A stretch of 64,000 nt of DNA from Desmonostoc vinosum HA7617-LM4. GTDB taxonomy: Bacteria > Cyanobacteriota > Cyanobacteriia > Cyanobacteriales > Nostocaceae. The stretch is from the NCBI GenBank assembly GCA_019359515.1, contig JAHHHC010000014.1, positions 1 to 64,000 of the forward strand, written 5' to 3'. Made by a program: the position numbers and the translations under genes. This document shows, piece after piece, positions 1-64,000 of this stretch. Below the pieces are notes generated by a model. That model worked only from the letters and a program-made list of their open reading frames with translations. It was not told where the DNA came from and searched no databases. Position 1 is the first letter of the stretch. Each line of letters opens with the position of its first letter.

Positions 1-193
1 GCGTACCAGCAGGAATAATGTATTCGTGTTTAAGTGAGCAAGCGTTAAGGTGACAACTGCGAGATAAATACCAATCCTTGCGTTCAGCTAAAGCATAGTT
101 GTAAACACGACGATTGATTTCTAACCAGTCTTCAAACGTCTGGGCTTGTGCATGAGTTGGCTTTAGCTTAAATTCGTATGTCAAATTAAACAC
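1..193 (-). CDS. tnpB: TnpB (OrfB) of an IS200/IS605-family element, N-terminal part only
   Basis: The gene runs off the left edge, so only about 64 N-terminal residues are visible. They contain the usual TnpB opening (YEFKLKPT, then RRVYNYALAERKDW), the start of the RuvC-like RNA-guided nuclease family carried by IS605/IS1341-type elements. The start is a GTG placed 7 nt after a near-perfect Shine-Dalgarno GGAGGTGA (minus strand, 208-201). No tnpA is visible upstream, so this may be a tnpB-only element. The catalytic residues, zinc finger and right-end guide RNA would lie outside the window, so activity cannot be judged. Confidence 0.85.
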   Translation of the reverse strand, partial: MFNLTYEFKLKPTHAQAQTFEDWLEINRRVYNYALAERKDWYLSRSCHLNACSLKHEYIIPAGT

Positions 194-295
194 TTGTTTA
201 TCACCTCCGCTAACATTATAAATCGTATTCACGCTTTATAAACATGACGGACAAAGAAATTTGTCCTGCTCGCTTGTATCCCCCACTTAAAAGAC

Positions 296-333
296 GTATG
301 AAGCACAAAACCTATTGGTTTCGTGCTTCATAC
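296..333. repeat. Perfect 11-bp hairpin upstream of tnpB, candidate left-end hairpin
   Basis: Arms GTATGAAGCAC (296-306) and GTGCTTCATAC (323-333) are perfectly complementary, and the loop can fold further through AAACC/GGTTT. IS200/IS605 elements carry subterminal hairpins that are recognised by TnpA. The position about 100 nt upstream of the tnpB start fits a left end, but the cleavage site was not identified. Confidence 0.5.
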
Positions 334-399
334 TTGGGGGCTTTACGCTTCACGACTCGTAAATCTGAGATTCAACAATTGTCGCCAGTCTAAAGTTCA

Positions 400-575
400 A
401 TTTTCAATGGGAATGGGGAATGGGGAATTGGGAATGGGAAATTGTCCTTTGTCATTGATTATTCTCCGCGTCACCCTTCGGGTGACGCTCGCAAGCTCGC
501 TAACGCTGCGCTAACGCAGTCGCCTGCGGAGGGAAACCCTCCTTTACTCGCTGTCTCCCCGCGTCTCCTCACCCC
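400..575. repeat. Short tandem repeats and dispersed palindromic repeat, no gene
   Basis: A run of GGGAATGGG-type heptamers (about 405-440) is followed by a GC-rich stretch with CCTTCGGG and GCTAACGCTGCGC motifs. The same motifs recur inside the mobile elements at 10.5 and 51.4 kb. I see no supportable coding region. Confidence 0.6.
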
Positions 576-1697
576 CTAGTCACTGAGCGAAGTAGAAGTG
601 CATCCCCCTACACACGGAAGCACCACCTGTACAATTGTTTTTTCGTGTGGCTGACTTTGAATTGTGAGTTTACCACTATGCAATTCAGCTAAGCGCTTGG
701 CAATAATTAACCCTAAACCTGAGCCTTGTTGTTCGTAGAATTTGCGATCAAATTGTTGATAAGCTCCTAATTCGGTAATTTGTTCTGCTGTCATGCCTCG
801 ACCGTGGTCAATAAAGGAGAGAGTAAAGTTATTATCAATAGATTGACTTGTAACTTGAATTATTGAACCAATCTGAGAAAATTTGAGAGCATTATCAACT
901 AATTCCTCAATAATTTTATAAATTTCAGTAGGAGAAATTTGAATATTACATGGATGTAAATCCATTTTTAAATCTGCTTCTCGCCTTCTTTTTTTGGCTT
1001 CCCTAGTTATCAAATTAATTATTTCTGATGTTGGAAAAGCAGTTTGTTGAGTTTGTAAAATTTTTATCTGCTGCGGATCGGTTGCAATAATTTCAATCTC
1101 TGCATATAGTAAAAAGTTTTTAATTAACCTAAATAAACGTTCACCAGAATTATAAATATCTTTTGCCATATCACGCACTGTTTGTGAATCAAGATTCTCA
1201 CTTTCTTCCATTAACAGTTGTGAAAGTCCTAAAATCCCATTTAGAGGTGTTCGCATTTCGTGGGGAAGTGACAGAGTAATACTGTTACGCAAATTATCTA
1301 ACTTTTTTTGAGACTGCTGATGAATCGCTATTTGTTTTTCTAATCTACAGGCGATCGCAGCTAATAATTCTGCTCTATCATAAGGTTTACTAATATAATC
1401 ATCTGCGCCTAGTTCCATACCTTGGCGAAAGTCAATTTTGTCAGATTTAGCAGTCAAAAATATTAGAGGAATTGTAGCAGTCTTAGGATTTTGCCGTAAG
1501 GCTTTTAATACTTCATGCCCATCTAATTCTGGCATCATAACGTCACAAATAATTAAGTCAGGAATTTCTGTTTGAGCTAACTGCAAACCCAGACGGCCAT
1601 TAGCCGCAAAAACAGCATTAAATCCTTCGGCATCTAACAAATCTAAAATATTTTGACATACGTTTACATCATCTTCAATTACTAATATTTTTGGCAT
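576..1697 (-). CDS. Response-regulator/histidine-kinase hybrid (REC-HisKA-HATPase)
   Basis: The N-terminal receiver domain has acidic residues at 9-10, phospho-acceptor D52 and K104 of ISKP. HisKA follows with H146 (PHEMRTPLNG), then a HATPase with N-box EELVDNALKFS, G1 box DHGRGM and G2 box GSGLGL. There is no membrane segment, so it should be cytoplasmic. A receiver placed before the kinase suggests the kinase is switched by phosphotransfer from a partner. That partner is plausibly the kinase encoded immediately upstream, whose 3' end overlaps this gene by 23 nt. A GAGG ribosome site precedes the ATG. No DNA-binding output domain is present, so the downstream target is unknown. Confidence 0.9.
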   Translation of the reverse strand: MPKILVIEDDVNVCQNILDLLDAEGFNAVFAANGRLGLQLAQTEIPDLIICDVMMPELDGHEVLKALRQNPKTATIPLIFLTAKSDKIDFRQGMELGADDYISKPYDRAELLAAIACRLEKQIAIHQQSQKKLDNLRNSITLSLPHEMRTPLNGILGLSQLLMEESENLDSQTVRDMAKDIYNSGERLFRLIKNFLLYAEIEIIATDPQQIKILQTQQTAFPTSEIINLITREAKKRRREADLKMDLHPCNIQISPTEIYKIIEELVDNALKFSQIGSIIQVTSQSIDNNFTLSFIDHGRGMTAEQITELGAYQQFDRKFYEQQGSGLGLIIAKRLAELHSGKLTIQSQPHEKTIVQVVLPCVGGCTSTSLSD

Positions 1698-3657
1698 AAT
1701 TTACCTCACATTGTATTGAATTATTCAATGGCAAAATCACGGTAAATTTTGTACCCAATCCTAGCTTACTAGCGACAAATATTTTACCTTTATGTACATT
1801 CACACATTTTTTGACAATTGCCAATCCCAACCCAGTTCCTAAAATGTTGCCAACATTTCTAGCACGATAAAAAGATTCAAATAGATGCGGTAAATCATCT
1901 TCAGGAATGCCAATTCCTTCGTCTTGAATTTCAAATATAGCTTGTTCATTCTGGGCAACAAGAGTAAACTTAACGGTGCTGCCAGTAGAAGAATATTTGA
2001 TTGCATTCAAGAGTAAGTTACTAAGTATATGTCCCAGCAATTTTTCATCCATACAGCACTGTATAGAATCACTTTGACTTGTAAAACAAATCACATGCTG
2101 GTTGAGTCGATTTAGTTGTACTTCTTCCACCAATTGATGGCAGTATTCCACTAAGTTGAGAGATACTGGTCTGTACTTTAATTTTCCTGCTTCCACCTTC
2201 CCAATCACCAAAATATCATTCAACATCTCAGTCATCCGCTTAACAGCAGTTTGAATACGATGTAGGTGAGTGAGTTGTTTTTCCTCTGTCCATTTATGGC
2301 GGTAATGTTCTAGCAATTCGCACGAAGATAAGATGATACTCAACGGTGTGCGGAATTCATGGGAAGTCATAGAAACAAAGCGGGATTTGAGTTCGCTGAG
2401 TTCTTTTTCTTTTTCTAGCGCTATTCTCAGTTCTTGTTCTAATTGTTTGCGAACTGTGATGTCTGCTTGAATACCGATATAGTGAGTCAGGTAGCCGTGT
2501 TTATCATAGACTGGGGAAATATTTAACTCATTCCAACACAAACTACCATCTTTGTGGTTATTGCATAAAACTACGGTGCAGTCTTTGCCTTCTTGCATGG
2601 CTTTCCTGAGTTCTTGTAACCCTGACTGATTAATATCAGTGTTTTGCAGTAAACGAAAGTTTTGTCCGATGACTTCTGCTGCACAGTAACCGCTCATCCG
2701 CTCAAAAGCTGGATTAACATAGATGATTGGGCTAGCTGGCATGGTAACATCTGCAATAATAATGCCATTACTACTGGCAGCGATCGCGCGATCGCGTAAT
2801 CTTAAACCTTCCTCTGCCTGCTTTCGCTGAGTAATATCCGTATAAATACTGATAATACCCATTATTTTATCATTAGTATCTTTAATTGCATCTACGCGCA
2901 AGTCTATTTGCACACTTTGACCATTGCTAGTTTGCATCGTTATCTCACCCCGCCAAGACTCACCCTTTTGAATATTTAAAAGTATTTTTTTATACTCAAA
3001 ATATTTTTGAAAAATGACTGCTATTCCTCCAGCAGACTGCAACTGTTCTAAAGTGTAATCAAACAGTTCGATAAATGCGGGATTAACATAAATACTTTCA
3101 CCTGCGATATCAGCCATAGCAATGGCATCGCTCGTACTTTCTATAGCTTTGCGAAAGCGCAACAACGATTCCTCAACTAATTTACAGCGTTCTTCGCTTT
3201 TTTCTAAAGCTTTTTGTGCCTGTTGGCATTCAATAATATCGTCTGCAAATGTTTCTTGTGCTAACGCCTGACAAATACTTTCAGGAGTAATCACTCCCAC
3301 AACTAAATCAAAGTCATCTACAACTAGTAGTAAACTAAACTGCTGCCTTTGTAGTATTGATAATACTGATGTCAAACTCTGATATTTTGACATCTGCAAC
3401 TTGATTAAAGAAATTTGCATAACTTCAGAAATCTTGGCTGCTCTCCAGTCAATTTCAGAAGTCATAATTTTTACTACATCTTGCTTTGTCAAGCACCCGA
3501 CTACCTGTAAACCTGAACCTACCAAAACATTTTTATCCTGTGCTGCTATGAGTGCGATCGCATCCGCTAATAGTGTTTCTGGCATAACCATCAGCGGCGA
3601 TTTGTCCATGAGCAACTCTAAGCTTTGTAAACCGAAAAACTGCGGTAAAGCTTGCAT
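1675..3657 (-). CDS. CBS-PAS-PAS sensor histidine kinase
   Basis: This 660-residue soluble kinase begins with a CBS-domain pair (about residues 10-130), a type of module that often binds adenosyl ligands. A short coiled coil and two PAS/PAC domains follow (about 165-280 and 285-405), then HisKA with H433 (SHEFRTPL) and a HATPase with LLLNAIKYS, DEGIGI and GTGLGL boxes. The second PAS resembles a LOV domain (IGQNFRLLQ), but Phe replaces the photoactive Cys, so flavin photochemistry is not expected. It is the first gene of a two-gene overlapping operon with the REC-kinase. Adenylate sensing by the CBS pair is a family-based guess. Confidence 0.9.
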   Translation of the reverse strand: MQALPQFFGLQSLELLMDKSPLMVMPETLLADAIALIAAQDKNVLVGSGLQVVGCLTKQDVVKIMTSEIDWRAAKISEVMQISLIKLQMSKYQSLTSVLSILQRQQFSLLLVVDDFDLVVGVITPESICQALAQETFADDIIECQQAQKALEKSEERCKLVEESLLRFRKAIESTSDAIAMADIAGESIYVNPAFIELFDYTLEQLQSAGGIAVIFQKYFEYKKILLNIQKGESWRGEITMQTSNGQSVQIDLRVDAIKDTNDKIMGIISIYTDITQRKQAEEGLRLRDRAIAASSNGIIIADVTMPASPIIYVNPAFERMSGYCAAEVIGQNFRLLQNTDINQSGLQELRKAMQEGKDCTVVLCNNHKDGSLCWNELNISPVYDKHGYLTHYIGIQADITVRKQLEQELRIALEKEKELSELKSRFVSMTSHEFRTPLSIILSSCELLEHYRHKWTEEKQLTHLHRIQTAVKRMTEMLNDILVIGKVEAGKLKYRPVSLNLVEYCHQLVEEVQLNRLNQHVICFTSQSDSIQCCMDEKLLGHILSNLLLNAIKYSSTGSTVKFTLVAQNEQAIFEIQDEGIGIPEDDLPHLFESFYRARNVGNILGTGLGLAIVKKCVNVHKGKIFVASKLGLGTKFTVILPLNNSIQCEVNYAKNISN

Positions 3658-3744
3658 AAATTTATAGTGATCTCAAGCCGTCTATCTTAACAGATCTTGA
3701 AATGGGGATTGGGAACTGGGAATTGAAAAATTACATAGCCTCAT

Positions 3745-3780
3745 TAGACCTCTTGCAAAAGTCTTAATTTTTGCGTCCCC
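3745..3780. repeat. Solitary terminal repeat of the TAGACCTCTTGCAAAAG element family
   Basis: The end motif TAGACCTCTTGCAAAAGTC is followed by TTAATTTTTGCG, as at the left end of the element at 51.3 kb (allowing one base change), but no matching right end is found before the next element starts at 3817. It looks like a truncated copy into or beside which the complete 169-bp element was placed. Confidence 0.55.
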
Positions 3781-3816
3781 CAATTTTGTGGCGGGTATGG
3801 TTGCGGAAATGTTCAA

Positions 3817-3985
3817 TAGACCTCTTGCAAAAGTCGGATACTCGCCAGAAAATAAATTTTCTGGCTGATAACTCAAGTCGGTTGAAACCGACTAATAACA
3901 GTATTTTTAGTCCGTTTCAACGGACTTTTGCTATTAGGCAGAGACTTGAGTCTCTGACGGTTCAAGTATTTTTGCAAGAAGTCTA
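3817..3985 (+). mobile_element. MITE-like element, 169 bp, copy A
   Basis: The element is bounded by imperfect inverted repeats TAGACCTCTTGCAAAAG and, read inward from the right, TAGACTTCTTGCAAAAA. Both ends carry a TA that may be a target duplication, as in IS630/Tc1-mariner-type elements. Between the ends are four separate palindromes in a row: CCAGAAAATAAATTTTCTGG, AGTCGGTTGAAACCGACT, AGTCCGTTTCAACGGACT and CAGAGACTTGAGTCTCTG. There is no coding capacity, so mobilisation must be in trans. The reverse complement is identical base for base to copy B at 20836-21004. It overlaps the last codons of the antitoxin gene. Confidence 0.85.
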
Positions 3986-4215
3986 ATGTCATCTAACGGT
4001 AATAGTCCTTCGTCAACATCGGGAAATTCTTCGTCAATATCATCAAGGTTGGCGAAGACTTCCAGGAGGGATTTTTTCTTGTAGGGTTCTATGATAAGTT
4101 TTCCGTCTTCTTGTCGGATGATAACTTCTGAAGTTGATAAAGTTAATTCTTGGGGAATGAGTAAGGTTTGAATATTGCCTTGTTGAATGAGTTTAACGTG
4201 ATATTCGGTAGACAT
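3934..4215 (-). CDS. VapB-type antitoxin, 3' end replaced by a MITE, no toxin partner
   Basis: The 93-residue product has an AbrB-like N-terminal half (short beta strands, TLSTSEVIIRQEDGKLIIEP). An acidic C-terminal arm follows (SLLEVFANLDDIDEEFPDVD), typical of antitoxins that neutralise PIN-domain VapC toxins. The last 16 residues after PLDDI are translated from the inserted 169-bp element, which also supplies the stop codon. No VapC-like reading frame follows, where only repeats are found. The partner was therefore probably lost or displaced. The N-terminal operator-binding part is intact, so a DNA-binding remnant could still be made. Confidence 0.7.
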   Translation of the reverse strand: MSTEYHVKLIQQGNIQTLLIPQELTLSTSEVIIRQEDGKLIIEPYKKKSLLEVFANLDDIDEEFPDVDEGLLPLDDIRLLAKILEPSETQVSA

Positions 4216-4269
4216 TGTAATTCTCCTTAAGTGGTTTAGGGGATGGGGATTTGGCGTACATCAATACTT

Positions 4270-4410
4270 TAATGTTGTTGAATAATACTGTGAAAAACTC
4301 ACGCAGAGGCAAGGCAGCGCGGTCTTGGGGTCTCCCCCATGAGCGACTGCCGCGCCCCAGGCGCAGAGAAGAGAACGCAAAGAGGGACTTTTGCAAGAGA
4401 ATTATAAATT
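4270..4410. repeat. Degenerate MITE remnant
   Basis: The sequence starts near GTTGTTGAATA, continues with GTGAAAAACTCACGCAGAGG and ends at GGACTTTTGCAAGAG, the right-end motif of the TAGACC family. Similar pieces occur in reverse orientation near 57.07-57.14 kb. No intact left end or gene is seen. Confidence 0.4.
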
Positions 4411-4489
4411 CTATTTCATCGGTTATCCATTCATTGTTATACACATCAGAATAATTACAGACTTATCTCCCTACCCCCTATTTTCAAGT

Positions 4490-7135
4490 CTATTGATGCA
4501 ATTGCAACCGCCGTTCGCCGTAACGTAATAGCCTCTCTATAGATACCAAACGATTTTCCCAGGCTTTAACTTGATAGGAATTCTCTATAACTTCTTGGCT
4601 CATCAATACCCGAAATTGAGATTGAAAGCGAGTTAGCGAGGCTCTAGCTGCTAACAAATTACTGGCAGAAGGCGAAGTCGCAAGCTGATTCAAAGCACTT
4701 TGTAAAACCGCTGCTTGATTGTTAAAATCTGAAACCGTTTTAGCCACTACTAACTGATCATTCTGTAAAACAAATTTCCATTCCCGTTGCATAGCAGAAT
4801 AACGAACAGCAGCAGCTTGAAAAGGCTGACGGTAAGGAATAGGTTCACTTTTGTTAGTCTCTATCTTCTTTTGGGTGCTGCCAAAAAGTTTTTCTAGCTC
4901 ATGGTTAAAATTCTCGACAGCAAACAGTGCATAACCACCAGCTGCTGAATCTCTGACTAGTTGGAGTTGATCGAATGTGCCAATTGTGGGCAACGAAAGT
5001 AAACGAATTCCTGGCACTAGCAAAGTAGATCCTAATTTTGTTGAAGCTATCCAAGGTTGTGCTAATCGTTGGAAGCCAGAGGTATCTAACGCATAAGTCA
5101 TGGGAACGATTAAATCTATATCTCCCCGCCGCGCCCAAACTTCCCAGTTTTGCTGAATTTTCTGAATTCGTTCTAATTCTGGCAGCGGAAATACGGCAAC
5201 TGACAAAATCAAACTTGCTCGCTTTTGTCGCAACTCCCCAGATACTTGAGCGACAAAGCTATCGACTTGTTGAGTGCGAAATTCAGTCCACTTTTGCCAC
5301 AAGTCCGGTTGACTGGGAGAAATATCTATTGGATCTACGCCAGTTATTTGCTGAAACTGCGCTCTGGCAGCTTTCCCATAACCGTAAGTGCGGCCTGCAA
5401 CGGCATCTTGGAAGGGATAGCGAATGTAGTCTAGGTGTAAACCATCTACGTCATAGCGGGTGACAATTTCTGCGTACAGCTTGAGGAGATATTGCCGCAA
5501 TTGGGGATTAGCTGGGTCAAAAAATGGTTTAGTTTGACCAACGGGAATGATGTTACCAGAGCTATCGCTGTTTGCCCAATCGGGATGAGCTGCTAGTACT
5601 GGCCCTGGATAATCAGGGTTGATATTGAGAATCTGATTGTGGCGTTGGTTGCCAGCAGCAAAAGTCCAAACCCAAGCGTGTAATTCCATATCTCGCTCAT
5701 GGGCTAACTTCACCGCCGCCGCTAAGGGATCCCAACCCTTAATTAATGGGTTTTGCTGCGGTGCGACTTGGCTGGGATAAATAGTATAACCAGCGTTGAC
5801 AGTTTCAAAAAAGACGGTATTGATCCCAGATTGTGCTAGCCGATCAAAAATTTGAGCTAATCCTTCCACACTGCCTGCACGGACTATCGTCCCCCGATCT
5901 AACCATACTGAGCGGATTTCTGCTGGAGCTAATCTCTGATTCACAGGAAACTGTCGCCATAAGTTGGCTCTTGTGGTTTGCCACTGCTGACGAGCCAAAC
6001 CATAATTTTTGCTAGCAATTAATTGGGGTAAGTTTTTTGCCACTACCCTTGCCTGTGCTAACACTTGTTCTCTGCTGGGAATAACTGCACCTGGTTTAGT
6101 TGAGGCTACTTGCACCTGTTCTACTGGAGTGGATGCAGTATTGGTAACGTTAGTGTTATCAACGGATGCTGCTAAATGGGCACTTTCTACTCGACCAATC
6201 AAATTTTCTAGCTCTTGTTGGAGGGCGATCGCTTCGTTACTATCAATCGGTACATTGGAGTTTGGTACGACATCTAAACGCACTGTTGGTTCTGGTTCGT
6301 CAATAGCTACTGGGGGATTTTGTCTAGGTTGAGGCGCTGTAGCAATAGATATTGTTTCTGTTGAGGTAGAGCATTTTGGCGAACCGCCTTCGACTTTAGG
6401 CTTACGACTTGATGCTGTCAGATGACGATTAACAGAAGCTTTTAACCAGGCACTATCTAATTCTGCTGCTGAGGCTGTATCTGTCCCCCAACGCCAGCCA
6501 AATAAGGTAGAACGCTCGGTTGTTACCACGGCAGCGGGGTTATCTTGGGAGTTCCAAACAGCAGTAGTCTGACTGGTAGCAGCATTGGGAATCACCACAC
6601 CACCACGCACCTTACCAAAAAGACCACTTTGGTCTGTCAATTGCCGCACCTTAGTTTTTGAGGGTTTTATCTGTTGTGGCTCATTCAACCCAAATCCCCA
6701 ATAACTTCCTAAAAGCGATCGCAATAACTGACGTACTCCCGGTGCGGACAGACTACCCACAGGGCCACTAGCAATTAAATGTCCTCCCTTGCTCATCCAT
6801 GCTTCTAGAGCAATCGCTTGTGTTGGCGATAATGTCTCCACATTTGGCAAAAATAACACGCGGCGATCGCCCCAATCCGCTGCACTCTTGACAGTAGCTA
6901 GCGGAATCACACAATATTGCACACCAATTGTTTGCAACCGCTTAGTAATTCCTGTCCATTGCGGCGTATTTTCTTGACTCTGAACTACACTCAATACAGG
7001 TTCTGTATTTACTGCTCTGGCTGGCAAAATATTAAAACAATTAGAAGTTAAAATTTGAAAATAAAAAATGAAGAACCCGGCTTTTTTCAGAGGAAATTTA
7101 ACTTTTATTTTATGGCTTTTACCCTGATTCCTCAC
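4490..7135 (-). CDS. Exported GH10-like (GHL10/DUF187, PF02638-type) glycosidase family protein
   Basis: The protein has 881 residues. A GTG start is followed by a basic stretch and a hydrophobic signal-like segment (about 18-35). The N-terminal third resembles a glutamine-amidotransferase-like fold (LEAWMSKGGHLIASGP). A Pro/Thr-rich linker leads to the catalytic-type region, where RSVWLDRGTIV, INTVFFETVNAGYTIYPS, LHAWVWTFAAGN and VDGLHLDYIRYPF mark the GHL10 family. An all-helical tail closes the protein. Family members are predicted extracellular or periplasmic glycosidases; the substrate in cyanobacteria is not established, with envelope or exopolysaccharide glycans as candidates. It appears monocistronic. 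Confidence 0.85.
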   Translation of the reverse strand: MRNQGKSHKIKVKFPLKKAGFFIFYFQILTSNCFNILPARAVNTEPVLSVVQSQENTPQWTGITKRLQTIGVQYCVIPLATVKSAADWGDRRVLFLPNVETLSPTQAIALEAWMSKGGHLIASGPVGSLSAPGVRQLLRSLLGSYWGFGLNEPQQIKPSKTKVRQLTDQSGLFGKVRGGVVIPNAATSQTTAVWNSQDNPAAVVTTERSTLFGWRWGTDTASAAELDSAWLKASVNRHLTASSRKPKVEGGSPKCSTSTETISIATAPQPRQNPPVAIDEPEPTVRLDVVPNSNVPIDSNEAIALQQELENLIGRVESAHLAASVDNTNVTNTASTPVEQVQVASTKPGAVIPSREQVLAQARVVAKNLPQLIASKNYGLARQQWQTTRANLWRQFPVNQRLAPAEIRSVWLDRGTIVRAGSVEGLAQIFDRLAQSGINTVFFETVNAGYTIYPSQVAPQQNPLIKGWDPLAAAVKLAHERDMELHAWVWTFAAGNQRHNQILNINPDYPGPVLAAHPDWANSDSSGNIIPVGQTKPFFDPANPQLRQYLLKLYAEIVTRYDVDGLHLDYIRYPFQDAVAGRTYGYGKAARAQFQQITGVDPIDISPSQPDLWQKWTEFRTQQVDSFVAQVSGELRQKRASLILSVAVFPLPELERIQKIQQNWEVWARRGDIDLIVPMTYALDTSGFQRLAQPWIASTKLGSTLLVPGIRLLSLPTIGTFDQLQLVRDSAAGGYALFAVENFNHELEKLFGSTQKKIETNKSEPIPYRQPFQAAAVRYSAMQREWKFVLQNDQLVVAKTVSDFNNQAAVLQSALNQLATSPSASNLLAARASLTRFQSQFRVLMSQEVIENSYQVKAWENRLVSIERLLRYGERRLQLHQ

Positions 7136-7408
7136 TATTTACTCTCCAATCAATAAATTATTAGATATTACTTACTCTATTTATTATTCAACACAATAAT
7201 AAATACCTCCGAAAAACAACTGATATTTCTTCCTTCGGAGACTATTTATCAATGAAAGGGAACACTTCGACTACGCTCAGGAATAGGGAACAGGGAACAG
7301 TTTGCAAGGACTGATAGTAAGGGATTAGACCCGCCACCAACGCTTTTCGATGAGCGTAGTGCTTCGCTCAAGTTGATAATTGATAACCGATAACTACTTT
7401 GCCAATAA

Positions 7409-8752
7409 TCAAAAAACGCTAACATTCTCAGCAATACAAGTAGTGATTAGCTCCTCAACGCCTGCAACTGGGAATATTTTTGTATTTAATTGCTGCGCGA
7501 CTTCCTCAATGCTCATATCATCTAAAAATACTGATTCGCCATGTTTGAGCATGACATTTGGTAATAAAATTCCCTCACCTAAATCTTGTGCTTTTAAATT
7601 TAAAAGTAAATCATAACCAGTTAATAATCCGGTAACACTAATATTTTGTCCCCAATAATCGCTACATAAAGCACGCATATTTATTTCTAATCCCTCAACA
7701 GTATTCAAACTTTTCAGGATTGGTTGAAATGCTTTTTCGACTGCATTACCAACTACCCATGTTAATTTCCTTGGGGGAAATATTTGAGGTGGTAGTAATT
7801 CTGCGGCAGTGGTAGCAAATTGCTTGAGAAACAAACGAATCGAACCGACACCATTATCGATTTGTGGATATTCTTCATATTCAGATTCGCTTGGTAATTC
7901 TTCACCAGCAATCAAAAACCACTCATCAGCCAACCAAGCAAAACCAGAACCAAATTTTTGACGAAATTGCTGCTGTAGCGATCGCACTTGAGCAATTACT
8001 TCTTGAGCTTTTTCCCTAGTTACGGGTACGAGTTCGTCTTCTTCGGGACGAAATCGCGTTAAACCCACTGGCACAACTGCCACTGATGCCACCGCAGGCA
8101 CTTCGCCACTATGAAAGGACGCTAAATCTTGTAGTGTTTGTTCCAAATGTTTGCCATCGTTTATACCAGGACAAACGACTACTTGAGCATGAATTTGTAG
8201 GCGTCTTTCTTGAAACCATTGGAGTTGTTGCAAGATTTGTCCGGCACGCGGATTTTTTAAAAGCCTAATTCTCACATCGGCTTCTGTGGCATGGACAGAA
8301 ACAAACAAAGGAGACAACCGCATCTGTTCAATCCGCCGCCATTCTCGTTCTGGCAAATTGGTGAGAGTTAAATAAGAACCGTATAAAAAGCTTAAACGAT
8401 AATCATCATCTTTCAGGTATAAACTATAACGCTTGCCTGGCGGTTGCTGATCAATAAAGCAAAACGAACAGCGATTATTACACTGAATTAGACCGTCAAA
8501 TAAGGCAGTATCAAATTCTAGCCCCAAATCTTCGTCATAATCTTTTTCAATTTCAATGTAATGATTTTTACCAGCAGTGTCTAAAACTTCTAGTTCTAAA
8601 ACTTCATCAGCACATAAAAATTGATAATCAATTAAATCGCGGGGATGCGTCCCATTAATTGCAACGATCGCATCCCCTACCTCAAAGCCAATTTCGGCTG
8701 CGATCGAATCTGGAAGAACCCTAGTAACTTTAGCAGGATGAATGATAGACAT
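7409..8752 (-). CDS. PDZ/radical-SAM DUF512 family FeS protein
   Basis: The N-terminus is PDZ-like (VTRVLPDSIAAEIGFEVGD). A radical-SAM-type cluster motif CNNRCSFC follows at C91, C95 and C98, within LIQCNNRCSFCFIDQQPPG. The C-terminal DUF512 region contains RFRPEEDELVPVT and DEWFLIAGEELP. At 447 residues it matches the cyanobacterial and plastid-lineage family annotated as a putative FeS-containing oxidoreductase. Its reaction is unknown. The CxxxCxxC spacing supports a [4Fe-4S] cluster binding S-adenosylmethionine. It is adjacent to uppP on the same strand, but repeats of about 70 nt separate them, so co-transcription is uncertain. Confidence 0.9.
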   Translation of the reverse strand: MSIIHPAKVTRVLPDSIAAEIGFEVGDAIVAINGTHPRDLIDYQFLCADEVLELEVLDTAGKNHYIEIEKDYDEDLGLEFDTALFDGLIQCNNRCSFCFIDQQPPGKRYSLYLKDDDYRLSFLYGSYLTLTNLPEREWRRIEQMRLSPLFVSVHATEADVRIRLLKNPRAGQILQQLQWFQERRLQIHAQVVVCPGINDGKHLEQTLQDLASFHSGEVPAVASVAVVPVGLTRFRPEEDELVPVTREKAQEVIAQVRSLQQQFRQKFGSGFAWLADEWFLIAGEELPSESEYEEYPQIDNGVGSIRLFLKQFATTAAELLPPQIFPPRKLTWVVGNAVEKAFQPILKSLNTVEGLEINMRALCSDYWGQNISVTGLLTGYDLLLNLKAQDLGEGILLPNVMLKHGESVFLDDMSIEEVAQQLNTKIFPVAGVEELITTCIAENVSVF

Positions 8753-8821
8753 TGGTCATTTGTCATTGGTCATTAGTCATCAGCATAGAACAAATAACAA
8801 AAGACAAATGACCGATGACTA

Positions 8822-9781
8822 TTAACTATTGTTCAACAAATTTCCCCAAATTGCCCCTAAGATTGCTACCCCAAATACCAACCGATACCAAATAAATACC
8901 CAATTGCTGTGGGTTTTGAGGAAGCGTAGTAACCCTGCGATCGCTATGTATGAAAAGATAGCAGCCGAGAGTACCCCAGCAGCCAGAGGAATGATCCCTG
9001 TATCGCCTAATCCGGTTTCTAAAAAACTTTTGAACTCTACTATCCCGGCTAAAACGATGGCTGGAATTCCCAGCAAAAATGAAAATCTTGCTGCTGTTTC
9101 TCTTTGTAACCCGATGAATAGTCCTGCTGTTAAGGTAGAACCTGAACGGGAAACGCCGGGAATTAATGCCAAAGCTTGGGCTAATCCCATCAATAGCCCA
9201 TCTCTGGTTGTCAGGTGTTCAAAGTTGCGTTGCCGTTTACCCAGTTTTTCTGCGAACCCCAGTAAAATTGACATGACTATGGAAGCAGTGGCGATCGCCC
9301 CTAAGCTTCTAATTGGTGAATTATCAAAGTCTGGAATAAACTTTTTAATCAAAATTCCAAAAAAGACGATAGGTAATGTTCCTAAAATAATCCCTAAAAA
9401 TAAGCGAAAGTTGTAGTCATTGTAATCTTTATGGGCGATCGCTCTTGTTGTCCCCTGGAGTAGCCGTGTCAGATCTCCCCAGAAATACCACAGCACCGCC
9501 ACAATACTACCTAGCTGAATCACTGCGGTAAACGCCACTCCCGGATCGCCCCAACCCAGAACTACAGGCACAACTTTTAAATGTGCCGTGCTGCTAATTG
9601 GCAAAAATTCAGTTATTCCTTGCACAAAGCCTAAAAAAAGAGCTTGCAAGATATCCATCTGTTGTACCCCATTTGCCCCTGGGTAGGGCTGGGCACTCAA
9701 AACCTTCAGCGGCAATACCACCGAGAAAGTGGCAGATACTGCACTCAGAAACATGAACCATTGACGTTTTGATAAAATCAT
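8822..9781 (-). CDS. uppP: Undecaprenyl-diphosphatase (BacA/UppP)
   Basis: This membrane enzyme dephosphorylates undecaprenyl diphosphate, recycling the lipid carrier for peptidoglycan and surface polysaccharide synthesis. Both signature motifs are present: QGITEFLPISSTAHL near the N-terminus and PGVSRSGST. About eight hydrophobic segments follow the usual BacA pattern. The canonical family start is the Met of MDILQALF (9658). The reading frame extends upstream with a hydrophobic, signal-like segment, so I place the start at the ATG giving MILSKRQW. A TTG at 9814 is also possible. The extension is the only unusual point. Confidence 0.93.
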   Translation of the reverse strand: MILSKRQWFMFLSAVSATFSVVLPLKVLSAQPYPGANGVQQMDILQALFLGFVQGITEFLPISSTAHLKVVPVVLGWGDPGVAFTAVIQLGSIVAVLWYFWGDLTRLLQGTTRAIAHKDYNDYNFRLFLGIILGTLPIVFFGILIKKFIPDFDNSPIRSLGAIATASIVMSILLGFAEKLGKRQRNFEHLTTRDGLLMGLAQALALIPGVSRSGSTLTAGLFIGLQRETAARFSFLLGIPAIVLAGIVEFKSFLETGLGDTGIIPLAAGVLSAAIFSYIAIAGLLRFLKTHSNWVFIWYRLVFGVAILGAIWGNLLNNS

Positions 9782-10106
9782 CAGCTTACCTGCGATCGCA
9801 TTAATTAAAACCAATTACACAAACACTCGCCTAGAGAACTTACCAGGAAAACAGCTCAAGAAAACATATGTTTTTTACTCATCCCCTTCATCTTCTTCAT
9901 TTCCCATAGCTTGAAAATGGGGAGTGGGGAGTAGAGGCAGAGGTATTTTCATGCCATTATTGTGTGATTTATCACATGAGTGTCTAGCTTAATCAAAGGT
10001 AAGAGGCAAGTGGCTTCAGGGGAAGATAGTATAAACCTCACCGATTGTGTGTAGTTTTTATCTCCTACTCGATACAACAAAGCGAGTGCTTTTTTTAAGA
10101 ATACAA

Positions 10107-10493
10107 ATGAATTCCGCAATTTATGTTTCTCTAGCAATTAGCTTAGGAGCAATTCCAGGCGCACTAAGTCGCTATTACCTGACTTTATTTTTTGGGCGTT
10201 GGTTTGGGATAGCATTTCCCTATGGAACCTTGTTTATTAATCTTACAGGAGCCTTTGTGATGGGCTTTTTTGCTACTCTCATCTCAAGGTTATCAGTTGA
10301 TCCGAGTTTATATTTGTTAGTAGTAGTGGGATTTTTAGGTTCTTACACTACCTTTTCAACCTATACTTTAGATACCTCGAACCTCTTACGAACTAAACAC
10401 TACAAAGCTGCATTACTTTACTGGTTTGGTAGTCCAATTTTGGGATTTATAAGTGTAGAGATAGGAATTTTCTTAGCAAATATGGTCAGCTAA
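10107..10493 (+). CDS. crcB: CrcB/Fluc fluoride exporter (copy 1)
   Basis: This is a four-helix fluoride channel of about 128 residues that lowers cytoplasmic fluoride. It shows the family motifs [22 protein letters not shown] (with the conserved Asn) and [15 protein letters not shown]. The start is the ATG of MNSAIYV, because upstream codons do not match the family. A second, divergent copy lies convergently 390 nt downstream with a mobile element between them. Fluc channels are dual-topology dimers, and paired genes may form heterodimers. No convincing fluoride riboswitch was found upstream. Confidence 0.92.
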
Positions 10494-10524
10494 TGTGTGT
10501 CCCAATTGCACATTTATTGGTCAT

Positions 10525-10777
10525 TAGACCTTTTGCATAAATATTTTTTTGTTGGGCTACGCCCCGCTTCTCTACGAGACGCTTCGCGAACGCTAACACG
10601 CAGAGGCGCAGCGAAAAGTTCTGTTCGCGTAGCGTCTCCGTCAGGAGAAGGAGGGTTTCCCTCCGTAGGAACGCCACTTGCGCGGCTGCCGGGGAACCCG
10701 TCCAACGTAGTGGCTCAACTTTTCAAGACAGAGACGCAGAGAAGAGAACGCAAAGAAGGACTTTTGCAAGAGGTCTA
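10525..10777 (+). mobile_element. MITE-like element of the TAGACC family between the two crcB genes
   Basis: The ends TAGACCTTTTGCATAAATA and (reverse) TAGACCTCTTGCAAAAGTC form terminal inverted repeats flanked by TA. The interior is GC-rich and palindromic (GTTGGGCTACGCCCCGC, GCAGAGGCGCAGCG). The first 40-odd bases, from the TIR through GGGCTACGCCCCGCTTC, match one end of the element at 51317-51514. No open reading frame of its own is convincing. Confidence 0.75.
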
Positions 10778-10881
10778 TTAATCATTGGTTATTTGTATTC
10801 ACAAAGGAAAAGGACAAATGACAACGGACAACTAGATAAAGTAATTATACAATTTAGATATGAATTTCCTGGTTTGATTAA

Positions 10882-11295
10882 TCATAATTTCTCTTTGATC
10901 CAAACAAATCCAGCTATAGCATTTCCTAATAGAAGGCTGAGCAGTCCTAGAACATAACTACTAAACCAGTAAACCAAACCAATTTCTAAACTATGTTGTC
11001 GGAATAATTTAGCAGCATCTAACTCATAAGTGGAAAAAGTAGTATAAGACCCTAAAAAACCTGTAGTGACTAGCAGCCGAATATCAGGATGAATTGTGAT
11101 GAATCGTCTCAGTGCCAGCGTTGTAAAAAATCCCATAACAAAACATCCACTGACATTAATAATGAGTGTGCTGTAGGGGAACCCTGTGTCAAAAAGCCCA
11201 GCAAACCACAAACCAAAATAATAACGTGAGAGTGCCCCAGAAATTGCGCCAAGACTAATACCAATAGGAGTACGAATTGCAGGATTTTGTAACAT
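10882..11295 (-). CDS. crcB: CrcB/Fluc fluoride exporter (copy 2)
   Basis: This is a second Fluc-family protein of 137 residues with four hydrophobic segments. Conserved motifs are GAISGALSRYY, STLIINVSGCFVMGFF and [15 protein letters not shown]. It is clearly divergent from copy 1, so this is an old paralogous pair. The start is taken at the ATG (MLQNPAIRT); a GTG two codons earlier is possible. Its 3' end faces that of copy 1. In many bacteria paired crcB genes form one operon with opposite charge bias. Here they cannot be co-transcribed, so any heterodimer would need independent expression. Confidence 0.9.
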   Translation of the reverse strand: MLQNPAIRTPIGISLGAISGALSRYYFGLWFAGLFDTGFPYSTLIINVSGCFVMGFFTTLALRRFITIHPDIRLLVTTGFLGSYTTFSTYELDAAKLFRQHSLEIGLVYWFSSYVLGLLSLLLGNAIAGFVWIKEKL

Positions 11296-11489
11296 GATCA
11301 CATCGCTTCGCGTAATTCGTAATTACCATTTTTAAGGCATTAAATTAGGCTATTCAGTACATATTATGCTAAGTCCGCTATAAAAAATCCTAAAAAGCTT
11401 GCTATGTGTGGGAAGCTGGGCCGATTTTTTGATACTAATTTCTTCATATTGCCTTTTTCCTCTGTTCCCTGCCCAAACACTGGGTAAAT

Positions 11490-11744
11490 TTAGTTATCTT
11501 CAGTGAAACCTATTCCTAGTTCCTGTTTGCTTTGTTTTAACTGTTTCCAGAGTAACTGTATACGGTTATAAGCTTCTTCAGGAGAGAGTTTACCACCAGT
11601 TTCTAAATTAGCTACGTAACTAACTTTTTGAGCAAATTCTTGGAGATTAGCATTAAACATTAAATTCTCTGGTCTGAATTTACCGTGATAGCGACTACGA
11701 GGATAAATAAAGCTATCTTTTTCTTCCCAATTAGTTAGTTTCAT
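11490..11744 (-). CDS. Small conserved cyanobacterial protein (DUF7219-like)
   Basis: The protein has 84 residues, is charged and has no membrane segment. The sequence YPRSRYHGKFRPENLMFNAN, then LQEFAQKV, then LSPEEAYNRIQLLWKQLK, matches my memory of a small cyanobacterial family of unknown function. It is probably a helical cytosolic protein. It stands alone, with no operon partner on the same strand. Confidence 0.7.
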   Translation of the reverse strand: MKLTNWEEKDSFIYPRSRYHGKFRPENLMFNANLQEFAQKVSYVANLETGGKLSPEEAYNRIQLLWKQLKQSKQELGIGFTEDN

Positions 11745-12029
11745 AGATTTGTCCTTCTACTTATGTAGAATTATCGTAATTACATTCAGAATTTATGCAA
11801 TCCTAAATTAGGTGTAAACAGCAATTTCCCTGATTTTTAGAGAAAGCCGGAATCTTAGTCGCCTCTGTAAGCTAAAAAACATCTAAATTACATAATCAAA
11901 TTAAATAAAACTCTTGTGGGGTGGGCATCTTGCCCGCCCTAATTATGCAAGTTATATGTGGAACAGCTTACTGGGTACAAATTAGAGTTTAAAATCTAAA
12001 GATTCCATGTTGAGTTTGGGTAAAGAGAC

Positions 12030-12422
12030 TTGACTAAGCTTATCGAATATGCAGAAGCCTGTGAGGAAGTACGTGCAGTGTATGATGATATCCGCGCTAC
12101 TCGCCAGACCGATTATATTAATAATTTTTGGAAAGCCATAGCTAGCCATCCCCCTACGCTCAAGCGGACTTGGCAAGCAGTTAAAGAAGTAATGACAAGC
12201 CCTGGTGAAATTGATCCATTGATGCGCGAACTGATTTACATTGCTGTGAGTGCAACCAATGGATGCAATTATTGTATTGCTTCGCACACAGCAGCAGCGC
12301 GTGCTAAGGGAATGGATGATACCATGTTTGGGGAACTACTGGCGATCGCTGCTACTGCCAATATGACCAACCGCTTAGCAAATGGCTATCAAATTCCAGT
12401 CGATGAGCAATTTAAAGTCTAG
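12030..12422 (+). CDS. Carboxymuconolactone decarboxylase/AhpD-family protein
   Basis: This 130-residue helical protein has the AhpD-type redox motif at C79-x-x-C82 (NGCNYCIASHT) with H86 following, and the family context MRELIYIAVSATN. Relatives act as alkylhydroperoxidase-like antioxidants or decarboxylases. The CxxC plus His favours peroxidase-type thiol chemistry. The only usable start after the upstream in-frame stop is a TTG, with a weak AAAGAGA purine stretch before it. It stands alone, so its electron donor is unknown. Confidence 0.85.
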   Translation: MTKLIEYAEACEEVRAVYDDIRATRQTDYINNFWKAIASHPPTLKRTWQAVKEVMTSPGEIDPLMRELIYIAVSATNGCNYCIASHTAAARAKGMDDTMFGELLAIAATANMTNRLANGYQIPVDEQFKV

Positions 12423-12641
12423 CAAAGTTGCACAACAGCACAGAAAACGGCAAGATCACGAAACCTTAAAACTACCTCTGTCAGCGATTAACAGACATAC
12501 TCTTTTACAAAGTATTTTTACTTTCTTCATGAAGATTCCCTAAATTACCTGTGAAATTACAGGTAAAAAGAATTAATAAAGTTGAGATGTGGAATAGTAT
12601 AATTACCAGTAAAATTATCTAAAAGCTTTCTTTAGGCTGAG

Positions 12642-13376
12642 ATGAAGATTTTAAAGAAAACGTTATGTTTGGCTACAGCAACAGTATCTATTGCGACTTG
12701 TTCGGTTGTTGTGGGTAACGCAACGCCTGCTGTTGCCTTAGATCTAACTTTGAGTTCAGTGACCGGCAGTTGGACAAACCCTGTAGGCGGTGGTTCTACT
12801 GTCAGTGGTCTGAACACTAATGAAATTCGCTGGGGTGAGCCTTTTAGCAACAATCTCAAAAGTGGACTGAGATTTAATGGTACTGCACCACCAGCAATTC
12901 CAATCACCACAGAAACCAATTTTGTATTAGGTAGGCTAACTCATCTCAACTTTCCGATCATTCCACCAATTCTCACTGGTGCAGACTTAAATATCGCTCT
13001 CGATGTGGGAGAGACACAAACTTTTAAATACGCGTTTAACGTTAACGAAACTAGAAATCGCCCTACTTGTCCTAGCTTTCAGAAAAGCCGGACTCCTTGT
13101 GATGACCAGATTAACTTTACTTCTGCTTTAAACTCCAATACCTTCTCTGTTGAAGGTCAAGAGTATACTTTGCAGTTACTTGGGTTTAGCAGTACTGCTG
13201 ATGGTTCTAATCCAGTTTCTGATTTTATTACTGAAGAGAGAAAAGCTTCTAGCGCCTTCTTGGTTGGTCGCATCACTGCTGTCAGAACTATCCCGGAACC
13301 AGCAACTGTAGTAGGTTTATCTCTGTTAGGGCTTTGCTTGTTTAATCGTCGTTGGCGATCGCCCAAGCAATTGTGA
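12642..13376 (+). CDS. PEP-CTERM sorted exported protein (choice-of-anchor/THxN type)
   Basis: The N-terminal signal peptide (KILKKTLCLATATVSIATCS) ends near an Ala cluster. The C-terminus has the PEP-CTERM tripartite signal: PEPAT, a hydrophobic helix VVGLSLLGLCLF and basic RRWR. These target proteins to exosortase-mediated surface sorting in biofilm and exopolysaccharide-producing bacteria. The middle (NEIRWGEP, LGRLTHLNFPI, ADLNIALDVG) resembles beta-sandwich choice-of-anchor K/THxN proteins. No exosortase gene lies in this window. Function beyond surface display is unknown. Confidence 0.85.
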   Translation: MKILKKTLCLATATVSIATCSVVVGNATPAVALDLTLSSVTGSWTNPVGGGSTVSGLNTNEIRWGEPFSNNLKSGLRFNGTAPPAIPITTETNFVLGRLTHLNFPIIPPILTGADLNIALDVGETQTFKYAFNVNETRNRPTCPSFQKSRTPCDDQINFTSALNSNTFSVEGQEYTLQLLGFSSTADGSNPVSDFITEERKASSAFLVGRITAVRTIPEPATVVGLSLLGLCLFNRRWRSPKQL

Positions 13377-13385
13377 TCCGATAAT

Positions 13386-13937
13386 TCATCGATTCATGCG
13401 GCGAAACTCAGCAGGAGTTTGGCGCATTGGTTTGTCTCGGTTCCAAATTCCTTGCCCCATGAGTCTAGCCCATTGTTGAGCGCGTTCTAAGCGTTCGTCG
13501 TATTTATGGTTTGGCGATCGCCCCATAAACAATACGTTACCCTGTTTCACTAACTCTTCGTTCAGTAAAACTTGATCCTTCCACACATAAGCTAGAGTTC
13601 GCCCGATTTTATCTTTTGCCTCCACATCAAACTCTAGCGTTACAGGTTTTTCAAGACCGCCAATCAAATCTTCTAACTGTTTTTTTGCTGCTTCTCCCCA
13701 AGGGCGCTGTCGTAAATCTGGTGCATCAACCCCCACCAATCGCACTTGAGAGATTAAAGTCGGTTGTTCAGCCATACCTAAAACTTCCAAGCTTTGCCCA
13801 CTCACCACCCGTGCCACTTTTACTTGGGCTTGATTGATAGCCAGTTGATTTTTGCTTTGACAACTCATTAGTAGCAAAACAGACATGAGGCAGATCAAGA
13901 AGATGAAGAGAGGCTTTTTTGGATTTTTAGTCGCCAT
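13386..13937 (-). CDS. Thermonuclease-family (SNase-like) lipoprotein
   Basis: The N-terminal signal ends in the lipobox LLLMSC, so the protein is predicted to be lipid-anchored outside the cytoplasm. The SNase fold motifs are visible as VRLVGVDAPDLRQRP, KDKIGRTLAYVW and LLNEELVKQG. The two catalytic Arg positions are retained, but the residue equivalent to the catalytic Glu (E43 of the staphylococcal enzyme, in TPE) is Asp (APD). That is expected to lower nuclease activity unless compensated. A role in nucleic-acid scavenging or turnover is inferred. It converges on the PEP-CTERM gene. Confidence 0.85.
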   Translation of the reverse strand: MATKNPKKPLFIFLICLMSVLLLMSCQSKNQLAINQAQVKVARVVSGQSLEVLGMAEQPTLISQVRLVGVDAPDLRQRPWGEAAKKQLEDLIGGLEKPVTLEFDVEAKDKIGRTLAYVWKDQVLLNEELVKQGNVLFMGRSPNHKYDERLERAQQWARLMGQGIWNRDKPMRQTPAEFRRMNR

Positions 13938-14035
13938 ATTTTAGAGTTTCTCATTCTAGTGAGGTCATGTAATTGAGATTAGGGGCTAGATTTATCTCAT
14001 GTAATTGAGAATAGCTAATGAAAAGTAATGATTAC

Positions 14036-14195
14036 CCAGTCCCCATTCCCCAGTCCCCAATCCCCAGTCCCGATTCCCCAGTCCCCATTCCCCATTCCCC
14101 AGTCCCCATTCCCCAGTCCCCAATCCCCAGTCCCCAGTCCCCATTCCCTAGCCCCCAGTCCCCAGTCCCCAGTCCCCAGTCCCCAGTCCCCAATC
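14036..14195. repeat. CCCCAGT/CCCCATT heptamer array (STRR)
   Basis: About 160 bp consists almost entirely of 7-mers CCCCAGT and CCCCATT with a few CCCCAAT units. The same motifs in either orientation recur at 20.06, 27.94, 36.88, 37.14, 54.55 and 56.80 kb. Low-complexity frames through it are not genes. Confidence 0.9.
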
Positions 14196-14196
14196 C

Positions 14197-14565
14197 CTAA
14201 TCCTCATCTAACGGTAAACCCGCCCTAACTCTCCCCCTAGCAAAGTAACGCCCAAATTGAAGTTCGTAAACTTCATCTTCGTCTTGTGTTTCTACTTCCA
14301 AGTCAGAACGGGGGTAACTCACGCACAGCAAAGCATAACCTTGCCGCCGCAACTCCGGCGACAGTCCGATAGCTTCTGGCTGGTAAATTTCTCCCGACAA
14401 CACCCTCACAGCACAAGTGGTACAAGCCCCATTACGGCAAGAAAATGGCAATTCCGTCCCTTGTTTTTCGGCAGTGTGCAGGATGTAACGGTCTTCTGGC
14501 ACTTGCAGTGTGTGTATTTTACCAGTGACGCGATCGCGAACTCTAATTGTATGTGTACGGGGCAT
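14197..14565 (-). CDS. Plant-type [2Fe-2S] ferredoxin with C-terminal extension (FdC2 type)
   Basis: The protein has 122 residues. Cluster ligands are C43, C48, C51 (SCRNGACTTC) and C81 (ALLCVSYP). The C-terminal extension after the beta-grasp domain (DEVYELQFGRYFARG, ending GLPLDED) distinguishes the FdC2 subgroup conserved in cyanobacteria and chloroplasts from photosynthetic PetF. FdC2 proteins probably act in specialised electron transfer rather than bulk reduction of NADP. Exact partners are not fixed by the context. The stop codon lies directly against the heptamer array. Confidence 0.9.
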   Translation of the reverse strand: MPRTHTIRVRDRVTGKIHTLQVPEDRYILHTAEKQGTELPFSCRNGACTTCAVRVLSGEIYQPEAIGLSPELRRQGYALLCVSYPRSDLEVETQDEDEVYELQFGRYFARGRVRAGLPLDED

Positions 14566-14664
14566 CTTGATCCGAGATTTTGTTTTTGAGATTTAATCTA
14601 AAATGTCTGCTTTTATCTTTGCATTTTTTGGGTTTTCATATTACAATCGTAAATCGTGACACCT

Positions 14665-14751
14665 GGAGAGGTGGCCGAGTGGTTGAAGGCGCAGCACTGG
14701 AAATGCTGTTTGGGGGCAACTTCAACGAGGGTTCGAATCCCTCCCTCTCCG
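14665..14751 (+). tRNA. tRNA-Ser (anticodon GGA)
   Basis: The 87-nt class II tRNA has acceptor stem GGAGAGG/CCTCTCC, D-arm GGCCGAGTGGTTGAAGGC, anticodon stem CAGCA/TGCTG with loop CTGGAAA (anticodon GGA), a long variable arm and T-arm GAGGGTTCGAATCCCTC. The 3' CCA is not encoded, because the discriminator G is followed by TTT. It reads UCC and UCU serine codons. Confidence 0.97.
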
Positions 14752-15088
14752 TTTATCCTTGATTTATAAGCATTCTAACAACTGTGGTCATAATGCTATT
14801 GGTTGAATTGGTTGAAGTGATGGTTTAAGTGCATATTTATAAAATAAACTTATATCTTATCTCTCCAAAAATCTGTCCACTTTTTACCTGAATTTTTGGA
14901 ACGCTATAACCTTTATTCCATAACCTTTATAAGGTCAATTTTTAGGTCAAATTTTGACCCTATCTGTACTCAGATGGGTGTTGGGTAGTTCACTGTCAGT
15001 ATTTGAACGCAGCACCGCAGATTTTGACTGTGAGAGCTTTGTAAATTCAAAAAACGATGCGTAGGCTAGGCGTAGCCTACGCACAACA
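14752..15088. other. No gene; palindrome GGTCAAATTTTGACC
   Basis: This AT-rich spacer holds a 15-nt palindrome (14945-14959, 7-bp arms) preceded by another AGGTCAA copy 11 nt upstream. This could be a regulator site or a short hairpin, but no plus-strand gene follows within 700 nt. I see nothing else. Confidence 0.4.
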
Positions 15089-15394
15089 TTATTTACCGCC
15101 GTAGAAAAAGGCGATTTCTTTTTCTTTGAGGGGTGCGAAGTCCGCGTCGGCTAGTAATTGATCGAGTTTTGCTTGGGGAATGTGTTTTGCACCAATGCGG
15201 ACAATGCGCGATCGCATGGTATTCGACACACCGCTGCGCTGTCTATTTGCTTCCAATGCCATGACTTTGTGATATAATTCTAGCTTTGCAGGCGGAATTG
15301 GAGTACCATCAAAATCTATTCCGTGTGCAATCGCTGCATCAATAGCATCAGCACCTGTAGTCGTTGGATTCCCTGGGTTAGTTTCAGTGGGCAT
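15089..15394 (-). CDS. Conserved hypothetical protein, 101 aa
   Basis: This small soluble protein starts with a Thr/Pro-rich N-terminus. A compact region follows (AIDAAIAHGIDFDGTPIPP, YHKVMALEANRQRSG, MRSRIVRIGAKHIPQ), ending FFYGGK. It has no membrane segment, no cysteines and no recognisable catalytic motif. Balanced codon use and ATG placement support a real gene. I do not recognise the family with confidence. Confidence 0.65.
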   Translation of the reverse strand: MPTETNPGNPTTTGADAIDAAIAHGIDFDGTPIPPAKLELYHKVMALEANRQRSGVSNTMRSRIVRIGAKHIPQAKLDQLLADADFAPLKEKEIAFFYGGK

Positions 15395-15670
15395 GGCGAT
15401 TTTCTCAAGGCTACAGGTAGATTTTACCAGCCTTGCTGCTCAAAAAAGGACTAGATATTAGGGTTTAAACAAGAGTATGTCCAATCCTCGTCTTGTCTAC
15501 AGCACATTAGTACCTAGCTCAACTAAATCACAGTTTTGTTTTTTGGTTCACTGGTATTTTTTGTTGCCAGAGCATTAATTATAATATTGCTAAACTGGGT
15601 GTGCATATCCACTTGTCAATTTTCGAGATTTGATTGCATTTCAAACCAAAGGTGAGCAATAGGTGATAGT

Positions 15671-16057
15671 ATGTCTGGTGCCCAAACTCCTCAAAACAAA
15701 GACCGGAAGCTCGAAAAATCTCTGACCGACAAAATTATAGATGATTATCTAGAAAACACAGAAGGTTGGCTTAGAGCCATTTTGCGGATGTGTATCTTCT
15801 CGTTGGCTCACCTAGATGGACAACCAGTTTTCGTCATTGAGTGTCCAAATCAAGCAGTGGCCAAGCGGCTGAGTCGCAAAACCAACACCTTCCGAGGAAT
15901 AGTATACTTTTTAACTGATAATTTTGATAGTAGCGATCGCACTTTGTTATGCTACCAAGAAACCAAAGATGGAACTTGGTGCTGTTTTGATACCAATACT
16001 AGATCTTGGAAAAAACTCAGTAATTTGCGATCGCGCACAGCATCAACGGATGGTTAA
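15671..16057 (+). CDS. Conserved hypothetical protein, 128 aa
   Basis: The predicted soluble protein has an alternating hydrophobic core (RAILRMCIFSLAHLDGQPVF, GIVYFLTDNF) and a tryptophan-containing C-terminal strand region (GTWCCFDTNTRSWKKL). It contains a HIP1 octamer in frame, like resident genes. No known motif was recognised, and the neighbours give no functional hint. Confidence 0.6.
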   Translation: MSGAQTPQNKDRKLEKSLTDKIIDDYLENTEGWLRAILRMCIFSLAHLDGQPVFVIECPNQAVAKRLSRKTNTFRGIVYFLTDNFDSSDRTLLCYQETKDGTWCCFDTNTRSWKKLSNLRSRTASTDG

Positions 16058-16102
16058 CCTAACTATCCCAGAGTCAAAAGTCAAGATTTTGTTGACTTTT
16101 GA

Positions 16103-16363
16103 CTAATATCTATCTTGACGTATGACCAAACCACCAACAAACGCCCCCAAAATGGTACCTGTCCACAAACCTGTTGTGCTACCTTGCCACATCGCCCCTG
16201 GTGTTACCCAGGCATTGCACATCTGTTTTAAACCCCAAGGCTGATTTTGACACCTTTGACTATGCAGCATGAGAGTAATTTGGCTACTAATATAAGCACC
16301 AAAAAATCCTGATGAGAGTGCTGAAAAGGTACAAATTAAAATTTGTTTTTTAGTTTTTGTCAT
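16103..16363 (-). CDS. Small two-helix membrane protein, 86 aa
   Basis: Two hydrophobic segments are visible (ILICTFSALSSGFFGAYIS and, near the C-terminus, GTILGAFVGGLVI), separated by a loop with two cysteines and Trp residues. Its start overlaps the stop of the GNAT gene by ATGA. That overlap lies in repeat-derived sequence, so coupling may be accidental. Function is unknown. Confidence 0.55.
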   Translation of the reverse strand: MTKTKKQILICTFSALSSGFFGAYISSQITLMLHSQRCQNQPWGLKQMCNAWVTPGAMWQGSTTGLWTGTILGAFVGGLVIRQDRY

Positions 16364-16959
16364 TGGTCATTTCTTTGCGTCCCCGTGTCTTTGTGTCCTC
16401 GTGTCTCCACGTCTTTCCATTCTCCATTCCCTACAGATTCAAACAGTAGCAGGTCAATACCGTAATACTGTTTTGTGTGTCCGATAAGTTTCATACCTAA
16501 TCTTTGAGTGACGCGGATTGAGGCATGATTTTCTGGCCTGACAACAGCGTAAATTATAGGCAATTTGAGGACATTAAAGCCGTAGTTGAGCATTCCCACT
16601 CCGGCCTCTGTGGCATACCCTTGACCCCAAGAAGCATGTCGCAAGTGCCAGCCGACTTCATAATCTTGAGTTGGGAGGCCATCTTTGTCGGGCAATTGTT
16701 TGAGAAGAATAGTTCCCACAATTGTGTTAGTGGCTTTTTCCACCATTGCCCAAGATCCAGTACCGTTATTGCGTCGGCGCGATCGCTCAAGATTATCAAT
16801 CAAACGTTGGCGTTGTGACTCAATAGTAGCTACGGGAGAACCATTACCCAAAAAGTATGTAACTTTGGGGTCACTATAAATTTCAAACGTTTGCTCAGCA
16901 TCGTGTTCGGGAATCCAATTGCGAATAATTAAGCGTTCGGTTTCAAAAAGGTGTGTCAT
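16360..16959 (-). CDS. GNAT acetyltransferase, RimJ/RimL-like
   Basis: The 199-residue protein shows RimJ/RimL-type features: an N-terminal TERLIIRNW strand, EVGWHLRHASWGQGYATEA containing the acetyl-CoA-binding GQGYATEA loop, and the VRPENHASIRVTQRLGMK motif. Substrates of the family are N-terminal or side-chain amines of proteins, antibiotics or small molecules, and none can be assigned here. The last roughly 15 residues (DVETRGHKDTGTQR) are translated from the dispersed GACACGAGGAC-type repeat and are probably not part of the ancestral domain. Confidence 0.85.
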   Translation of the reverse strand: MTHLFETERLIIRNWIPEHDAEQTFEIYSDPKVTYFLGNGSPVATIESQRQRLIDNLERSRRRNNGTGSWAMVEKATNTIVGTILLKQLPDKDGLPTQDYEVGWHLRHASWGQGYATEAGVGMLNYGFNVLKLPIIYAVVRPENHASIRVTQRLGMKLIGHTKQYYGIDLLLFESVGNGEWKDVETRGHKDTGTQRNDQ

Positions 16960-17099
16960 TTTGCCTTTTACTTAACAAAGTCGCTTTTTGCAAGATGCTT
17001 TGAGAACCTTAAACTAAATTTATGGAAATATGACATCAGTAGTATATCGAAAGCTGCGAAGGGAATGAGGTTGCCTACAAAGTTTAAGGATATAATTAT

Positions 17100-17270
17100 T
17101 TGACACTCCCTGCCCTGCAAGAGCGAGGGTTCTTCTCTCACAGAATCATGTCTAGACTGTTTCCAGCCCCCGACAGAACTTCTCTAGAAGCAATTTGAGA
17201 CCCCACGGGCTGCCCGGCCGCAAGGATACCTCGATTAAGTATTACCTTCCCCATGTTTTAGCCTCAAATT
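17100..17270 (-). mobile_element. Solo right end of a TnpB element (reRNA/omegaRNA scar)
   Basis: Read on the minus strand, the segment has the layout found downstream of cyanobacterial tnpB genes. CCGTGGGGTCTCAAATTGC, TCTAGAGAAGTTCTGTCGG and AGAACCCTCGCTC precede a terminal hairpin ending GCAGGGAGTGTCAA. In IS605-type elements this part encodes the guide RNA scaffold and the right end. No tnpB frame is attached, so it is a decayed or single-end remnant. The assignment is by motif memory and is moderately secure. Confidence 0.55.
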
Positions 17271-17339
17271 TCATTCAAGAGTGTGCAGTTTTCATAATAG
17301 CAAGCTTGTAAAAGTTATTGGCTCAAGCAAGCTCGAAAA

Positions 17340-17484
17340 GGGGAGAGAGCTTTACTTTTTCCCTCAACTCCAAGTTTTACTTCTACATAGCCGTAAGTAT
17401 GCACCTATCGGCGTAGGTGAATCTACAACAGCTTGGTTTTTGCAATTTATTCATGAATATCTAACTGAGCCGCTTGACTGGTGA
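17340..17484 (+). pseudogene. Decayed fragment resembling a flavin-dependent tryptophan-halogenase N-terminus
   Basis: In frame, APIGVGESTTAWFLQFIHEYL matches the conserved segment after the FAD-binding strand of tryptophan halogenase-like enzymes (IGVGESTTP followed by a helix). The frame has no proper start or preceding GxGxxG dinucleotide motif and stops after about 67 codons, and the remaining 440 nt to the next gene hold no continuation that I recognise. It is best read as a relic. Confidence 0.3.
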
Positions 17485-17929
17485 TGCAGACTTTGGTGGT
17501 GACTGGAATTTAGAGAAAAAGACGGGCACTATCGAAGTATACGAGAGCAATTGCAAACTGTTTAATTGATAAGCCGCTTTTCTTAGTGCCATTCGGCCTT
17601 GTTGATAGCGCTGAAATTATCTAGCTGAGAGTGACAAACGAGAAACTGCTAGCTAATAACTGACACAAAATGTAATACAAAATACATTTTTCGCACATTT
17701 TTTGATTTTTACTATAAGATATCGTTAACAAAAACATGTACCTTTGGTTAAAAAAAATATCTATCTGAAGACAGAAAAATTTCCTAAATCCATCGAAAAA
17801 TACACTTTTAATAGGCTATTGGCGCTGTTTTCCCTAGTCAGAAACAAGAAATTGCCTGATTAGTGCTTTTGAAACGCCTGTACAAACATTGCAGACAAGC
17901 ATTCAGCCATATTTTTTCTCGACACCACG

Positions 17930-20770
17930 ATGAAAAACTGGATCACGAAGTTAATAATTTGTATAGTATTTTTGTATATTTTATTATCAGTAAATAGTTG
18001 CTTAGCTGCTGACCAGCTTACAGATATTTATCAGCAGCAATTAAATACACTGCCTGTAGTTGAAAATTTAGCGATCGCCGACGATAGTTTCGCAGACAAT
18101 AAAAGAGAAGATTGGCGGCGATTTCGTTACATACTCAACCGGACGGATGAGCTAGCGGGGTTGTTCACGCTGCATCACAATCATGATTCTGGTCAAATTT
18201 ATTTGGAACTAGAGCCAGAACAACTAAATAAAAATTATCTGGCGACGGTGACATTAGAATCGGGTATTGGGGAAAGTGGGATTTATAGCGGATTACCTCT
18301 TGCTGATTTTTTATTTTACTTCCAGCGAGTAAATAATAATTTGCATTTTGTGATTCGGAATGTTAAATTTCGTACAGAAATCAGTAAACCAGAACAGCGA
18401 TCGCTTGCTCGTTCGTTTAGCGATTCAGTCCTTTATTCACTGGCAATAGATAGTATTGATCCGCGTAGTAAAAATATTTTGCTTAACCTGGATGAGTTGC
18501 TAATGCAAGACCTTCCGGGCTTAACTCCTCTATTAAAATATTATTTACAAGCTGATTATCGTCTGGAAATCAGTAAGTCATATTTTGGTGATGTTACTAG
18601 TCTCCCAGAAAACTTAGAAATTGATGCAATTTACGGTTTTTCATCAACAGAAGGAGCAGATTTAATCACCCTGCCTGATAGTAGGGCACTCTCCTTAAAA
18701 GTACACTATAGTTTTTCTCAACTGAGAGAAAACAACGGTTATATTCCCAGACTTGCTGATGACAGAGTAGGATATTTTATTACTGCTTTCCAAGATTTAT
18801 CTGCTCATAACGCTTCAGAACCATTTGTGCGTTACATCAATCGTTGGCATCTGGAACCATCCAATCCTCACGCACCTTTATCGCCACCCAAAAAGCCAAT
18901 TGTCTATTGGATTGAAAACGCTGTACCCTTCGAGTATCGGGACGCAATTCGAGAAGGTGTTTTGATGTGGAATCAAGCGTTTGCTAAAGCTGGATTTCAA
19001 AATGCCATTGAGGTGCGGCAAATGCCAGATGATGCTGATTGGCAACCGGCGGATGTGCGCTACAATACCATCCGCTGGTTCAATTCTCTAGATGCTGGTT
19101 TTGCCAGAGGGCCGATGCGCGTCAACCCGTTCACCGGGGAAATATTGGATGCAGATATTATCGTGGATGCCAATATGGTGCGTTCAATTCAACAGGGATA
19201 TCGCACTTATGTAAAAACGCGGGGATGGGGGGATGGGGAGACGCGGGGACGCGGGGATGGAAAGAGGTGGGGTTCACCGTATCCTTGGCAAGATGCAGAT
19301 TTGTCAGAACAAGCAGCTATGGGGACGTTGGCGTTATCACTTTTGCAAAACGTGACACCAAATAGTACAACGATGAGAGAATATGTACATCAATATTTGC
19401 GTTCTTTGATTGCTCATGAAGTTGGACATACGCTTGGTTTACGCCACAACTTTCATGGCAGTACTATGTTAGCGCCTCAAGAATTAAATAATACTGAAAT
19501 TACTCGCACTAAAGGTTTAACGGGTTCGGTGATGGACTATTTACCCGTGAACATAGCGCCACAAGGAGTGCAGCAAGGTGAATACTTTCCAAGTGTTGTT
19601 GGGCCATACGATGAATGGGCAATTGAGTATGGTTATAGAAGAAATCCCAATACAACACTTGCGGCAATTATCCCAGAAGCAGAAAGGGGTTTTTTAGAGC
19701 AGATAGCTTTGGCATCACCCCAACCAGAATTATCTTACGCCACCGATGAAGATATCTGGGACATCAATCCTCTGGCCAATGTCTGGGACATGAGTAGTGA
19801 TGTGTTACTTTATTCGCAGTGGCAAATGGATAATGCCCGGATGATGTGGCAACGCCTCGATCAGCGTTATCTTTCACAAGGAGAAAGTTACAGCCATCTA
19901 CGTGTCTTATTTAATAAAGTACTCAAATACTATTTTCGGAATGCCGCCTTACTTGCTAAGTATATCGGTGGACAATCGTTTCGCCGTCTCCATGTTAGCC
20001 AAGCACAGACTGGAAACTGGCAAGAATTAAGTAAGGTACAAAATTCACTCAATGATTCTTTCCCAGTACCCAGTCCCCATGCCCCTAATCCCCACTGGGC
20101 TTCGCCCCGCTTCGCTAACTTGGGGGCCCCGAGTTCCCCAGTCCCTAACGACACTTCCTGGACGTTTGTACCAGTTTCACTGGGAGAACAACGTCAGGCA
20201 TTGACAAAGCTGCAAGAATATGTATTTGCTGATGAGGCTTTTAGTTTTTCACCACAGTTACTCAATCAATTGGCACCGTCACGTTGGCAACATTGGGGAA
20301 GTGATGTACTCAATAGCCGCCTTGATTATCCCATTCATGAGAGTATTCTGTATTTCCAGAGTACAGTACTACGATCGCTCTTGGATAGCGATCGCCTCAA
20401 TCGATTACGCGATATCGAATTTAAAACCCCACCTGGACAAGCGCTTTCTCTACCAGAACTGTTTGATACCCTCCAAGGGGGCATTTGGACAGAAGTTTTA
20501 GCTCCAGAATCAGCTAAGTCACTTTCTAGCATTCGCCGTGCATTACAACGGGAATATTTGAATATTCTGCTAGAAATGGTTTTGGGTCATACTGATGTAC
20601 CTGAAGATGGACGCACACTAGCTTGGTATGAATTACGCCAACTGCAAAAAGCTATTGACCTCAAGCTCAAACAACTTGGTGAAAACCTTGATGTTTATAC
20701 ACTAGCCCATTTAGAAGTGTCTAGCGATCGCATTACCAAAGCATTAAATGCACAGTTACTCTCTAAGTAG
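17930..20770 (+). CDS. Exported zinc-dependent metalloprotease (DUF5117/DUF4953-like)
   Basis: The protein has 946 residues. A signal peptide (LIICIVFLYILLSVNS) precedes a long N-terminal domain. The gluzincin/metzincin-type active site HEVGHTLGLRHN lies at about residues 495-506, with the downstream SVMDYLPVN turn typical of this family. It is predicted to act outside the cytoplasm on unknown protein substrates. Two stretches are translated from dispersed DNA repeats and interrupt otherwise conserved sequence. One is a Gly/Arg-rich stretch at about 429-447 (TRGWGDGETRGRGDG); the other is a Pro/Ser-rich stretch at about 711-743 (VPSPHAPNPHW). Both keep the frame. No operon partner is visible. 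Confidence 0.85.
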   Translation: MKNWITKLIICIVFLYILLSVNSCLAADQLTDIYQQQLNTLPVVENLAIADDSFADNKREDWRRFRYILNRTDELAGLFTLHHNHDSGQIYLELEPEQLNKNYLATVTLESGIGESGIYSGLPLADFLFYFQRVNNNLHFVIRNVKFRTEISKPEQRSLARSFSDSVLYSLAIDSIDPRSKNILLNLDELLMQDLPGLTPLLKYYLQADYRLEISKSYFGDVTSLPENLEIDAIYGFSSTEGADLITLPDSRALSLKVHYSFSQLRENNGYIPRLADDRVGYFITAFQDLSAHNASEPFVRYINRWHLEPSNPHAPLSPPKKPIVYWIENAVPFEYRDAIREGVLMWNQAFAKAGFQNAIEVRQMPDDADWQPADVRYNTIRWFNSLDAGFARGPMRVNPFTGEILDADIIVDANMVRSIQQGYRTYVKTRGWGDGETRGRGDGKRWGSPYPWQDADLSEQAAMGTLALSLLQNVTPNSTTMREYVHQYLRSLIAHEVGHTLGLRHNFHGSTMLAPQELNNTEITRTKGLTGSVMDYLPVNIAPQGVQQGEYFPSVVGPYDEWAIEYGYRRNPNTTLAAIIPEAERGFLEQIALASPQPELSYATDEDIWDINPLANVWDMSSDVLLYSQWQMDNARMMWQRLDQRYLSQGESYSHLRVLFNKVLKYYFRNAALLAKYIGGQSFRRLHVSQAQTGNWQELSKVQNSLNDSFPVPSPHAPNPHWASPRFANLGAPSSPVPNDTSWTFVPVSLGEQRQALTKLQEYVFADEAFSFSPQLLNQLAPSRWQHWGSDVLNSRLDYPIHESILYFQSTVLRSLLDSDRLNRLRDIEFKTPPGQALSLPELFDTLQGGIWTEVLAPESAKSLSSIRRALQREYLNILLEMVLGHTDVPEDGRTLAWYELRQLQKAIDLKLKQLGENLDVYTLAHLEVSSDRITKALNAQLLSK

Positions 20771-20835
20771 CCATTAACCTATAGCTTAACCGTTTGCTCA
20801 AGGAGATGGGGCTTTCAACTCGCAAGAAACATCAA

Positions 20836-21004
20836 TAGACTTCTTGCAAAAATACTTGAACCGTCAGAGACTCAAGTCTCTGCCTAATAGCAAAAGTCCG
20901 TTGAAACGGACTAAAAATACTGTTATTAGTCGGTTTCAACCGACTTGAGTTATCAGCCAGAAAATTTATTTTCTGGCGAGTATCCGACTTTTGCAAGAGG
21001 TCTA
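20836..21004 (-). mobile_element. MITE-like element, 169 bp, copy B
   Basis: This is an exact inverted duplicate of the element at 3817-3985, including both TA-flanked ends and all four internal palindromes. It sits in the 316-bp spacer between two convergent genes. Complete identity points to very recent movement or gene conversion. Confidence 0.88.
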
Positions 21005-21086
21005 ATAAACAACTGAGAAAAAAGATTCCAGCATTACTATTCGCGATTTGCAATTCCCTTGTGAACCAAATTCTCTGTCGGATTCT

Positions 21087-22778
21087 TTATGGTTGCAAAG
21101 TTTTATCGAAATATGACCAAATTCGGACTGTCTTGTCTTTACTACCACTGGCGAGAATTTGTTTGCCAGGGCTGGTAGCGATCGCCAACACCCAATCGCT
21201 ATGATTAGTAAGATTACGAAGCAATTTACCTGTCTGTAAACTCCATATCTTAATACTATTGTCAGTGCTGCCGCTGGCAATGGTTTGATCATCAGGGCTG
21301 AAAGTGACGGCGATAACTCGTGAGGTATGTCCAATTAGTGTGTGCAAAAGTTTGCCTGTTGATAAATCCCATATCTTTATGGTTTGATCCCAACTTCCAC
21401 TAGCAAGTATTTTGCCATCGTGACTAAATACTACAGTTCTAACGGCATCATCATGTTGGGCGATTGTGCGGAGAAGTTTACCTGTCTGCAAACTCCATAT
21501 TTTGATAGTTTTGTCAATACCTCCAGTGGCAAAAGTTTCTCCATCTGGGCTGATAGCGACAGAGAACACCCGACGTTTATGTCCTGCAATTGTGCGGAGA
21601 AGTTCGCCTGTAGGTAAGTTCCACATTTTGATGCTACCATCTTCACCACCAGTGATTAGCATCTGTCCATCAGGGCTGATGGCAACTGACCAAACAGAAC
21701 TAGAAGTATCGGTGAGTGTCCTAATCAACTCGAAGGTTTGGAAATTCCAAATTTTAATAGTTTTATCTCCACCGCCACTGACAAGAGTTTGACCATCTGA
21801 ACTGAGAGCGATCGCTCGTACAGTATCGGTATGTCCTGCCAATGTGGATATAATCTTTCCAGTATCGGTATTCCAAACCTTGATTGTTTGATCTGCACTA
21901 CCACTAATCAAAGTCTTACCGTCGTTAGCTGGAACCACACACCAGACTGCATCTGCATGTCCTACTAAAGTTTTTTGTAGAGCTAAGGTAGGATTTTTAG
22001 TTGAGATAGAATCTGGAGCTTGTTGAACAATATCAGCAAAAGGTGTGACTCGTAAAAAATAGTAGCCGCTAAATATCAAGCATAGTAGCAGAATTCCGCT
22101 TGCAACTATCCCTACCATCCAAGTTAAGCGTCCAGAATCAGTCAACACAGCCTCTTGGCTACCCCTGCCTTCAACATGATCTAAAATCATCTGAGTCAGA
22201 GGTAATGTTTGTGTAGGCGATCGCAATTTTTGCTTGTGGTCGAAGGTATAATTTGGAATTATTTCCTCGTCAGCAGCAACAAATAAATCAAGTAACTTCC
22301 CTTGCTGAAGAGTAATTTGGCTTTGCTCACGCAAATTTATCGGAATTTCAACTCCGGTACGGGTGGGTTGATAATTCCACAACTCTGAGGTGGCTAAGCT
22401 TTCTAGAGAAGTTGGCAGATTTTGCCTATTGATTAATGCTATTGGGCCTTTGTGTAGCCAAATCCAAATATTTTCCAGTTGGGTAGGCTGTAGTGAACCT
22501 GCTAGATAGTAACTGATAAAGTATGGTACATCGCTGCGACCAAAATCATCTAGTCCATCGTTATACAACCAGCCAAATAGATTATGTTCTGGGGTGATTT
22601 GATATAAGTAGGCAGCATGGTATGTAGAACTTGGTGGATTGTAGGCATCCCAGTACTGATAGACTATTTGTTGCAAAAAGGCTTGTTGAATTTCTGGGGG
22701 AACTTCTTTACTGGCAAGGGTTGTAAATCCGATGGTGGTAAAGCTGGTGTGTATAAGTTGACCTAAAAGTTGAGACAT
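21087..22778 (-). CDS. Membrane-anchored WD40-repeat protein with GTPase-associated N-terminal domain
   Basis: The protein has 563 residues. An N-terminal domain of about 190 residues (QLIHTSFTTIGFTTLASKEV, FGWLYNDGLDDFGRSDVPYF) is followed by a single transmembrane helix at about 222-246 and seven WD40 repeats (IKVWNTDTGKI, IKIWSLQTGKLLRT and similar). The repeats should form one propeller. It follows the GTPase gene by 39 nt on the same strand, so the two are probably co-transcribed, and the N-terminal domain is a candidate GTPase partner. The propeller could serve as a binding platform on the other side of the membrane or in the cytoplasm; topology is not certain. Function is unknown. Confidence 0.82.
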   Translation of the reverse strand: MSQLLGQLIHTSFTTIGFTTLASKEVPPEIQQAFLQQIVYQYWDAYNPPSSTYHAAYLYQITPEHNLFGWLYNDGLDDFGRSDVPYFISYYLAGSLQPTQLENIWIWLHKGPIALINRQNLPTSLESLATSELWNYQPTRTGVEIPINLREQSQITLQQGKLLDLFVAADEEIIPNYTFDHKQKLRSPTQTLPLTQMILDHVEGRGSQEAVLTDSGRLTWMVGIVASGILLLCLIFSGYYFLRVTPFADIVQQAPDSISTKNPTLALQKTLVGHADAVWCVVPANDGKTLISGSADQTIKVWNTDTGKIISTLAGHTDTVRAIALSSDGQTLVSGGGDKTIKIWNFQTFELIRTLTDTSSSVWSVAISPDGQMLITGGEDGSIKMWNLPTGELLRTIAGHKRRVFSVAISPDGETFATGGIDKTIKIWSLQTGKLLRTIAQHDDAVRTVVFSHDGKILASGSWDQTIKIWDLSTGKLLHTLIGHTSRVIAVTFSPDDQTIASGSTDNSIKIWSLQTGKLLRNLTNHSDWVLAIATSPGKQILASGSKDKTVRIWSYFDKTLQP

Positions 22779-22817
22779 TGATCATGGTTTTATCTCACGC
22801 AAAGACGCAAAAAAGTA

Positions 22818-23774
22818 CTAAGGACGATCAACATTGCTTTGTTGGGTGGGGTTTTGGGGTTGTTCGGGGATAAGGGTAGATGCACCAAAGGCAAAGAATA
22901 GAGAGGCGATCGCTCCTAACATGCCTATACTTGTTAAGGAAAGAATTAAAATATATCTGCGAACTGTTGGTGGTAACATTTGACCAATAAATAAATTTTG
23001 GCTGAATCCGCTGGCCAAATCTTGTCGTGAGGGAAAATGGCGGGAGTGATTTAACTGTGCTAATAGCCAAAGGAGGGGTGCTGCTGCACCTCTGGCGTTG
23101 AAGCTAGCGACACCTTCTAGAGAAACAATTGGGATAGCAGAATAAAACTTTTGATGCTGGGCTTTGACTGCATCCAGGCGGGTAAGCAATGGTTGCAGTT
23201 TCTCTTCAATTTGCAACAGTGTGATAGGACTGAGTTCGAGTAGGTCGCACTTGGTTAAAATTAATGCAAAAGCATATTTTAGATCATGCTGGGAAACTAG
23301 AGATGCGATCGCCACTACCTGATTGTAAATATCCTCAACAAAGAGCGAATAATCTTTGTCTTGTACAAAAGCATTAGCATTGAGAAATACACAGCAACCA
23401 TTAGAAGCAAGTACCATTTCTTGAAAATCAGGATTACGAATATTACACGACTCACCAGGAATATCCCACCAACGGAAACGACATACAGTTTTCACTCCCC
23501 ACAAACTTTGACGTTTCAAACTAAAATCAAAACTGGTAATTTTAATTGTTGCAGGTGGATATAAACCAGTACGAGCAACATGATTTTTAATCTTTTCAAT
23601 ATTTGCTTGTACCTCACTATCTTGACAATCAAACCATAAATTTTGTGGATTTTGGGCTTGGCTATCAGGATGCAATTCAGCATAACTACCAGCCAAAAAA
23701 ACCGTCTTACCCACACCGCGTTGACCAATACTCAACAAACTAAATATTTTCTGATGACTAGATAATAAACTCAT
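22818..23774 (-). CDS. P-loop GTPase with C-terminal membrane anchor
   Basis: The protein has 318 residues. Walker A (GQRGVGKT) lies at 17-24, the G3-type motif is WDIPG and the G4-type is TKCD, so it is a TRAFAC-like GTPase. A C-terminal hydrophobic segment (YILILSLTSIGMLGAIASLF) would anchor it in the membrane. It directly precedes the WD40 gene and follows the GG-peptide gene by only 42 nt, placing it in the bacteriocin-export gene run. It may regulate the WD40 partner or the export complex. No family name beyond GTPase is justified. Confidence 0.8.
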   Translation of the reverse strand: MSLLSSHQKIFSLLSIGQRGVGKTVFLAGSYAELHPDSQAQNPQNLWFDCQDSEVQANIEKIKNHVARTGLYPPATIKITSFDFSLKRQSLWGVKTVCRFRWWDIPGESCNIRNPDFQEMVLASNGCCVFLNANAFVQDKDYSLFVEDIYNQVVAIASLVSQHDLKYAFALILTKCDLLELSPITLLQIEEKLQPLLTRLDAVKAQHQKFYSAIPIVSLEGVASFNARGAAAPLLWLLAQLNHSRHFPSRQDLASGFSQNLFIGQMLPPTVRRYILILSLTSIGMLGAIASLFFAFGASTLIPEQPQNPTQQSNVDRP

Positions 23775-23816
23775 AAAACTCCCTTGGCGCTCTCTGCATT
23801 TTGGCGGTTAGTTTAT

Positions 23817-24116
23817 TCAAAACATACCTTGAAACAAATTCAAAATCATCGAAAATGGATTGCGATTTCGCCGCTTACCTCTACCAAAACTAAACGAAGC
23901 AAATGCTAGAGTAGTTTGCCGAAAACTATATCCGGTTCTCGCTAAAAAAGAAGCATTTAAACTTCCACCTTGTCCAGAAATTTGAGATTGATTTTCGGCA
24001 AAAGTATCGATCGCTGTTTGTTGAAATATGAAAAAGCCCAGCCCACCTGTGAGGTTTTCTTGTTCTTTTTCGGATAAATCTGTTAGTAATTCGGATGGTT
24101 TGAGTGGTTCAGACAT
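23817..24116 (-). CDS. Double-glycine leader peptide, putative bacteriocin/RiPP precursor
   Basis: This 99-residue peptide has an acidic leader ending LSEKEQENLTGG, the classic site cut by C39-peptidase exporters. The remaining 74 residues are Gly/Ser/Phe-rich with a basic patch (RGKRRNRN) and no cysteines. That makes lanthionine rings unlikely and an unmodified bacteriocin or an accessory exported peptide plausible. It lies 39 nt downstream of the C39 ABC exporter gene. Its leader is related in pattern, not in detail, to the three precursors at 28 kb. Confidence 0.75.
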   Translation of the reverse strand: MSEPLKPSELLTDLSEKEQENLTGGLGFFIFQQTAIDTFAENQSQISGQGGSLNASFLARTGYSFRQTTLAFASFSFGRGKRRNRNPFSMILNLFQGMF

Positions 24117-24155
24117 ATATTCATTAGAGATTTGTAATTACGAATTACGAATTAG

Positions 24156-26318
24156 TTAGATGAATTTGAGGTGTTCTCCTGGGGTGGAACGTAAATCTTT
24201 GAGAGTTCCTTGGGTGATGACTTGGCCTCTATCTAGCAGTACTACCCAATCTGAACGGTTGATGACGCTGGTACGGTGGGTGATCATGATGGTGGTTTTG
24301 CCTTTGCGGGATGCTAGGAGTCGATCTAAAACTTGGGCTTCGCTAACTGGGTCGAGTCCGGCGGTGGATTCGTCTAAGATGAGGATGGGGGGATCGGTGA
24401 TGATTCCTCTAGCTATTGCCAGTCTTTGGCGTTGTCCACCGGAAATGTTGGCACCGAATTCTCCTAAGACTGTTTGGTATTTGGATGGCAGTTGACTGAT
24501 GAAGTCGTCTGCATCTGCAATCTGGCAGGCTTTGACGATTTGCTCGAAGGAGATGTAAGGTGTACCCAAGCGGAAGTTTTCGATGATTGAACGACTCCAA
24601 AAGTGCGGTTCTTGCGGGACGTAGACTACTTGTTGTCGTAGGCAATCGAGAGAAAGGTCTTCTAAGTTAAAGTAGCCGATGCGGATGTTGCCGGAGTGGA
24701 GCTGATAAAATCCAGCTAGGAGTTTGGCTAGGGTACTTTTACCACAGCCTGATTTACCAATTAAAGCGATCGCATTCCCACCAGGTAGAGTTAAGGAAAG
24801 GTTTTGCATTAACTCGACTCTGCCAGCATGATAAAAGTTGAGTCGGGTGCAAATGATGTCTGCGTCAGCGGGAATTTGGGCAAAGGGTTTTTGAGTATTG
24901 GTGGTGACTTCTGGTGTGGCGTCGATGACTTCTACTAGGCGCGTGATGGCGATTTGAGTGCGAAAATATTCATCTACTAAGCTAACTAAGGAACTAACTA
25001 AGGCCAGAACATTACCCTGCATTCCATTAAAAGCTAGCAATTGACCAATGCTCAATTCTTTGTCAATTACTAGGAGGCTGCCCATTCCTAGTAAGGCGAT
25101 CGCACCAATACTACTTACAAGTTGTGAGAAAATATTATTCAAAATGCCAATTTGCACGGTACTAAAGGTCAGATTAGCAACGCGACTAAAACGGAGTTGA
25201 AATTCTTCCCAAAATTGCGACGCGGCATTAGTAGCTTTAATTACTAATGCGCCTTTGAAGGTTTCCACCAAAACCCCTTGATTTTCTGACGATAACACCA
25301 AAAGATTGCGGGTTTTTTGCCGCAAAATTGGTAACATCGGCACTGCTGATACGGTCATCAACCCACCTACCAACATTGATGCTAAAGTCAACTTCCAGCT
25401 ATAGAACACCATGAAGCTAAAGGAAACTACAGCTACAAAAAACTGGCTGGGTAGGAGCGCTACAATTTGCGAGACTAGCTGGTTAATTTCATTGATATCT
25501 CGCAATCGACTAACAATTTCACCACTGCGACGGGTTTCGTAATAAGTCAGAGGTAAGTGTAAAAGTTTACGCCCAAATTCGAGGATTAACCCCAACTGTA
25601 ACCGTTGGCTAAAGTGAGAAATCATCGTGGATTGCAAAAGTTGCAAGCTACCGCTAAATATACTCATCACCACAACAGCAACCACCAAAACAGCTAGTAG
25701 TTGCGTATCTTGACGCACTAGTACATCATCAGTGAGGAGTTGTAGCAAAAAAGGGCTAGACAGAGAAAGTAAGCCCAAGACAATATTGATGACCAAAACC
25801 CCAAAAAGTAAGGAACGGTAAGGCCAAACGCGTTGTAAAAAGCGTCCGAAGCCATCCGTTGATTTAACACCTTGCTCTTGCAATGAATACTCTGGATCTG
25901 GTTCCAGCAAGAGCATGATACCATTCCAATCTGTAAGTAACTCTTGGCGTTTGAGATAACGAATACCTACAGCCGGGTCGGCAATTACGTACTTTCCCCC
26001 ACGCTTACCGTATAAAACAACCCAGTGATAGCCCTTCCAATGAATTACCCCTGGTAGAGGAACTTCTTGAATCCGGTCTAAAATTTCTCCAGAAGCTTTC
26101 ACAGAACGGGTATTAAAGCCCAAACTTTCAAACCCCCGTCTTAAACCTAGTAGAGTAGTTCCTAACTGTCCAGTTCCGACAACTTCTCGACTACGAGTAA
26201 TACTTAAAAAGCGTCCATAGTATTTGCAAATCGCAGCTAAACAAGCAGCTCCACAGTCTTCTTCACTTGACTGTAAAACACACTGGTATTTGTTTTGGTG
26301 TTTGAGCAGTGGAATCAT
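24156..26318 (-). CDS. Peptidase-containing ABC exporter (PCAT, C39 peptidase-TMD-NBD)
   Basis: The 720-residue full-length fusion has the C39 peptidase at residues 1-135, with QSSEEDCGAAC holding the catalytic Cys, HWVVLYG holding His and ADPAVG holding Asp. A six-helix exporter domain follows, then a nucleotide-binding domain with Walker A IGKSGCGKST, signature ISGGQRQRLAIARG and Walker B LILDEST. Such transporters cut double-glycine leaders and export the core peptide. The HlyD-type adaptor gene lies immediately upstream and four GG-leader peptide genes are in the same run, so substrate and machinery are co-located. Confidence 0.93.
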   Translation of the reverse strand: MIPLLKHQNKYQCVLQSSEEDCGAACLAAICKYYGRFLSITRSREVVGTGQLGTTLLGLRRGFESLGFNTRSVKASGEILDRIQEVPLPGVIHWKGYHWVVLYGKRGGKYVIADPAVGIRYLKRQELLTDWNGIMLLLEPDPEYSLQEQGVKSTDGFGRFLQRVWPYRSLLFGVLVINIVLGLLSLSSPFLLQLLTDDVLVRQDTQLLAVLVVAVVVMSIFSGSLQLLQSTMISHFSQRLQLGLILEFGRKLLHLPLTYYETRRSGEIVSRLRDINEINQLVSQIVALLPSQFFVAVVSFSFMVFYSWKLTLASMLVGGLMTVSAVPMLPILRQKTRNLLVLSSENQGVLVETFKGALVIKATNAASQFWEEFQLRFSRVANLTFSTVQIGILNNIFSQLVSSIGAIALLGMGSLLVIDKELSIGQLLAFNGMQGNVLALVSSLVSLVDEYFRTQIAITRLVEVIDATPEVTTNTQKPFAQIPADADIICTRLNFYHAGRVELMQNLSLTLPGGNAIALIGKSGCGKSTLAKLLAGFYQLHSGNIRIGYFNLEDLSLDCLRQQVVYVPQEPHFWSRSIIENFRLGTPYISFEQIVKACQIADADDFISQLPSKYQTVLGEFGANISGGQRQRLAIARGIITDPPILILDESTAGLDPVSEAQVLDRLLASRKGKTTIMITHRTSVINRSDWVVLLDRGQVITQGTLKDLRSTPGEHLKFI

Positions 26319-26454
26319 GGGAGTGGGGAGTGGGGAGTAGGGAGTAGGGAATGGGCTTCTCCTGTCGGAGACGCTTCGCGTAGCTTGCTTCCCGTAGGGT
26401 ACGACTTCGCTCAGCCCACGGGGAATTGGGAATTTACAAATAACTAATGACTAA

Positions 26455-27915
26455 CTACAAATTCGCCACTAATCTCGTTTTCCGAAGGATGAATTTTAGT
26501 ACTGTTTCTTCGCGGGAAATAATGTCTGCTTTGCCTTCCATTCCTGGTTTTAATGGACACTGGCGTTTGCTGTCACCGACAAATAAACTCTGGGGTTGGA
26601 TGGTGACTTCGTAGGCGGCTGTCGCGGGTGCGGTGGTGCCATTGTTGACTGTGGGTAAGGCATCTGCAGCTACGGTTTTGACTGTGCCTTTGAGTGTGCC
26701 AAAGTCTGGATAAGGACAAGCTGAAACTTGCATCTGGACTTTTTGCTCTGGTTTGACTTTATCAATGTCAACCGCCGCCACTTGTGCTTTGATTAGTAAA
26801 GGCCCATTCATGGGTGTGATAGAAGCTATTGACTCGCCAACTCGCACTACCTGATTTTGGTTACGAAGATTTAATTGCAGTACTGTACCAGAAATGGGGG
26901 CACGAATTATACTTTGACTGAGGTCGGTGATTACTTGTTGTAGTTCTTGACGATTGCGATCGCTTTGTTTTTGCAATTCTAAACGTTGTTGTAGTAATGT
27001 CTGGAGTTCTTTGTTTAAAGCGGCTAAGCTAGCCTCACCCTTGGCTTTCTCTTGTTTAATTCGTTCAGATGCCACTGTGACAGCCGCGTCACTAGGATTT
27101 ATCGCTGCTCTAGCTTTGTCTAAATTAACTTGGGCAACTTGAACCGCTTGCTCTTTTTCCTCCAGTAAATTTTTCGCCCCAGCTTTGGCTTGTTCTAGCC
27201 TTGCCTCGGCTGCTGTAACTGCTTGTTCTTTTTCTTCGAGTAGAGTACGAGGAATAGCCCCTGATTGTATAATTGGCTGCAAACGTTCTTTTTGGGTCTT
27301 GGCTAGCTTTAAGGCTGCTTCCGCTTCTTGCACAGTTGCAGTGATTAGTTTTTCTTGCTTTAATCGGTCTCGTTGTGCTATTGCTACGTTTAAGGCTGTT
27401 TGAGCTTGGGTGATGTCAGCTTGCACTAGAACTTGCTGATCTGTATAGTTGCGTTGAGTACCGCCGAGTTCTGCTTGTGCAGCCACTATAGTGCGGTTAA
27501 TTAAGCTTGTTTCAGCTGCTATTTGGGTTTCGAGATTTTTGATTTGAGCATCAATTTGCTGTAGTTGTAATTGATTTTGTTGAATAGTGCTTTGTAGTTG
27601 ACTCTTTTGAGTCTGGAGGCGAGAATCATCAATGCGAGCGATCGCATCACCTTCTTTAACTACCTGATTCTCTTCAGCTTGAATCTGTTTAACAGTTCCT
27701 TCAATAGCAGCTTGTACTAAACGCAGTTCTCCCGCCGGACGGATAGTTGCAGGCACTTTAATAGTGACGTTGTACTTCAAAACTGTTGTCAGTGCCACCC
27801 CTATTCCGAAAACGCTAACAATAAACACCCCGCCAATAATTGCCCAAGGACTAATTCGAGGGAGAAACTCATTACTATTAAGTACCCTTAATTGATCTGG
27901 TTGAGGAGTATCCAT
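26455..27915 (-). CDS. HlyD-family periplasmic adaptor (membrane fusion protein)
   Basis: The 486-residue protein has one N-terminal transmembrane helix (AIIGGVFIVSVFGIGVAL), a lipoyl half-motif, and a long alpha-helical hairpin. The hairpin contains repeated coiled-coil units, with LLEEKEQAV occurring twice. A second lipoyl half-motif (IRAPISGTVLQL) and a beta-barrel region close it. It should link the inner-membrane C39 exporter to an outer-membrane TolC-like channel. No TolC gene is in the window, so a channel elsewhere must be used. A heptamer array separates it from the precursor genes. Confidence 0.9.
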   Translation of the reverse strand: MDTPQPDQLRVLNSNEFLPRISPWAIIGGVFIVSVFGIGVALTTVLKYNVTIKVPATIRPAGELRLVQAAIEGTVKQIQAEENQVVKEGDAIARIDDSRLQTQKSQLQSTIQQNQLQLQQIDAQIKNLETQIAAETSLINRTIVAAQAELGGTQRNYTDQQVLVQADITQAQTALNVAIAQRDRLKQEKLITATVQEAEAALKLAKTQKERLQPIIQSGAIPRTLLEEKEQAVTAAEARLEQAKAGAKNLLEEKEQAVQVAQVNLDKARAAINPSDAAVTVASERIKQEKAKGEASLAALNKELQTLLQQRLELQKQSDRNRQELQQVITDLSQSIIRAPISGTVLQLNLRNQNQVVRVGESIASITPMNGPLLIKAQVAAVDIDKVKPEQKVQMQVSACPYPDFGTLKGTVKTVAADALPTVNNGTTAPATAAYEVTIQPQSLFVGDSKRQCPLKPGMEGKADIISREETVLKFILRKTRLVANL

Positions 27916-27929
27916 AATTCGTAATTCGT

Positions 27930-28010
27930 AATTGGGAATGGGGAATGGGGAATGGGGAATGGGGAATGGGGAATGGGCCCCACAAAGTGGGGATTAGGAG
28001 AATGGGGAAT
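27930..28010. repeat. GGGGAAT heptamer array
   Basis: Five or more GGGGAAT units lie directly upstream of the hlyD start, followed by GGGCCCCACAAAGTGGGG. A related array occurs before the exporter gene (26320-26360). Their placement between precursor and export genes could affect transcript processing, but nothing in the sequence proves it. Confidence 0.7.
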
Positions 28011-28076
28011 TGTCATTTGTTATTGGTTATTCCCCGCGTCTCCGCGTCTCCCTCATCCCCCTCATCCCTGCTTGAG

Positions 28077-28310
28077 TTAGATTTTGAGCTTGAAGTCTTT
28101 TAAAGCGTCGGTAAATGTTTTCTCAGCAGTCACGAGTTGTATAACTTCGCTACCGCCCTTACCAGACTTGACTGTAGTTGCAAAACCTAGTGACTCTTGA
28201 GAGAAAGAAGTAGCAATTAAATCTTTAAAGTCGATACCGCCAGAAATAATTTCTTCTTGCTCGTTAGATAAATCGATGAACAATTCAGATTGCATAGTTA
28301 AGTGTGACAT
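28077..28310 (-). CDS. CTB-family bacteriocin precursor, copy 1 (divergent)
   Basis: This 77-residue double-glycine peptide has leader LFIDLSNEQEEIISGG cut after GG (about residue 25), leaving a core of about 52 residues starting IDFKDLIATSF. It differs from the other two copies mainly in the core (TTVKSGKGG for TTRSGKGG, KTF for KSY, DFKLKI for DFMLKI). The leader is nearly unchanged. It contains no cysteine. An AGAGG site lies 6-7 nt before the ATG. It is the promoter-distal gene of the trio and the closest to hlyD. Confidence 0.85.
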   Translation of the reverse strand: MSHLTMQSELFIDLSNEQEEIISGGIDFKDLIATSFSQESLGFATTVKSGKGGSEVIQLVTAEKTFTDALKDFKLKI

Positions 28311-28405
28311 TTTGAACCTCTTTGATATGTGTATGGTGTGATTTGGTGAATTGAAGAACGCAAAAAGAACGACTTTTGCAAGAAGTCTATTGATCCCTAC
28401 TTGAG

Positions 28406-28639
28406 TTAGATTTTGAGCATGAAATCTTTTAAAGCATCGGTATATGACTTCTCAGCAGTCACGAGTTGCATAACTTCGCTACCGCCCTTACCAGACCTGG
28501 TTGTGGTGGCAAAACCTAGTGATTCTTGGGAGAAAGAAGTCGCAATTAAATCTTTAAAGTCGATACCGCCAGAAACGATTTCTTCTTGCTCGTTAGATAA
28601 ATCGATGAACAATTCAGATTGCATAGTTAAGTGTGACAT
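28406..28639 (-). CDS. CTB-family bacteriocin precursor, copy 2
   Basis: Its 77 residues are identical in protein sequence to copy 3, with leader SNEQEEIVSGG and core including LGFATTTRSGKGG and KDFMLKI. The upstream region is a duplicate of that of copy 1, including the AGAGG ribosome site. Identity with copy 3 shows a recent duplication. Cleavage and export would use the C39 exporter of this locus. Confidence 0.85.
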   Translation of the reverse strand: MSHLTMQSELFIDLSNEQEEIVSGGIDFKDLIATSFSQESLGFATTTRSGKGGSEVMQLVTAEKSYTDALKDFMLKI

Positions 28640-28734
28640 TTTGAACCTCTTTGATATGTGTATGGTGTGATTTGGTGAATTGAAGAACGCAAAAAGAACG
28701 ACTTTTGCAAGAAGTCTATTGATCTCTACTTGAG

Positions 28735-28968
28735 TTAGATTTTGAGCATGAAATCTTTTAAAGCATCGGTATATGACTTCTCAGCAGTCACGAGTTGCAT
28801 GACTTCGCTACCGCCCTTACCAGATCTGGTTGTGGTGGCAAAACCTAGTGATTCTTGGGAGAAAGAAGTCGCAATTAAATCTTTAAAGTCGATACCGCCA
28901 GAAACGATTTCTTCTTGCTCGTTAGATAAGTCGATGAACAATTCAGATTGCATAGTTAAGTGTGACAT
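28735..28968 (-). CDS. CTB-family bacteriocin precursor, copy 3 (first in the run)
   Basis: The protein is identical to copy 2. The reading frame is open for another 71 codons upstream, but the start at MSHLTMQS is set by comparison with the two downstream copies. Unlike them it is preceded by unique sequence with no clear Shine-Dalgarno, consistent with being the promoter-proximal gene. Low-level translation relative to copies 1 and 2 is possible. Confidence 0.85.
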   Translation of the reverse strand: MSHLTMQSELFIDLSNEQEEIVSGGIDFKDLIATSFSQESLGFATTTRSGKGGSEVMQLVTAEKSYTDALKDFMLKI

Positions 28969-29441
28969 TTTTGATTGCTTGTGCGTGTAATTGTTGCTAG
29001 TTGTTGTATAATGAAAACACATTACTGTTTTTGTAAATGTGTCTTGGCTCATCACCTTCAACTGTTTGTAGTTTGCACTGCATATTTGCTCATTTTCCAC
29101 GCCAAAGACTATCCAGTTGTTGCTCAGTTTTTGTTCAATTTTTTCGGGACTGTCCAAAAAGCTCAGATTTATGACGATCATGCGATCGCACTGAGTACAA
29201 AAATCTTGCTATCAATACAAATTACAGAATCACAGTGCTGAGTGCTGAGTTCTATCATTCTTTTGCCTGGTTTTCTGCTAAGGATAAGTTTTTAAATAAT
29301 TCGTAATTAAGTTTTGTAATGGGGATTGAGCGCAAAGTCACCAGGGGGAAACCTGCGAGCTGACGGAAGTTGTTCATGAGGGTTTCCCCCATGAACAACT
29401 GCCTCAACTTTATATTAAAAACCTACACCTGCATCCTGCCT
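28969..29441. other. Promoter-bearing spacer upstream of the precursor genes; hairpin repeat
   Basis: On the minus strand the sequence upstream of copy 3 is AT-rich with TTTACA and TTATAC hexamer-like motifs, but their spacing is poor and I do not assign a promoter. At 29369-29399 a perfect 10-bp hairpin GTTGTTCATG/CATGAACAAC lies downstream of ndhD. It lacks a U-tract, so it is probably a dispersed repeat. I see no gene. Confidence 0.45.
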
Positions 29442-31151
29442 TCAAATCGATGGGATATTTATTGATTTGAAAGTCCTTGATTGTATGGTAGCTATATCAG
29501 CCGCTACTTTGGGAGTCGAGAAGCCACCAGCATAGATGCGGGGGTTGGTTTGTGAAATCACAAGATATGAGTTACGAACTTGAGTATTCACCGCCACAGT
29601 TTTGACATCGTATATCTGCATAGCCATTCTGGGGTAGAATCCAATGCCAATAATCAAGATGAGAAAACAGGCAGCTATGAACACCTCACGCGGTCTGGCA
29701 TCGTCATAAACTGATTGAGAGGGTAGGAGGCAATCTGTGCCAAAACAAACTGTGCCTTCGTCTTCTTGATTTTCTGAGCCTGCATTGTTGATGTTGCAGG
29801 TGAGTACTTTACCAGAACCGTAAAATACTTGTCTCAACATCGAAAGCAAATAAATTGGTGTGAGAATGACTCCCACTGCGGCGAGGAAAACGGTAACTGT
29901 ACAAAATGTGGAACTATAAATGTCGCTGGTTGTGATTCCCAAGAAAACCGAGAGTTCACCCACAAAACCGCTCATCCCAGGCAGGGCTAAGGATGCCATT
30001 GCACTAATGGTAAACAAAGTAAATACTCTCGGCATTGCCTGACCAATACCTCCCATATCTGCCATCACCATTGTATGAGTGCGATCGTAAGTCACACCTG
30101 CTAAGAAGAATAGCACTGAGGCAATCAAACCGTGGGAAATCATCTGCAACATTGCACCGTTGATTCCCAAATCTGTGAAGGACGCAATACCTAGCAGCAC
30201 AAATCCCATATGGGAAATTGAAGAATATGCTAGACGACGCTTCATGTTGGTCTGAGCAAAGGAATTTAATGCACCATAAATAATGTTGACAACCCCCAAA
30301 ACAGCTATCACTGGTGCAAAGTAAACGTGTGCATCGGAGAGTAACTCTAGATTGAGGCGAATTAGTCCGTATCCACCCATCTTGAGTAGCACACCCGCCA
30401 GTACCATTGATACGGGAGAAGAAGCCTCGCCATGAGCATCAGGTAGCCAAGTATGCAAGGGAAAAACAGCAAGCTTGACACCAAAGGCTATCAATAATCC
30501 TGCATATAGCAGTAGTTCTAGCCCTATTGGGTAATCTTTCATCCCTAACGCAGCTATATCAAAAGTAACAGCGCCACCACCGTATAATCCCATCGCCAGT
30601 GCTGCTATCAATATGAAGATGGAAGCTGCCGCTGTATATAGGATGAATTTGGTAGCTGCGTAACGCCGCTTTTGTCCGCCCCAAATGCAAACTAATAAAT
30701 ATACGGGAATCAGTTCGACTTCCCACATGATGAAGAATAACAGCAAGTCTTGGGCAACGAAGACTCCAATCTGCGCTGAATACAGCACTAACATCAGAAA
30801 ATAGAATAAGCGGGGTCTACGATCAACTTGCCACGCCGAAAACATGGAAAGAGTTGTTACTAATCCTGCCAGAAGTACCAAAGGAACTGAGATTCCATCT
30901 ACTGAAACTGCCCAGCTGAAACCCAATTGAGGTATCCAAGCATAATTCTCTACTAGTTGAAAAGTTGCATTGCTGGCATCGTAATGCTGCCAAAAAACGT
31001 AGCACATTAATGCAAAGTCTGCGATACCTACACCCAAAGCATACCAACGCACGAGCTTGCCTTCCTTATCAGGCAGCACGGGAATGAGGAAAGATGCAAC
31101 TAATGGGAGCAGAACGATCGCGGTTAACCAAGGAAATTGATCCGCTATCAT
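29442..31151 (-). CDS. ndhD: NDH-1 subunit 4 (NdhD, D1/D2 type)
   Basis: This 569-residue polytopic antiporter-like subunit belongs to the thylakoid/cytoplasmic-membrane NADH dehydrogenase-like complex. Conserved elements are [18 protein letters not shown] with the key Glu, [21 protein letters not shown] across the Lys/His helix, and the [12 protein letters not shown] helix. The C-terminus is longer than the core family. No ndhF or CO2-uptake cup genes (chpX/Y) lie alongside, favouring a respiratory/cyclic-flow NdhD1/D2 paralogue over NdhD3/D4. It is transcribed alone. Confidence 0.92.
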
Positions 31152-31337
31152 GCTCTTAGGAAAAAATACTTATTTGTGGAATGATGTCATTCTACTAAAC
31201 TTCGTAACGTTTTATTAATAAGTCTTTTCTCGGATATGCATAGATAGGTATAGAGATTGCTCTTTTTCTACACCCAGTAATCTCAGATGCTCAAACGAGG
31301 TAGCAGATCATAAAATACCCCACTACCTCTGTTTTTT

Positions 31338-32069
31338 CTAACTACTCAACGCCTTTAAAAATCGTTGTAAGCTCTTAAATACATTGGGTTTTTTCGCGGG
31401 TACAGCATTTGTTGCTTGCGGCTGTCCTTGCATCAAAATCAAATCTAAGTCATCACCTGATGGTTTTTTGGGTAATTCAGCAATTTTTTGATATTCACCA
31501 TTGGTTTCTACCCAAACTTCCCATTGTCCTGGGTAGCAGCGAAATACAGCAGTCTCATCATCTACAGGACGCAAATAATAACAGGATTCAATGATATTGA
31601 GGAAACGTTGGCGGGTTTGTCTGGCTGCATAACCAATGCCCACAATCCCGGAATCTTCCAGACGAGGATTTAAAATGATCACAGGGCGATCGCCTATTTC
31701 TTGACATAGCTTTTCTAGTTGTGGTAATTCTACGGAAGTCGGGGCTACAAACAAGAAAATTTCATCCTCTGGTTGGATTTTTGACTGTAGAGAGGCAGCT
31801 CTTGCAGTACCAATATCCAAAATTTTAAACGGTGCATCCACCCAATCACGACGGGCAAGGGCAGCAGCACCAGCATCAGCGAAGAATACCTTCAAGCGGG
31901 AATCATATTCAGCAAATAGCGGCAGAAATTGTTCCGCCACAGGCAGAGGTTTAAGTTCTGGAAACAGGAACTCAACCTGTAAGCGAGTACAACCATCTGC
32001 CAAGGCTGCTTGACAAGCTGTGCGAGATTGGACTATTGCGTCTTCAAGAGTATTAGGAAGTTCAGTCAT
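31338..32069 (-). CDS. DUF1995 family protein
   Basis: This 243-residue soluble protein shows the DUF1995 pattern of cyanobacteria and chloroplasts: TLEDAIVQSRTACQAALADG, RLQVEFLFPELKPLP, DEIFLFVAPTSVEL and VIILNPRLED. Plant relatives such as LPA3 assist photosystem II assembly, so a thylakoid-linked role is possible. For the cyanobacterial protein no function is established. The Rossmann-like alternation of strands and the NPRLED loop hint at nucleotide or phosphate binding. Confidence 0.85.
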   Translation of the reverse strand: MTELPNTLEDAIVQSRTACQAALADGCTRLQVEFLFPELKPLPVAEQFLPLFAEYDSRLKVFFADAGAAALARRDWVDAPFKILDIGTARAASLQSKIQPEDEIFLFVAPTSVELPQLEKLCQEIGDRPVIILNPRLEDSGIVGIGYAARQTRQRFLNIIESCYYLRPVDDETAVFRCYPGQWEVWVETNGEYQKIAELPKKPSGDDLDLILMQGQPQATNAVPAKKPNVFKSLQRFLKALSS

Positions 32070-32213
32070 AAATTATATGTAGCTCTAGCGTCTACTTTTA
32101 TTGTTTCAGCATTAGCTCTGATCCAATACTTTTTGAGTTTTTACCCTAGATCCTCTCTTTCCCCTAAGAACGAAAAATCTTGAGGCGTCTTCATAAAATC
32201 AACCGAAAATAAA

Positions 32214-32347
32214 GGCGTTGCTGAATCATAGGATGAAATCTGATGGATGGAAATCTCAAACTCTTTATTCTCTCTGCGCCTCTGCGCCTCTGCGTGTTAG
32301 CGTAGCGGGGCGTAGCCCGATAAATCATCCCGCAATTATGCAACGCC
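32214..32347. mobile_element. MITE-like element, GGCGTTGC family, 134 bp
   Basis: The ends GGCGTTGCTGAATCATAGGA and (reverse) GGCGTTGCATAATTGCGGGA form an imperfect inverted repeat of about 23 bp. The interior holds GCGCCTCTGCGCCTCTGCG and GCGTAGCGGGGCGTAGCCCG segments shared with other repeats in the window. There is no coding capacity. It lies 120 nt upstream of the substrate-binding-protein gene. Confidence 0.65.
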
Positions 32348-32467
32348 AAAATAAATTTATTTTTCAGTAGGAGCGATCGCACACATCTATCCTATCTGGT
32401 CAACTGTGTGTTTGCGATTATTCTGATCCAATTTGGGAAGACTAAATCAAGCTTTTTTTTGGATTCG

Positions 32468-33451
32468 ATGAAAAAATTGAGTACAATACTGAGATTTTGG
32501 GCATTAGCGATCGCAACCACCCTTGGCTGTTTTATTTTCGCTGCTTGTACCAACGCACCATTAGCGACTTTACGCATTGGCACAGATGTTTGGCTAGGCT
32601 TTGAGCCTTTATATCTCGCGCGAGATTTGGGTTACTTCGAGCAACAACCAGTGCAACTGGTGGAGTATTCTGCTGCTGCGGAAGCGGATCGGGCTTTTCG
32701 TAATGGTTCAGTTAACCTAATCACCACGACCATTGATACAACTCTAACTTTTGCAGAATCTAATTCTAATTTACGAGCAATCATGGCACTTGATATGTCT
32801 AACGGTGGTGATGTCATGCTTGCTCAACCAGAAATCAAAACTCTCTCAGAACTCAAAGGACGCAAAATTGGCATGGAAACCTCCACCTTTGGCTTGTTAG
32901 TACTAACCCATGCCTTAGAAAAAGCTGGTTTATCTCAAAAAGATATAGAACTGGTGAATACAGAATTTAAACAGCAGGAAAAGGCATTCCAACAAAAGAA
33001 AATAGATGCTTTAGTCACCTACGAACCCACTCGTTCTAAACTGCTATCAACTGGAGCTAAACTGATGTTTGATAGTAGTCAAATTCCTGGGGAGATTGTA
33101 GATTTAATTGTTGGTGATGCCAAACTGTTAGAAACCCATAAAAAGCAGCTAGCAATTTTAGCAAAAGCCTGGTTTCGAGCTACTGAGTATATACAGAAAA
33201 ACCCTGATGATGCTGCCAAACGCATGATCCAACGTCAAGGAATCAGCACTGAAGAATTAGCTAAATCTCTCAAAGGTATTCGCTTCTTTACTTTAGAAGA
33301 AAATAAAAAATTTTTAAGTAAAACCGATCCTACTTTAGAGAAAGGAGCTAAACGTTTATCGCAATTTTTACTCACTCATAAACTTTTAAAACAAACAGTT
33401 AATCTAGACTCATTATTTACTGATCAGCTTGTCAAAGATATCAATATGTAA
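32468..33451 (+). CDS. ABC-type substrate-binding lipoprotein (NMT1/SsuA-like)
   Basis: The 327-residue protein begins with a signal ending CFIFAAC, a lipobox. It has the type II periplasmic-binding fold of the nitrate/sulfonate/taurine/thiamine-precursor group: LRIGTDVWLGFEPLYLARDLG, ELKGRKIGMETSTFG, VDLIVGD. There is no permease or ATPase gene. A membrane histidine kinase gene follows by 10 nt, so this protein probably acts as a periplasmic ligand sensor presenting its ligand to the kinase. The ligand is unknown. The start is set at the ATG before KKLSTILRF, which begins a good signal peptide. Confidence 0.85.
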   Translation: MKKLSTILRFWALAIATTLGCFIFAACTNAPLATLRIGTDVWLGFEPLYLARDLGYFEQQPVQLVEYSAAAEADRAFRNGSVNLITTTIDTTLTFAESNSNLRAIMALDMSNGGDVMLAQPEIKTLSELKGRKIGMETSTFGLLVLTHALEKAGLSQKDIELVNTEFKQQEKAFQQKKIDALVTYEPTRSKLLSTGAKLMFDSSQIPGEIVDLIVGDAKLLETHKKQLAILAKAWFRATEYIQKNPDDAAKRMIQRQGISTEELAKSLKGIRFFTLEENKKFLSKTDPTLEKGAKRLSQFLLTHKLLKQTVNLDSLFTDQLVKDINM

Positions 33452-33461
33452 GTAGTTAAAA

Positions 33462-35096
33462 ATGAAAAACTTCCCATTCCCGCTGAAATTTTCGATTCCA
33501 GTAATTCTACTAGCTGCTGGTGGAGTGCTAAGTTTAATTTCATTTCAAACAGAAATTTATTTATCTGACCGACGTATTGAGAAAAATGCAATCAATGAGT
33601 TAGCATTTTCAGGTAGTCAAACGGCTGGCTTGATAGAATATCTTTATCGAGAACAAGCTGGTAATGGTATTGATGTAATCGTCGATCACATTGGCACAGC
33701 ACCGAACATCAAATTAGTGGTTGTTGCCAATGACAAAGGGCAAGTAATTGCTGCTACTAGGTTTGGCCTACTCGGCAAAACTATCACACAAACACCATTC
33801 ACAGAAAATCAACAGACCATCAAAGATGTACAAAAAACTTTGAAGGGAAGAAATTTAATTGCTAGCGATCGCACCCATATTATCGCAATTTACCCTGTAG
33901 GATTGAAATTTCTTTCTGGACAGTCACTTCCCAATCAAGTTGCAGTTTTGCTGATTGACTACGATTTGACAGCCGCTAAAACCGAAGGTATTCAAGATGC
34001 TCAAAGTCGCTCACTAATTTACATTATCGGGCTAGCAATTTTATGCTTATTGCTGTGGTTATTTTTTAACCACATTGTCACGCAACGAGTTACTCAATTG
34101 GTGGTTGCGAGCGATGAGTTTGCTCAGGGGAAATTACAAGCACGGGCAAATTTGCAAGGTTCTGATGAACTCGCTCAAGTTGCTTATGCTTTTAATGAGA
34201 TGGCAACTAAAATCCAATATAGTATTGAAACTATTCATCGTACTCAAGCACAACTAATTCAATCAGAAAAAATGTCGAGCTTGGGACAAATGGTGGCAGG
34301 TATTGCCCATGAAATTAACAACCCAAATAACTTTATTCACGCCAATCTCCCCCATGTCGAAGAATACACTCAGAGAATGTTAGATTTGTTAGAATTTTAT
34401 CAAATTGAACTGCCTCAACCTTCAGAGCAACTTCAAGATTACTTGCAGGATTTGGATTTAGAGTTTGTCCAAGAAGATTTACCGCGAATTTTAGCTTCTA
34501 TGCGTTCTGGTACACAACGAATTCGTGCTATTGTACTATCTTTGCGTAACTTTTCTCGTTTAGATGAATCAGATTTAAAAACCGTAAATTTACATGAAGG
34601 TCTTGATAGCACATTACTAATTTTGGAAAGTCGCTTCAAGGCTACTGCTGAACGTCCAGAGATTACTTTGATTAAAGAATATGACGAAAATTTGCCAACA
34701 GTAGAATGTTATGCTGGGGAATTAAATCAGGTATTTTTAAATATTATTAGCAATGCGATCGATGTTTTGCATCACAGTAACAGTAAAATTCTCATTCAAA
34801 CAAAAACAATTAATCATCAGTTAGTGGAAATTGACATTATTGATAATGGTGTGGGAATGAATGAAGATGTGTGTTCGCGTATTTTTGATCCCTTTTTCAC
34901 AACTAAACCTGTAGGGAAAGGAACAGGACTAGGTTTATCTATCAGCTATCAAATTGTAGTAGATAGGCATAACGGTAAAATATGGTGTGATTCTACACCC
35001 GGACAAGGAACAAAGTTTGCGATCAAAATTCCAACTCGTCAGATTTTATCTGCTGAAAACTCAAACGATAAACGGCAAGTTTTGGCGTCTAAATAA
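33462..35096 (+). CDS. Membrane sensor histidine kinase with HAMP, paired with a binding protein
   Basis: The 544-residue protein has TM1 at about 10-28, an extracytoplasmic domain of about 155 residues (single Cache-like, with VVANDKGQVIAATRFG) and TM2 (LIYIIGLAILCLLLWLFF). HAMP, a short coiled coil and HisKA with H283 (GIAHEINNPNNF) follow, then HATPase (NIISNAIDVL, DNGVGM, GTGLGL). The kinase core is the NtrB-like type with an insertion after the His region. Tight linkage to the upstream binding-protein gene suggests a two-component sensor for a small nutrient. No response regulator is adjacent. Confidence 0.9.
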   Translation: MKNFPFPLKFSIPVILLAAGGVLSLISFQTEIYLSDRRIEKNAINELAFSGSQTAGLIEYLYREQAGNGIDVIVDHIGTAPNIKLVVVANDKGQVIAATRFGLLGKTITQTPFTENQQTIKDVQKTLKGRNLIASDRTHIIAIYPVGLKFLSGQSLPNQVAVLLIDYDLTAAKTEGIQDAQSRSLIYIIGLAILCLLLWLFFNHIVTQRVTQLVVASDEFAQGKLQARANLQGSDELAQVAYAFNEMATKIQYSIETIHRTQAQLIQSEKMSSLGQMVAGIAHEINNPNNFIHANLPHVEEYTQRMLDLLEFYQIELPQPSEQLQDYLQDLDLEFVQEDLPRILASMRSGTQRIRAIVLSLRNFSRLDESDLKTVNLHEGLDSTLLILESRFKATAERPEITLIKEYDENLPTVECYAGELNQVFLNIISNAIDVLHHSNSKILIQTKTINHQLVEIDIIDNGVGMNEDVCSRIFDPFFTTKPVGKGTGLGLSISYQIVVDRHNGKIWCDSTPGQGTKFAIKIPTRQILSAENSNDKRQVLASK

Positions 35097-35153
35097 AAGA
35101 GGATTATGTTGCAAATTTTCTTTGAATTGGTATGAATATCCCCCAAGACTTTG

Positions 35154-35202
35154 AGTCTACTGAAGTAGACTTGAGCTATTAGCCAAGAAATTTATTTCTT
35201 GG
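35154..35202. repeat. Pair of palindromes related to the interior of the 169-bp MITE
   Basis: AGTCTACTGAAGTAGACT (35154-35171) and CCAAGAAATTTATTTCTTGG (35183-35202) are perfect or near-perfect palindromes. They resemble the internal hairpins of the 169-bp elements in design but not in exact sequence, suggesting a modular repeat family. Confidence 0.55.
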
Positions 35203-35312
35203 CGGGTGAGGAAGTCAACACCGAAGCTATTTCTAGCTGAAGTTGACACCAATGGCTTTTCGTCCCACCCCACGATAATGCTTATTACATTGTTTTAGCT
35301 GTGTCGTTCCAG

Positions 35313-35445
35313 TAGTAGCATGTCAAGGCTAAAATAGTGCATTAGCTTTTATCTTGTGGGATGGGCGTCTCGCGCGTCCAGTGAGGGCAAGATGTCCACA
35401 CCACAGGAAAATTTATTGCAACATTTTAGTTGAAACAGTCCACTA
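35313..35445. mobile_element. MITE-like element of the TAGTGGACTGTTT family, degenerate copy
   Basis: The left end TAGTAGCATGTCAAGGCTAA and the right end read inward (TAGTGGACTGTTTCAACTAA) are imperfect inverted repeats continuing with AAAAT and TGCA. The same family has a second copy at 52204-52402. The right end provides the TAG stop codon of the vWA gene. Confidence 0.55.
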
Positions 35446-36873
35446 GTTTTGCTGTAACATCTGCTGCACTCGTTCAGCTAAGTAGGCTTCTAATTCCGAT
35501 AAAGGTGCAGAACCTTCAGCAAATCGGGCAAAGCCTAGCATTGTTGGTAAGTCTTCTGCGTCTCTGAGTCCTACAGTGGGTGTGGTGGGGTTGAGGTTAC
35601 GCAAAGAGAAATCTTCAGAATTAAACACGGGGTTGCAATGAACAATTGAAGTGTGTAACTTGGGGTCTAATTTAGTGCGATATACTCGCAATACTTCCGC
35701 CGCACCGTTGGGTGGAGAGTTTTCGCAACCATCGGAGACGATGATAATCAAGTCTGCACCCCATGACAACGCCGCTAACAATGGTGTTGCCAAATCAGTC
35801 TGTCCATGGGGACGTACTTGCAGTACATCTTCTACAGGTGCTGTCCAAAAAGCGCGGTATTCTTGTGAGGCAACTTGCAGTAAGTAGTGCGTAGCTAAAG
35901 CTACACCCAAAGGACGGCGGCGCTTTTCACTAGAGCCAGAACTGGAGTAGCTACAATCTAGAACTGCGGCAACTTTTCCTAATTGTAGAGGTGCTTTTTT
36001 TAATACCAATCCTGCCGATCGCTCTAATGCTTGGTTTAATATATCACGCTGTTGCTGTCTAGTTTCCCCAGGAAGAGACAATGTATATAACGCTAATTTT
36101 GTCAAGGGCAAGCTAGCCAAATCTAAATTAATTCCAACTTTATTTGTGCGTTCTGCTGCACCTTGCAAACGCAACTTTTCACCCAAAGTCATCTGCTGTT
36201 GAATGCGCGACAAAAAAACCTCGCGCGGTACTTTGTGTTTAACTGCAAATCCTTCAGCGATAGTAAAAGGAAGCTGATAAATAGCTTCAGCGCTGTAATG
36301 TGCTTGACGGAAATTTTCAAATAACTCGATTGAGTAAATACTTTGCGTCCAGTTGCGGAACAGAAAAGTACCCAATTCACCTTGGAGTTTGAGGTGTGCA
36401 TGGACAGCGATCGCTCGCACTTTGCTACGATACTTAACAGCATCAAAACTCACATCACGTCGCATACTAAGATAATCACGAGCGATCGCTCTACTACGAC
36501 GGTTATTGATTCGTCGTTCACGCAGCTGCTGCAACACACCCCACGCTCGTTGTGGCGGCAAAGCATTGAGGGCATGGGCAATTAATGCACCTTCCTCTTG
36601 GCGATGTTCTGGGAGTGTATCTTTGCCAGTCGCCAGCAGCTTGAGAATAATTTGGGCTTGATTAAAGTGATTAACACCAGCTGCTAAAGTGCGGGCATAC
36701 AGCAAGCGGTAATTACCGAGAATATAATCATGTAAAAAGTCAATTGATACTCGTTGTCCATAAGCATCATCATAAAATTCACGCTGTCCCGTACAAGCAA
36801 GACAAGCATTAATGAACATTACCAAATCTTCACGCGCCACTTGTTCTATGCGGTTGTGATGGTTGGTAAGCAT
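35443..36873 (-). CDS. vWA-domain protein with helical N-terminus, possibly TROVE/Ro-like
   Basis: The protein has 476 residues. An alpha-helical N-terminal half (ILKLLATGKDTLPEHRQEEG, ERRINNRRSRAIARDYLS) precedes a C-terminal von Willebrand A-type domain. That domain keeps a MIDAS set: DCSYS (DxSxS), the Thr of GQTDLATPL and VSDG. The order of helical repeat then vWA recalls Ro60/TROVE proteins, which bind non-coding Y RNAs. I cannot show homology, so this is a suggestion only. The last codons run to the end of an inserted repeat that supplies the stop. It appears monocistronic. Confidence 0.75.
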   Translation of the reverse strand: MLTNHHNRIEQVAREDLVMFINACLACTGQREFYDDAYGQRVSIDFLHDYILGNYRLLYARTLAAGVNHFNQAQIILKLLATGKDTLPEHRQEEGALIAHALNALPPQRAWGVLQQLRERRINNRRSRAIARDYLSMRRDVSFDAVKYRSKVRAIAVHAHLKLQGELGTFLFRNWTQSIYSIELFENFRQAHYSAEAIYQLPFTIAEGFAVKHKVPREVFLSRIQQQMTLGEKLRLQGAAERTNKVGINLDLASLPLTKLALYTLSLPGETRQQQRDILNQALERSAGLVLKKAPLQLGKVAAVLDCSYSSSGSSEKRRRPLGVALATHYLLQVASQEYRAFWTAPVEDVLQVRPHGQTDLATPLLAALSWGADLIIIVSDGCENSPPNGAAEVLRVYRTKLDPKLHTSIVHCNPVFNSEDFSLRNLNPTTPTVGLRDAEDLPTMLGFARFAEGSAPLSELEAYLAERVQQMLQQN

Positions 36874-37322
36874 GAAGGGAGTGGGGAGTGGGGAGTGGGG
36901 AGTGGGGAGTGGGGAGTGGGGAATGGGGAATGGGGAATGGGGAATGGGGAGTGGGGAGTGGGGAATATGTATTTTAATTACGAATTACGAATTACGAATT
37001 ACGAATTACGAATTACGAATTACGAATTACACTTCTGGGCGCTGTTCGGGGAAAGGGCGGCACGACTAGGTTTAACAACTTAACAGGTTGGAACGGAAGT
37101 CGTACCAAAGTCCCGCGAACAGCAAGACTGAATAATTTGGGGAGTAGGGAGTAGGGAGTAGGGAGTGGGGAATTAGATTTTTGTATTCTGGCTATGGGCT
37201 ATTTGTCCTTTGGGACATATTTTATAGATTCAGAGTCTCCAGGTAATTTCCAGAATTTGTAATGTGTATATATAGCAATTTTCTCATCCCCTACTCCCTA
37301 CTCCCTACTCCCTACTCCCCAC
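36874..37322. repeat. Arrays of GGGGAGT, GGGGAAT, AATTACG and GGGAGTA heptamers
   Basis: Upstream of the vWA gene, about 85 bp of GGGGAGT/GGGGAAT units is followed by a run of about seven AATTACG units (36977-37029). GGGAGTA units follow at 37138-37172 and their complement at 37288-37320. These are STRR-type repeats. The two GGGAGTA blocks are complementary and could form a large hairpin. No gene is seen. Confidence 0.85.
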
Positions 37323-39581
37323 CTAAGACAATACTTTTTGTAAAGTTAGCAATAATTCATTAATAGTATAAGGTTTTGATAAAAATGCTGTGACGCCGAT
37401 ACTAGCTATGGCGTTAAGCTTGTTAGTGGACAATAGTCCGCTGGTAGCGATGATCTTAACTTGAGGGTTGATGGTTTGTAAAGTACGGATGGCGGTGATT
37501 CCATCGAGGGATGGTAACATGATGTCCATAAGTACTGCACTAATTTTATCTATGTTTTTCGCGTAGAGTGCGATCGCTTCTACACCATCACTAGCAACCA
37601 GAGTTTGATAATTATGGCTCTCTAGCGATGTTTTGGTAATCTCTTGAATTGCGGATTCGTCATCCACAATTAAAATTAGTTCTCTATGTCCTGCTGTTGG
37701 GATCAAATCTTCCAGGCTAGATATTTCTCTACCCTCAACTGCTGGTAAGTACACCTTAAAGTTTGTGCCGTGTCCCACCTCGCTATACACATTGATAAAA
37801 CCACCATGGCTTTTGAGGATACCAAGTGCAGTGGAAAGTCCCAAGCCTGTGCCTTGTCCAACTTCTTTGGTGGTGAAGAATGGCTCGAAAATTCGATCTA
37901 AAATTTCTCCGGGAATGCCAACGCCATTATCAGAAATAGTAATCACTATATATGGCCCGATTTTGGCTTCTAGGTTCATGCGGGCGTAATTTTCATCAAT
38001 ATACAAATTTTCGGCAACGATTTTTAAAGTACCACCGTTGGGCATCGCGTCGCGGGCGTTGACACAGAGGTTTATGAGTACTTGATGGAGTTGGGTACTA
38101 TCACCAGAAACCATCCACAAATTTTGCGGTAAATCTGTGCTGATTTCTATAGATTTGGGAAAGGTTTCTTTGAGAACCTTGGCTATTTCCACAATGAGAT
38201 GTTTGAGTTGCAATGTAATGTGCTTGCCTTCTACACCTCTAGCAAATGAGAGAACCTGTTTGACTAAATCAGCTCCGCGTCTGGCATTGATTTCTAAAAT
38301 TTCTAATAAATGCTGAGTCCGCTCATCAGCATCGGGGAATTTAAGTGGCAGGAGTTGCGCTCCTGCTAAAATTGGTGTCAGGATATTATTCAGGTCATGA
38401 GCGATACCGCTGGCAAGAGTGCCGATACTTTCTAGCCTTTGGGCACGAAATAATTGCGCTTCTAAATGTTTTTTATCGGTAATATCCGTGTCAACGGTGA
38501 GAATAGATTTAGGTTTTCCTTGTTCATCATTAATTAAAATCCAGCGACTCGAAACTAAAATTTCTGTGCCGATTTTGGTAATTTTGGTTAATTCGCCTTG
38601 CCATTTACCTTTGCTGATAACTTGCAACAAAGCCGTTTCCACATCTGCGGAAGGTTCAGCAAATAAAAGTTTAGTGGCATCTTTACCCAAAACTTCTTGA
38701 GCTTTCCAACCAAAAACTTTTTCTGCGCCTTTGTTCCAGTGCAAAATGCGGTTGTTTAAATCTCGGACACAGATCGCATCGGTGGTAACGTCAAGTAGTG
38801 CAGCTTGTTCGCGAATTTTTTCTTCAGCTAACTTGCGATCGCTAATATCAATACAAGCACAAGTTATACCCACAATAGCTTGCGATTCATTTCGCAATGG
38901 CTCTACAGTCAAGTCATAAAACTTAGTTGCATTTGCAGTAGTGATAGATACTTCTTTTCTAATTCCTATTTCCGTATTAATCACACCAAGTTTAATAGTT
39001 GTCAAACGCTGGGCATCTTCAGCAGCTAGCAAATCCGAGTCTCGTTTACCCAACATTTCCTCAACCGTTAACCCAAAAAAGGGATTATAAACCCAGGTAT
39101 AAAATAATTCCCTATCTTGGTTATAAACAAAGATAGGAGAGTTTTTTAAGGCAACCCGAAACCGTTCTTCGCTGTGTCGCAGTGCATCATCGGCTCGTTG
39201 ACGCTCAATTGCATAGCGCATAGAACGTACTAACAAATCGCCAGAGACTTGTCCTTTAACTAAATAATCTTGCGCTCCTTCTTGCATTGCCTTAATTGCT
39301 AAGGTTTCATCATCTATACCAGTCAAGACAATAATTGGAGTCGCTTTTGCTTGATGATGAGTGATGACAAAAGTTTGTAGCCCCTGGCTATCTGGCAGTG
39401 AGAGGTCTAGTAAGATGAGATCAAAAGTTGTGTTTGCTAAACAGTCTAGCGCTTCAGCAAGTTGTTCAGCGGGTACCAAATCAACTATGGCTGTGGTGAC
39501 TTCCTTCAATAACTCCTGTAATAAAAGGATATCACCGGGATTATCTTCGACTAATAAGACTTTAAGCAATTCGCCTGCCAT
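37323..39581 (-). CDS. Hybrid histidine kinase REC-PAS-PAS-HisKA-HATPase-REC
   Basis: The 752-residue soluble hybrid begins with an N-terminal receiver (VLLVEDNPGD, LILLDLSLPDSQG, DYLVKGQ). Two PAS/PAC domains follow (about 145-260 and 270-385), then HisKA with H395 (GIAHDLNNILTPIL), a HATPase (NLCVNARDAMPNGG, DNGVGI, GTGLGL) and a C-terminal receiver (ILIVDDESA, VLMDIMLPSLDG, LSKPYTI). The start is the ATG of MAGELLKV, 5 nt after the preceding stop and 8 nt after GGAG. Earlier starts would overlap the upstream gene. It is the third gene of the cyanobacteriochrome operon and a candidate phosphorelay hub. Confidence 0.92.
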   Translation of the reverse strand: MAGELLKVLLVEDNPGDILLLQELLKEVTTAIVDLVPAEQLAEALDCLANTTFDLILLDLSLPDSQGLQTFVITHHQAKATPIIVLTGIDDETLAIKAMQEGAQDYLVKGQVSGDLLVRSMRYAIERQRADDALRHSEERFRVALKNSPIFVYNQDRELFYTWVYNPFFGLTVEEMLGKRDSDLLAAEDAQRLTTIKLGVINTEIGIRKEVSITTANATKFYDLTVEPLRNESQAIVGITCACIDISDRKLAEEKIREQAALLDVTTDAICVRDLNNRILHWNKGAEKVFGWKAQEVLGKDATKLLFAEPSADVETALLQVISKGKWQGELTKITKIGTEILVSSRWILINDEQGKPKSILTVDTDITDKKHLEAQLFRAQRLESIGTLASGIAHDLNNILTPILAGAQLLPLKFPDADERTQHLLEILEINARRGADLVKQVLSFARGVEGKHITLQLKHLIVEIAKVLKETFPKSIEISTDLPQNLWMVSGDSTQLHQVLINLCVNARDAMPNGGTLKIVAENLYIDENYARMNLEAKIGPYIVITISDNGVGIPGEILDRIFEPFFTTKEVGQGTGLGLSTALGILKSHGGFINVYSEVGHGTNFKVYLPAVEGREISSLEDLIPTAGHRELILIVDDESAIQEITKTSLESHNYQTLVASDGVEAIALYAKNIDKISAVLMDIMLPSLDGITAIRTLQTINPQVKIIATSGLLSTNKLNAIASIGVTAFLSKPYTINELLLTLQKVLS

Positions 39582-39586
39582 TGCTA

Positions 39587-40033
39587 TTACTCCGGTGGCA
39601 GTTTTACAATCGCAAACCAAAAAGTTTCTATTGACTTTACAATTTTAACGAACTGATCGAAATCAACTGGCTTGGTAATGTAACAATTAGCAGCAAGATT
39701 ATAAGCTTTGAGGATATCTTCTTCGGCTTGGGAAGTCGTGAGAACCACAACAGGAATTCGTTTGAGACTTTCATCGCTTTTTATTTCTGCCAGTACTTCT
39801 CTACCATCTTTTCTGGGGAGGTTTAAATCGAGCAATACAAGGTCTGGATGAGGTGCTTGTGTATATCTTTCTTGTTTTCGCAAGAATGCCATTGCTTCTA
39901 CCCCATCCTCGACAAGACTTAAGTGAATCGAGATTTTGCTATCTTCTAGCGCAATGCGCGTCAGATGGGCATCGCCAGGATTATCTTCTACTAACAAAAC
40001 CTCAATAGGCATAATCGTTGATGTAACACTCAC
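39587..40033 (-). CDS. Single-domain response regulator, Rcp1-like
   Basis: The 148-residue receiver has the acidic pair in LLVEDNPGDAHL, phospho-acceptor Asp in LVLLDLNLPRKDG, Thr in VVVLTTSQ and Lys in YITKPVDF. The long loop with LPRKDGREVL and the C-terminal hydrophobic helix (VKIVKSIETFWFAIV) match Rcp1-type partners of cyanobacterial phytochromes. The GTG start overlaps the stop of the cyanobacteriochrome kinase gene as GTGA. An internal ATG (MPIEVLLVED) is the alternative. It has no output domain and probably passes phosphate onward. Confidence 0.9.
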   Translation of the reverse strand: MSVTSTIMPIEVLLVEDNPGDAHLTRIALEDSKISIHLSLVEDGVEAMAFLRKQERYTQAPHPDLVLLDLNLPRKDGREVLAEIKSDESLKRIPVVVLTTSQAEEDILKAYNLAANCYITKPVDFDQFVKIVKSIETFWFAIVKLPPE

Positions 40034-42003
40034 GATTGTTCACCTGCTTGATCTGGAATTGTAAAGTAGAAGGTTGAGCCTTGTCCGAGTTTCGACTCCA
40101 GCCAGATACGACCACTGTGGCGTTCTATAATCTTCTTACAAATTGCCAAACCAATGCCAGTACCTGGATATTTCTTTCTACCGTGCAGGCGCTGAAAAAT
40201 CACAAAGATGCGTTCAGCATATTGGGGTTCCAGACCAATTCCATTATCGCTCACCCAGAACACATATTCGTTTTGTTTTGTGGAAAGTGGGGAATTGGGA
40301 ACGAGAGACGCGGGGACGGGGGGAGGGGGGGACGCACACAAAGAAAGAGACGATGTCTCCGTGTCTCCCTTCGGGTTCGCAGTCGCCTGCGGAGGGAAAC
40401 CCTCCTGCAGCGCTGTCTCACCGCGTCCTCGCGTCTCCGTGTCCTCTTCCTCATCTCCCCGCACGGTACCAATATGGATTTGTGGCGGTAGTTTTTCTTG
40501 GCGAAATTTGATGGCGTTGCCGATGAGGTTTTGAAAGACTTGGGTTAGTTGTGTGGCATCAGCCACGACTACGGGTAAAGGATGGTGAGTAATGATTGCG
40601 CCACTTTCTTCAATGGCAAATTGCAGATTAGCGATCGCTTGTTCTAAAATCAGATTACAGTCAACTTCTACAAATGGCTGTCCACGAGTGCTGAGGCGAG
40701 AGTAGTTTAATAAATCGTTAATTAAAGTCTGCATTCGGTGTGCCCCGTCTACAGCGTAAGCGATAAACTGATCTGCATTAGCATCCAGCTTGTTTTTGTA
40801 TCTGCGCTCTAGTAACTGCAAGTAACTGATTACCATCCGCAATGGCTCTTGCAAGTCATGGGAAGCTACATAGGCGAACTGCTCTAACTCACTATTGGAA
40901 CGAGCAAGCTCCTCTGTTTGGCGAGTTTCCTGTTCTAAAAGTTGTGCTTGGGATAAGGCAATACCAATTTGATTTGCTAATTGCTGTAACAATTCCAACT
41001 CAAAGTGATTCCATTCTCGAGGAGCATCACATTGGTGAGCAATCAACAAACCCCAAAGTCCGTCTCTGACGAGAATCGGCACTACAAGGTTAGCTCTGAC
41101 ACCGAATTGCTGTAGAAATTCTCGATGACAAGGACGAATATGAGACTTGTTAACGTCTGTAATTGCATTTACTCTTCCTTGACGGTATTTTTCTAAGTAA
41201 TTTTCGCTAAAACAAGGGTCAACAATAGTTTGCCCTAAAACCACAGAATAACTAGGTAATACTGCTTCTTGTATGACTGTACCTGAACCGTCAGGTCTAA
41301 GGCGAAAAATTAACACACGGTCAGCTTGTAATAATTTTTGCACCTCCATAACTGTAGTTTGCAGAACTTCTTCTAACTGTAAACTTTCTCGAATTTTCAG
41401 AGTGATTTCGGCAAATAGTTGCATTCGCAGATTTTGCCGTTTTAATTCTGCTTCTGCTTGTTTGCGATCGCTAATATGAGTTACCAATTCCTCACTAATT
41501 CGAGATACTTCAGCTACGCTACGTCTCAGTTCTAATTGGTTCATCACCAAACGACTCAAACCTACCAATGCATCAACTTGTTGTTGACTGAGTTGTCGAG
41601 GAATCCGGTCAATTACACACAAAGTTCCCACTATATCGCCTTTCAAAGTTATCAGGGGTACACCTGCATAAAACCTTACAAAAGGATAAGAAGTCACCAC
41701 TGGATTTGTCGCTAACTTCTCATCAGCCAATACATCCCCAACGACGACAACATCACGTCTTTCTTGACAAAGCCAAGATAACCCAACATCGCGCGGCATT
41801 TCTGGTACTTCTATACCTACTTTTGCCTTAAACCACTGGCGATTTTCATCAATAAAATTTACCAAAGCTATAGGAACACCACAAATAAATGCTGCCAAGC
41901 GAGCAAGATTGTCATATGCTTCTTCTGGTTCAGTATCAAGAATATGATATTGGCGCAAAGCTTCTATTCTCGATGCTTCGTTAATCTCATGCTCAGGTTT
42001 CAT
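40030..42003 (-). CDS. DXCF-type cyanobacteriochrome histidine kinase (GAF-GAF-HisKA-HATPase)
   Basis: The first GAF (about 20-155) resembles the non-chromophore GAF of putative light/redox kinases. The second GAF carries both cyanobacteriochrome cysteines: D262-P-C264-F (DXCF motif) and C292-H293 in IRPCHREFLQQF, followed by GVRANLVVPI. It should therefore bind phycocyanobilin or phycoviolobilin covalently and sense blue/green-range light. HisKA holds H382 (ASHDLQEPLRM). The HATPase has NLIGNAIKF and DNGIGL but is split by about 55 residues of repeat-encoded sequence at roughly 515-575 (DTETRGRGE, PPPPVPASLVP). It is first in an operon with an Rcp1-like regulator and a hybrid kinase. Confidence 0.9.
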   Translation of the reverse strand: MKPEHEINEASRIEALRQYHILDTEPEEAYDNLARLAAFICGVPIALVNFIDENRQWFKAKVGIEVPEMPRDVGLSWLCQERRDVVVVGDVLADEKLATNPVVTSYPFVRFYAGVPLITLKGDIVGTLCVIDRIPRQLSQQQVDALVGLSRLVMNQLELRRSVAEVSRISEELVTHISDRKQAEAELKRQNLRMQLFAEITLKIRESLQLEEVLQTTVMEVQKLLQADRVLIFRLRPDGSGTVIQEAVLPSYSVVLGQTIVDPCFSENYLEKYRQGRVNAITDVNKSHIRPCHREFLQQFGVRANLVVPILVRDGLWGLLIAHQCDAPREWNHFELELLQQLANQIGIALSQAQLLEQETRQTEELARSNSELEQFAYVASHDLQEPLRMVISYLQLLERRYKNKLDANADQFIAYAVDGAHRMQTLINDLLNYSRLSTRGQPFVEVDCNLILEQAIANLQFAIEESGAIITHHPLPVVVADATQLTQVFQNLIGNAIKFRQEKLPPQIHIGTVRGDEEEDTETRGRGETALQEGFPPQATANPKGDTETSSLSLCASPPPPVPASLVPNSPLSTKQNEYVFWVSDNGIGLEPQYAERIFVIFQRLHGRKKYPGTGIGLAICKKIIERHSGRIWLESKLGQGSTFYFTIPDQAGEQS

Positions 42004-42182
42004 TAATCTTTTTTAAAAATTGAAAAATTATTTGCAGTTATATGTATTAACTGCCTCAAAAATAGCTTAATCTTTTCTGGGATTAATTCGCATCCCAATC
42101 AGAAATAAGACAAAGGGAGACGCGGGGACAAGGGGACGTGGAGATAGGGAGACGCGGGGACGCGGGGACAAGGAGACGCGGG

Positions 42183-42236
42183 GACGCGGGGACAAGGGAG
42201 AAATTTTTATGATAAGTGATTAGCCGGACATGATAT
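42183..42236. repeat. 54-bp dispersed repeat, inverted copy of 56955-57008
   Basis: The segment ends GATTAGCCGGACATGATAT, and its full 54 bp recurs in reverse orientation at 56955-57008. The terminal CGGACATGATAT is the inverted terminal repeat of the element at 56955-57058. Here only one end is present, preceded by an array of GACGCGGGGACAAGG units (about 42116-42195). Confidence 0.75.
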
Positions 42237-42276
42237 GAGACATAGCTTATCTTCCTTGTCGAACTGCGTTATTGTG

Positions 42277-42313
42277 CAATTAGTTGCATAACTAACTTAT
42301 ATGCAACTAGTTG
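42277..42313. promoter_or_regulatory. Inverted repeat upstream of padR, candidate autoregulatory operator
   Basis: CAATTAGTTGCATA (42277-42290) and TATGCAACTAGTTG (42300-42313) are complementary at 13 of 14 positions around a 9-nt centre. The site ends 27 nt before the PadR start codon. PadR proteins usually repress their own gene through such dyads. Confidence 0.65.
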
Positions 42314-42340
42314 AATATGTGAAGTAGTGAATTAAAAATT

Positions 42341-42889
42341 ATGGCTTTAGCGCACGCAATTTTGGCGGCTTTGGTTGAAGCACCTTGTAGTGGGTATGAT
42401 TTAGCAAAACGGTTTAATGGTTCTGTGGACTTTTTTTGGTCGGCAAGTCACCAACAGATTTATCGGGAATTGTCAAAGCTGGAAAATCAAGGTTGGATTA
42501 GTGCTGAAACAATTCTGCAATCGGGACGCCCAGATAAAAAGCTCTACAAAGTGACAGACTTAGGAGAGCAGGAACTGAAGGAGTGGATTGCTCAACCTTG
42601 TGAACTGGCACCGATGAAAGAAGATTTGCTAGTAAAAATTTTTGCTGGCCACGTTGCTCCCAAAAATGTGATTTTGCAAGAGCTAGAGCGTCACCAAAAA
42701 GCCCATTTAGAGAGATTGTCCACATACAAGAATTTGGAGCAGCAATACTTTCAGCACCCCGAAAACCTTTCAGAATCGGCACAGTTTCAATACCTAACTC
42801 TGATGAATGGTATTAGCTATGAACAATCTTGGCTAGCTTGGTACGAACAAGCGATCGCGCTACTAAGCAAAACAATCGAAAAAATATAG
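42341..42889 (+). CDS. PadR-family transcriptional regulator
   Basis: The 182-residue protein has an N-terminal winged helix (AILAALVEAPCSGYDLAKRF, HQQIYRELSKLENQGWI, GRPDKKLYKVTDLG) and a C-terminal helical dimerisation domain of the Vir_act_alpha_C type. PadR regulators are ligand-responsive repressors of detoxification or efflux genes. No obvious effector transporter is adjacent, so the targets are probably elsewhere plus itself through the upstream dyad. Confidence 0.9.
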   Translation: MALAHAILAALVEAPCSGYDLAKRFNGSVDFFWSASHQQIYRELSKLENQGWISAETILQSGRPDKKLYKVTDLGEQELKEWIAQPCELAPMKEDLLVKIFAGHVAPKNVILQELERHQKAHLERLSTYKNLEQQYFQHPENLSESAQFQYLTLMNGISYEQSWLAWYEQAIALLSKTIEKI

Positions 42890-42969
42890 TAATGTCTAAC
42901 TAAGGTTGGCTTCGTACCTACACGCTGTTTGGTAAAATAACTTGGTCGTTAATCTGATCATGTTCATCT

Positions 42970-43473
42970 TTGAGCCAGTCAATAGACCTTATCAACCTCG
43001 ATACATTAGCGCAAGAACTGGCGACTATCCAGCAAACGGGTTCCAAACGAATTGCCTTGCTGGGTTCGCGTCACGTCCCAATCACGCATCAAAATCTTAT
43101 TGAAATGATGACATACGCCCTTGTTTTAACGGGTAATCGGATCATCACTTCTGGTGCTATAGGTACAAATGCAGCCGCCATCAAGGGAGCAACGCGGGCT
43201 GATCCGAATCTGCTGACGGTAATTTTACCCCAAAGCCTAGAACGCCAGCCCTACGAATCACGCCAGCAACTAGAACAGGTAATGCATCTGGTTGAAAATC
43301 CTAATAATGATAATTTATCATTGGCGGAAGCCAGTTACCTGTGCAATAAGGAGATAGTCTCCCGTTGTCAACAGCTAATTTGCTTTGCATTTCACGACAG
43401 TCGCACTCTCCTACAAACTTGTGGAGACGCAGAAGAACAAAGAAAAGTAGTGACACTCTTTTACTTTGATTAG
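42970..43473 (+). CDS. SLOG/DprA-like Rossmann-fold protein
   Basis: The 167-residue protein has a DprA/Smf-like nucleotide-binding core: RIALLGSRHVPITHQ, ILTSGA-type loop as IITSGAIGTNAAAIKGA, LLTVILPQSLERQP, and QLICFAFHDS. Only the Rossmann domain is present and the DprA C-terminal domain is absent. In SLOG proteins this fold senses or processes nucleotide-like ligands or single-stranded DNA. The only in-frame start after the upstream stop is a TTG. It stands alone. Confidence 0.8.
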   Translation: MSQSIDLINLDTLAQELATIQQTGSKRIALLGSRHVPITHQNLIEMMTYALVLTGNRIITSGAIGTNAAAIKGATRADPNLLTVILPQSLERQPYESRQQLEQVMHLVENPNNDNLSLAEASYLCNKEIVSRCQQLICFAFHDSRTLLQTCGDAEEQRKVVTLFYFD

Positions 43474-43700
43474 TCATTTGTCCTTTGTCATTTGTCCTTT
43501 GTTAGTTGCTAGTAACTAATGACTAATGACTAATGACTAATGACTAATTATTAGTAATAGCAAATTGAAAAAGGAAGTATTCTTTGAGTAACAGAGGAAA
43601 GCCTTGAACAGCTTAGAGTCAGCCTTTTTTGGTGTGTATTAACTACGAATTACGCGCTTTGAAGCGGGACGAAGTCCATTCCGAACTACGAATTAGTATA

Positions 43701-44096
43701 ATGACTATTTTTTTGTATTCTATCGCCGCTGGTGTTATTTTGATTTATCTACCGTTTTTGGTGGTAGCTTACGCCCGCTTGCTTGTTGGGTATGATATTT
43801 CTGCCCCTAGAGCTATTTTTGATCAGCTACCACCATATGCTCAAAGAGCTACTTGGGCACATCAAAACTCTTTTGAAGTGTTCATGATTTTTGCCGCAGC
43901 TGCACTAATGGCATACGTCACTGGTGTGAATTCTTCAGTTGGGGTGGTGGCTGCGATCGCTTTTGTTGTGGCTCGTTTGTTATACTCGATTTTTTATATC
44001 TTAAATATACCCCTTTTGCGATCGCTCATGTTTGCCATTGGCACCCTTAGCTCTACCACTCTCATTATCCTGAGCATCATTCAAGCCAAGGGTTAA
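43701..44096 (+). CDS. MAPEG-family membrane protein
   Basis: This four-helix membrane protein of about 131 residues has the MAPEG pattern: N-terminal helix, YDISAPRAIFDQLPPYAQRATWAHQN split around the conserved RA..AHQN motif, NSFEVFMIFAAAALMAY and an Arg-containing helix 4 (VVARLLYSIFYILNIP). Family members include glutathione-dependent microsomal transferases, but bacterial ones are mostly uncharacterised. The ATG at MTIFLYS is chosen because upstream codons derive from AATTACG repeat sequence. A soluble GST gene lies 730 nt downstream on the other strand. Confidence 0.85.
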   Translation: MTIFLYSIAAGVILIYLPFLVVAYARLLVGYDISAPRAIFDQLPPYAQRATWAHQNSFEVFMIFAAAALMAYVTGVNSSVGVVAAIAFVVARLLYSIFYILNIPLLRSLMFAIGTLSSTTLIILSIIQAKG

Positions 44097-44240
44097 TTGA
44101 GGATTAGGGACTGGCTATCGGGGATTGGGTATTGGGTACTAACTAGGTAAATTAGTATCAAGAAAGATATTTCCTAGTTCCCAGTCCCTAATACCCAACA
44201 CCCAATTTCAAAATCCAACATCTCACATTTGACATTTTTT

Positions 44241-44732
44241 ATGGCTTCTACTTATTCTTTTGACATTGTGAGCGACTTTGACCAACAAGAATTGGTTAAT
44301 GCTATCGATCAAGTTGTGCGAGAAATCAAAAGCCGTTATGACCTCAAAGATACAAAAACTACTGTCGAGTTAGGCGACCAAGTAATTAATGTCAGCACCG
44401 ACAGTGAATTTACTTTAGATTCTGTCCACAACATCCTGCGAGAAAAAGCTGCTAAGCGCAATCTTTCTCAAAAAATCTTCGATTTTGGCAAAATCGAATC
44501 AGCCAGCGGTAATCGTGTGCGTCAAGAAATCAAACTCAAAAAAGGTATTAGTCAAGAGATTGCCAAGCAAATCTCCAAATTGATTCGCGATGAATTCAAA
44601 AAGGTACAAGCTGCAATTCAAGGTGATGCTGTCAGGGTTTCTGCCAAATCTAAAGATGATTTACAAGTTATCATTCAACGGTTGAAGCAAGAAGACTACC
44701 CAGTGGCTTTACAATTTACCAATTACCGATGA
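44241..44732 (+). CDS. YajQ-family nucleotide-binding protein
   Basis: The 163-residue protein belongs to UPF0234. Motifs are [58 protein letters not shown] and [12 protein letters not shown]. The protein has two ferredoxin-like halves. Relatives bind cyclic di-GMP, bind RNA or act with transcription factors. In cyanobacteria the role is not settled. The start is the ATG giving MASTYSFD, as in the family. Confidence 0.93.
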
Positions 44733-44827
44733 GGTAGGGATTGGGGACTATGTTCCTTTCCCCTTTCCCTTTACCCAGCGAAGCTTGTTCCCTGTTCCCT
44801 ACCTCCACATTGGCTTAGCAACTAACC

Positions 44828-45379
44828 TCATTTGCCAATGCTTTTTTGAAAAGCTGGACGCTCAGACATCTGCTGAATGTAATTCAAAATAGCTGGATAA
44901 GCGCTTAAGTCTAACTTCAGCATTACGGGAATGTAACTCAAAATAGACCCCACTGCTACATCTGCAATGGTAAATTCATTGCCCAGCAAAAATGGTTGAC
45001 GCCCCAGAATTTCATTTAAAGGAGTCAACAAACGGGGCATTTCCCGCTCTCGACTGGCTTCTGTAAAAATCCCTGGCCCCAGACTGGCATTAGCAAATAC
45101 TACCCATTGGTAAAGTAGAGCATGTTCCTCCACAGAAACAGAGGTTTTGCCATATTTATCAAAAAGATATAGCAAAATTGCCCCTGATTCCCAAAGCCGA
45201 AAATCTCCATCAACAATTGCTGGAACTTTACCAATTGGGTTAATTGCTAAGTACTCAGGCTGGCGATGTTCACCAGCTTGCATATCGAGGGTGACAAACT
45301 CGTAGGGAATTTCTAGTTCCTCTAGATACCACTTAACGATTGATGCTCGGCTAAAAGCGCCACCATAAAGTTTCAACAT
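44828..45379 (-). CDS. Glutathione S-transferase
   Basis: The 183-residue two-domain GST has a thioredoxin-like N-terminal domain (MLKLYGGAFSRASIVKWYLE, INPIGKVPAIVDG, LWESGAILLYL with the glutathione-binding E-S pair) and a helical C-terminal domain (FLLGNEFTIADVAVGS holds the conserved Asp capping motif). It conjugates or reduces electrophiles with glutathione; the substrate class is unknown. It follows the small conserved gene at 45391 by 11 nt, so the two may be co-transcribed. Confidence 0.92.
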   Translation of the reverse strand: MLKLYGGAFSRASIVKWYLEELEIPYEFVTLDMQAGEHRQPEYLAINPIGKVPAIVDGDFRLWESGAILLYLFDKYGKTSVSVEEHALLYQWVVFANASLGPGIFTEASREREMPRLLTPLNEILGRQPFLLGNEFTIADVAVGSILSYIPVMLKLDLSAYPAILNYIQQMSERPAFQKSIGK

Positions 45380-45390
45380 AATGCTTGTAA

Positions 45391-45855
45391 TTAAAGAACT
45401 TTGTGTGTGTGAGAGTGCTGTTTGATGTTATCTTCTTTTGTCACAACCCTAGCAGCATTTAACACCCGTTTGCGTTCAATAGAATACTTCAGTTCCGTGT
45501 AAGTTGTACCCAAAGGAATTAAGGACTTTGCAGATTCACGACGCTTGTAAGTGCGAGCTGCTGCAAACAATCTTGGCACAAATTCATCTCCAAACTGAGC
45601 CGATGTAGGAAAGCCATCTGGTAAAAGCAGTGTATCGTCTGCCAGCAAAGTTCCTAAATTTGTTGCACAAGCCAGCTTATAGGAGGTAGGAATACCTTTT
45701 AATAGCGCTTCTAAAGCAGCAGAGGGGATAGGTTCTATAACTTCGATTTGATGAACTTCTCCGTCTTCTTTGAAGAAACAGGTTGCTAGACCGATGACAA
45801 CATAATCATCAGCTGCTAGGTCTGGGGCATTGGGATAAGAAATTGCAGTTGTCAT
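45391..45855 (-). CDS. Conserved hypothetical protein upstream of GST, 154 aa
   Basis: The soluble protein has strands and helices YVVIGLATCFFKEDGEVHQI, PSAALEALLKGIP and a basic C-terminus. The start is taken at the ATG before TTAISYPNAP; the frame extends 44 codons upstream, but that part reads as spacer. The 11-nt gap to the GST gene suggests one transcript. The family is not recognised. Confidence 0.65.
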   Translation of the reverse strand: MTTAISYPNAPDLAADDYVVIGLATCFFKEDGEVHQIEVIEPIPSAALEALLKGIPTSYKLACATNLGTLLADDTLLLPDGFPTSAQFGDEFVPRLFAAARTYKRRESAKSLIPLGTTYTELKYSIERKRVLNAARVVTKEDNIKQHSHTHKVL

Positions 45856-46491
45856 TAGAAAATTTCTCAAAATTTCAGAATTACAGCACGTCTTTAGTTG
45901 GCTAAGTATACAGCTTAGGTCTCCAAGCCTGTTTTGTTTGTGAATTCTTCTGTAAATATCAGGTACGGCTTGTTGGCATTCTACCAAGTTGTCGCTCTGA
46001 TGAGAAACATGGGGGATGAGGCTCTTATGGATAGGTTTTTTAGATTTCGCATTTTGGTTGACGCGGAGACGGGGAGACGCGGGGACGCGGAGAAAGATTT
46101 CGGAACGGAAAAATAGGCTTTTTCAGACTGAATATGAAAAACCTACCCTTGAAAGGGGGGATGAGGGAGAAATTTTCTTTGCGTCCCCGCGTCCCCGTGT
46201 CCCCGCGTCCTCTTCCCTATTCCCCATTCCCTTTAACACTTTTTCTCAGGATCTGAAATCCTAGCACTTATCTCAATTTAGTATTTCTACCTAAGATTGA
46301 TTTTTGTTTTTTTCTGGAATTTAACTTAGGGATGAAGTATCCATTATTAAATTAGAGGATTAATTATTGGTGTAGGGTAAAAACTTCTAGTTAGCTGAGT
46401 TTGATGGTTAAGTAATTATAAAGACTTTACAATTGACCTTTTAGATACAAATACGTAGTAAGGCACTTGTAGGTAAAACAAGCAAAAAAAT
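45856..46491. other. Gene-free spacer with repeats
   Basis: GACGCGGGGACGCGGAG units (about 46060-46095) and their complement CGTCCCCGCGTCC (about 46179-46215) flank a short unique piece and could pair into a long hairpin. The final 230 nt before the TPR gene are AT-rich and may hold its promoter. No open reading frame here has coding character. Confidence 0.5.
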
Positions 46492-47214
46492 ATGAATAAT
46501 TACTCATTTTTAACTTCCAGTGAACAACAAAACATTTATAGTGAGCTTGTGGTAAATAGCACCAAAATCAATCAAGAGCATAGAGCAAAAAGTAGTGAGT
46601 CCGCTTTGGGAGACAGCTATTTACGCTCTTGTGCTTTGAAATCGGCTCAAAAGGGAGATTATGTTGAGGCGATCGCCTTATTAAACCAATTGATTCACCG
46701 CCATCCTGAGAACGCTGTTGATTACAACAACCGAGGGCTAATTTATTTCCAAAGTGGTGAAACCCAAAAAGCTTTTTGCGACTACAATACAGCCTTACAG
46801 CTCAATCCTAAGTTAGCGAGTGCATATAACAATCGGGCAAATTACTACGCTGCTTGTGGAGAATTAGCAGCAGCGATCGCCGACTACGATCAAGCGATTG
46901 ATTTGCATCCTAGCCATGTGCGAGCCTGGATTAACAGAGGCATTACTTGGCGCGATTTAGGGCGATATGAAGAGGCAATTGATAATTTTGAGGTAGCGCT
47001 GCTTTTCGGACAGCTAACAGGTCATATTTGGGCTGAACGAGGCAGAACTTATCATCTATGGGGTGACTGGAACTGTGCGATTGCAGATTATCATCGCGCC
47101 CTCAATCAACTACCATCCCTCGACAGCACAACAGACGTTTCTGGCTGTCACTTGCGTCTGCAAATCGAAACCTGGTTAGATGAACTACTATCCCCTCAAG
47201 ATTTTGATTGGTAA
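46492..47214 (+). CDS. Tetratricopeptide-repeat protein
   Basis: The 240-residue protein has about five TPR units from residue 45 onward: KGDYVEAIALLNQLIHRHPE, AVDYNNRGLIYFQSGETQKA, ASAYNNRANYYAACGELAAA and two more. TPR arrays are protein-interaction scaffolds. There is no signal peptide or membrane segment. Neighbouring genes do not reveal a partner. Confidence 0.88.
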   Translation: MNNYSFLTSSEQQNIYSELVVNSTKINQEHRAKSSESALGDSYLRSCALKSAQKGDYVEAIALLNQLIHRHPENAVDYNNRGLIYFQSGETQKAFCDYNTALQLNPKLASAYNNRANYYAACGELAAAIADYDQAIDLHPSHVRAWINRGITWRDLGRYEEAIDNFEVALLFGQLTGHIWAERGRTYHLWGDWNCAIADYHRALNQLPSLDSTTDVSGCHLRLQIETWLDELLSPQDFDW

Positions 47215-47526
47215 TGGCGTCGTGACCAAAACAGGGCGTAGGGTAGCCTAGTCTTCCCTATTCCCTGTTCCCTGCGATGCGCTGAGCTTAGTCGAAGCGT
47301 TCCCTTTCATTTGGTTGGTAGATTACACCCTATAGGGAATTCAAAATTCCCAAAAATCATTTTGCAATGAATCGAAGCGTCTCTGTATTGCTAATAGCTA
47401 GTAGATGATAATTGCATAGTTATTAACTATTTGATAGTTAGCAATTATATAAATTAACACCCAATGTATACTTAACGAGAATTACGAGTAACTTAATAAG
47501 CCGAAATTCTAGATTTAATATTGAGC
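47215..47526. other. Gene-free spacer
   Basis: The sequence contains the TTCCCTATTCCCTGTTCCC repeat, a GCTGAGCTTAGTCGAAGCG repeat and an AT-rich stretch. I see no gene and no clear regulatory site. Confidence 0.5.
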
Positions 47527-47937
47527 TTATGGTGATAGCTTGATCTGATCAACTTCTACCCCATCTTGATTGATGAGTACGATCTGACGTTGGTTAGGGT
47601 CAACTCGGTATCCTTGTTGCTGCATAATAGTTTTAGCTTGTCTAGGATCAAAGTTGCGGCTAAATTCTGCCTTTAAACTGTTAACGCGTCCCTCCATCAG
47701 CTTGACTTCTGTCTGGGCTTCTAACAATTTTTGTTGCTGTAACCACTGATAAGGCAGAAGTTGCATTAAAGCAGATGCTGCTGCTGTCGTAATCACCAGG
47801 TTAACTGCTATCTTGACTGTGCTTTCCAGTGCCATCACTTGATAAGAACGTTGACGAAGATGTCGCTTAGGACGAGGAACCACTCGACGTTCTTGTATGG
47901 GCTGTAGCGGGGGGCTGGACTTTTGAATCGCATTCAT
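47527..47937 (-). CDS. Single-pass membrane protein with coiled coil, 136 aa
   Basis: The topology is a basic, Pro-rich N-terminus (RRVVPRPKRHLRQRS), one membrane helix (VKIAVNLVITTAAASALMQL), a periplasmic-side coiled coil (QQKLLEAQTEVKLMEGRVNS) and a small C-terminal domain (YRVDPNQRQIVLI). This resembles FtsL/DivIC-type division proteins in layout, but sequence similarity is not evident. It is unassigned. Confidence 0.7.
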   Translation of the reverse strand: MNAIQKSSPPLQPIQERRVVPRPKRHLRQRSYQVMALESTVKIAVNLVITTAAASALMQLLPYQWLQQQKLLEAQTEVKLMEGRVNSLKAEFSRNFDPRQAKTIMQQQGYRVDPNQRQIVLINQDGVEVDQIKLSP

Positions 47938-48316
47938 GATAATGAAAAGAGCCTCACTGATTGAAGAGAAGCATTATAAAAGTGCGCTGGCACTTAATTA
48001 CTGCTTGATTTAGCTGACATATTACTTCATTTTTAGGAAATTGCTACACGTAATTGCATCAGTTATGGCTGGAAATTGGGGATCAGGGAACTCGGGGCCC
48101 CCGCTCCCGGAGGGACTGGTGACTGGGAATAGGCTTGAAAGTCTCTTATTGTGGGGATTTGAGCGAAAAAAGTAAAAATTTGAATAACTGATAAAAAACA
48201 ACCTGGCATACTTACGTACAAATCTTCTAAGAACCTACAACATTAAGCTGCAAGCCCTGGAAAATAGTACTCCGTATAGCCAGGATGTTAGCTTTCTAAC
48301 CTCGTCACATCGCAGG

Positions 48317-48412
48317 TTATTTGTAAAGTTCAGTAGCTAACCGCCAAGCAAGAAATCCTGGAAGTATTGCCACAACCAAAGCAATGTAAACTTGAGTATC
48401 TGATATGGACAT
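48317..48412 (-). CDS. psaM: Photosystem I subunit XII (PsaM)
   Basis: The 31-codon gene encodes one transmembrane helix with the PsaM-diagnostic sequence SDTQVYIALVVA and C-terminal WRLATELYK. A GGAGG ribosome site lies 10 nt before the ATG. PsaM is a small PSI core subunit that contributes to trimer/monomer contacts and chlorophyll/carotenoid packing. The gene is alone, with its promoter presumably in the 150 nt shared with the divergent kinase gene. It is short enough to be missed by ordinary gene callers. Confidence 0.95.
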   Translation of the reverse strand: MSISDTQVYIALVVAILPGFLAWRLATELYK

Positions 48413-48569
48413 GGTTTGAAACCTCCTAACCTCAAATCAATGTTCAACAGTTTCGTTTACTACTTTTCCTTGTTTTGCCTGGTTTGTGGAATATCTTGTT
48501 ACAAGATGCAACAAAAGCAGCGATTCGTCAGTAGCGTTAGTGAATTTTCATTAGAAAAATTTATAAATT

Positions 48570-49829
48570 ATGGATTTGTATCTGGGTATTGACTTTGGTA
48601 CCTCTGGCGCACGCGGCGTGGTAGTTGATGATCAAGCTAGTATTCAGGCTGAGGTGCGATATGCTTTTGAGGATTCACTTGCCTCTGTAATGCCCTATTC
48701 TTGGGAAAAAGCTTTGTTTGCGCTTTTAGAACAAATATCTGAGGAATTACGGCGAGAAATTAGAGCGATCGCTATCAATGGTACCTCTTCCACTGTCTTA
48801 CTCTGCGATGCGGCTGGTAAACCTGTAGATGCACCACTACTGTATAACGATGCGCGAGGAGCAGTTGTACTAGAATACTTAGTAACAGTAGCGCCACTTA
48901 ATCATACTGTACTAAGTGCTACATCTAGTTTGGCAAAACTGCTGTGGATGTCACAACAACAATCTTTTACCAAAGCTAAATATTTTCTGCATCAAGCTGA
49001 TTGGCTAGCGTTTCTTTTGCACGGGGATTTAGGTGTTAGCGATTATCACAATGCTTTAAAACTGGGTTATGACGTAGAGCAATTAAAATATCCAGAATGG
49101 CTCAATACGTTGCAAATACCGATTCAATTACCCAAAGTTTTACCGCCAGGAACACGAGTTGCAGAATTACGTCCAGAAATTGCCGCTAAATTCGGCTGGC
49201 GTCGAGATTGTCTGGTATGTGCTGGTACAACTGATAGTATTGCTGCTTTTATTGCGAGTGGTGCAAAATTGCCTGGTGAAGCGGTGACTTCTTTGGGTTC
49301 AACGCTGGTGCTAAAACTATTGAGTCGGACTCGTATAGAAGATGCACGCTTCGGAATTTATAGCCATCGTTTCGGTGACTTGTGGCTAACTGGAGGTGCT
49401 TCTAATACTGGAGGTGCAATTTTACGGCAGTTTTTTACAGACGTTGAGTTAGAAAACCTCAGCCGTGAAATTGATCCATCAACAGCCAGCAAGTTAGATT
49501 ATTATCCATTGTTGAAAGCAGGCGATCGCTTCCCAATTAATGATCCCAATTTACCACCGCGACTAGAACCACGCCCGGAAAATCCCAGAGAATTTCTGCA
49601 TGGTTTGTTAGAAAGTATCGCCCGTATAGAAGCCCAAGGATATGAATTATTACAGCAATTAGGGGCGGACAAATTGAGTAGTGTTTTTACTGCTGGGGGT
49701 GGTGCAGCAAATTCCACTTGGACTGCTATTCGTCAGCGGTATTTAAAAGTGCCTGTGTTGGCATCGGTATATACAGAAGCTGCTTATGGGACGGCGCTTT
49801 TGGCAATGCACGTAGAGACGCGCTTTTGA
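48570..49829 (+). CDS. FGGY carbohydrate kinase, D-ribulose kinase (SePSK)-like
   Basis: The 419-residue kinase has phosphate-binding loop DFGTSGARGVV at the N-terminus, AINGTSSTVLLCD, and the C-terminal nucleotide loop FTAGGGAANSTW. It is shorter than xylulokinases and matches the cyanobacterial/plant D-ribulose kinase subgroup characterised from Synechococcus elongatus and Arabidopsis. It would phosphorylate D-ribulose, returning it to pentose-phosphate or Calvin-cycle pools. The assignment to D-ribulose is by family memory. The last residues (HVETRF) run into a repeat. Confidence 0.85.
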   Translation: MDLYLGIDFGTSGARGVVVDDQASIQAEVRYAFEDSLASVMPYSWEKALFALLEQISEELRREIRAIAINGTSSTVLLCDAAGKPVDAPLLYNDARGAVVLEYLVTVAPLNHTVLSATSSLAKLLWMSQQQSFTKAKYFLHQADWLAFLLHGDLGVSDYHNALKLGYDVEQLKYPEWLNTLQIPIQLPKVLPPGTRVAELRPEIAAKFGWRRDCLVCAGTTDSIAAFIASGAKLPGEAVTSLGSTLVLKLLSRTRIEDARFGIYSHRFGDLWLTGGASNTGGAILRQFFTDVELENLSREIDPSTASKLDYYPLLKAGDRFPINDPNLPPRLEPRPENPREFLHGLLESIARIEAQGYELLQQLGADKLSSVFTAGGGAANSTWTAIRQRYLKVPVLASVYTEAAYGTALLAMHVETRF

Positions 49830-50049
49830 AGCGTTTCTACTTTGAAACCCATGATCAAGCTGGATTTCTTAATGCGTGAATTTTGAATTGGTATAAATCA
49901 GTATCTATCCTGGTGACAATTAACAGATCTCGGCTGATACTAGGTTGATTAGATACCGGACTATAGGGTTCCAGGTTGATATCTGGGCAGCTATTTGGGG
50001 ATGGGTGCTTCGCAATCAGCGAATGTCATCTATCCCCTTTTTTATCTTT

Positions 50050-50250
50050 AATAATGGGGATTCCCCTACACCCTCACACCCTTATACCCTCATACCCCAA
50101 TAATGGGGATTCCCCTACACCCCCACACCCTTATCCCTCATACCCCAATAATGGGGATTCCCCTACACCCCACACCCTTATACCCTCATACCCCAATAAT
50201 GGGGATTCCCCTACACCCTCACACCCTTATACCCTCACACCCCTATTTCT
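50050..50250. repeat. Four tandem copies of a 48-49-bp repeat
   Basis: Copies begin with AATAATGGGGATTCCCCTAC at 50050, 50099, 50147 and 50195. Each contains the palindrome GGGGATTCCCC and a CCCTCACACCCTTATACCC tail. There are no unique spacers, so it is not CRISPR. It sits upstream of the ArsR gene. Confidence 0.9.
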
Positions 50251-50287
50251 TGACATTTAAGCAATTACTTATATATCATCTAAATAG

Positions 50288-50303
50288 TTAAGCATTTGCT
50301 TAA
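50288..50303. promoter_or_regulatory. Palindrome TTAAGCATTTGCTTAA, candidate ArsR operator
   Basis: The 16-bp site has perfect 7-bp arms, 17 nt before the ArsR start codon. A second half-site TTAAGCA followed by CTTA lies at about 50257-50270. ArsR/SmtB repressors bind dyads of this size at their own promoters. Confidence 0.6.
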
Positions 50304-50320
50304 ATATATGGTTAATCTGA

Positions 50321-50641
50321 ATGAGTAGACCTGCTGCCAGTGCGGATGTGTTTGTGGCGATCGCAGATCCCACACGCAGGGCACTATTGGATCTGTTAAG
50401 AACTGGAGAACAGCCAGTTAAACAGCTGGCTGAGCCATTTGCCATGAGCTTACCAGCTATTTCCCAGCACCTACAGATTCTTTGTGAAACAGGTTTAGTA
50501 CAAATGCGGAAAGCAGGGCGACAGCGCCTGTATCGGCTGAACCCAGAACCACTGAAGCAGATATCTGACTGGATTGCTCATTATGAGCAATTCTGGCAAG
50601 AGAAACTAGATGCCCTTGGTAATTATTTGGAGGAAAATTAA
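50321..50641 (+). CDS. ArsR-family winged-helix regulator
   Basis: The 106-residue protein has the ArsR HTH: ADPTRRALLDLLRTGEQPV, PAISQHLQILCETGLVQMRK, AGRQRLYRLNPEPL. No metal-binding ELCVCDL motif is present, so it belongs to the non-metal ArsR group commonly paired with SRPBCC (AHSA1) genes. Its TAA stop overlaps the ATG of the SRPBCC gene by one base, indicating translational coupling. The palindrome upstream is the probable autoregulatory site. Confidence 0.9.
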   Translation: MSRPAASADVFVAIADPTRRALLDLLRTGEQPVKQLAEPFAMSLPAISQHLQILCETGLVQMRKAGRQRLYRLNPEPLKQISDWIAHYEQFWQEKLDALGNYLEEN

Positions 50642-51243
50642 TGCTCCGAAACTTGAATATGGAAGTGTTCTATCCTTATTCTCCTCAGAAGGTTTGGCAG
50701 GTACTCACTAACCGTCAAGCATTAGCAGCATGGTTAATGGAAAACGACTTTGAGCCGCGTTTAGGGCATAAATTTCAATTCCAACATTCAACACTACCGG
50801 GGTTAGAAGGAAACATAGACTGTGAGGTCATTGAACTAGATGAACCTAGAAAGTTAGCTTTTACTTGGTACGACAAGATGATGAGCCTGCCTTCGATTGT
50901 GACTTGGACACTAAAACCTGTAGATGGCGGTACTCAACTTCAACTAGAGCATAAACAGTTGAGATACAAACCTGTAGAGACGCATCACGACAAGTTATTA
51001 CATGAGCCAATACGCCTTTATCAACCTCGACAGGTTCATGAGTCTAAAGCAGTAACGCCAACATTAGCACCGAATACTTACACAATCCGATTTCCATCAA
51101 TATCTGTTGGTAATTACATGGCATTGGATAGCATTATTCTGAGTTATTTTATCAACGGTGGTTGGGATTATAAACTCAAAGAAAAACTACCGCAAGTTTT
51201 AATCCAGGACTTTACAAGTTCAGGCGTTCATATATTGCACTAA
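50641..51243 (+). CDS. SRPBCC/AHSA1-domain protein with internal insertion
   Basis: The N-terminal part is AHSA1-like (VFYPYSPQKVWQVLTNRQAL, ELDEPRKLAFTWYD, VTWTLKPVDGGTQLQLEH), and the end has the usual NGGWDYKLKEKLPQVL helix. Between them lies a stretch of about 55 residues (roughly 112-168, including PRQVHESKAVTPTLAP) not expected in the fold. At 200 residues it is longer than the usual 140-160. SRPBCC proteins bind hydrophobic ligands. Pairing with ArsR suggests that the two act in one response. Activity with the insertion is uncertain. Confidence 0.82.
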   Translation: MLRNLNMEVFYPYSPQKVWQVLTNRQALAAWLMENDFEPRLGHKFQFQHSTLPGLEGNIDCEVIELDEPRKLAFTWYDKMMSLPSIVTWTLKPVDGGTQLQLEHKQLRYKPVETHHDKLLHEPIRLYQPRQVHESKAVTPTLAPNTYTIRFPSISVGNYMALDSIILSYFINGGWDYKLKEKLPQVLIQDFTSSGVHILH

Positions 51244-51316
51244 AACTCTACGTTATTCAGTAGCCATTTCTCTCCAAATTGCTATCGAAATTTGGAGATG
51301 AATTGACGCGAGATAT

Positions 51317-51514
51317 TAGACCTCTTGCGAAAGCCTTAATTTTTGCGCCTTTTTTTGCGTCTTTGTGCCTAAGAAAGCGGGAAGCTGCTGACGCTCCTTC
51401 GTCGCTACCGCTGACGCTCGAAGACTCGCTAACGCTGCGCTAACGCTAACGCGTATATGCGCGTTAGCGAAGCGGGGCGTAGCCCAACAAAAAAATATTT
51501 ATGCAAGAGGTCTA
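51317..51514 (-). mobile_element. MITE-like element of the TAGACC family, 36 nt upstream of clpP
   Basis: The ends TAGACCTCTTGCGAAAGCC and (reverse) TAGACCTCTTGCATAAATA are flanked by TA. The interior contains GGAGCGTCAGC-type and GCGCATATACGCG palindromes. The end proximal to clpP shares over 40 nt with the element at 10525. It occupies the position where a clpP promoter or leader is expected. Confidence 0.75.
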
Positions 51515-51550
51515 TTGATATAAAATTTTTGATTCCTTGGAGCAAAAAAT

Positions 51551-52192
51551 ATGAATTTTCCTACCCAAAACAGCATTCCATTCATTATTCAATCAACAGA
51601 AAAAGGAGAACGAGCATTAGATATTTATTCCCGCTTGCTCGCAGAGCGAATTATTTTTCTCCGAAGTGAAGTCACAGACGACACAGCTAATCTCATTGTT
51701 GCACAAATGCTATTTCTCGATGCGGAAGATCCAGAGCGAGATATTACATTGTATATTAACAGCCCTGGAGGTTCAGTAACAGCAGGAATGGCTATTTATG
51801 ATGCCATCAATCAAATTCGTTCAGAAGTATGTACTGTATGTATTGGCATTGCTGCCTCTATGGGATCATTTTTGCTATCTGCGGGAACTAAAGGTAAAAG
51901 ATATGCTTTACCAAATGCTCGGATTATGATTCACCAACCATCAGGTGGTGTTCAAGGAAAAGCATCTGATATTGAGATTGCAGCTAAGGAAATTTTATAT
52001 TTCCGTCAATTAATTAACAAGATATTGGCTGCGAATACTGGCAAATCGTCAGAACAAATAGAACTTGACTCGGAACGTGATTTTTTTATGAGTGCTGAAG
52101 AAGCAAAAGCCTACGGTTTAATTGATCATCTTATTCTCAAAACATCTGCAACTCATTTCACTCATAGTCAATATCAAGGAAATGGAAGATAA
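51551..52192 (+). CDS. clpP: ATP-dependent Clp protease proteolytic subunit
   Basis: The 213-residue protein has an intact catalytic triad: S103 in [12 protein letters not shown]128 in IMIHQPSGG and D177 in DSERDFFMS. It should form a heptameric ring working with ClpC/ClpX unfoldases. Cyanobacteria carry several ClpP paralogues, and which one this is cannot be decided by eye. No clpX follows, so it is not the clpP-clpX operon copy. The short C-terminal tail ([12 protein letters not shown]) is variable. A MITE-like element lies immediately upstream. Confidence 0.93.
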
Positions 52193-52203
52193 ACAATCTT
52201 TAG

Positions 52204-52402
52204 TAGTAGACTATTTCAGCTAATTTAGTGCATTAGATTGAATAGGCGTAGGTTGGGTAACCACTGCGTTGCGGGGGTTCTCCCCGTTGTAGCAAGTAGC
52301 GTTTGAGGAACGAAACCCAACACCAATATCCATGTTGGGTTGAACGAAGTGAAACCCAACCTACAAAATTTCTTGCATTATTTTAGCTAAAACAGTCCGC
52401 TA
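52204..52402. mobile_element. MITE-like element of the TAGTGGACTGTTT family
   Basis: The ends TAGTAGACTATTTCAGCTAA and (reverse) TAGCGGACTGTTTTAGCTAA begin inverted repeats of about 29 bp that both reach TGCA. The interior holds GTAGGTTGGG and its complement CCCAACCTAC around CACTGCGTTGCGGG. There is no coding capacity. A degenerate relative is at 35313-35445. Confidence 0.65.
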
Positions 52403-52484
52403 TAAAAAAACTTTGGCTGATGACTATTAACCATCAATAATTAACGCAAAATTCCATCCCTTTTTAGAGGTTCTATAAGCTTAA

Positions 52485-53450
52485 TTACCAATCTCGATAG
52501 AGTTTTTCTGCATGAAACATAATTTCTTCATTGGGCAACCGAATTTTCGATTTTTGCCTGGGATATAAACTTTCAACGGCAGTTGTATCTTGTTCAATAA
52601 CTGTAGCTGCTGCTTTTAAAACTGAGTTTTTAAACAGAGATTTCATCAAAGGATTGACATCTCTGGCATACATTAAAATAAATGTTTTAGTACTTTTTTC
52701 TGTTTGGGGATAGAGAATATGAACTTGAGCAACCTTACCAATTGGTGTTTGAGCAAAAAGAACTGTAGTTGAAGGAAAAGCATATTCAAGTGCGTTGTTG
52801 AGGGTTTTAGGTAAGATTCCTAAAAGTGGATTTTTGATAATTTCACATAATGTGTTATCAGCTCTGGTAATTTCTTGCTGTACTTGAGCATAATATCCTT
52901 TTTCTTCAAAAGAACTGACGCTACATGATGTAATTTTAAACATTTCTTTATGAGTGCCATTTTGATGGTTATAGTCATAGTTAACCATCAAGTTACTCAA
53001 GAAGTCACCCTGAATACTTTTTTCTCCACTTACTCCCACGAATTCATATTCATCTACAATTCTTTGATGTAAATCTGGAATGGGTAATCTTGGCTCGAAT
53101 CCTGCATAAGTCCAAATACAATCGTTACTAACAATTAAGTCTAATGGTTGAGTAATTGGCTGAGTATCTTTTTTTTCTTCTCGGCAGAGTCTGCCTTGTC
53201 CATCAAATTCTAATGCATGAAAAGGACAAGTAATAGTATCTCTTTCTTGACATATCCAACCGTCTGATAAAGGAGCCTGCATATGCGGACAAATATTATC
53301 GATGGCGAATACTTCACCTTTTCGATTTTGCCAAACTACATAATCTTGTCCATTTAAAGTAATTTTATTGGGTTGATTAACTCCGAGCATTGATTTGTGA
53401 GCGATTAGCCAAGGCGCACCAGGTAAAATAGGTTCCATTTTGCACTCCAA
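52485..53450 (-). CDS. Rieske-type non-heme iron oxygenase
   Basis: The 321-residue protein has an N-terminal Rieske [2Fe-2S] domain with CPHMQAPLSDGW and CPFHALEFD, the C-x-H plus C-x2-H ligands. The C-terminal catalytic domain has NHQNGTHKEMFK, a plausible HxxxxH part of the mononuclear iron site. This is the ring-hydroxylating/PaO-like oxygenase group. The substrate is unknown. The gene is divergent from a TetR regulator with a palindrome in the shared spacer, suggesting inducible expression. The ferredoxin partner would come from elsewhere. Confidence 0.88.
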   Translation of the reverse strand: MECKMEPILPGAPWLIAHKSMLGVNQPNKITLNGQDYVVWQNRKGEVFAIDNICPHMQAPLSDGWICQERDTITCPFHALEFDGQGRLCREEKKDTQPITQPLDLIVSNDCIWTYAGFEPRLPIPDLHQRIVDEYEFVGVSGEKSIQGDFLSNLMVNYDYNHQNGTHKEMFKITSCSVSSFEEKGYYAQVQQEITRADNTLCEIIKNPLLGILPKTLNNALEYAFPSTTVLFAQTPIGKVAQVHILYPQTEKSTKTFILMYARDVNPLMKSLFKNSVLKAAATVIEQDTTAVESLYPRQKSKIRLPNEEIMFHAEKLYRDW

Positions 53451-53710
53451 AGTATTTAAATTCTTTTTAATTTCAGCGATTTTTGCAATAATTATTTATG
53501 TCTATCGAGAGATAAGTCAAAATAATTCGTAATTCGTAATTCGTAATTCGTCAGTTAAATTCAACATACACTTGTATATGTGCGTTACGGCTTCGCCTAA
53601 TACACCGCTACATCAGTTTTATGTCTAGTCAGGTATGAAGAAAATAATTTTGCATAGTTTCAAAACCCTTGTAGAGAGGTAAAAATGTTACGTCTCTACC
53701 TTAAATATAA

Positions 53711-53722
53711 TTAGTTAACTAA
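53711..53722. promoter_or_regulatory. Palindrome TTAGTTAACTAA in the tetR-oxygenase spacer
   Basis: The perfect 12-bp palindrome is followed by further TTAGTTAG and TTTTTAGTTAAG half-sites up to about 53795. It is a good candidate operator for the divergent TetR regulator. Confidence 0.55.
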
Positions 53723-53823
53723 TTTTTTAGTTAGTTAAATTTAATTTAAATTAACCTGACTGGATTTGTCAACTACTAAACAATTTTTAGTTAAGATATG
53801 ATTCGTTAGTATGATGGAGAACC

Positions 53824-54480
53824 GTGAGTCGTTCAACGCAGCCAAAAATTTTATCTAAAAAACCGCGTCAGGTGCGCGATGCAGAGGCGACGAAACAGCA
53901 AATTCTAGATGCGGCGGAAGCGGAGTTTTCTAGACATGGACTGAATGGAGCGCGGACAGAGGCGATCGCCAGAGGTGCAGGTGTCACTACAGCGATGATT
54001 TATTACTACTACCAGAGCAAAGAGGGGCTTTATCAAGCTGTTCTACAACGCCCGGTAGTGGAGATGTATGAAGGGTTTAAGCAGCTAAATCTCGATGATT
54101 TACCACCACAGGCAGCTTTGGAAGTAGTTGTTAGAGGAGCGATCGCTTACGAAGCAGCTCACCCCCAGCGCGGAATGCTTTGGTTTCAAGAAGCAAACCA
54201 AAATCAGGGAAAGTATTTCAAGCAGGGGAATTGGCAGGAAAATTTTAGTTATATCATTAAAGTTCTGGAACGGGGAATGACAGAAGGTTGTTTTCGTCAA
54301 CTCGATCCGTTTTTTGTCACCCTGCAAATAGTAGGAGTTTGTACTTTATACTTCAATGCTCACGAAAATCTCAAGCATATTAGACCGGACTTACAGCTGC
54401 TTAGCCCAGAACTAATAGAGCAGTATACTCAAGAAGCAATCAAATTGATTTTGGCAGGTGTACGAAGTGATAAAGGATAG
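53824..54480 (+). CDS. TetR/AcrR-family regulator
   Basis: The 218-residue protein has an N-terminal HTH: ATKQQILDAAEAEFSRHGLN, GARTEAIARGAGVTTAMIYY, YYQSKEGLYQAVL. A helical ligand-binding domain follows (C-terminal TetR_C type). The start is GTG with GGAG 5 nt upstream; the nearby ATGs are out of frame. It probably represses the divergent Rieske oxygenase and itself through the TTAGTTAACTAA region. The ligand is unknown. Confidence 0.9.
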   Translation: MSRSTQPKILSKKPRQVRDAEATKQQILDAAEAEFSRHGLNGARTEAIARGAGVTTAMIYYYYQSKEGLYQAVLQRPVVEMYEGFKQLNLDDLPPQAALEVVVRGAIAYEAAHPQRGMLWFQEANQNQGKYFKQGNWQENFSYIIKVLERGMTEGCFRQLDPFFVTLQIVGVCTLYFNAHENLKHIRPDLQLLSPELIEQYTQEAIKLILAGVRSDKG

Positions 54481-54583
54481 GGGGCAGGGGGCAGGGAGAT
54501 GAGGGAGATGAGGCGGCAGGGCAGGCAGGAGGAGAAATTACAAACATCTATTACCCAGTCCCCAGTCCCCAATCCCCAATCCC

Positions 54584-54916
54584 CTATTCATCAGAACCAA
54601 CAAGAACTTTGACTCCATCATTGCTTTCGGAAGATTGGGCGGGTTGCAATAAAATCGGAGTATCCGGCAATGAAATTGTTTGGTTTAAAGGAAATCTACC
54701 CGTAGTCTGATTGACTCTTTGATTATTGTTAGAAAACACTGCAAAGTCATCAGCATCTTGGACTGTTTTAGTATCAATTCCCTCTAAAGAATCACCAGTC
54801 AATTTGAAGTTATCTGAGCTTTGGTTAGGTATGTCTGGTGATTGGGCTTGAACCGGGCTTCCTAAGCTTGCAAAAGCTGTCATAATTGCCAAGACAGCAA
54901 TAATTTTAGCGTTCAT
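54584..54916 (-). CDS. Small exported protein of unknown function, 110 aa
   Basis: A clear signal peptide (IIAVLAIMTAFASLGSPVQA) with an AQA-type cleavage site is followed by an 85-residue Asn/Ser/Gln/Asp-rich, probably disordered mature part (DIPNQSSDNFKLTGDSLEG, ALQ-free, no cysteines). The family is not recognised. It may be an envelope or secreted protein. Confidence 0.65.
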   Translation of the reverse strand: MNAKIIAVLAIMTAFASLGSPVQAQSPDIPNQSSDNFKLTGDSLEGIDTKTVQDADDFAVFSNNNQRVNQTTGRFPLNQTISLPDTPILLQPAQSSESNDGVKVLVGSDE

Positions 54917-55496
54917 TAGTTTTACCCCAATTCTTTATTATTTTGCTTGTTTTTATTCTCTCAAGAGATTATTTGTTAACCTCTACATGCTAAATAGAGT
55001 CTGTAATAAATATTATTCTATAAATATATGCATTGTCAATGATAGCTATATTTAGTAAATCAAATAAATAAATTAAAGAGAATAAATCTTAATGTAAGAA
55101 AACGTTGACATTGCAATCACAATAATTAGCGAATCATCAAATTGCTATTAATCCATAAGAGATTGCTATAGTGGCGATCGCTAATCTGTGGATGCTAGAT
55201 GTAGTTTCGTTGGGATTTTCCTAAGCTAGTAGAAAAATCGGCAATGTGATTGTTTGAACTCAAGCTTGAGAAAACTCAATATATTTATACTCAACTAATG
55301 AGCATTTAACTTGCATGTATTAGTGGGTAAAATGCCTGTAATACAAGACTTTAACATTTACGCATCTCTAAATATTAAATTTTATCAAGTTACCTATAAT
55401 TTACGTAATTTCCTCAGATAGTTATGAAGTTGAACGAGTGATGATTGCTGAGATATTTCCGCGATCGCACTTTTCATAAACATCAAGGAGAACAAT
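54917..55496. other. AT-rich spacer upstream of the putative RiPP precursor
   Basis: This 580-nt AT-rich region has no supportable frame. A strong ribosome site AAGGAGAA (55485-55492) precedes the precursor ATG. The HIP1 octamer at about 55461 is intact. A promoter for the precursor is likely here but cannot be placed. Confidence 0.5.
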
Positions 55497-55706
55497 ATGG
55501 AAAATCGTCTGCAAGTACAAAATCTTCAAGGCGAAGAATTAGATATGGAATTAACTCCCGAAGAGTTAGAAGAATTAGAAGCTTTGAAAGGTGGAGGTCT
55601 GTCTTACTTAGGAGATTTCACCTATCGGCCTTTTCCTTATGGAATTCCTGCCGACCTCTTCAGGTTGAAGACATTAGATGTCGCGAATCGAGTAGTTAGA
55701 TACTAA
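55497..55706 (+). CDS. Putative radical-SAM-modified RiPP precursor, 69 aa
   Basis: This short peptide lies 90 nt before a radical-SAM gene on the same strand and has a strong AAGGAG site. It has an acidic helical leader-like half (ELTPEELEELEALKGGG) and an aromatic/Arg/Pro-rich C-terminal half (LSYLGDFTYRPFPYGIP, then VANRVVRY). This architecture, leader plus a core rich in Tyr/Phe, is typical of precursors whose residues are cross-linked or excised by radical-SAM enzymes. No peptidase or transporter lies next to it. The GGG could be the leader cleavage site. The product type is unknown. Confidence 0.65.
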   Translation: MENRLQVQNLQGEELDMELTPEELEELEALKGGGLSYLGDFTYRPFPYGIPADLFRLKTLDVANRVVRY

Positions 55707-55796
55707 AACTTTTTGCAGAGTTTCTTGTAAAAGTATCTTCTGCAAAAGATTTATCGGGTTTTAAATTACCAAGAGTCATTGGAGACGTGTAAGTAT

Positions 55797-56855
55797 ATGA
55801 CACCTACTGGAAACTTTAACCGTATTATTCAAATCCACCCATCCAGGCGGTGCAACTTGCACTGTCTCCATTGTTACTCTTCTTCTAGTCCCCAGGAGCG
55901 TGACCAACTTAGTATCGCGCTCCTTTTACAAGCAATTACCGAAGCCAGTGAACAAGGGTACACAACCGTTAGCTTCTCAGGAGGCGAACCCCTTGTATAC
56001 AAACCTTTACCTGAACTAATCAGACAAGCCCAGCAATGCCAGATGCGGATAATCTTGACTTCCAATGGCATACTCTTAGACGAGCGACACCTAGAACAGC
56101 TATCTGGAAAAGTTGATCTACTAGCCATCAGTTTAGATGGAATGCCTGCTTCCCATAACCGGATACGAGCTTCAGAGCGAGCCTTTGAGAAAATGGCCGC
56201 TCGATTAGCAGGGGTGCGAGAATCAGGTATTCCATTTGGATTTATTTTCACCCTCACAAAACAAAATTTTCGTGAACTAGATTGGGTGGCAAATTTTGCT
56301 CTAGAACAGGGAGCGAAATTATTCCAAATTCATCCCCTTGTAGAGGTCGGACAAGCTAGCCAAAGCCTCATCGGTGCTAAACCCAGCACAAACATCCTAT
56401 CCCATGCTTACCTCAAAGCCATACGCTTGAGAGAAGCTTTTGGTGACAAACTGTTTATTCAAATTGATTTAGTTCATCAGGAATTACTACGCCTGAATCC
56501 TGATAGTTTTTTTGCAGACGAACTCCCACTCAATGAAGCAGAATACTGCTTTGCTGACCTCGTATCACCCTTAATTATTGAAGCAGATGGGACAGTAGTA
56601 CCCATGCAGCATGGTTTTGCTCGCAATTACGCTTTAGGAAATCTCAACGAAGCTTCGCTAGGAAAACTCGCCATCCATTGGCGTCAAGAGCATTACCCTG
56701 CTTTTCGAGAACTTTGCCGACGTGTTTATGAAGAATTAACAGCACCAGCCGAGCTGCCAATTACCGATTGGTATCAGACGCTGATGCAGTTTGCAAACAT
56801 GAGTGGGGAGTGGGGAGTGGGGAGTGGGGAGTGGGGAGTGGGGAGTAGGGAGTAG
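55797..56855 (+). CDS. Radical-SAM enzyme, putative RiPP maturase
   Basis: The 352-residue protein has cluster motif C19-x3-C23-x2-C26 (SRRCNLHCLHCYSS), GGEPL loop in VSFSGGEPLVY, and SLDGMPASHNRIR typical of the PqqE/MoaA-type barrel. C-terminal cysteines are few (AEYCFADLV, RELCRRV), so a full SPASM domain is doubtful and a shorter twitch-like region is more likely. The start is ATG at MTPTGN; an upstream TTG is less likely. The last dozen residues (SGEWGVGSGEWGVGS) and the stop are encoded by the GGGGAGT array. The likely substrate is the peptide encoded just upstream. Confidence 0.85.
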   Translation: MTPTGNFNRIIQIHPSRRCNLHCLHCYSSSSPQERDQLSIALLLQAITEASEQGYTTVSFSGGEPLVYKPLPELIRQAQQCQMRIILTSNGILLDERHLEQLSGKVDLLAISLDGMPASHNRIRASERAFEKMAARLAGVRESGIPFGFIFTLTKQNFRELDWVANFALEQGAKLFQIHPLVEVGQASQSLIGAKPSTNILSHAYLKAIRLREAFGDKLFIQIDLVHQELLRLNPDSFFADELPLNEAEYCFADLVSPLIIEADGTVVPMQHGFARNYALGNLNEASLGKLAIHWRQEHYPAFRELCRRVYEELTAPAELPITDWYQTLMQFANMSGEWGVGSGEWGVGSRE

Positions 56856-56878
56856 GGAGTAGGGAGTAGGGAGTAGGG
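56802..56878. repeat. GGGGAGT/GGGAGTA heptamer array overlapping the 3' end of the radical-SAM gene
   Basis: About eleven 7-bp units cover the last codons and the stop. Since 7 is not a multiple of 3, gain or loss of one unit changes the reading frame and C-terminus. Confidence 0.9.
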
Positions 56879-56954
56879 GAAGAAATATTTTCATAGTTTA
56901 TTGTTAAGCGCAGCTCATAGAGTATTTTGCAAAAGTTTCAATTTTCGCGCTCTT

Positions 56955-57058
56955 ATATCATGTCCGGCTAATCACTTATCATAAAAATTTCTCCCTTGTC
57001 CCCGCGTCTCCCTATCTCCGCGTCAGCCAAATCATAAGTCTTTAAACGGACATGATAT
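56955..57058. mobile_element. Small element with 12-bp perfect terminal inverted repeats
   Basis: ATATCATGTCCG (56955-56966) and CGGACATGATAT (57047-57058) are perfect inverted repeats bounding 104 bp. The left 54 bp recur inverted at 42183-42236. It is noncoding and has a GTCCCCGCGTCTCCC repeat inside. Confidence 0.65.
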
Positions 57059-57137
57059 TATTTGCGTCTTTGCGTCTTTGCGTGAGCTTTTCACTCATAT
57101 TCAACAACGCCAAAATTATCTATGCAAGAAGTTTCAT

Positions 57138-57968
57138 CTAGACTTTAGCGCCTAATACATCTCGATTTAAAACTTGATTTAACTTCCCACTACGATAACC
57201 TTCTAAATCCAGAGTCACATAGATAAATCCCAAATCTTGAAACGCACAAACCAACGTCTGTAAATCTGTAGTTAACACAAACTCCTTAATTTGTCCTGGT
57301 GGCAATTCAATACGTGCTGTATCTCCCTCAGAACGCACACGCAAATTCATTAAACCTAGCTTTCGCAGATGAATTTCAGCCCTACCGACTCTTTGCAACT
57401 TAGCTACAGTAATTTCTTCACCATAGGGAAAGCGAGAACTCAGACAAGGTTGAGCAGGTTTATCCCACCAAGGTAAGCCGAGTAGTTGTGAAAGTTGCCG
57501 AACTTCTACCTTCGTAACACCGACTTCTGCCAAAGGCGATCGCGCCCCTCTTTCCTTAGCCGCCTGAATTCCTGGGCGATAATCATGCAAGTCATCAGCA
57601 TTTACCCCATCCACCACATAGGGATAACCCAACTCTAAAGCTAAAGGCTTGAGGGTGTCGTGCAATTCGCTTTTGCAAAAATAACAGCGATTAACGGGGT
57701 TAGCAGTGTAATTGGGATTGTCCATCTCGTGAGTTTGAACAACTTTATGCTGAATTCCTATAGTTGCGGCTTGAATTTTGGCGTCTTCCAACTCTTCTGG
57801 TAACAGCGAAGGTGAAACAGCTGTGATTGCCAAAGCGCGATCGCCCAACACATCATAAGCAATTTTGGCAACCAAAGTGCTATCAACACCGCCAGAGTAG
57901 GCAATCAATGCCTGCTCCATTTCTTGAAATAAAGCTTTTATTTGCTCAAGTTTTTCTGTTAGTATCAT
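57138..57968 (-). CDS. larE: ATP-dependent sacrificial sulfur transferase LarE
   Basis: The 276-residue PP-loop protein has SGGVDST at 25-31, RCYFCKSELH and QPCLSSRFPYG with C175. C175 corresponds to the Cys that gives up its sulfur in LarE while building the nickel-pincer cofactor of lactate racemase. Cyanobacterial homologues are widespread and may serve other sulfur-transfer routes; larB and larC are not adjacent here. The single-Cys form suggests the sacrificial mechanism rather than [4Fe-4S] use. Confidence 0.92.
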   Translation of the reverse strand: MILTEKLEQIKALFQEMEQALIAYSGGVDSTLVAKIAYDVLGDRALAITAVSPSLLPEELEDAKIQAATIGIQHKVVQTHEMDNPNYTANPVNRCYFCKSELHDTLKPLALELGYPYVVDGVNADDLHDYRPGIQAAKERGARSPLAEVGVTKVEVRQLSQLLGLPWWDKPAQPCLSSRFPYGEEITVAKLQRVGRAEIHLRKLGLMNLRVRSEGDTARIELPPGQIKEFVLTTDLQTLVCAFQDLGFIYVTLDLEGYRSGKLNQVLNRDVLGAKV

Positions 57969-58112
57969 TGCCCAATTCCGCCAAAACCATATATCTATTT
58001 TAGGGATTAGGGATTGGGGATTGGGCTTCGACTTCGCTCAGCCCACGGGGGATTGGGAATGGGGAATGGGATAATATTCTCAAATTTGTCTGTGGCTAAA
58101 TTGCAATAGAGT

Positions 58113-59000
58113 TCAGTTTGTCAAGAAAATAGTTGCTGGATCGGATTTTAAAGCAATTAGTTGTGGCAGGTCTTGCTCGTTTAAGTTTTGCATATCTATT
58201 TGGATGCAAGCTAAGTCAAAGGCTGTTTTGAGGTCGCGCCCATAACCTAATGCTTGATAGAATGATGTGGCAAAACTGATAGCTGATTCGTCTTGAATTG
58301 CTTGAGACATACCAATTACGCTGTCGATGTGTTGGGCGATCGCTTTTGCTTGTATATCAGAATAGCAAGCATTTAGCACTACGCAGCGAATGTCATCTTT
58401 TAGTACAGAAAATAGTTGACTCAAGGCTCTGACTGAAACAGAATGACTATTACCAGAGTTATCTAATAAAAGAATCTCATTATCTTCGTTGCCATGACCA
58501 CTAAAATGTACAATATTAGGCCTATGGCGTAGCAGAAGACCTTGTAAATCACTCACACGCACAGCCCAGTGCTGAATCACCTCAAACCGATCACGAAATT
58601 CTGACTGACGCAGAGCTTGGTCAATTGAGCGACTTTCTTGATCTAAACTTAAATGAGTTTTATCTGAAGGGTTAGCGGCTAGAAAAAGGATTTTAATTAC
58701 TGGATTTTTAGGGTTATTTGAATTATTAATACTCTCTTTAGTAGCGATTTCTTGGTGAATTTTATTCCTTAATTTTAGGAGTGCGTCTGTAAGCCGATTT
58801 TTTTCTCTGCGGATCTCTTCGTTACTAAGAATACCTTTGCGATCGTTTTCTTGCAATTGGTTTAAGCTAGCAGCGTGCAAAATCACTTCGTCATGATAGC
58901 GAGATGAGTATTCATTAGTAATTTCCTTTAGTTGCAAAATAGCACTTTCTAATTCACCCTGTTCAATGAGATTTTTAATGTTATTTAACTTGTCGTTCAT
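58113..59000 (-). CDS. CHAT (caspase-like) protease with N-terminal effector-associated-type domain
   Basis: The 295-residue protein has residues 1-85 forming a helical domain (IKNLIEQGELESAILQLKEI, LNQLQENDRKGILSNEE). This matches the EAD-type adaptor domains described for bacterial conflict systems. The rest is a CHAT peptidase with catalytic H169 (IVHFSGHG) and C212 (VVLNACYS). CHAT proteases cut proteins in immunity or cell-death pathways. It is last in a three-gene operon and starts 3 nt after the stop of the membrane-protein gene. The N-terminal domain is visibly related to that of the ABC ATPase encoded by the first gene, suggesting recruitment by like-with-like contact. Confidence 0.88.
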   Translation of the reverse strand: MNDKLNNIKNLIEQGELESAILQLKEITNEYSSRYHDEVILHAASLNQLQENDRKGILSNEEIRREKNRLTDALLKLRNKIHQEIATKESINNSNNPKNPVIKILFLAANPSDKTHLSLDQESRSIDQALRQSEFRDRFEVIQHWAVRVSDLQGLLLRHRPNIVHFSGHGNEDNEILLLDNSGNSHSVSVRALSQLFSVLKDDIRCVVLNACYSDIQAKAIAQHIDSVIGMSQAIQDESAISFATSFYQALGYGRDLKTAFDLACIQIDMQNLNEQDLPQLIALKSDPATIFLTN

Positions 59001-59003
59001 AGT

Positions 59004-60422
59004 TTAATCTTTAGGTAGATATAATTGATTCATCAACTCACGCTTAAGATAAGGTATCAACGGTAAATATGCTAAGCTGGCAATGATAAAATATTTGTCC
59101 GCAAATGTAAAACTATTTTCGGATATTTTATAAGAATCTATGAAGACATATGGAAGCATCATCACACAAATAATTACTGCAAATGGAAGCGCTACAAGAT
59201 TCATTACCTTAAATAAAGAATATTTTTCTGTTTGTTTGGTACTTAGTAATTGATACATAATAAACAAAATAAATATCAAACATAATATACTGAATATTAT
59301 CTCTGGCTTGATGCTAAAAACCGATAAATATGATAAGAAAGCAGTAATAAATAGACATAAAATCATTGCAATTGTTATGTAAAAAAATCCGAAAAAACAA
59401 ACATTAAAAAATGTATTTTTAACCAAAAATAGGAGTAACGAACCTAAGTTGCAAATAATATAGATTGAAAACAATAAAGATGATTTGAGTAAGTAGAAAT
59501 CATTAATTTTATAGGCATTATCTGTGGACATATATAGCAAATCTCTTATTGGTTTTTGTCTATTTTCTTGCTCATATATATCTGTTTGTGTATATCTTTT
59601 TATCATTTTAGTAATCGCTTTTTTAGCGTTTTCGTCTCCTTTTGTTATGGATTCTACTAACTCAACTAAATCACTCAGGTCTTCTCTTGCTAATTGATAG
59701 TTTTTATTCGCTATAATTGCATTAAAAAATGCTATTCGTCTAGATGGTCTTAATAATCCCAAAAAATTTAGATGTTTACACTCAACTATTCCTCGTATAA
59801 TCTTGTCTACAGTATTTTTTGGTATACTTAATCTCTCATATTTTATACTACAATTATCAGACCTTATTTGCTCATTAACTTTAGATTTTAGAGCTTCTAT
59901 GTATGTATCAAGAGTAACTTTATCTCTATATTTATCAGCAGTTGATTCTAGTACTAGTAAATCAATATTTAGCTGATTATGAGTAGCAACAACTTGCATC
60001 ATTTTGCATGACATTGATAAATTGAATGTTATCGCCCCTGAAGCAATCAAAACTATACAAGTAGCATAACCTAGTATTTCAAGGAAGCCATACTTTTTGG
60101 GAATTTTATTATATTGTTTTTTGACATCATATAAATATTGCTGAATCCACCAATAATAAAATGCAGTTATGCCAACAGCAGGAAGGAAAATAAAATTGAT
60201 CTGCGAAAAAATAAAAACATGATCCGGTTTAATCGGATAAATAATAACCAAAAAAATAATTAATAAATTTGCTAGCAATGCATAGTAAGCAACGTAATGT
60301 AATTTGAATACCCATAGTCTCGGCTGATTTAATAAAAGATAACGATCAAACTTTTGTAATGCTTGAGGAGATAAAATCTTGGCTAACAGATATTTTGTAC
60401 TATTAAATAATTTCTGATTCAT
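59004..60422 (-). CDS. Polytopic membrane protein of the EAD-ABC/CHAT operon, family not recognised
   Basis: The 472-residue protein has about three N-terminal membrane helices (near 40-62, 72-90, 113-135), then a soluble region of about 165 residues (LLVLESTADKYRDKVTLDTY, SKVNEQIRSDNC, KKAITKMIKRYTQTDI), then about five more helices. Its start overlaps the ATPase stop by 4 nt, so it is the natural membrane partner of that ATPase. It shows none of the usual ABC-2 or FtsX permease motifs that I know. It is AT-rich and free of the HIP1 octamer. It may be a permease, a signalling platform or a pore, and the sequence does not decide between these. Confidence 0.75.
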   Translation of the reverse strand: MNQKLFNSTKYLLAKILSPQALQKFDRYLLLNQPRLWVFKLHYVAYYALLANLLIIFLVIIYPIKPDHVFIFSQINFIFLPAVGITAFYYWWIQQYLYDVKKQYNKIPKKYGFLEILGYATCIVLIASGAITFNLSMSCKMMQVVATHNQLNIDLLVLESTADKYRDKVTLDTYIEALKSKVNEQIRSDNCSIKYERLSIPKNTVDKIIRGIVECKHLNFLGLLRPSRRIAFFNAIIANKNYQLAREDLSDLVELVESITKGDENAKKAITKMIKRYTQTDIYEQENRQKPIRDLLYMSTDNAYKINDFYLLKSSLLFSIYIICNLGSLLLFLVKNTFFNVCFFGFFYITIAMILCLFITAFLSYLSVFSIKPEIIFSILCLIFILFIMYQLLSTKQTEKYSLFKVMNLVALPFAVIICVMMLPYVFIDSYKISENSFTFADKYFIIASLAYLPLIPYLKRELMNQLYLPKD

Positions 60423-61813
60423 GATAGATTTTCAAAAAGTTTACGTGTAGATTTACTAATATCTCTGAAGTATTTTAATGAAATGTCTTGTTCCAGAAAA
60501 ACTTTTAGCAAATCGTTGGCAGTTACTTCTTTATGTGTATGAACGATAAATCCACTACCAGACTTTTCAATTTTTATATATCTGACTTTTTGCAGTAAAT
60601 CTTTAACTTGTTCTATCAACAAGTTGCAATCTATCTCGTAAGAATTTTCTTTTCTGTCTTCACCAAAGTTTTTGACTGAGCCATTATATACAGCTTGACC
60701 ATTTTTAATAAAGATAATATTGTCAGCAATATTTTCAATTTCATATAAACTTTGAGAACTAATAATAATTGATTTAGGTTTGCCAACAGAATTCGCTAAA
60801 TATCGTAAATCTTGTAAGAAAAGTAATTGGGTGTTAATATCTAGATTTGCTAATGGTTCATCTAAAATCATTAGTTTAGGATTACCAATAAGTGCCCTTG
60901 CTAGGGCAAATCGCATTTTATAACCACCAGATATTTCACTCCATTTTGCTTCTCTATAACGCTCTAATTCTAGACGTTTAATAATAAACTCGACTCTATT
61001 TTTATTCTTTTGACCCTTGAAGCCATGAATAGCTGCTGTAAAATGTAAATTATTGACTAGTAAACCATCCCATGAAGGTAACTGTTGAGGAATATAAGCT
61101 ATTTGTTGCTTAATTGAATATATATCAGTTTTTTTGTTGGAGGTTAGACATGGGTAATCTAACTTTCCTTGAGTTGGTGCAAGTTCTCCTGCAATTATTC
61201 TTAAAAGTGTTGTTTTGCCATTACCATTTTCACCAACAACAGCAGTTATTTCACCAAGGTTTAGAGTTACATTGATATTAGATAATTTAAACTCAACAGA
61301 ACGACTATTATAAGTTTTGTATAATTCATGAGATTGAAAGACGACTGAAGAAATTGTAGGACGAGAGATAATTTTCTGTCTCTGGGTTTCTATAAATTGC
61401 TCTTCATCTATTTCAAGTTGAGTTTTTTTATTGTTTATCTCATCTAGATTTGGTAGATGAGAAAGCTCAGTTTGTAATGGGTTATATTTTGGTTGTATTA
61501 AACTAGTATTTTGCTGATTAGGTGTTTCTTGCTTTTTTAATTGATAGTTATCTCGAATCAATGCAGCAACTTGTATAATCTGAATTATTAATCTTTTTTT
61601 TCTCTCATCTATATTGGCTGTATAACCATAAATACGCTCATCAGATTCTAAACCAGTATATGCGCTTCGAATGACGGAAATTTCTGCTTCATAGTTTTCG
61701 TTGGGCAAATCCTCTTCAAAATCCATTAGTCGTTTCGTTGCTGCATTCAGATCATTTTCAGCTACTAAACGCTTTATTTCAGAGTACCTAGATTGAGGAT
61801 CAGCGTTAGTCAT
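60419..61813 (-). CDS. ABC ATPase with N-terminal effector-associated-type domain
   Basis: The 464-residue protein has residues 1-90 forming a helical domain (IKRLVAENDLNAATKRLMDF, SDERIYGYTANIDERKKRL) that aligns with the N-terminus of the CHAT protease. A flexible linker leads to one ABC nucleotide-binding domain: Walker A GENGNGKTT (194-202), Q-loop near 243, signature SEISGGYKMRFALARA and Walker B KLMILDEP. The usual switch His is absent, since the segment reads ISSQSLYEIE. It is the first gene of the operon and probably couples ATP turnover to the membrane protein. It lacks HIP1 sites. Confidence 0.88.
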   Translation of the reverse strand: MTNADPQSRYSEIKRLVAENDLNAATKRLMDFEEDLPNENYEAEISVIRSAYTGLESDERIYGYTANIDERKKRLIIQIIQVAALIRDNYQLKKQETPNQQNTSLIQPKYNPLQTELSHLPNLDEINNKKTQLEIDEEQFIETQRQKIISRPTISSVVFQSHELYKTYNSRSVEFKLSNINVTLNLGEITAVVGENGNGKTTLLRIIAGELAPTQGKLDYPCLTSNKKTDIYSIKQQIAYIPQQLPSWDGLLVNNLHFTAAIHGFKGQKNKNRVEFIIKRLELERYREAKWSEISGGYKMRFALARALIGNPKLMILDEPLANLDINTQLLFLQDLRYLANSVGKPKSIIISSQSLYEIENIADNIIFIKNGQAVYNGSVKNFGEDRKENSYEIDCNLLIEQVKDLLQKVRYIKIEKSGSGFIVHTHKEVTANDLLKVFLEQDISLKYFRDISKSTRKLFENLS

Positions 61814-61951
61814 GGATTGCTATGTGGTGCTAGCTTACATGATTATACGTAAATGCGCCTATAAGCAAATGTTCGCTTAAAAGTATCAAAAATATAGCAA
61901 AATTTTACTTTATTTAATTTTTGACAATGCAAACAGAACCTTGTAACACTG

Positions 61952-63772
61952 TCAATCATTCGAGGTTGTTGGTTTGCTGTATTTTGCTACCAAACTTGCT
62001 AGGAGCGGTAAATCTATTGGTTTAGGAGTGTAATCATTGACTCCAGCAGCTATGCAAGTTTCGCGATCGCCTTTCATTGCCATTGCGGTTTGAGCAATCA
62101 CTGGAATCATCTCATATTGAGGATTTTTTCGCAGTTGTTGTACCAAATTAAGACCATTTTCATCTGGTAGGTAAACATCCATAATAATAACCACAGGATT
62201 TAGCTGTTTTAGCGCTTCCCACATTTCAACAGCATTCCTCACCCAAGTGACTTGATATCCCAACTTGCTTAAATAAATTTGCATTAACTTGGCGTTGGGT
62301 AAATCATCTTCTACCAACAAAATCTCTGAAGATGAACTAGGTAAATAATTTTCAGTTAATCTTTTAACTCCCTCATCTCCCTCATCTCCCTCATCTCCCT
62401 CATCCCCCACTCCTTCCACAGGCTTCAGGGGAAGTACGAGAGTAAAACGAGAACCGCGATCGATTTCTGATTCAACTTCCACACAGCCACCATGAATTTC
62501 CGCCAATTTCTGAGTTACGGTTAAACCTAAACCTGTGCCTTCATTGCGACTAACTACGGCGTTAGCAATTTGATAATAAGGTTGAAATAGTTGAGCCTGG
62601 TCTTGTTGAGAAATGCCAGTGCCAGTATCCCAAACTATAAAATTTAAACATGCATCCTTGGACACAACTTTTAAGCCAACAGTGCCTGTACTAGTAAACT
62701 TCAGAGCATTAAATAGCAAATTTAACAGCATTTGCTTGAGACGCAAAGAATCAGCCACTAGGGTTGTGACACTGGGATCTAGTTCTAAGCAAAGTTTCAA
62801 ACCCTTGTTAGCAGCTTTCTCTTTTACCAGTGCAAAAACATTACGACACAATTCTGGCACGTTGACATTTTCCCACTGCACTTCTAGCTGGTTAGCTTCT
62901 ATTTTTGAGAGATCCAAAATATCGTTAATCAGAGCTAATAAGTGTTTACCGCTAGACTGAATAATATTTAAATACTCTTGGTGGCGTTCTCTGGTTTGGT
63001 CGTAGCCTTGGGCTAAAAGTAGATGAGTGAAACCGATAATAGAACTTAACGGTGTGCGAATTTCATGGCTGGTGTTTGCTAGAAACTGGTTTTTGAGTTG
63101 ATTGGTACGCTCAAGTTCTTGATTAGAACCATCCAACTGTTGATACCTTTGCTGCCAAAATATCATTTGCCTGAGTTGTGCAACAGCTGTGGTACATTGC
63201 TTGGCACACCTGGCCATTAATTGCGCTCTCAGTTGACTCGGCAATGCTATTGGTGATTCATTATCAGAACTTGGGGGTGCTGTGGCAATAATTAGCCAGC
63301 CGAAGACACCGCCAGAATGATCTACTAACCGCCAAGCATTTGGTGGTTGTTGGTTCTCAAGCTGCTGTAAATCTTCGAGTTTGATGACCTCTTTTAATCT
63401 CAACCGTAGCCTTTTGCGTGCCGTCAGCATTACTTGCGGTAATGGAGATTGTGTGCTTGGGGAGCGACAAACATAGCAAATTTTGCCAACTGTTTCGTGG
63501 GGTTGAAACAGAGCGATCGCTACTTTACTATCTTCTACAGCACCATTGATCTCGTTGACTACGATTTGGAAGATTTCTGCTTCGATGACACTTGCCACTG
63601 AGACAGTGGTACAAGCAGAAAGCAGGCAATCATTCAGGCGACTTTGCAGCTGGTTTAAGGTCTTCTCCAGCCACAACTCAGTGCGGAGTTGTTGGATTGT
63701 TGTCAAAAGTGTGGACGTAGCATCTATCTGTGAGTTCTGTTCTGGTAAACTTGAATACTGCTGCATGGTCAA
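61952..63772 (-). CDS. Hybrid histidine kinase (GAF-like-HisKA-HATPase-REC)
   Basis: The 606-residue soluble kinase has a divergent GAF-like sensor domain (about 60-200), HisKA with H236 (NTSHEIRTPLSS), a HATPase (LLNLLFNALKFTS, DTGTGI, GTGLGL) and a C-terminal receiver (ILLVEDDLPN, VIIMDVYLPDENG, YTPKPIDL). The linker between kinase and receiver contains repeated Gly-Asp-Glu units (about 455-470) encoded by a 9-bp GATGAGGGA repeat, so its length could vary between strains. No chromophore cysteine is obvious in the sensor domain. Confidence 0.9.
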   Translation of the reverse strand: MTMQQYSSLPEQNSQIDATSTLLTTIQQLRTELWLEKTLNQLQSRLNDCLLSACTTVSVASVIEAEIFQIVVNEINGAVEDSKVAIALFQPHETVGKICYVCRSPSTQSPLPQVMLTARKRLRLRLKEVIKLEDLQQLENQQPPNAWRLVDHSGGVFGWLIIATAPPSSDNESPIALPSQLRAQLMARCAKQCTTAVAQLRQMIFWQQRYQQLDGSNQELERTNQLKNQFLANTSHEIRTPLSSIIGFTHLLLAQGYDQTRERHQEYLNIIQSSGKHLLALINDILDLSKIEANQLEVQWENVNVPELCRNVFALVKEKAANKGLKLCLELDPSVTTLVADSLRLKQMLLNLLFNALKFTSTGTVGLKVVSKDACLNFIVWDTGTGISQQDQAQLFQPYYQIANAVVSRNEGTGLGLTVTQKLAEIHGGCVEVESEIDRGSRFTLVLPLKPVEGVGDEGDEGDEGDEGVKRLTENYLPSSSSEILLVEDDLPNAKLMQIYLSKLGYQVTWVRNAVEMWEALKQLNPVVIIMDVYLPDENGLNLVQQLRKNPQYEMIPVIAQTAMAMKGDRETCIAAGVNDYTPKPIDLPLLASLVAKYSKPTTSND

Positions 63773-63943
63773 CTAAACGTTGAACAAATTTGACTTCGCA
63801 TAAAAATGCGAACAAGATTCTATGTAGATTAGCGGACAATTCCCTTTTTATTTATAAACCATAACTCATAGTGTCGTATGTAGCAGCTAAACAAAAAAAT
63901 ATCGGTTATTCACTTAAAATTTGTTAACAGCAAGTTTAAGACT

Positions 63944-64000
63944 ATGACTTTAGAATTCGCTCAACTCATCGTGAATGGGATTGCTGTAGGAAGCATTATT
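63944..64000 (+). CDS. LivH-type branched-chain amino-acid ABC permease, N-terminal end only
   Basis: The first 19 codons read MTLEFAQLIVNGIAVGSII, the typical opening of LivH-like permeases of neutral/branched-chain amino-acid transporters in cyanobacteria (NatC/NatD group). The gene continues past the right edge. Assignment rests on this short segment only. Confidence 0.7.
   Translation, partial: MTLEFAQLIVNGIAVGSII

Follow-up and report, generated by a model that had tools for sequence, protein, structure and literature searches.

The systems closest to the locus analyzed here are the spliceotides (PlpA/PlpX/PlpY), the proteusin epimerases (PoyD family, TIGR04517), the EpeE/YydG epipeptide epimerase, the SPASM/twitch maturases SkfB, PqqE, and SuiB, and the cyanobacterial C39 double-glycine bacteriocin clusters. 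We take the family IPR026482 to be the one described by the splicease-type model TIGR04103. In the available text of the sources, PlpX belongs to IPR026482 (PMC11002830) and PIRPLYGLPI is given as a splicease tag (PMC10533398). Two further sources (PMC8326336, PMC5682303) describe, in the portions available, the proteusin epimerases as holding the SAM cluster only, together with a critical cysteine; EpeE as using Cys223, acting on isoleucine and valine, and carrying a second cluster; and the enzymes under review that form thioether and C–C bonds as carrying auxiliary clusters. The available text on the C39 bacteriocin clusters (PMC3140520) contains no occurrence of the term "radical SAM".

The locus lies in the window (the whole stretch of 64,000 nucleotides that was analyzed) and consists of a peptide gene and a radical-SAM gene, a pair that also occurs in other genomes. 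Like the spliceotides, the pair joins a cyanobacterial radical-SAM enzyme to a leader ending in GG, and the core encoded in the window follows the pattern P-hydrophobic-...-Y-G-[VI]; unlike them, it has a short leader rather than one of the Nif11 type, no conserved tyrosine, no PlpY, and an enzyme scoring far below the TIGR04103 cut-off. It shares with the proteusin epimerases an apparently single cluster and one critical-looking cysteine, but no match to their model, no proteusin leader, and no C-terminal RRE were seen at the pair. The combination of a small peptide with one radical-SAM enzyme, Ile/Val as a possible target, and a match in fold recall EpeE, which differs in its second cluster, in the position of Cys223 (by our reading, not the place of C313 in the enzyme of the pair), and in a sequence match confined to the core domain. 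SkfB, PqqE, and SuiB share the overall fold, whereas the cysteines of their auxiliary clusters have been lost in the enzyme of the pair.

We posit that the locus is a minimal two-gene RiPP cassette. The precursor would carry a double-glycine leader; its core motif, [FL]-P-x-G-[IV]-P, would be the substrate of the neighboring enzyme, which would take a Cα hydrogen and return a hydrogen from its cysteine C313, with L-to-D epimerization most likely of the conserved Ile/Val or of the residue x before Gly; and a C39 peptidase-transporter encoded elsewhere would cut behind the GG and export the product. For this explanation as a whole, a C39-exported RiPP modified by a single-cluster radical-SAM enzyme that most likely epimerizes, we estimate a probability of about 0.38. 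Very probably, the two genes yield a small secreted peptide that is chemically modified and belongs to no family we could name. In general kind, a precursor with a radical-SAM enzyme, the locus is ordinary; as a family it appears, as far as our searches reach, to be new. The pathway would need a single peptide and a single enzyme; its presumed target motif is conserved and occurs naturally in repeats, and the Asn, Tyr, and His variants of that motif are a ready-made natural substrate series. The enzyme falls into none of the maturase classes tested and seems able to do without an auxiliary cluster, a partner protein, and a recognition domain.

Table 1. Features of the peptide–enzyme locus, in positions of the window
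Feature	Position	Strand	Basis
Ribosome-binding site AAGGAG	55485..55490	+	Sequence; relatives with GGAG or AGGA upstream of the peptide ATG
Predicted RiPP precursor gene, 69 aa	55497..55706	+	Kept upstream of the enzyme in 11/11 loci with upstream DNA; dN/dS
Predicted leader, 33 aa, double-glycine end	55497..55595	+	Invariant columns; GG in 12/12 precursors
Core motif FPYGIP	55632..55649	+	15 sites [FL]P[YNH]G[IV]P across 10 loci
Intergenic hairpin, 11-bp stem	55710..55748	+	RNA fold
Radical-SAM enzyme	55797..56855	+	Pfam, alignments; open from TTG 55779; conserved part to ~56805
CxxxCxxC	55851..55874	+	C25, C29, and C32 counted from TTG; invariant in 10 complete sequences
SPASM-like hairpin, cluster Cys replaced (P-[MVL]-Q)	56574..56642	+	anSME alignment, Cys276 opposite non-Cys
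C313 codon	56715..56717	+	10/10 complete sequences; also a 26–27% identical plasmid homolog

Conservation of the peptide and its neighboring enzyme

The peptide gene in the window encodes MENRLQVQNLQGEELDMELTPEELEELEALKGGGLSYLGDFTYRPFPYGIPADLFRLKTLDVANRVVRY, in which an acidic stretch, LTPEELEELEALKGGG, and a tail containing aromatic residues and arginine are both present. The earlier note had described this small gene, its ribosome site, and a 90-nt gap between it and a CxxxCxxC radical-SAM gene; all were found as claimed, with the gap running from the peptide stop to an enzyme start at ATG 55797. A six-frame search for the enzyme in 217 genomes of the same family (E ≤ 1e-40) recovered it in 10, its own and nine of one other genus, which we take to be Nostoc. 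Of 386 sampled genomes from the phylum, two had it, its own and that of a member of another family of the class (G491), and in a class sample of 388 genomes these two scored 656 and 583 bits and the next match 77 bits. Identity to the enzyme of the window is 78–81% in seven relatives, 58% in two, 53% in G491, and 54% in a twelfth enzyme, a fragment from a metagenome-assembled genome (MAG) that begins at the contig edge and is left out of the pairing count. A search for conserved precursor–enzyme pairs had been proposed, with absence of the small frame beside homologous enzymes as the outcome that would speak against the RiPP reading; in all 11 loci with upstream DNA, however, the enzyme is preceded by a precursor-like ORF.

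More distant matches were found on three viral contigs (23–32% identity), in 17 phage and 112 plasmid records (all below 60% identity), and at a Thaumarchaeota locus (27%; L008). Of 249 genomes around the MAG, 15 have a match, namely the fragment and 14 core-domain matches at ~91–105 bits that we provisionally take for other radical-SAM enzymes. The MAG contig (L007, 1–1004), labelled Methylococcaceae, carries the enzyme fragment immediately ahead of a C39-like ORF; both seem to be truncated, and the label or the assembly may be unreliable.

When 208 family genomes were searched with a profile of the precursor, eight hits were obtained, six of them strong. The other two, in G239 and G232 (E 0.006–0.007), are not counted; the one in G239 falls within an ORF that has a GG leader and adjoins a C39 transporter. 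Five enzyme-bearing genomes (G142, G148, G155, G179, and G180) are not among the hits, either not sampled or missed, and their precursors were read directly. All 12 precursors listed, including that of a decayed locus in G137, have a double-glycine leader and no cysteine, and residues M1, L19, T20, G32, G33, and G49 are invariant in the alignment (A3). Fifteen copies of the motif [FL]-P-[YNH]-G-[IV]-P are spread over 10 loci, G137 among them. The variable residue x is Asn at 10 sites, Tyr at four, and His at one, and is flanked at every site by P and G; the first residue is Phe at nine sites and Leu at six. The window has one copy of the motif and five of its seven close relatives have two (L002, L004, L005, L006, and L022). 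We consider this motif the likely target of the enzyme. In the two diverged loci (L020 and L021), PPTIGIV stands twice in its place, which counts against the proposed explanation. The suggestion that Tyr, Phe, and Arg of the tail are the modification sites is not supported by the comparison, given that Tyr is replaced at 11 of the 15 sites and Phe by Leu at six, and that the arginine of the window's core is Lys or another residue in relatives.

Compared with the window, the seven close relatives have dN/dS values of 0.10–0.20 for the 33 codons of the leader and 0.22–0.32 for the whole precursor, and six relatives have 0.10–0.14 for the enzyme; by this measure the leader is under purifying selection. 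The comparison of L020 and L021 with the window gives 0.57–0.58. Precursor-wide values between pairs of Nostoc are 0.47, 0.56, and 0.69 (0.14 for one very close pair), which indicates loose constraint on the core outside the motif. The conserved pairing, the selection on the leader, the recurrent core motif, the decayed locus, and the linkage to C39 genes in two loci bear out the initial reading of the two genes as a RiPP precursor and its radical-SAM maturase, which we regard as highly probable.

The spacer between the two genes (55707–55796) folds at -19.7 kcal/mol (z -2.29; 6 of 200 shuffles equally good). The equivalent spacers of other loci also fold, but from unrelated sequences, and no Rfam match reached the gathering threshold within 52000–60000. 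The hairpin in this spacer is a possible brake on the enzyme level. In the literature searched, which includes few subscription papers and does not extend to the 2022 spliceotide survey, the strings FPNGIP, PNGIPA, PYGIPA, PLYGVV, and FPYGIP are absent; among the titles and abstracts listed from the same literature, none describes this precursor–enzyme family.

Architecture and class placement of the enzyme

The enzyme matches Pfam Radical_SAM (PF04055) with an E value of 1.2e-23. The ATG is a likelier start than the upstream TTG, because in one relative (L003) a TAG precedes the corresponding ATG by two codons. With the ATG as start, the first cysteine of the cluster motif falls at residue 19, probably too early for an N-terminal recognition domain to fit before it. 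At the other end, the frame runs into a heptamer repeat (GAGTGGG, 56801–56880, 11.3 copies), and for this reason we place the end of the conserved protein near 56805; the array extends the frame with a Gly/Trp-rich tail.

The score for the Pfam SPASM model, 17.5 bits, is below its cut-off (21.5). The C-terminal part of the enzyme aligns with the SPASM region of anSME, whose Cys276 and Cys317 stand opposite residues other than cysteine (cluster-ligand numbers from the available text of PMC5682303). As far as these comparisons go, they support the claim of the earlier note that a complete SPASM domain is missing, and we regard the enzyme as having, by alignment, a SPASM-like fold without the SPASM cysteines. 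It appears to carry just the cluster that cleaves SAM; residues other than cysteine may nevertheless bind a second one. The sole invariant cysteine outside CxxxCxxC is C313, present in all 10 complete sequences.

A single AlphaFold model of modest quality (pLDDT 62, pTM 0.67) places SkfB (Z 21.7, 3.3 Å, 273 residues aligned), PqqE (Z 21.3, 3.3 Å, 255 aligned), and SuiB (Z 21.1, 3.7 Å, 287 aligned) as tied nearest solved folds among the matches listed, with EpeE at Z 16.0 (4.3 Å, 250 aligned). C313 lies on a helix, by our reading away from where Cys223 of EpeE would be placed. A Mycolicibacterium plasmid protein (26% identity over 94%, E 8e-30) shares an LGN...F..LC...Y stretch and C313 and has further cysteines besides. 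This radical-SAM protein is encoded at 4929–6068 (+) of its record (L089), behind a 118-aa hypothetical protein that is a possible substrate.

Among the best 25 NCBIfam matches (of 83, 67, and 84) for each of three cyanobacterial enzymes, which lie on the core domain, no cut-off was approached, the highest being NirJ2 with 96.7 bits against a cut-off of 500, in agreement with the initial failure to place the enzyme in a named maturase class. TIGR04517 (rSAM_PoyD) has no match at the locus in a search of four genomes with E up to 1. Sactipeptides and ranthipeptides require core cysteines; since none of the 12 precursors contains one, both were rejected and thioether formation is excluded. The three-residue motif of triceptides begins with an aromatic residue, and with Leu as the first residue at 6 of the 15 sites this class was set aside as well.

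Predicted chemistry at the core motif

A redox-neutral reaction is favored because any cluster besides the SAM-cleaving one seems to be absent, and epimerization fits best given the absence of SPASM ligands, the one invariant extra cysteine, and the conserved Ile/Val in the motif. That the position before Gly accepts Asn, Tyr, and His points to a reaction there on the backbone and not on the side chain. C313 is a candidate hydrogen donor; it could also be structural or a relic ligand. Against this reading, the PoyD model gave no match, and EpeE has a second cluster and a lower Z score than SkfB, PqqE, and SuiB. We advance epimerization of the core as a tentative reading that falls short of an even chance. 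If correct, the enzyme would define an additional class of radical-SAM peptide epimerase, apart from the existing ones.

The isolation of the family, for which scores in the class sample drop from 583 to 77 bits, and the poor fit of every named class among the best 25 of 83 matches would also be consistent with another radical reaction on the motif, such as hydroxylation, desaturation, or a decarboxylation-type or other conversion. Nothing specific counts against this reading, apart from the usual use of an auxiliary cluster by known oxidations of this kind; we consider it unlikely. The sequences F-P-N, F-P-Y, and F-P-H, found at 9 of the 15 sites, suggest a C–C crosslink from Phe to the residue two positions on, as in triceptide-like cyclophanes, and the solved structure of ChlB, which we take to be a cyclophane synthase, is among the fold matches (Z 17.9). 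Yet Leu replaces Phe at six sites, and the SPASM cysteines are missing although the C–C and thioether enzymes reviewed in the available text of PMC5682303 carry auxiliary clusters; such a crosslink is improbable.

The resemblance of the core in the window, R-P-F-P-Y-G-I-P, to the tag PIRPLYGLPI (available text of PMC10533398) and to the sequences RPLYGVV, QPLYGIV, and QPMYGIV raises splicease-type splicing, as do the P and G that flank the variable residue at all 15 sites. An X-Tyr-Gly at the modified site, however, is present in the window but at only 4 of the 15 sites of the family; the enzyme scores 45.5 bits against the TIGR04103 cut-off of 725, which another enzyme of the same genome (G000:C88) exceeds with 838; and a PlpY-like gene was found at none of the 12 loci of the pair versus all six splicease-type control loci, that of the query's own genome included. 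On this balance splicing of the core is quite improbable; were it to occur, it would widen a reaction already used in protein labelling. We consider decidedly improbable a new form of backbone editing, convergent with that of the spliceases and tolerant of Asn, Tyr, or His before Gly, in which an enzyme with a single cluster and no partner or recognition domain would give a secreted peptide with repeated reactive or otherwise rebuilt P-x-G-I turns. Finally, the haem-pathway models NirJ2 and NirJ score best (~96 bits, best 25 of 83 matches) and could place the enzyme in a pathway unrelated to RiPPs, with the small gene encoding an unmodified peptide or a regulator, but these scores amount to about one-fifth of the cut-offs over residues 21–194 only, and the 11/11 pairing in three settings, the common core motif, and the GG leader make this very improbable.

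The genome of the window has its own splicease-type locus (L052; G000:C88:11000–20000), with the TIGR04103 enzyme, a PlpY-like gene, and Nif11-type precursors with several XYG sites, whose cores include the three sequences named above. Four of the six splicease-type loci (L054, L055, L056, and L068) encode a second GG-leader peptide with the core PPIT[IVL]G[LI]I, which resembles the PPTIGIV of L020 and L021; in these four loci the peptide adjoins a cysteine-containing protein of ~146 aa, and the two such proteins tested have no Pfam match.

Genomic settings and proposed export

The pair occurs in three genomic settings. In the window, in L001–L006, and in G137, the downstream neighbor is LarE (320 bits, cut-off 150); the contig of L022 stops inside the enzyme. 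In G491, the pair stands alone among unrelated genes. The third setting comprises diverged loci linked to C39 genes (G140 and G155), in which the precursor and enzyme are accompanied by two more GG-leader peptides, a C39 peptidase-ABC transporter, and a protein of the HlyD family; one of the extra peptides weakly matches a class IIb bacteriocin model (16.2 bits, cut-off 21.5).

These two diverged copies, with their GG leader and an adjacent C39 transporter and HlyD-family gene, resemble the cyanobacterial C39 double-glycine bacteriocin clusters (PMC3140520), unlike most copies of the pair, which have no transporter next door. The statement in the earlier note that other pathway genes are absent is correct for the immediate neighbors of the pair but not for the window, which also encodes, ~27–31 kb from the pair, a C39 peptidase-ABC transporter (24156–26318), a protein of the HlyD family, and GG peptides resembling bacteriocins of the CTB family. 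This region (24156–28639, -) carries its GG peptides in tandem, one of which matches NF038167 with 61.7 bits (cut-off 32). The genome contains 12 C39 matches in total, and we infer that the product of the pair is exported by a C39 transporter.

Decay of the pair is apparent in G137, a relative from the genus taken to be Nostoc and the sole strong hit of the precursor profile in a genome without a known enzyme. There, an ORF (L066, 6638–6934, -) encodes the leader and the first motif and then continues in frame into the last residues of the enzyme, with 76% identity over enzyme residues 315–339, within the same larE/GDSL-hydrolase neighborhood. By our reading, the rest of the enzyme appears to have been deleted.
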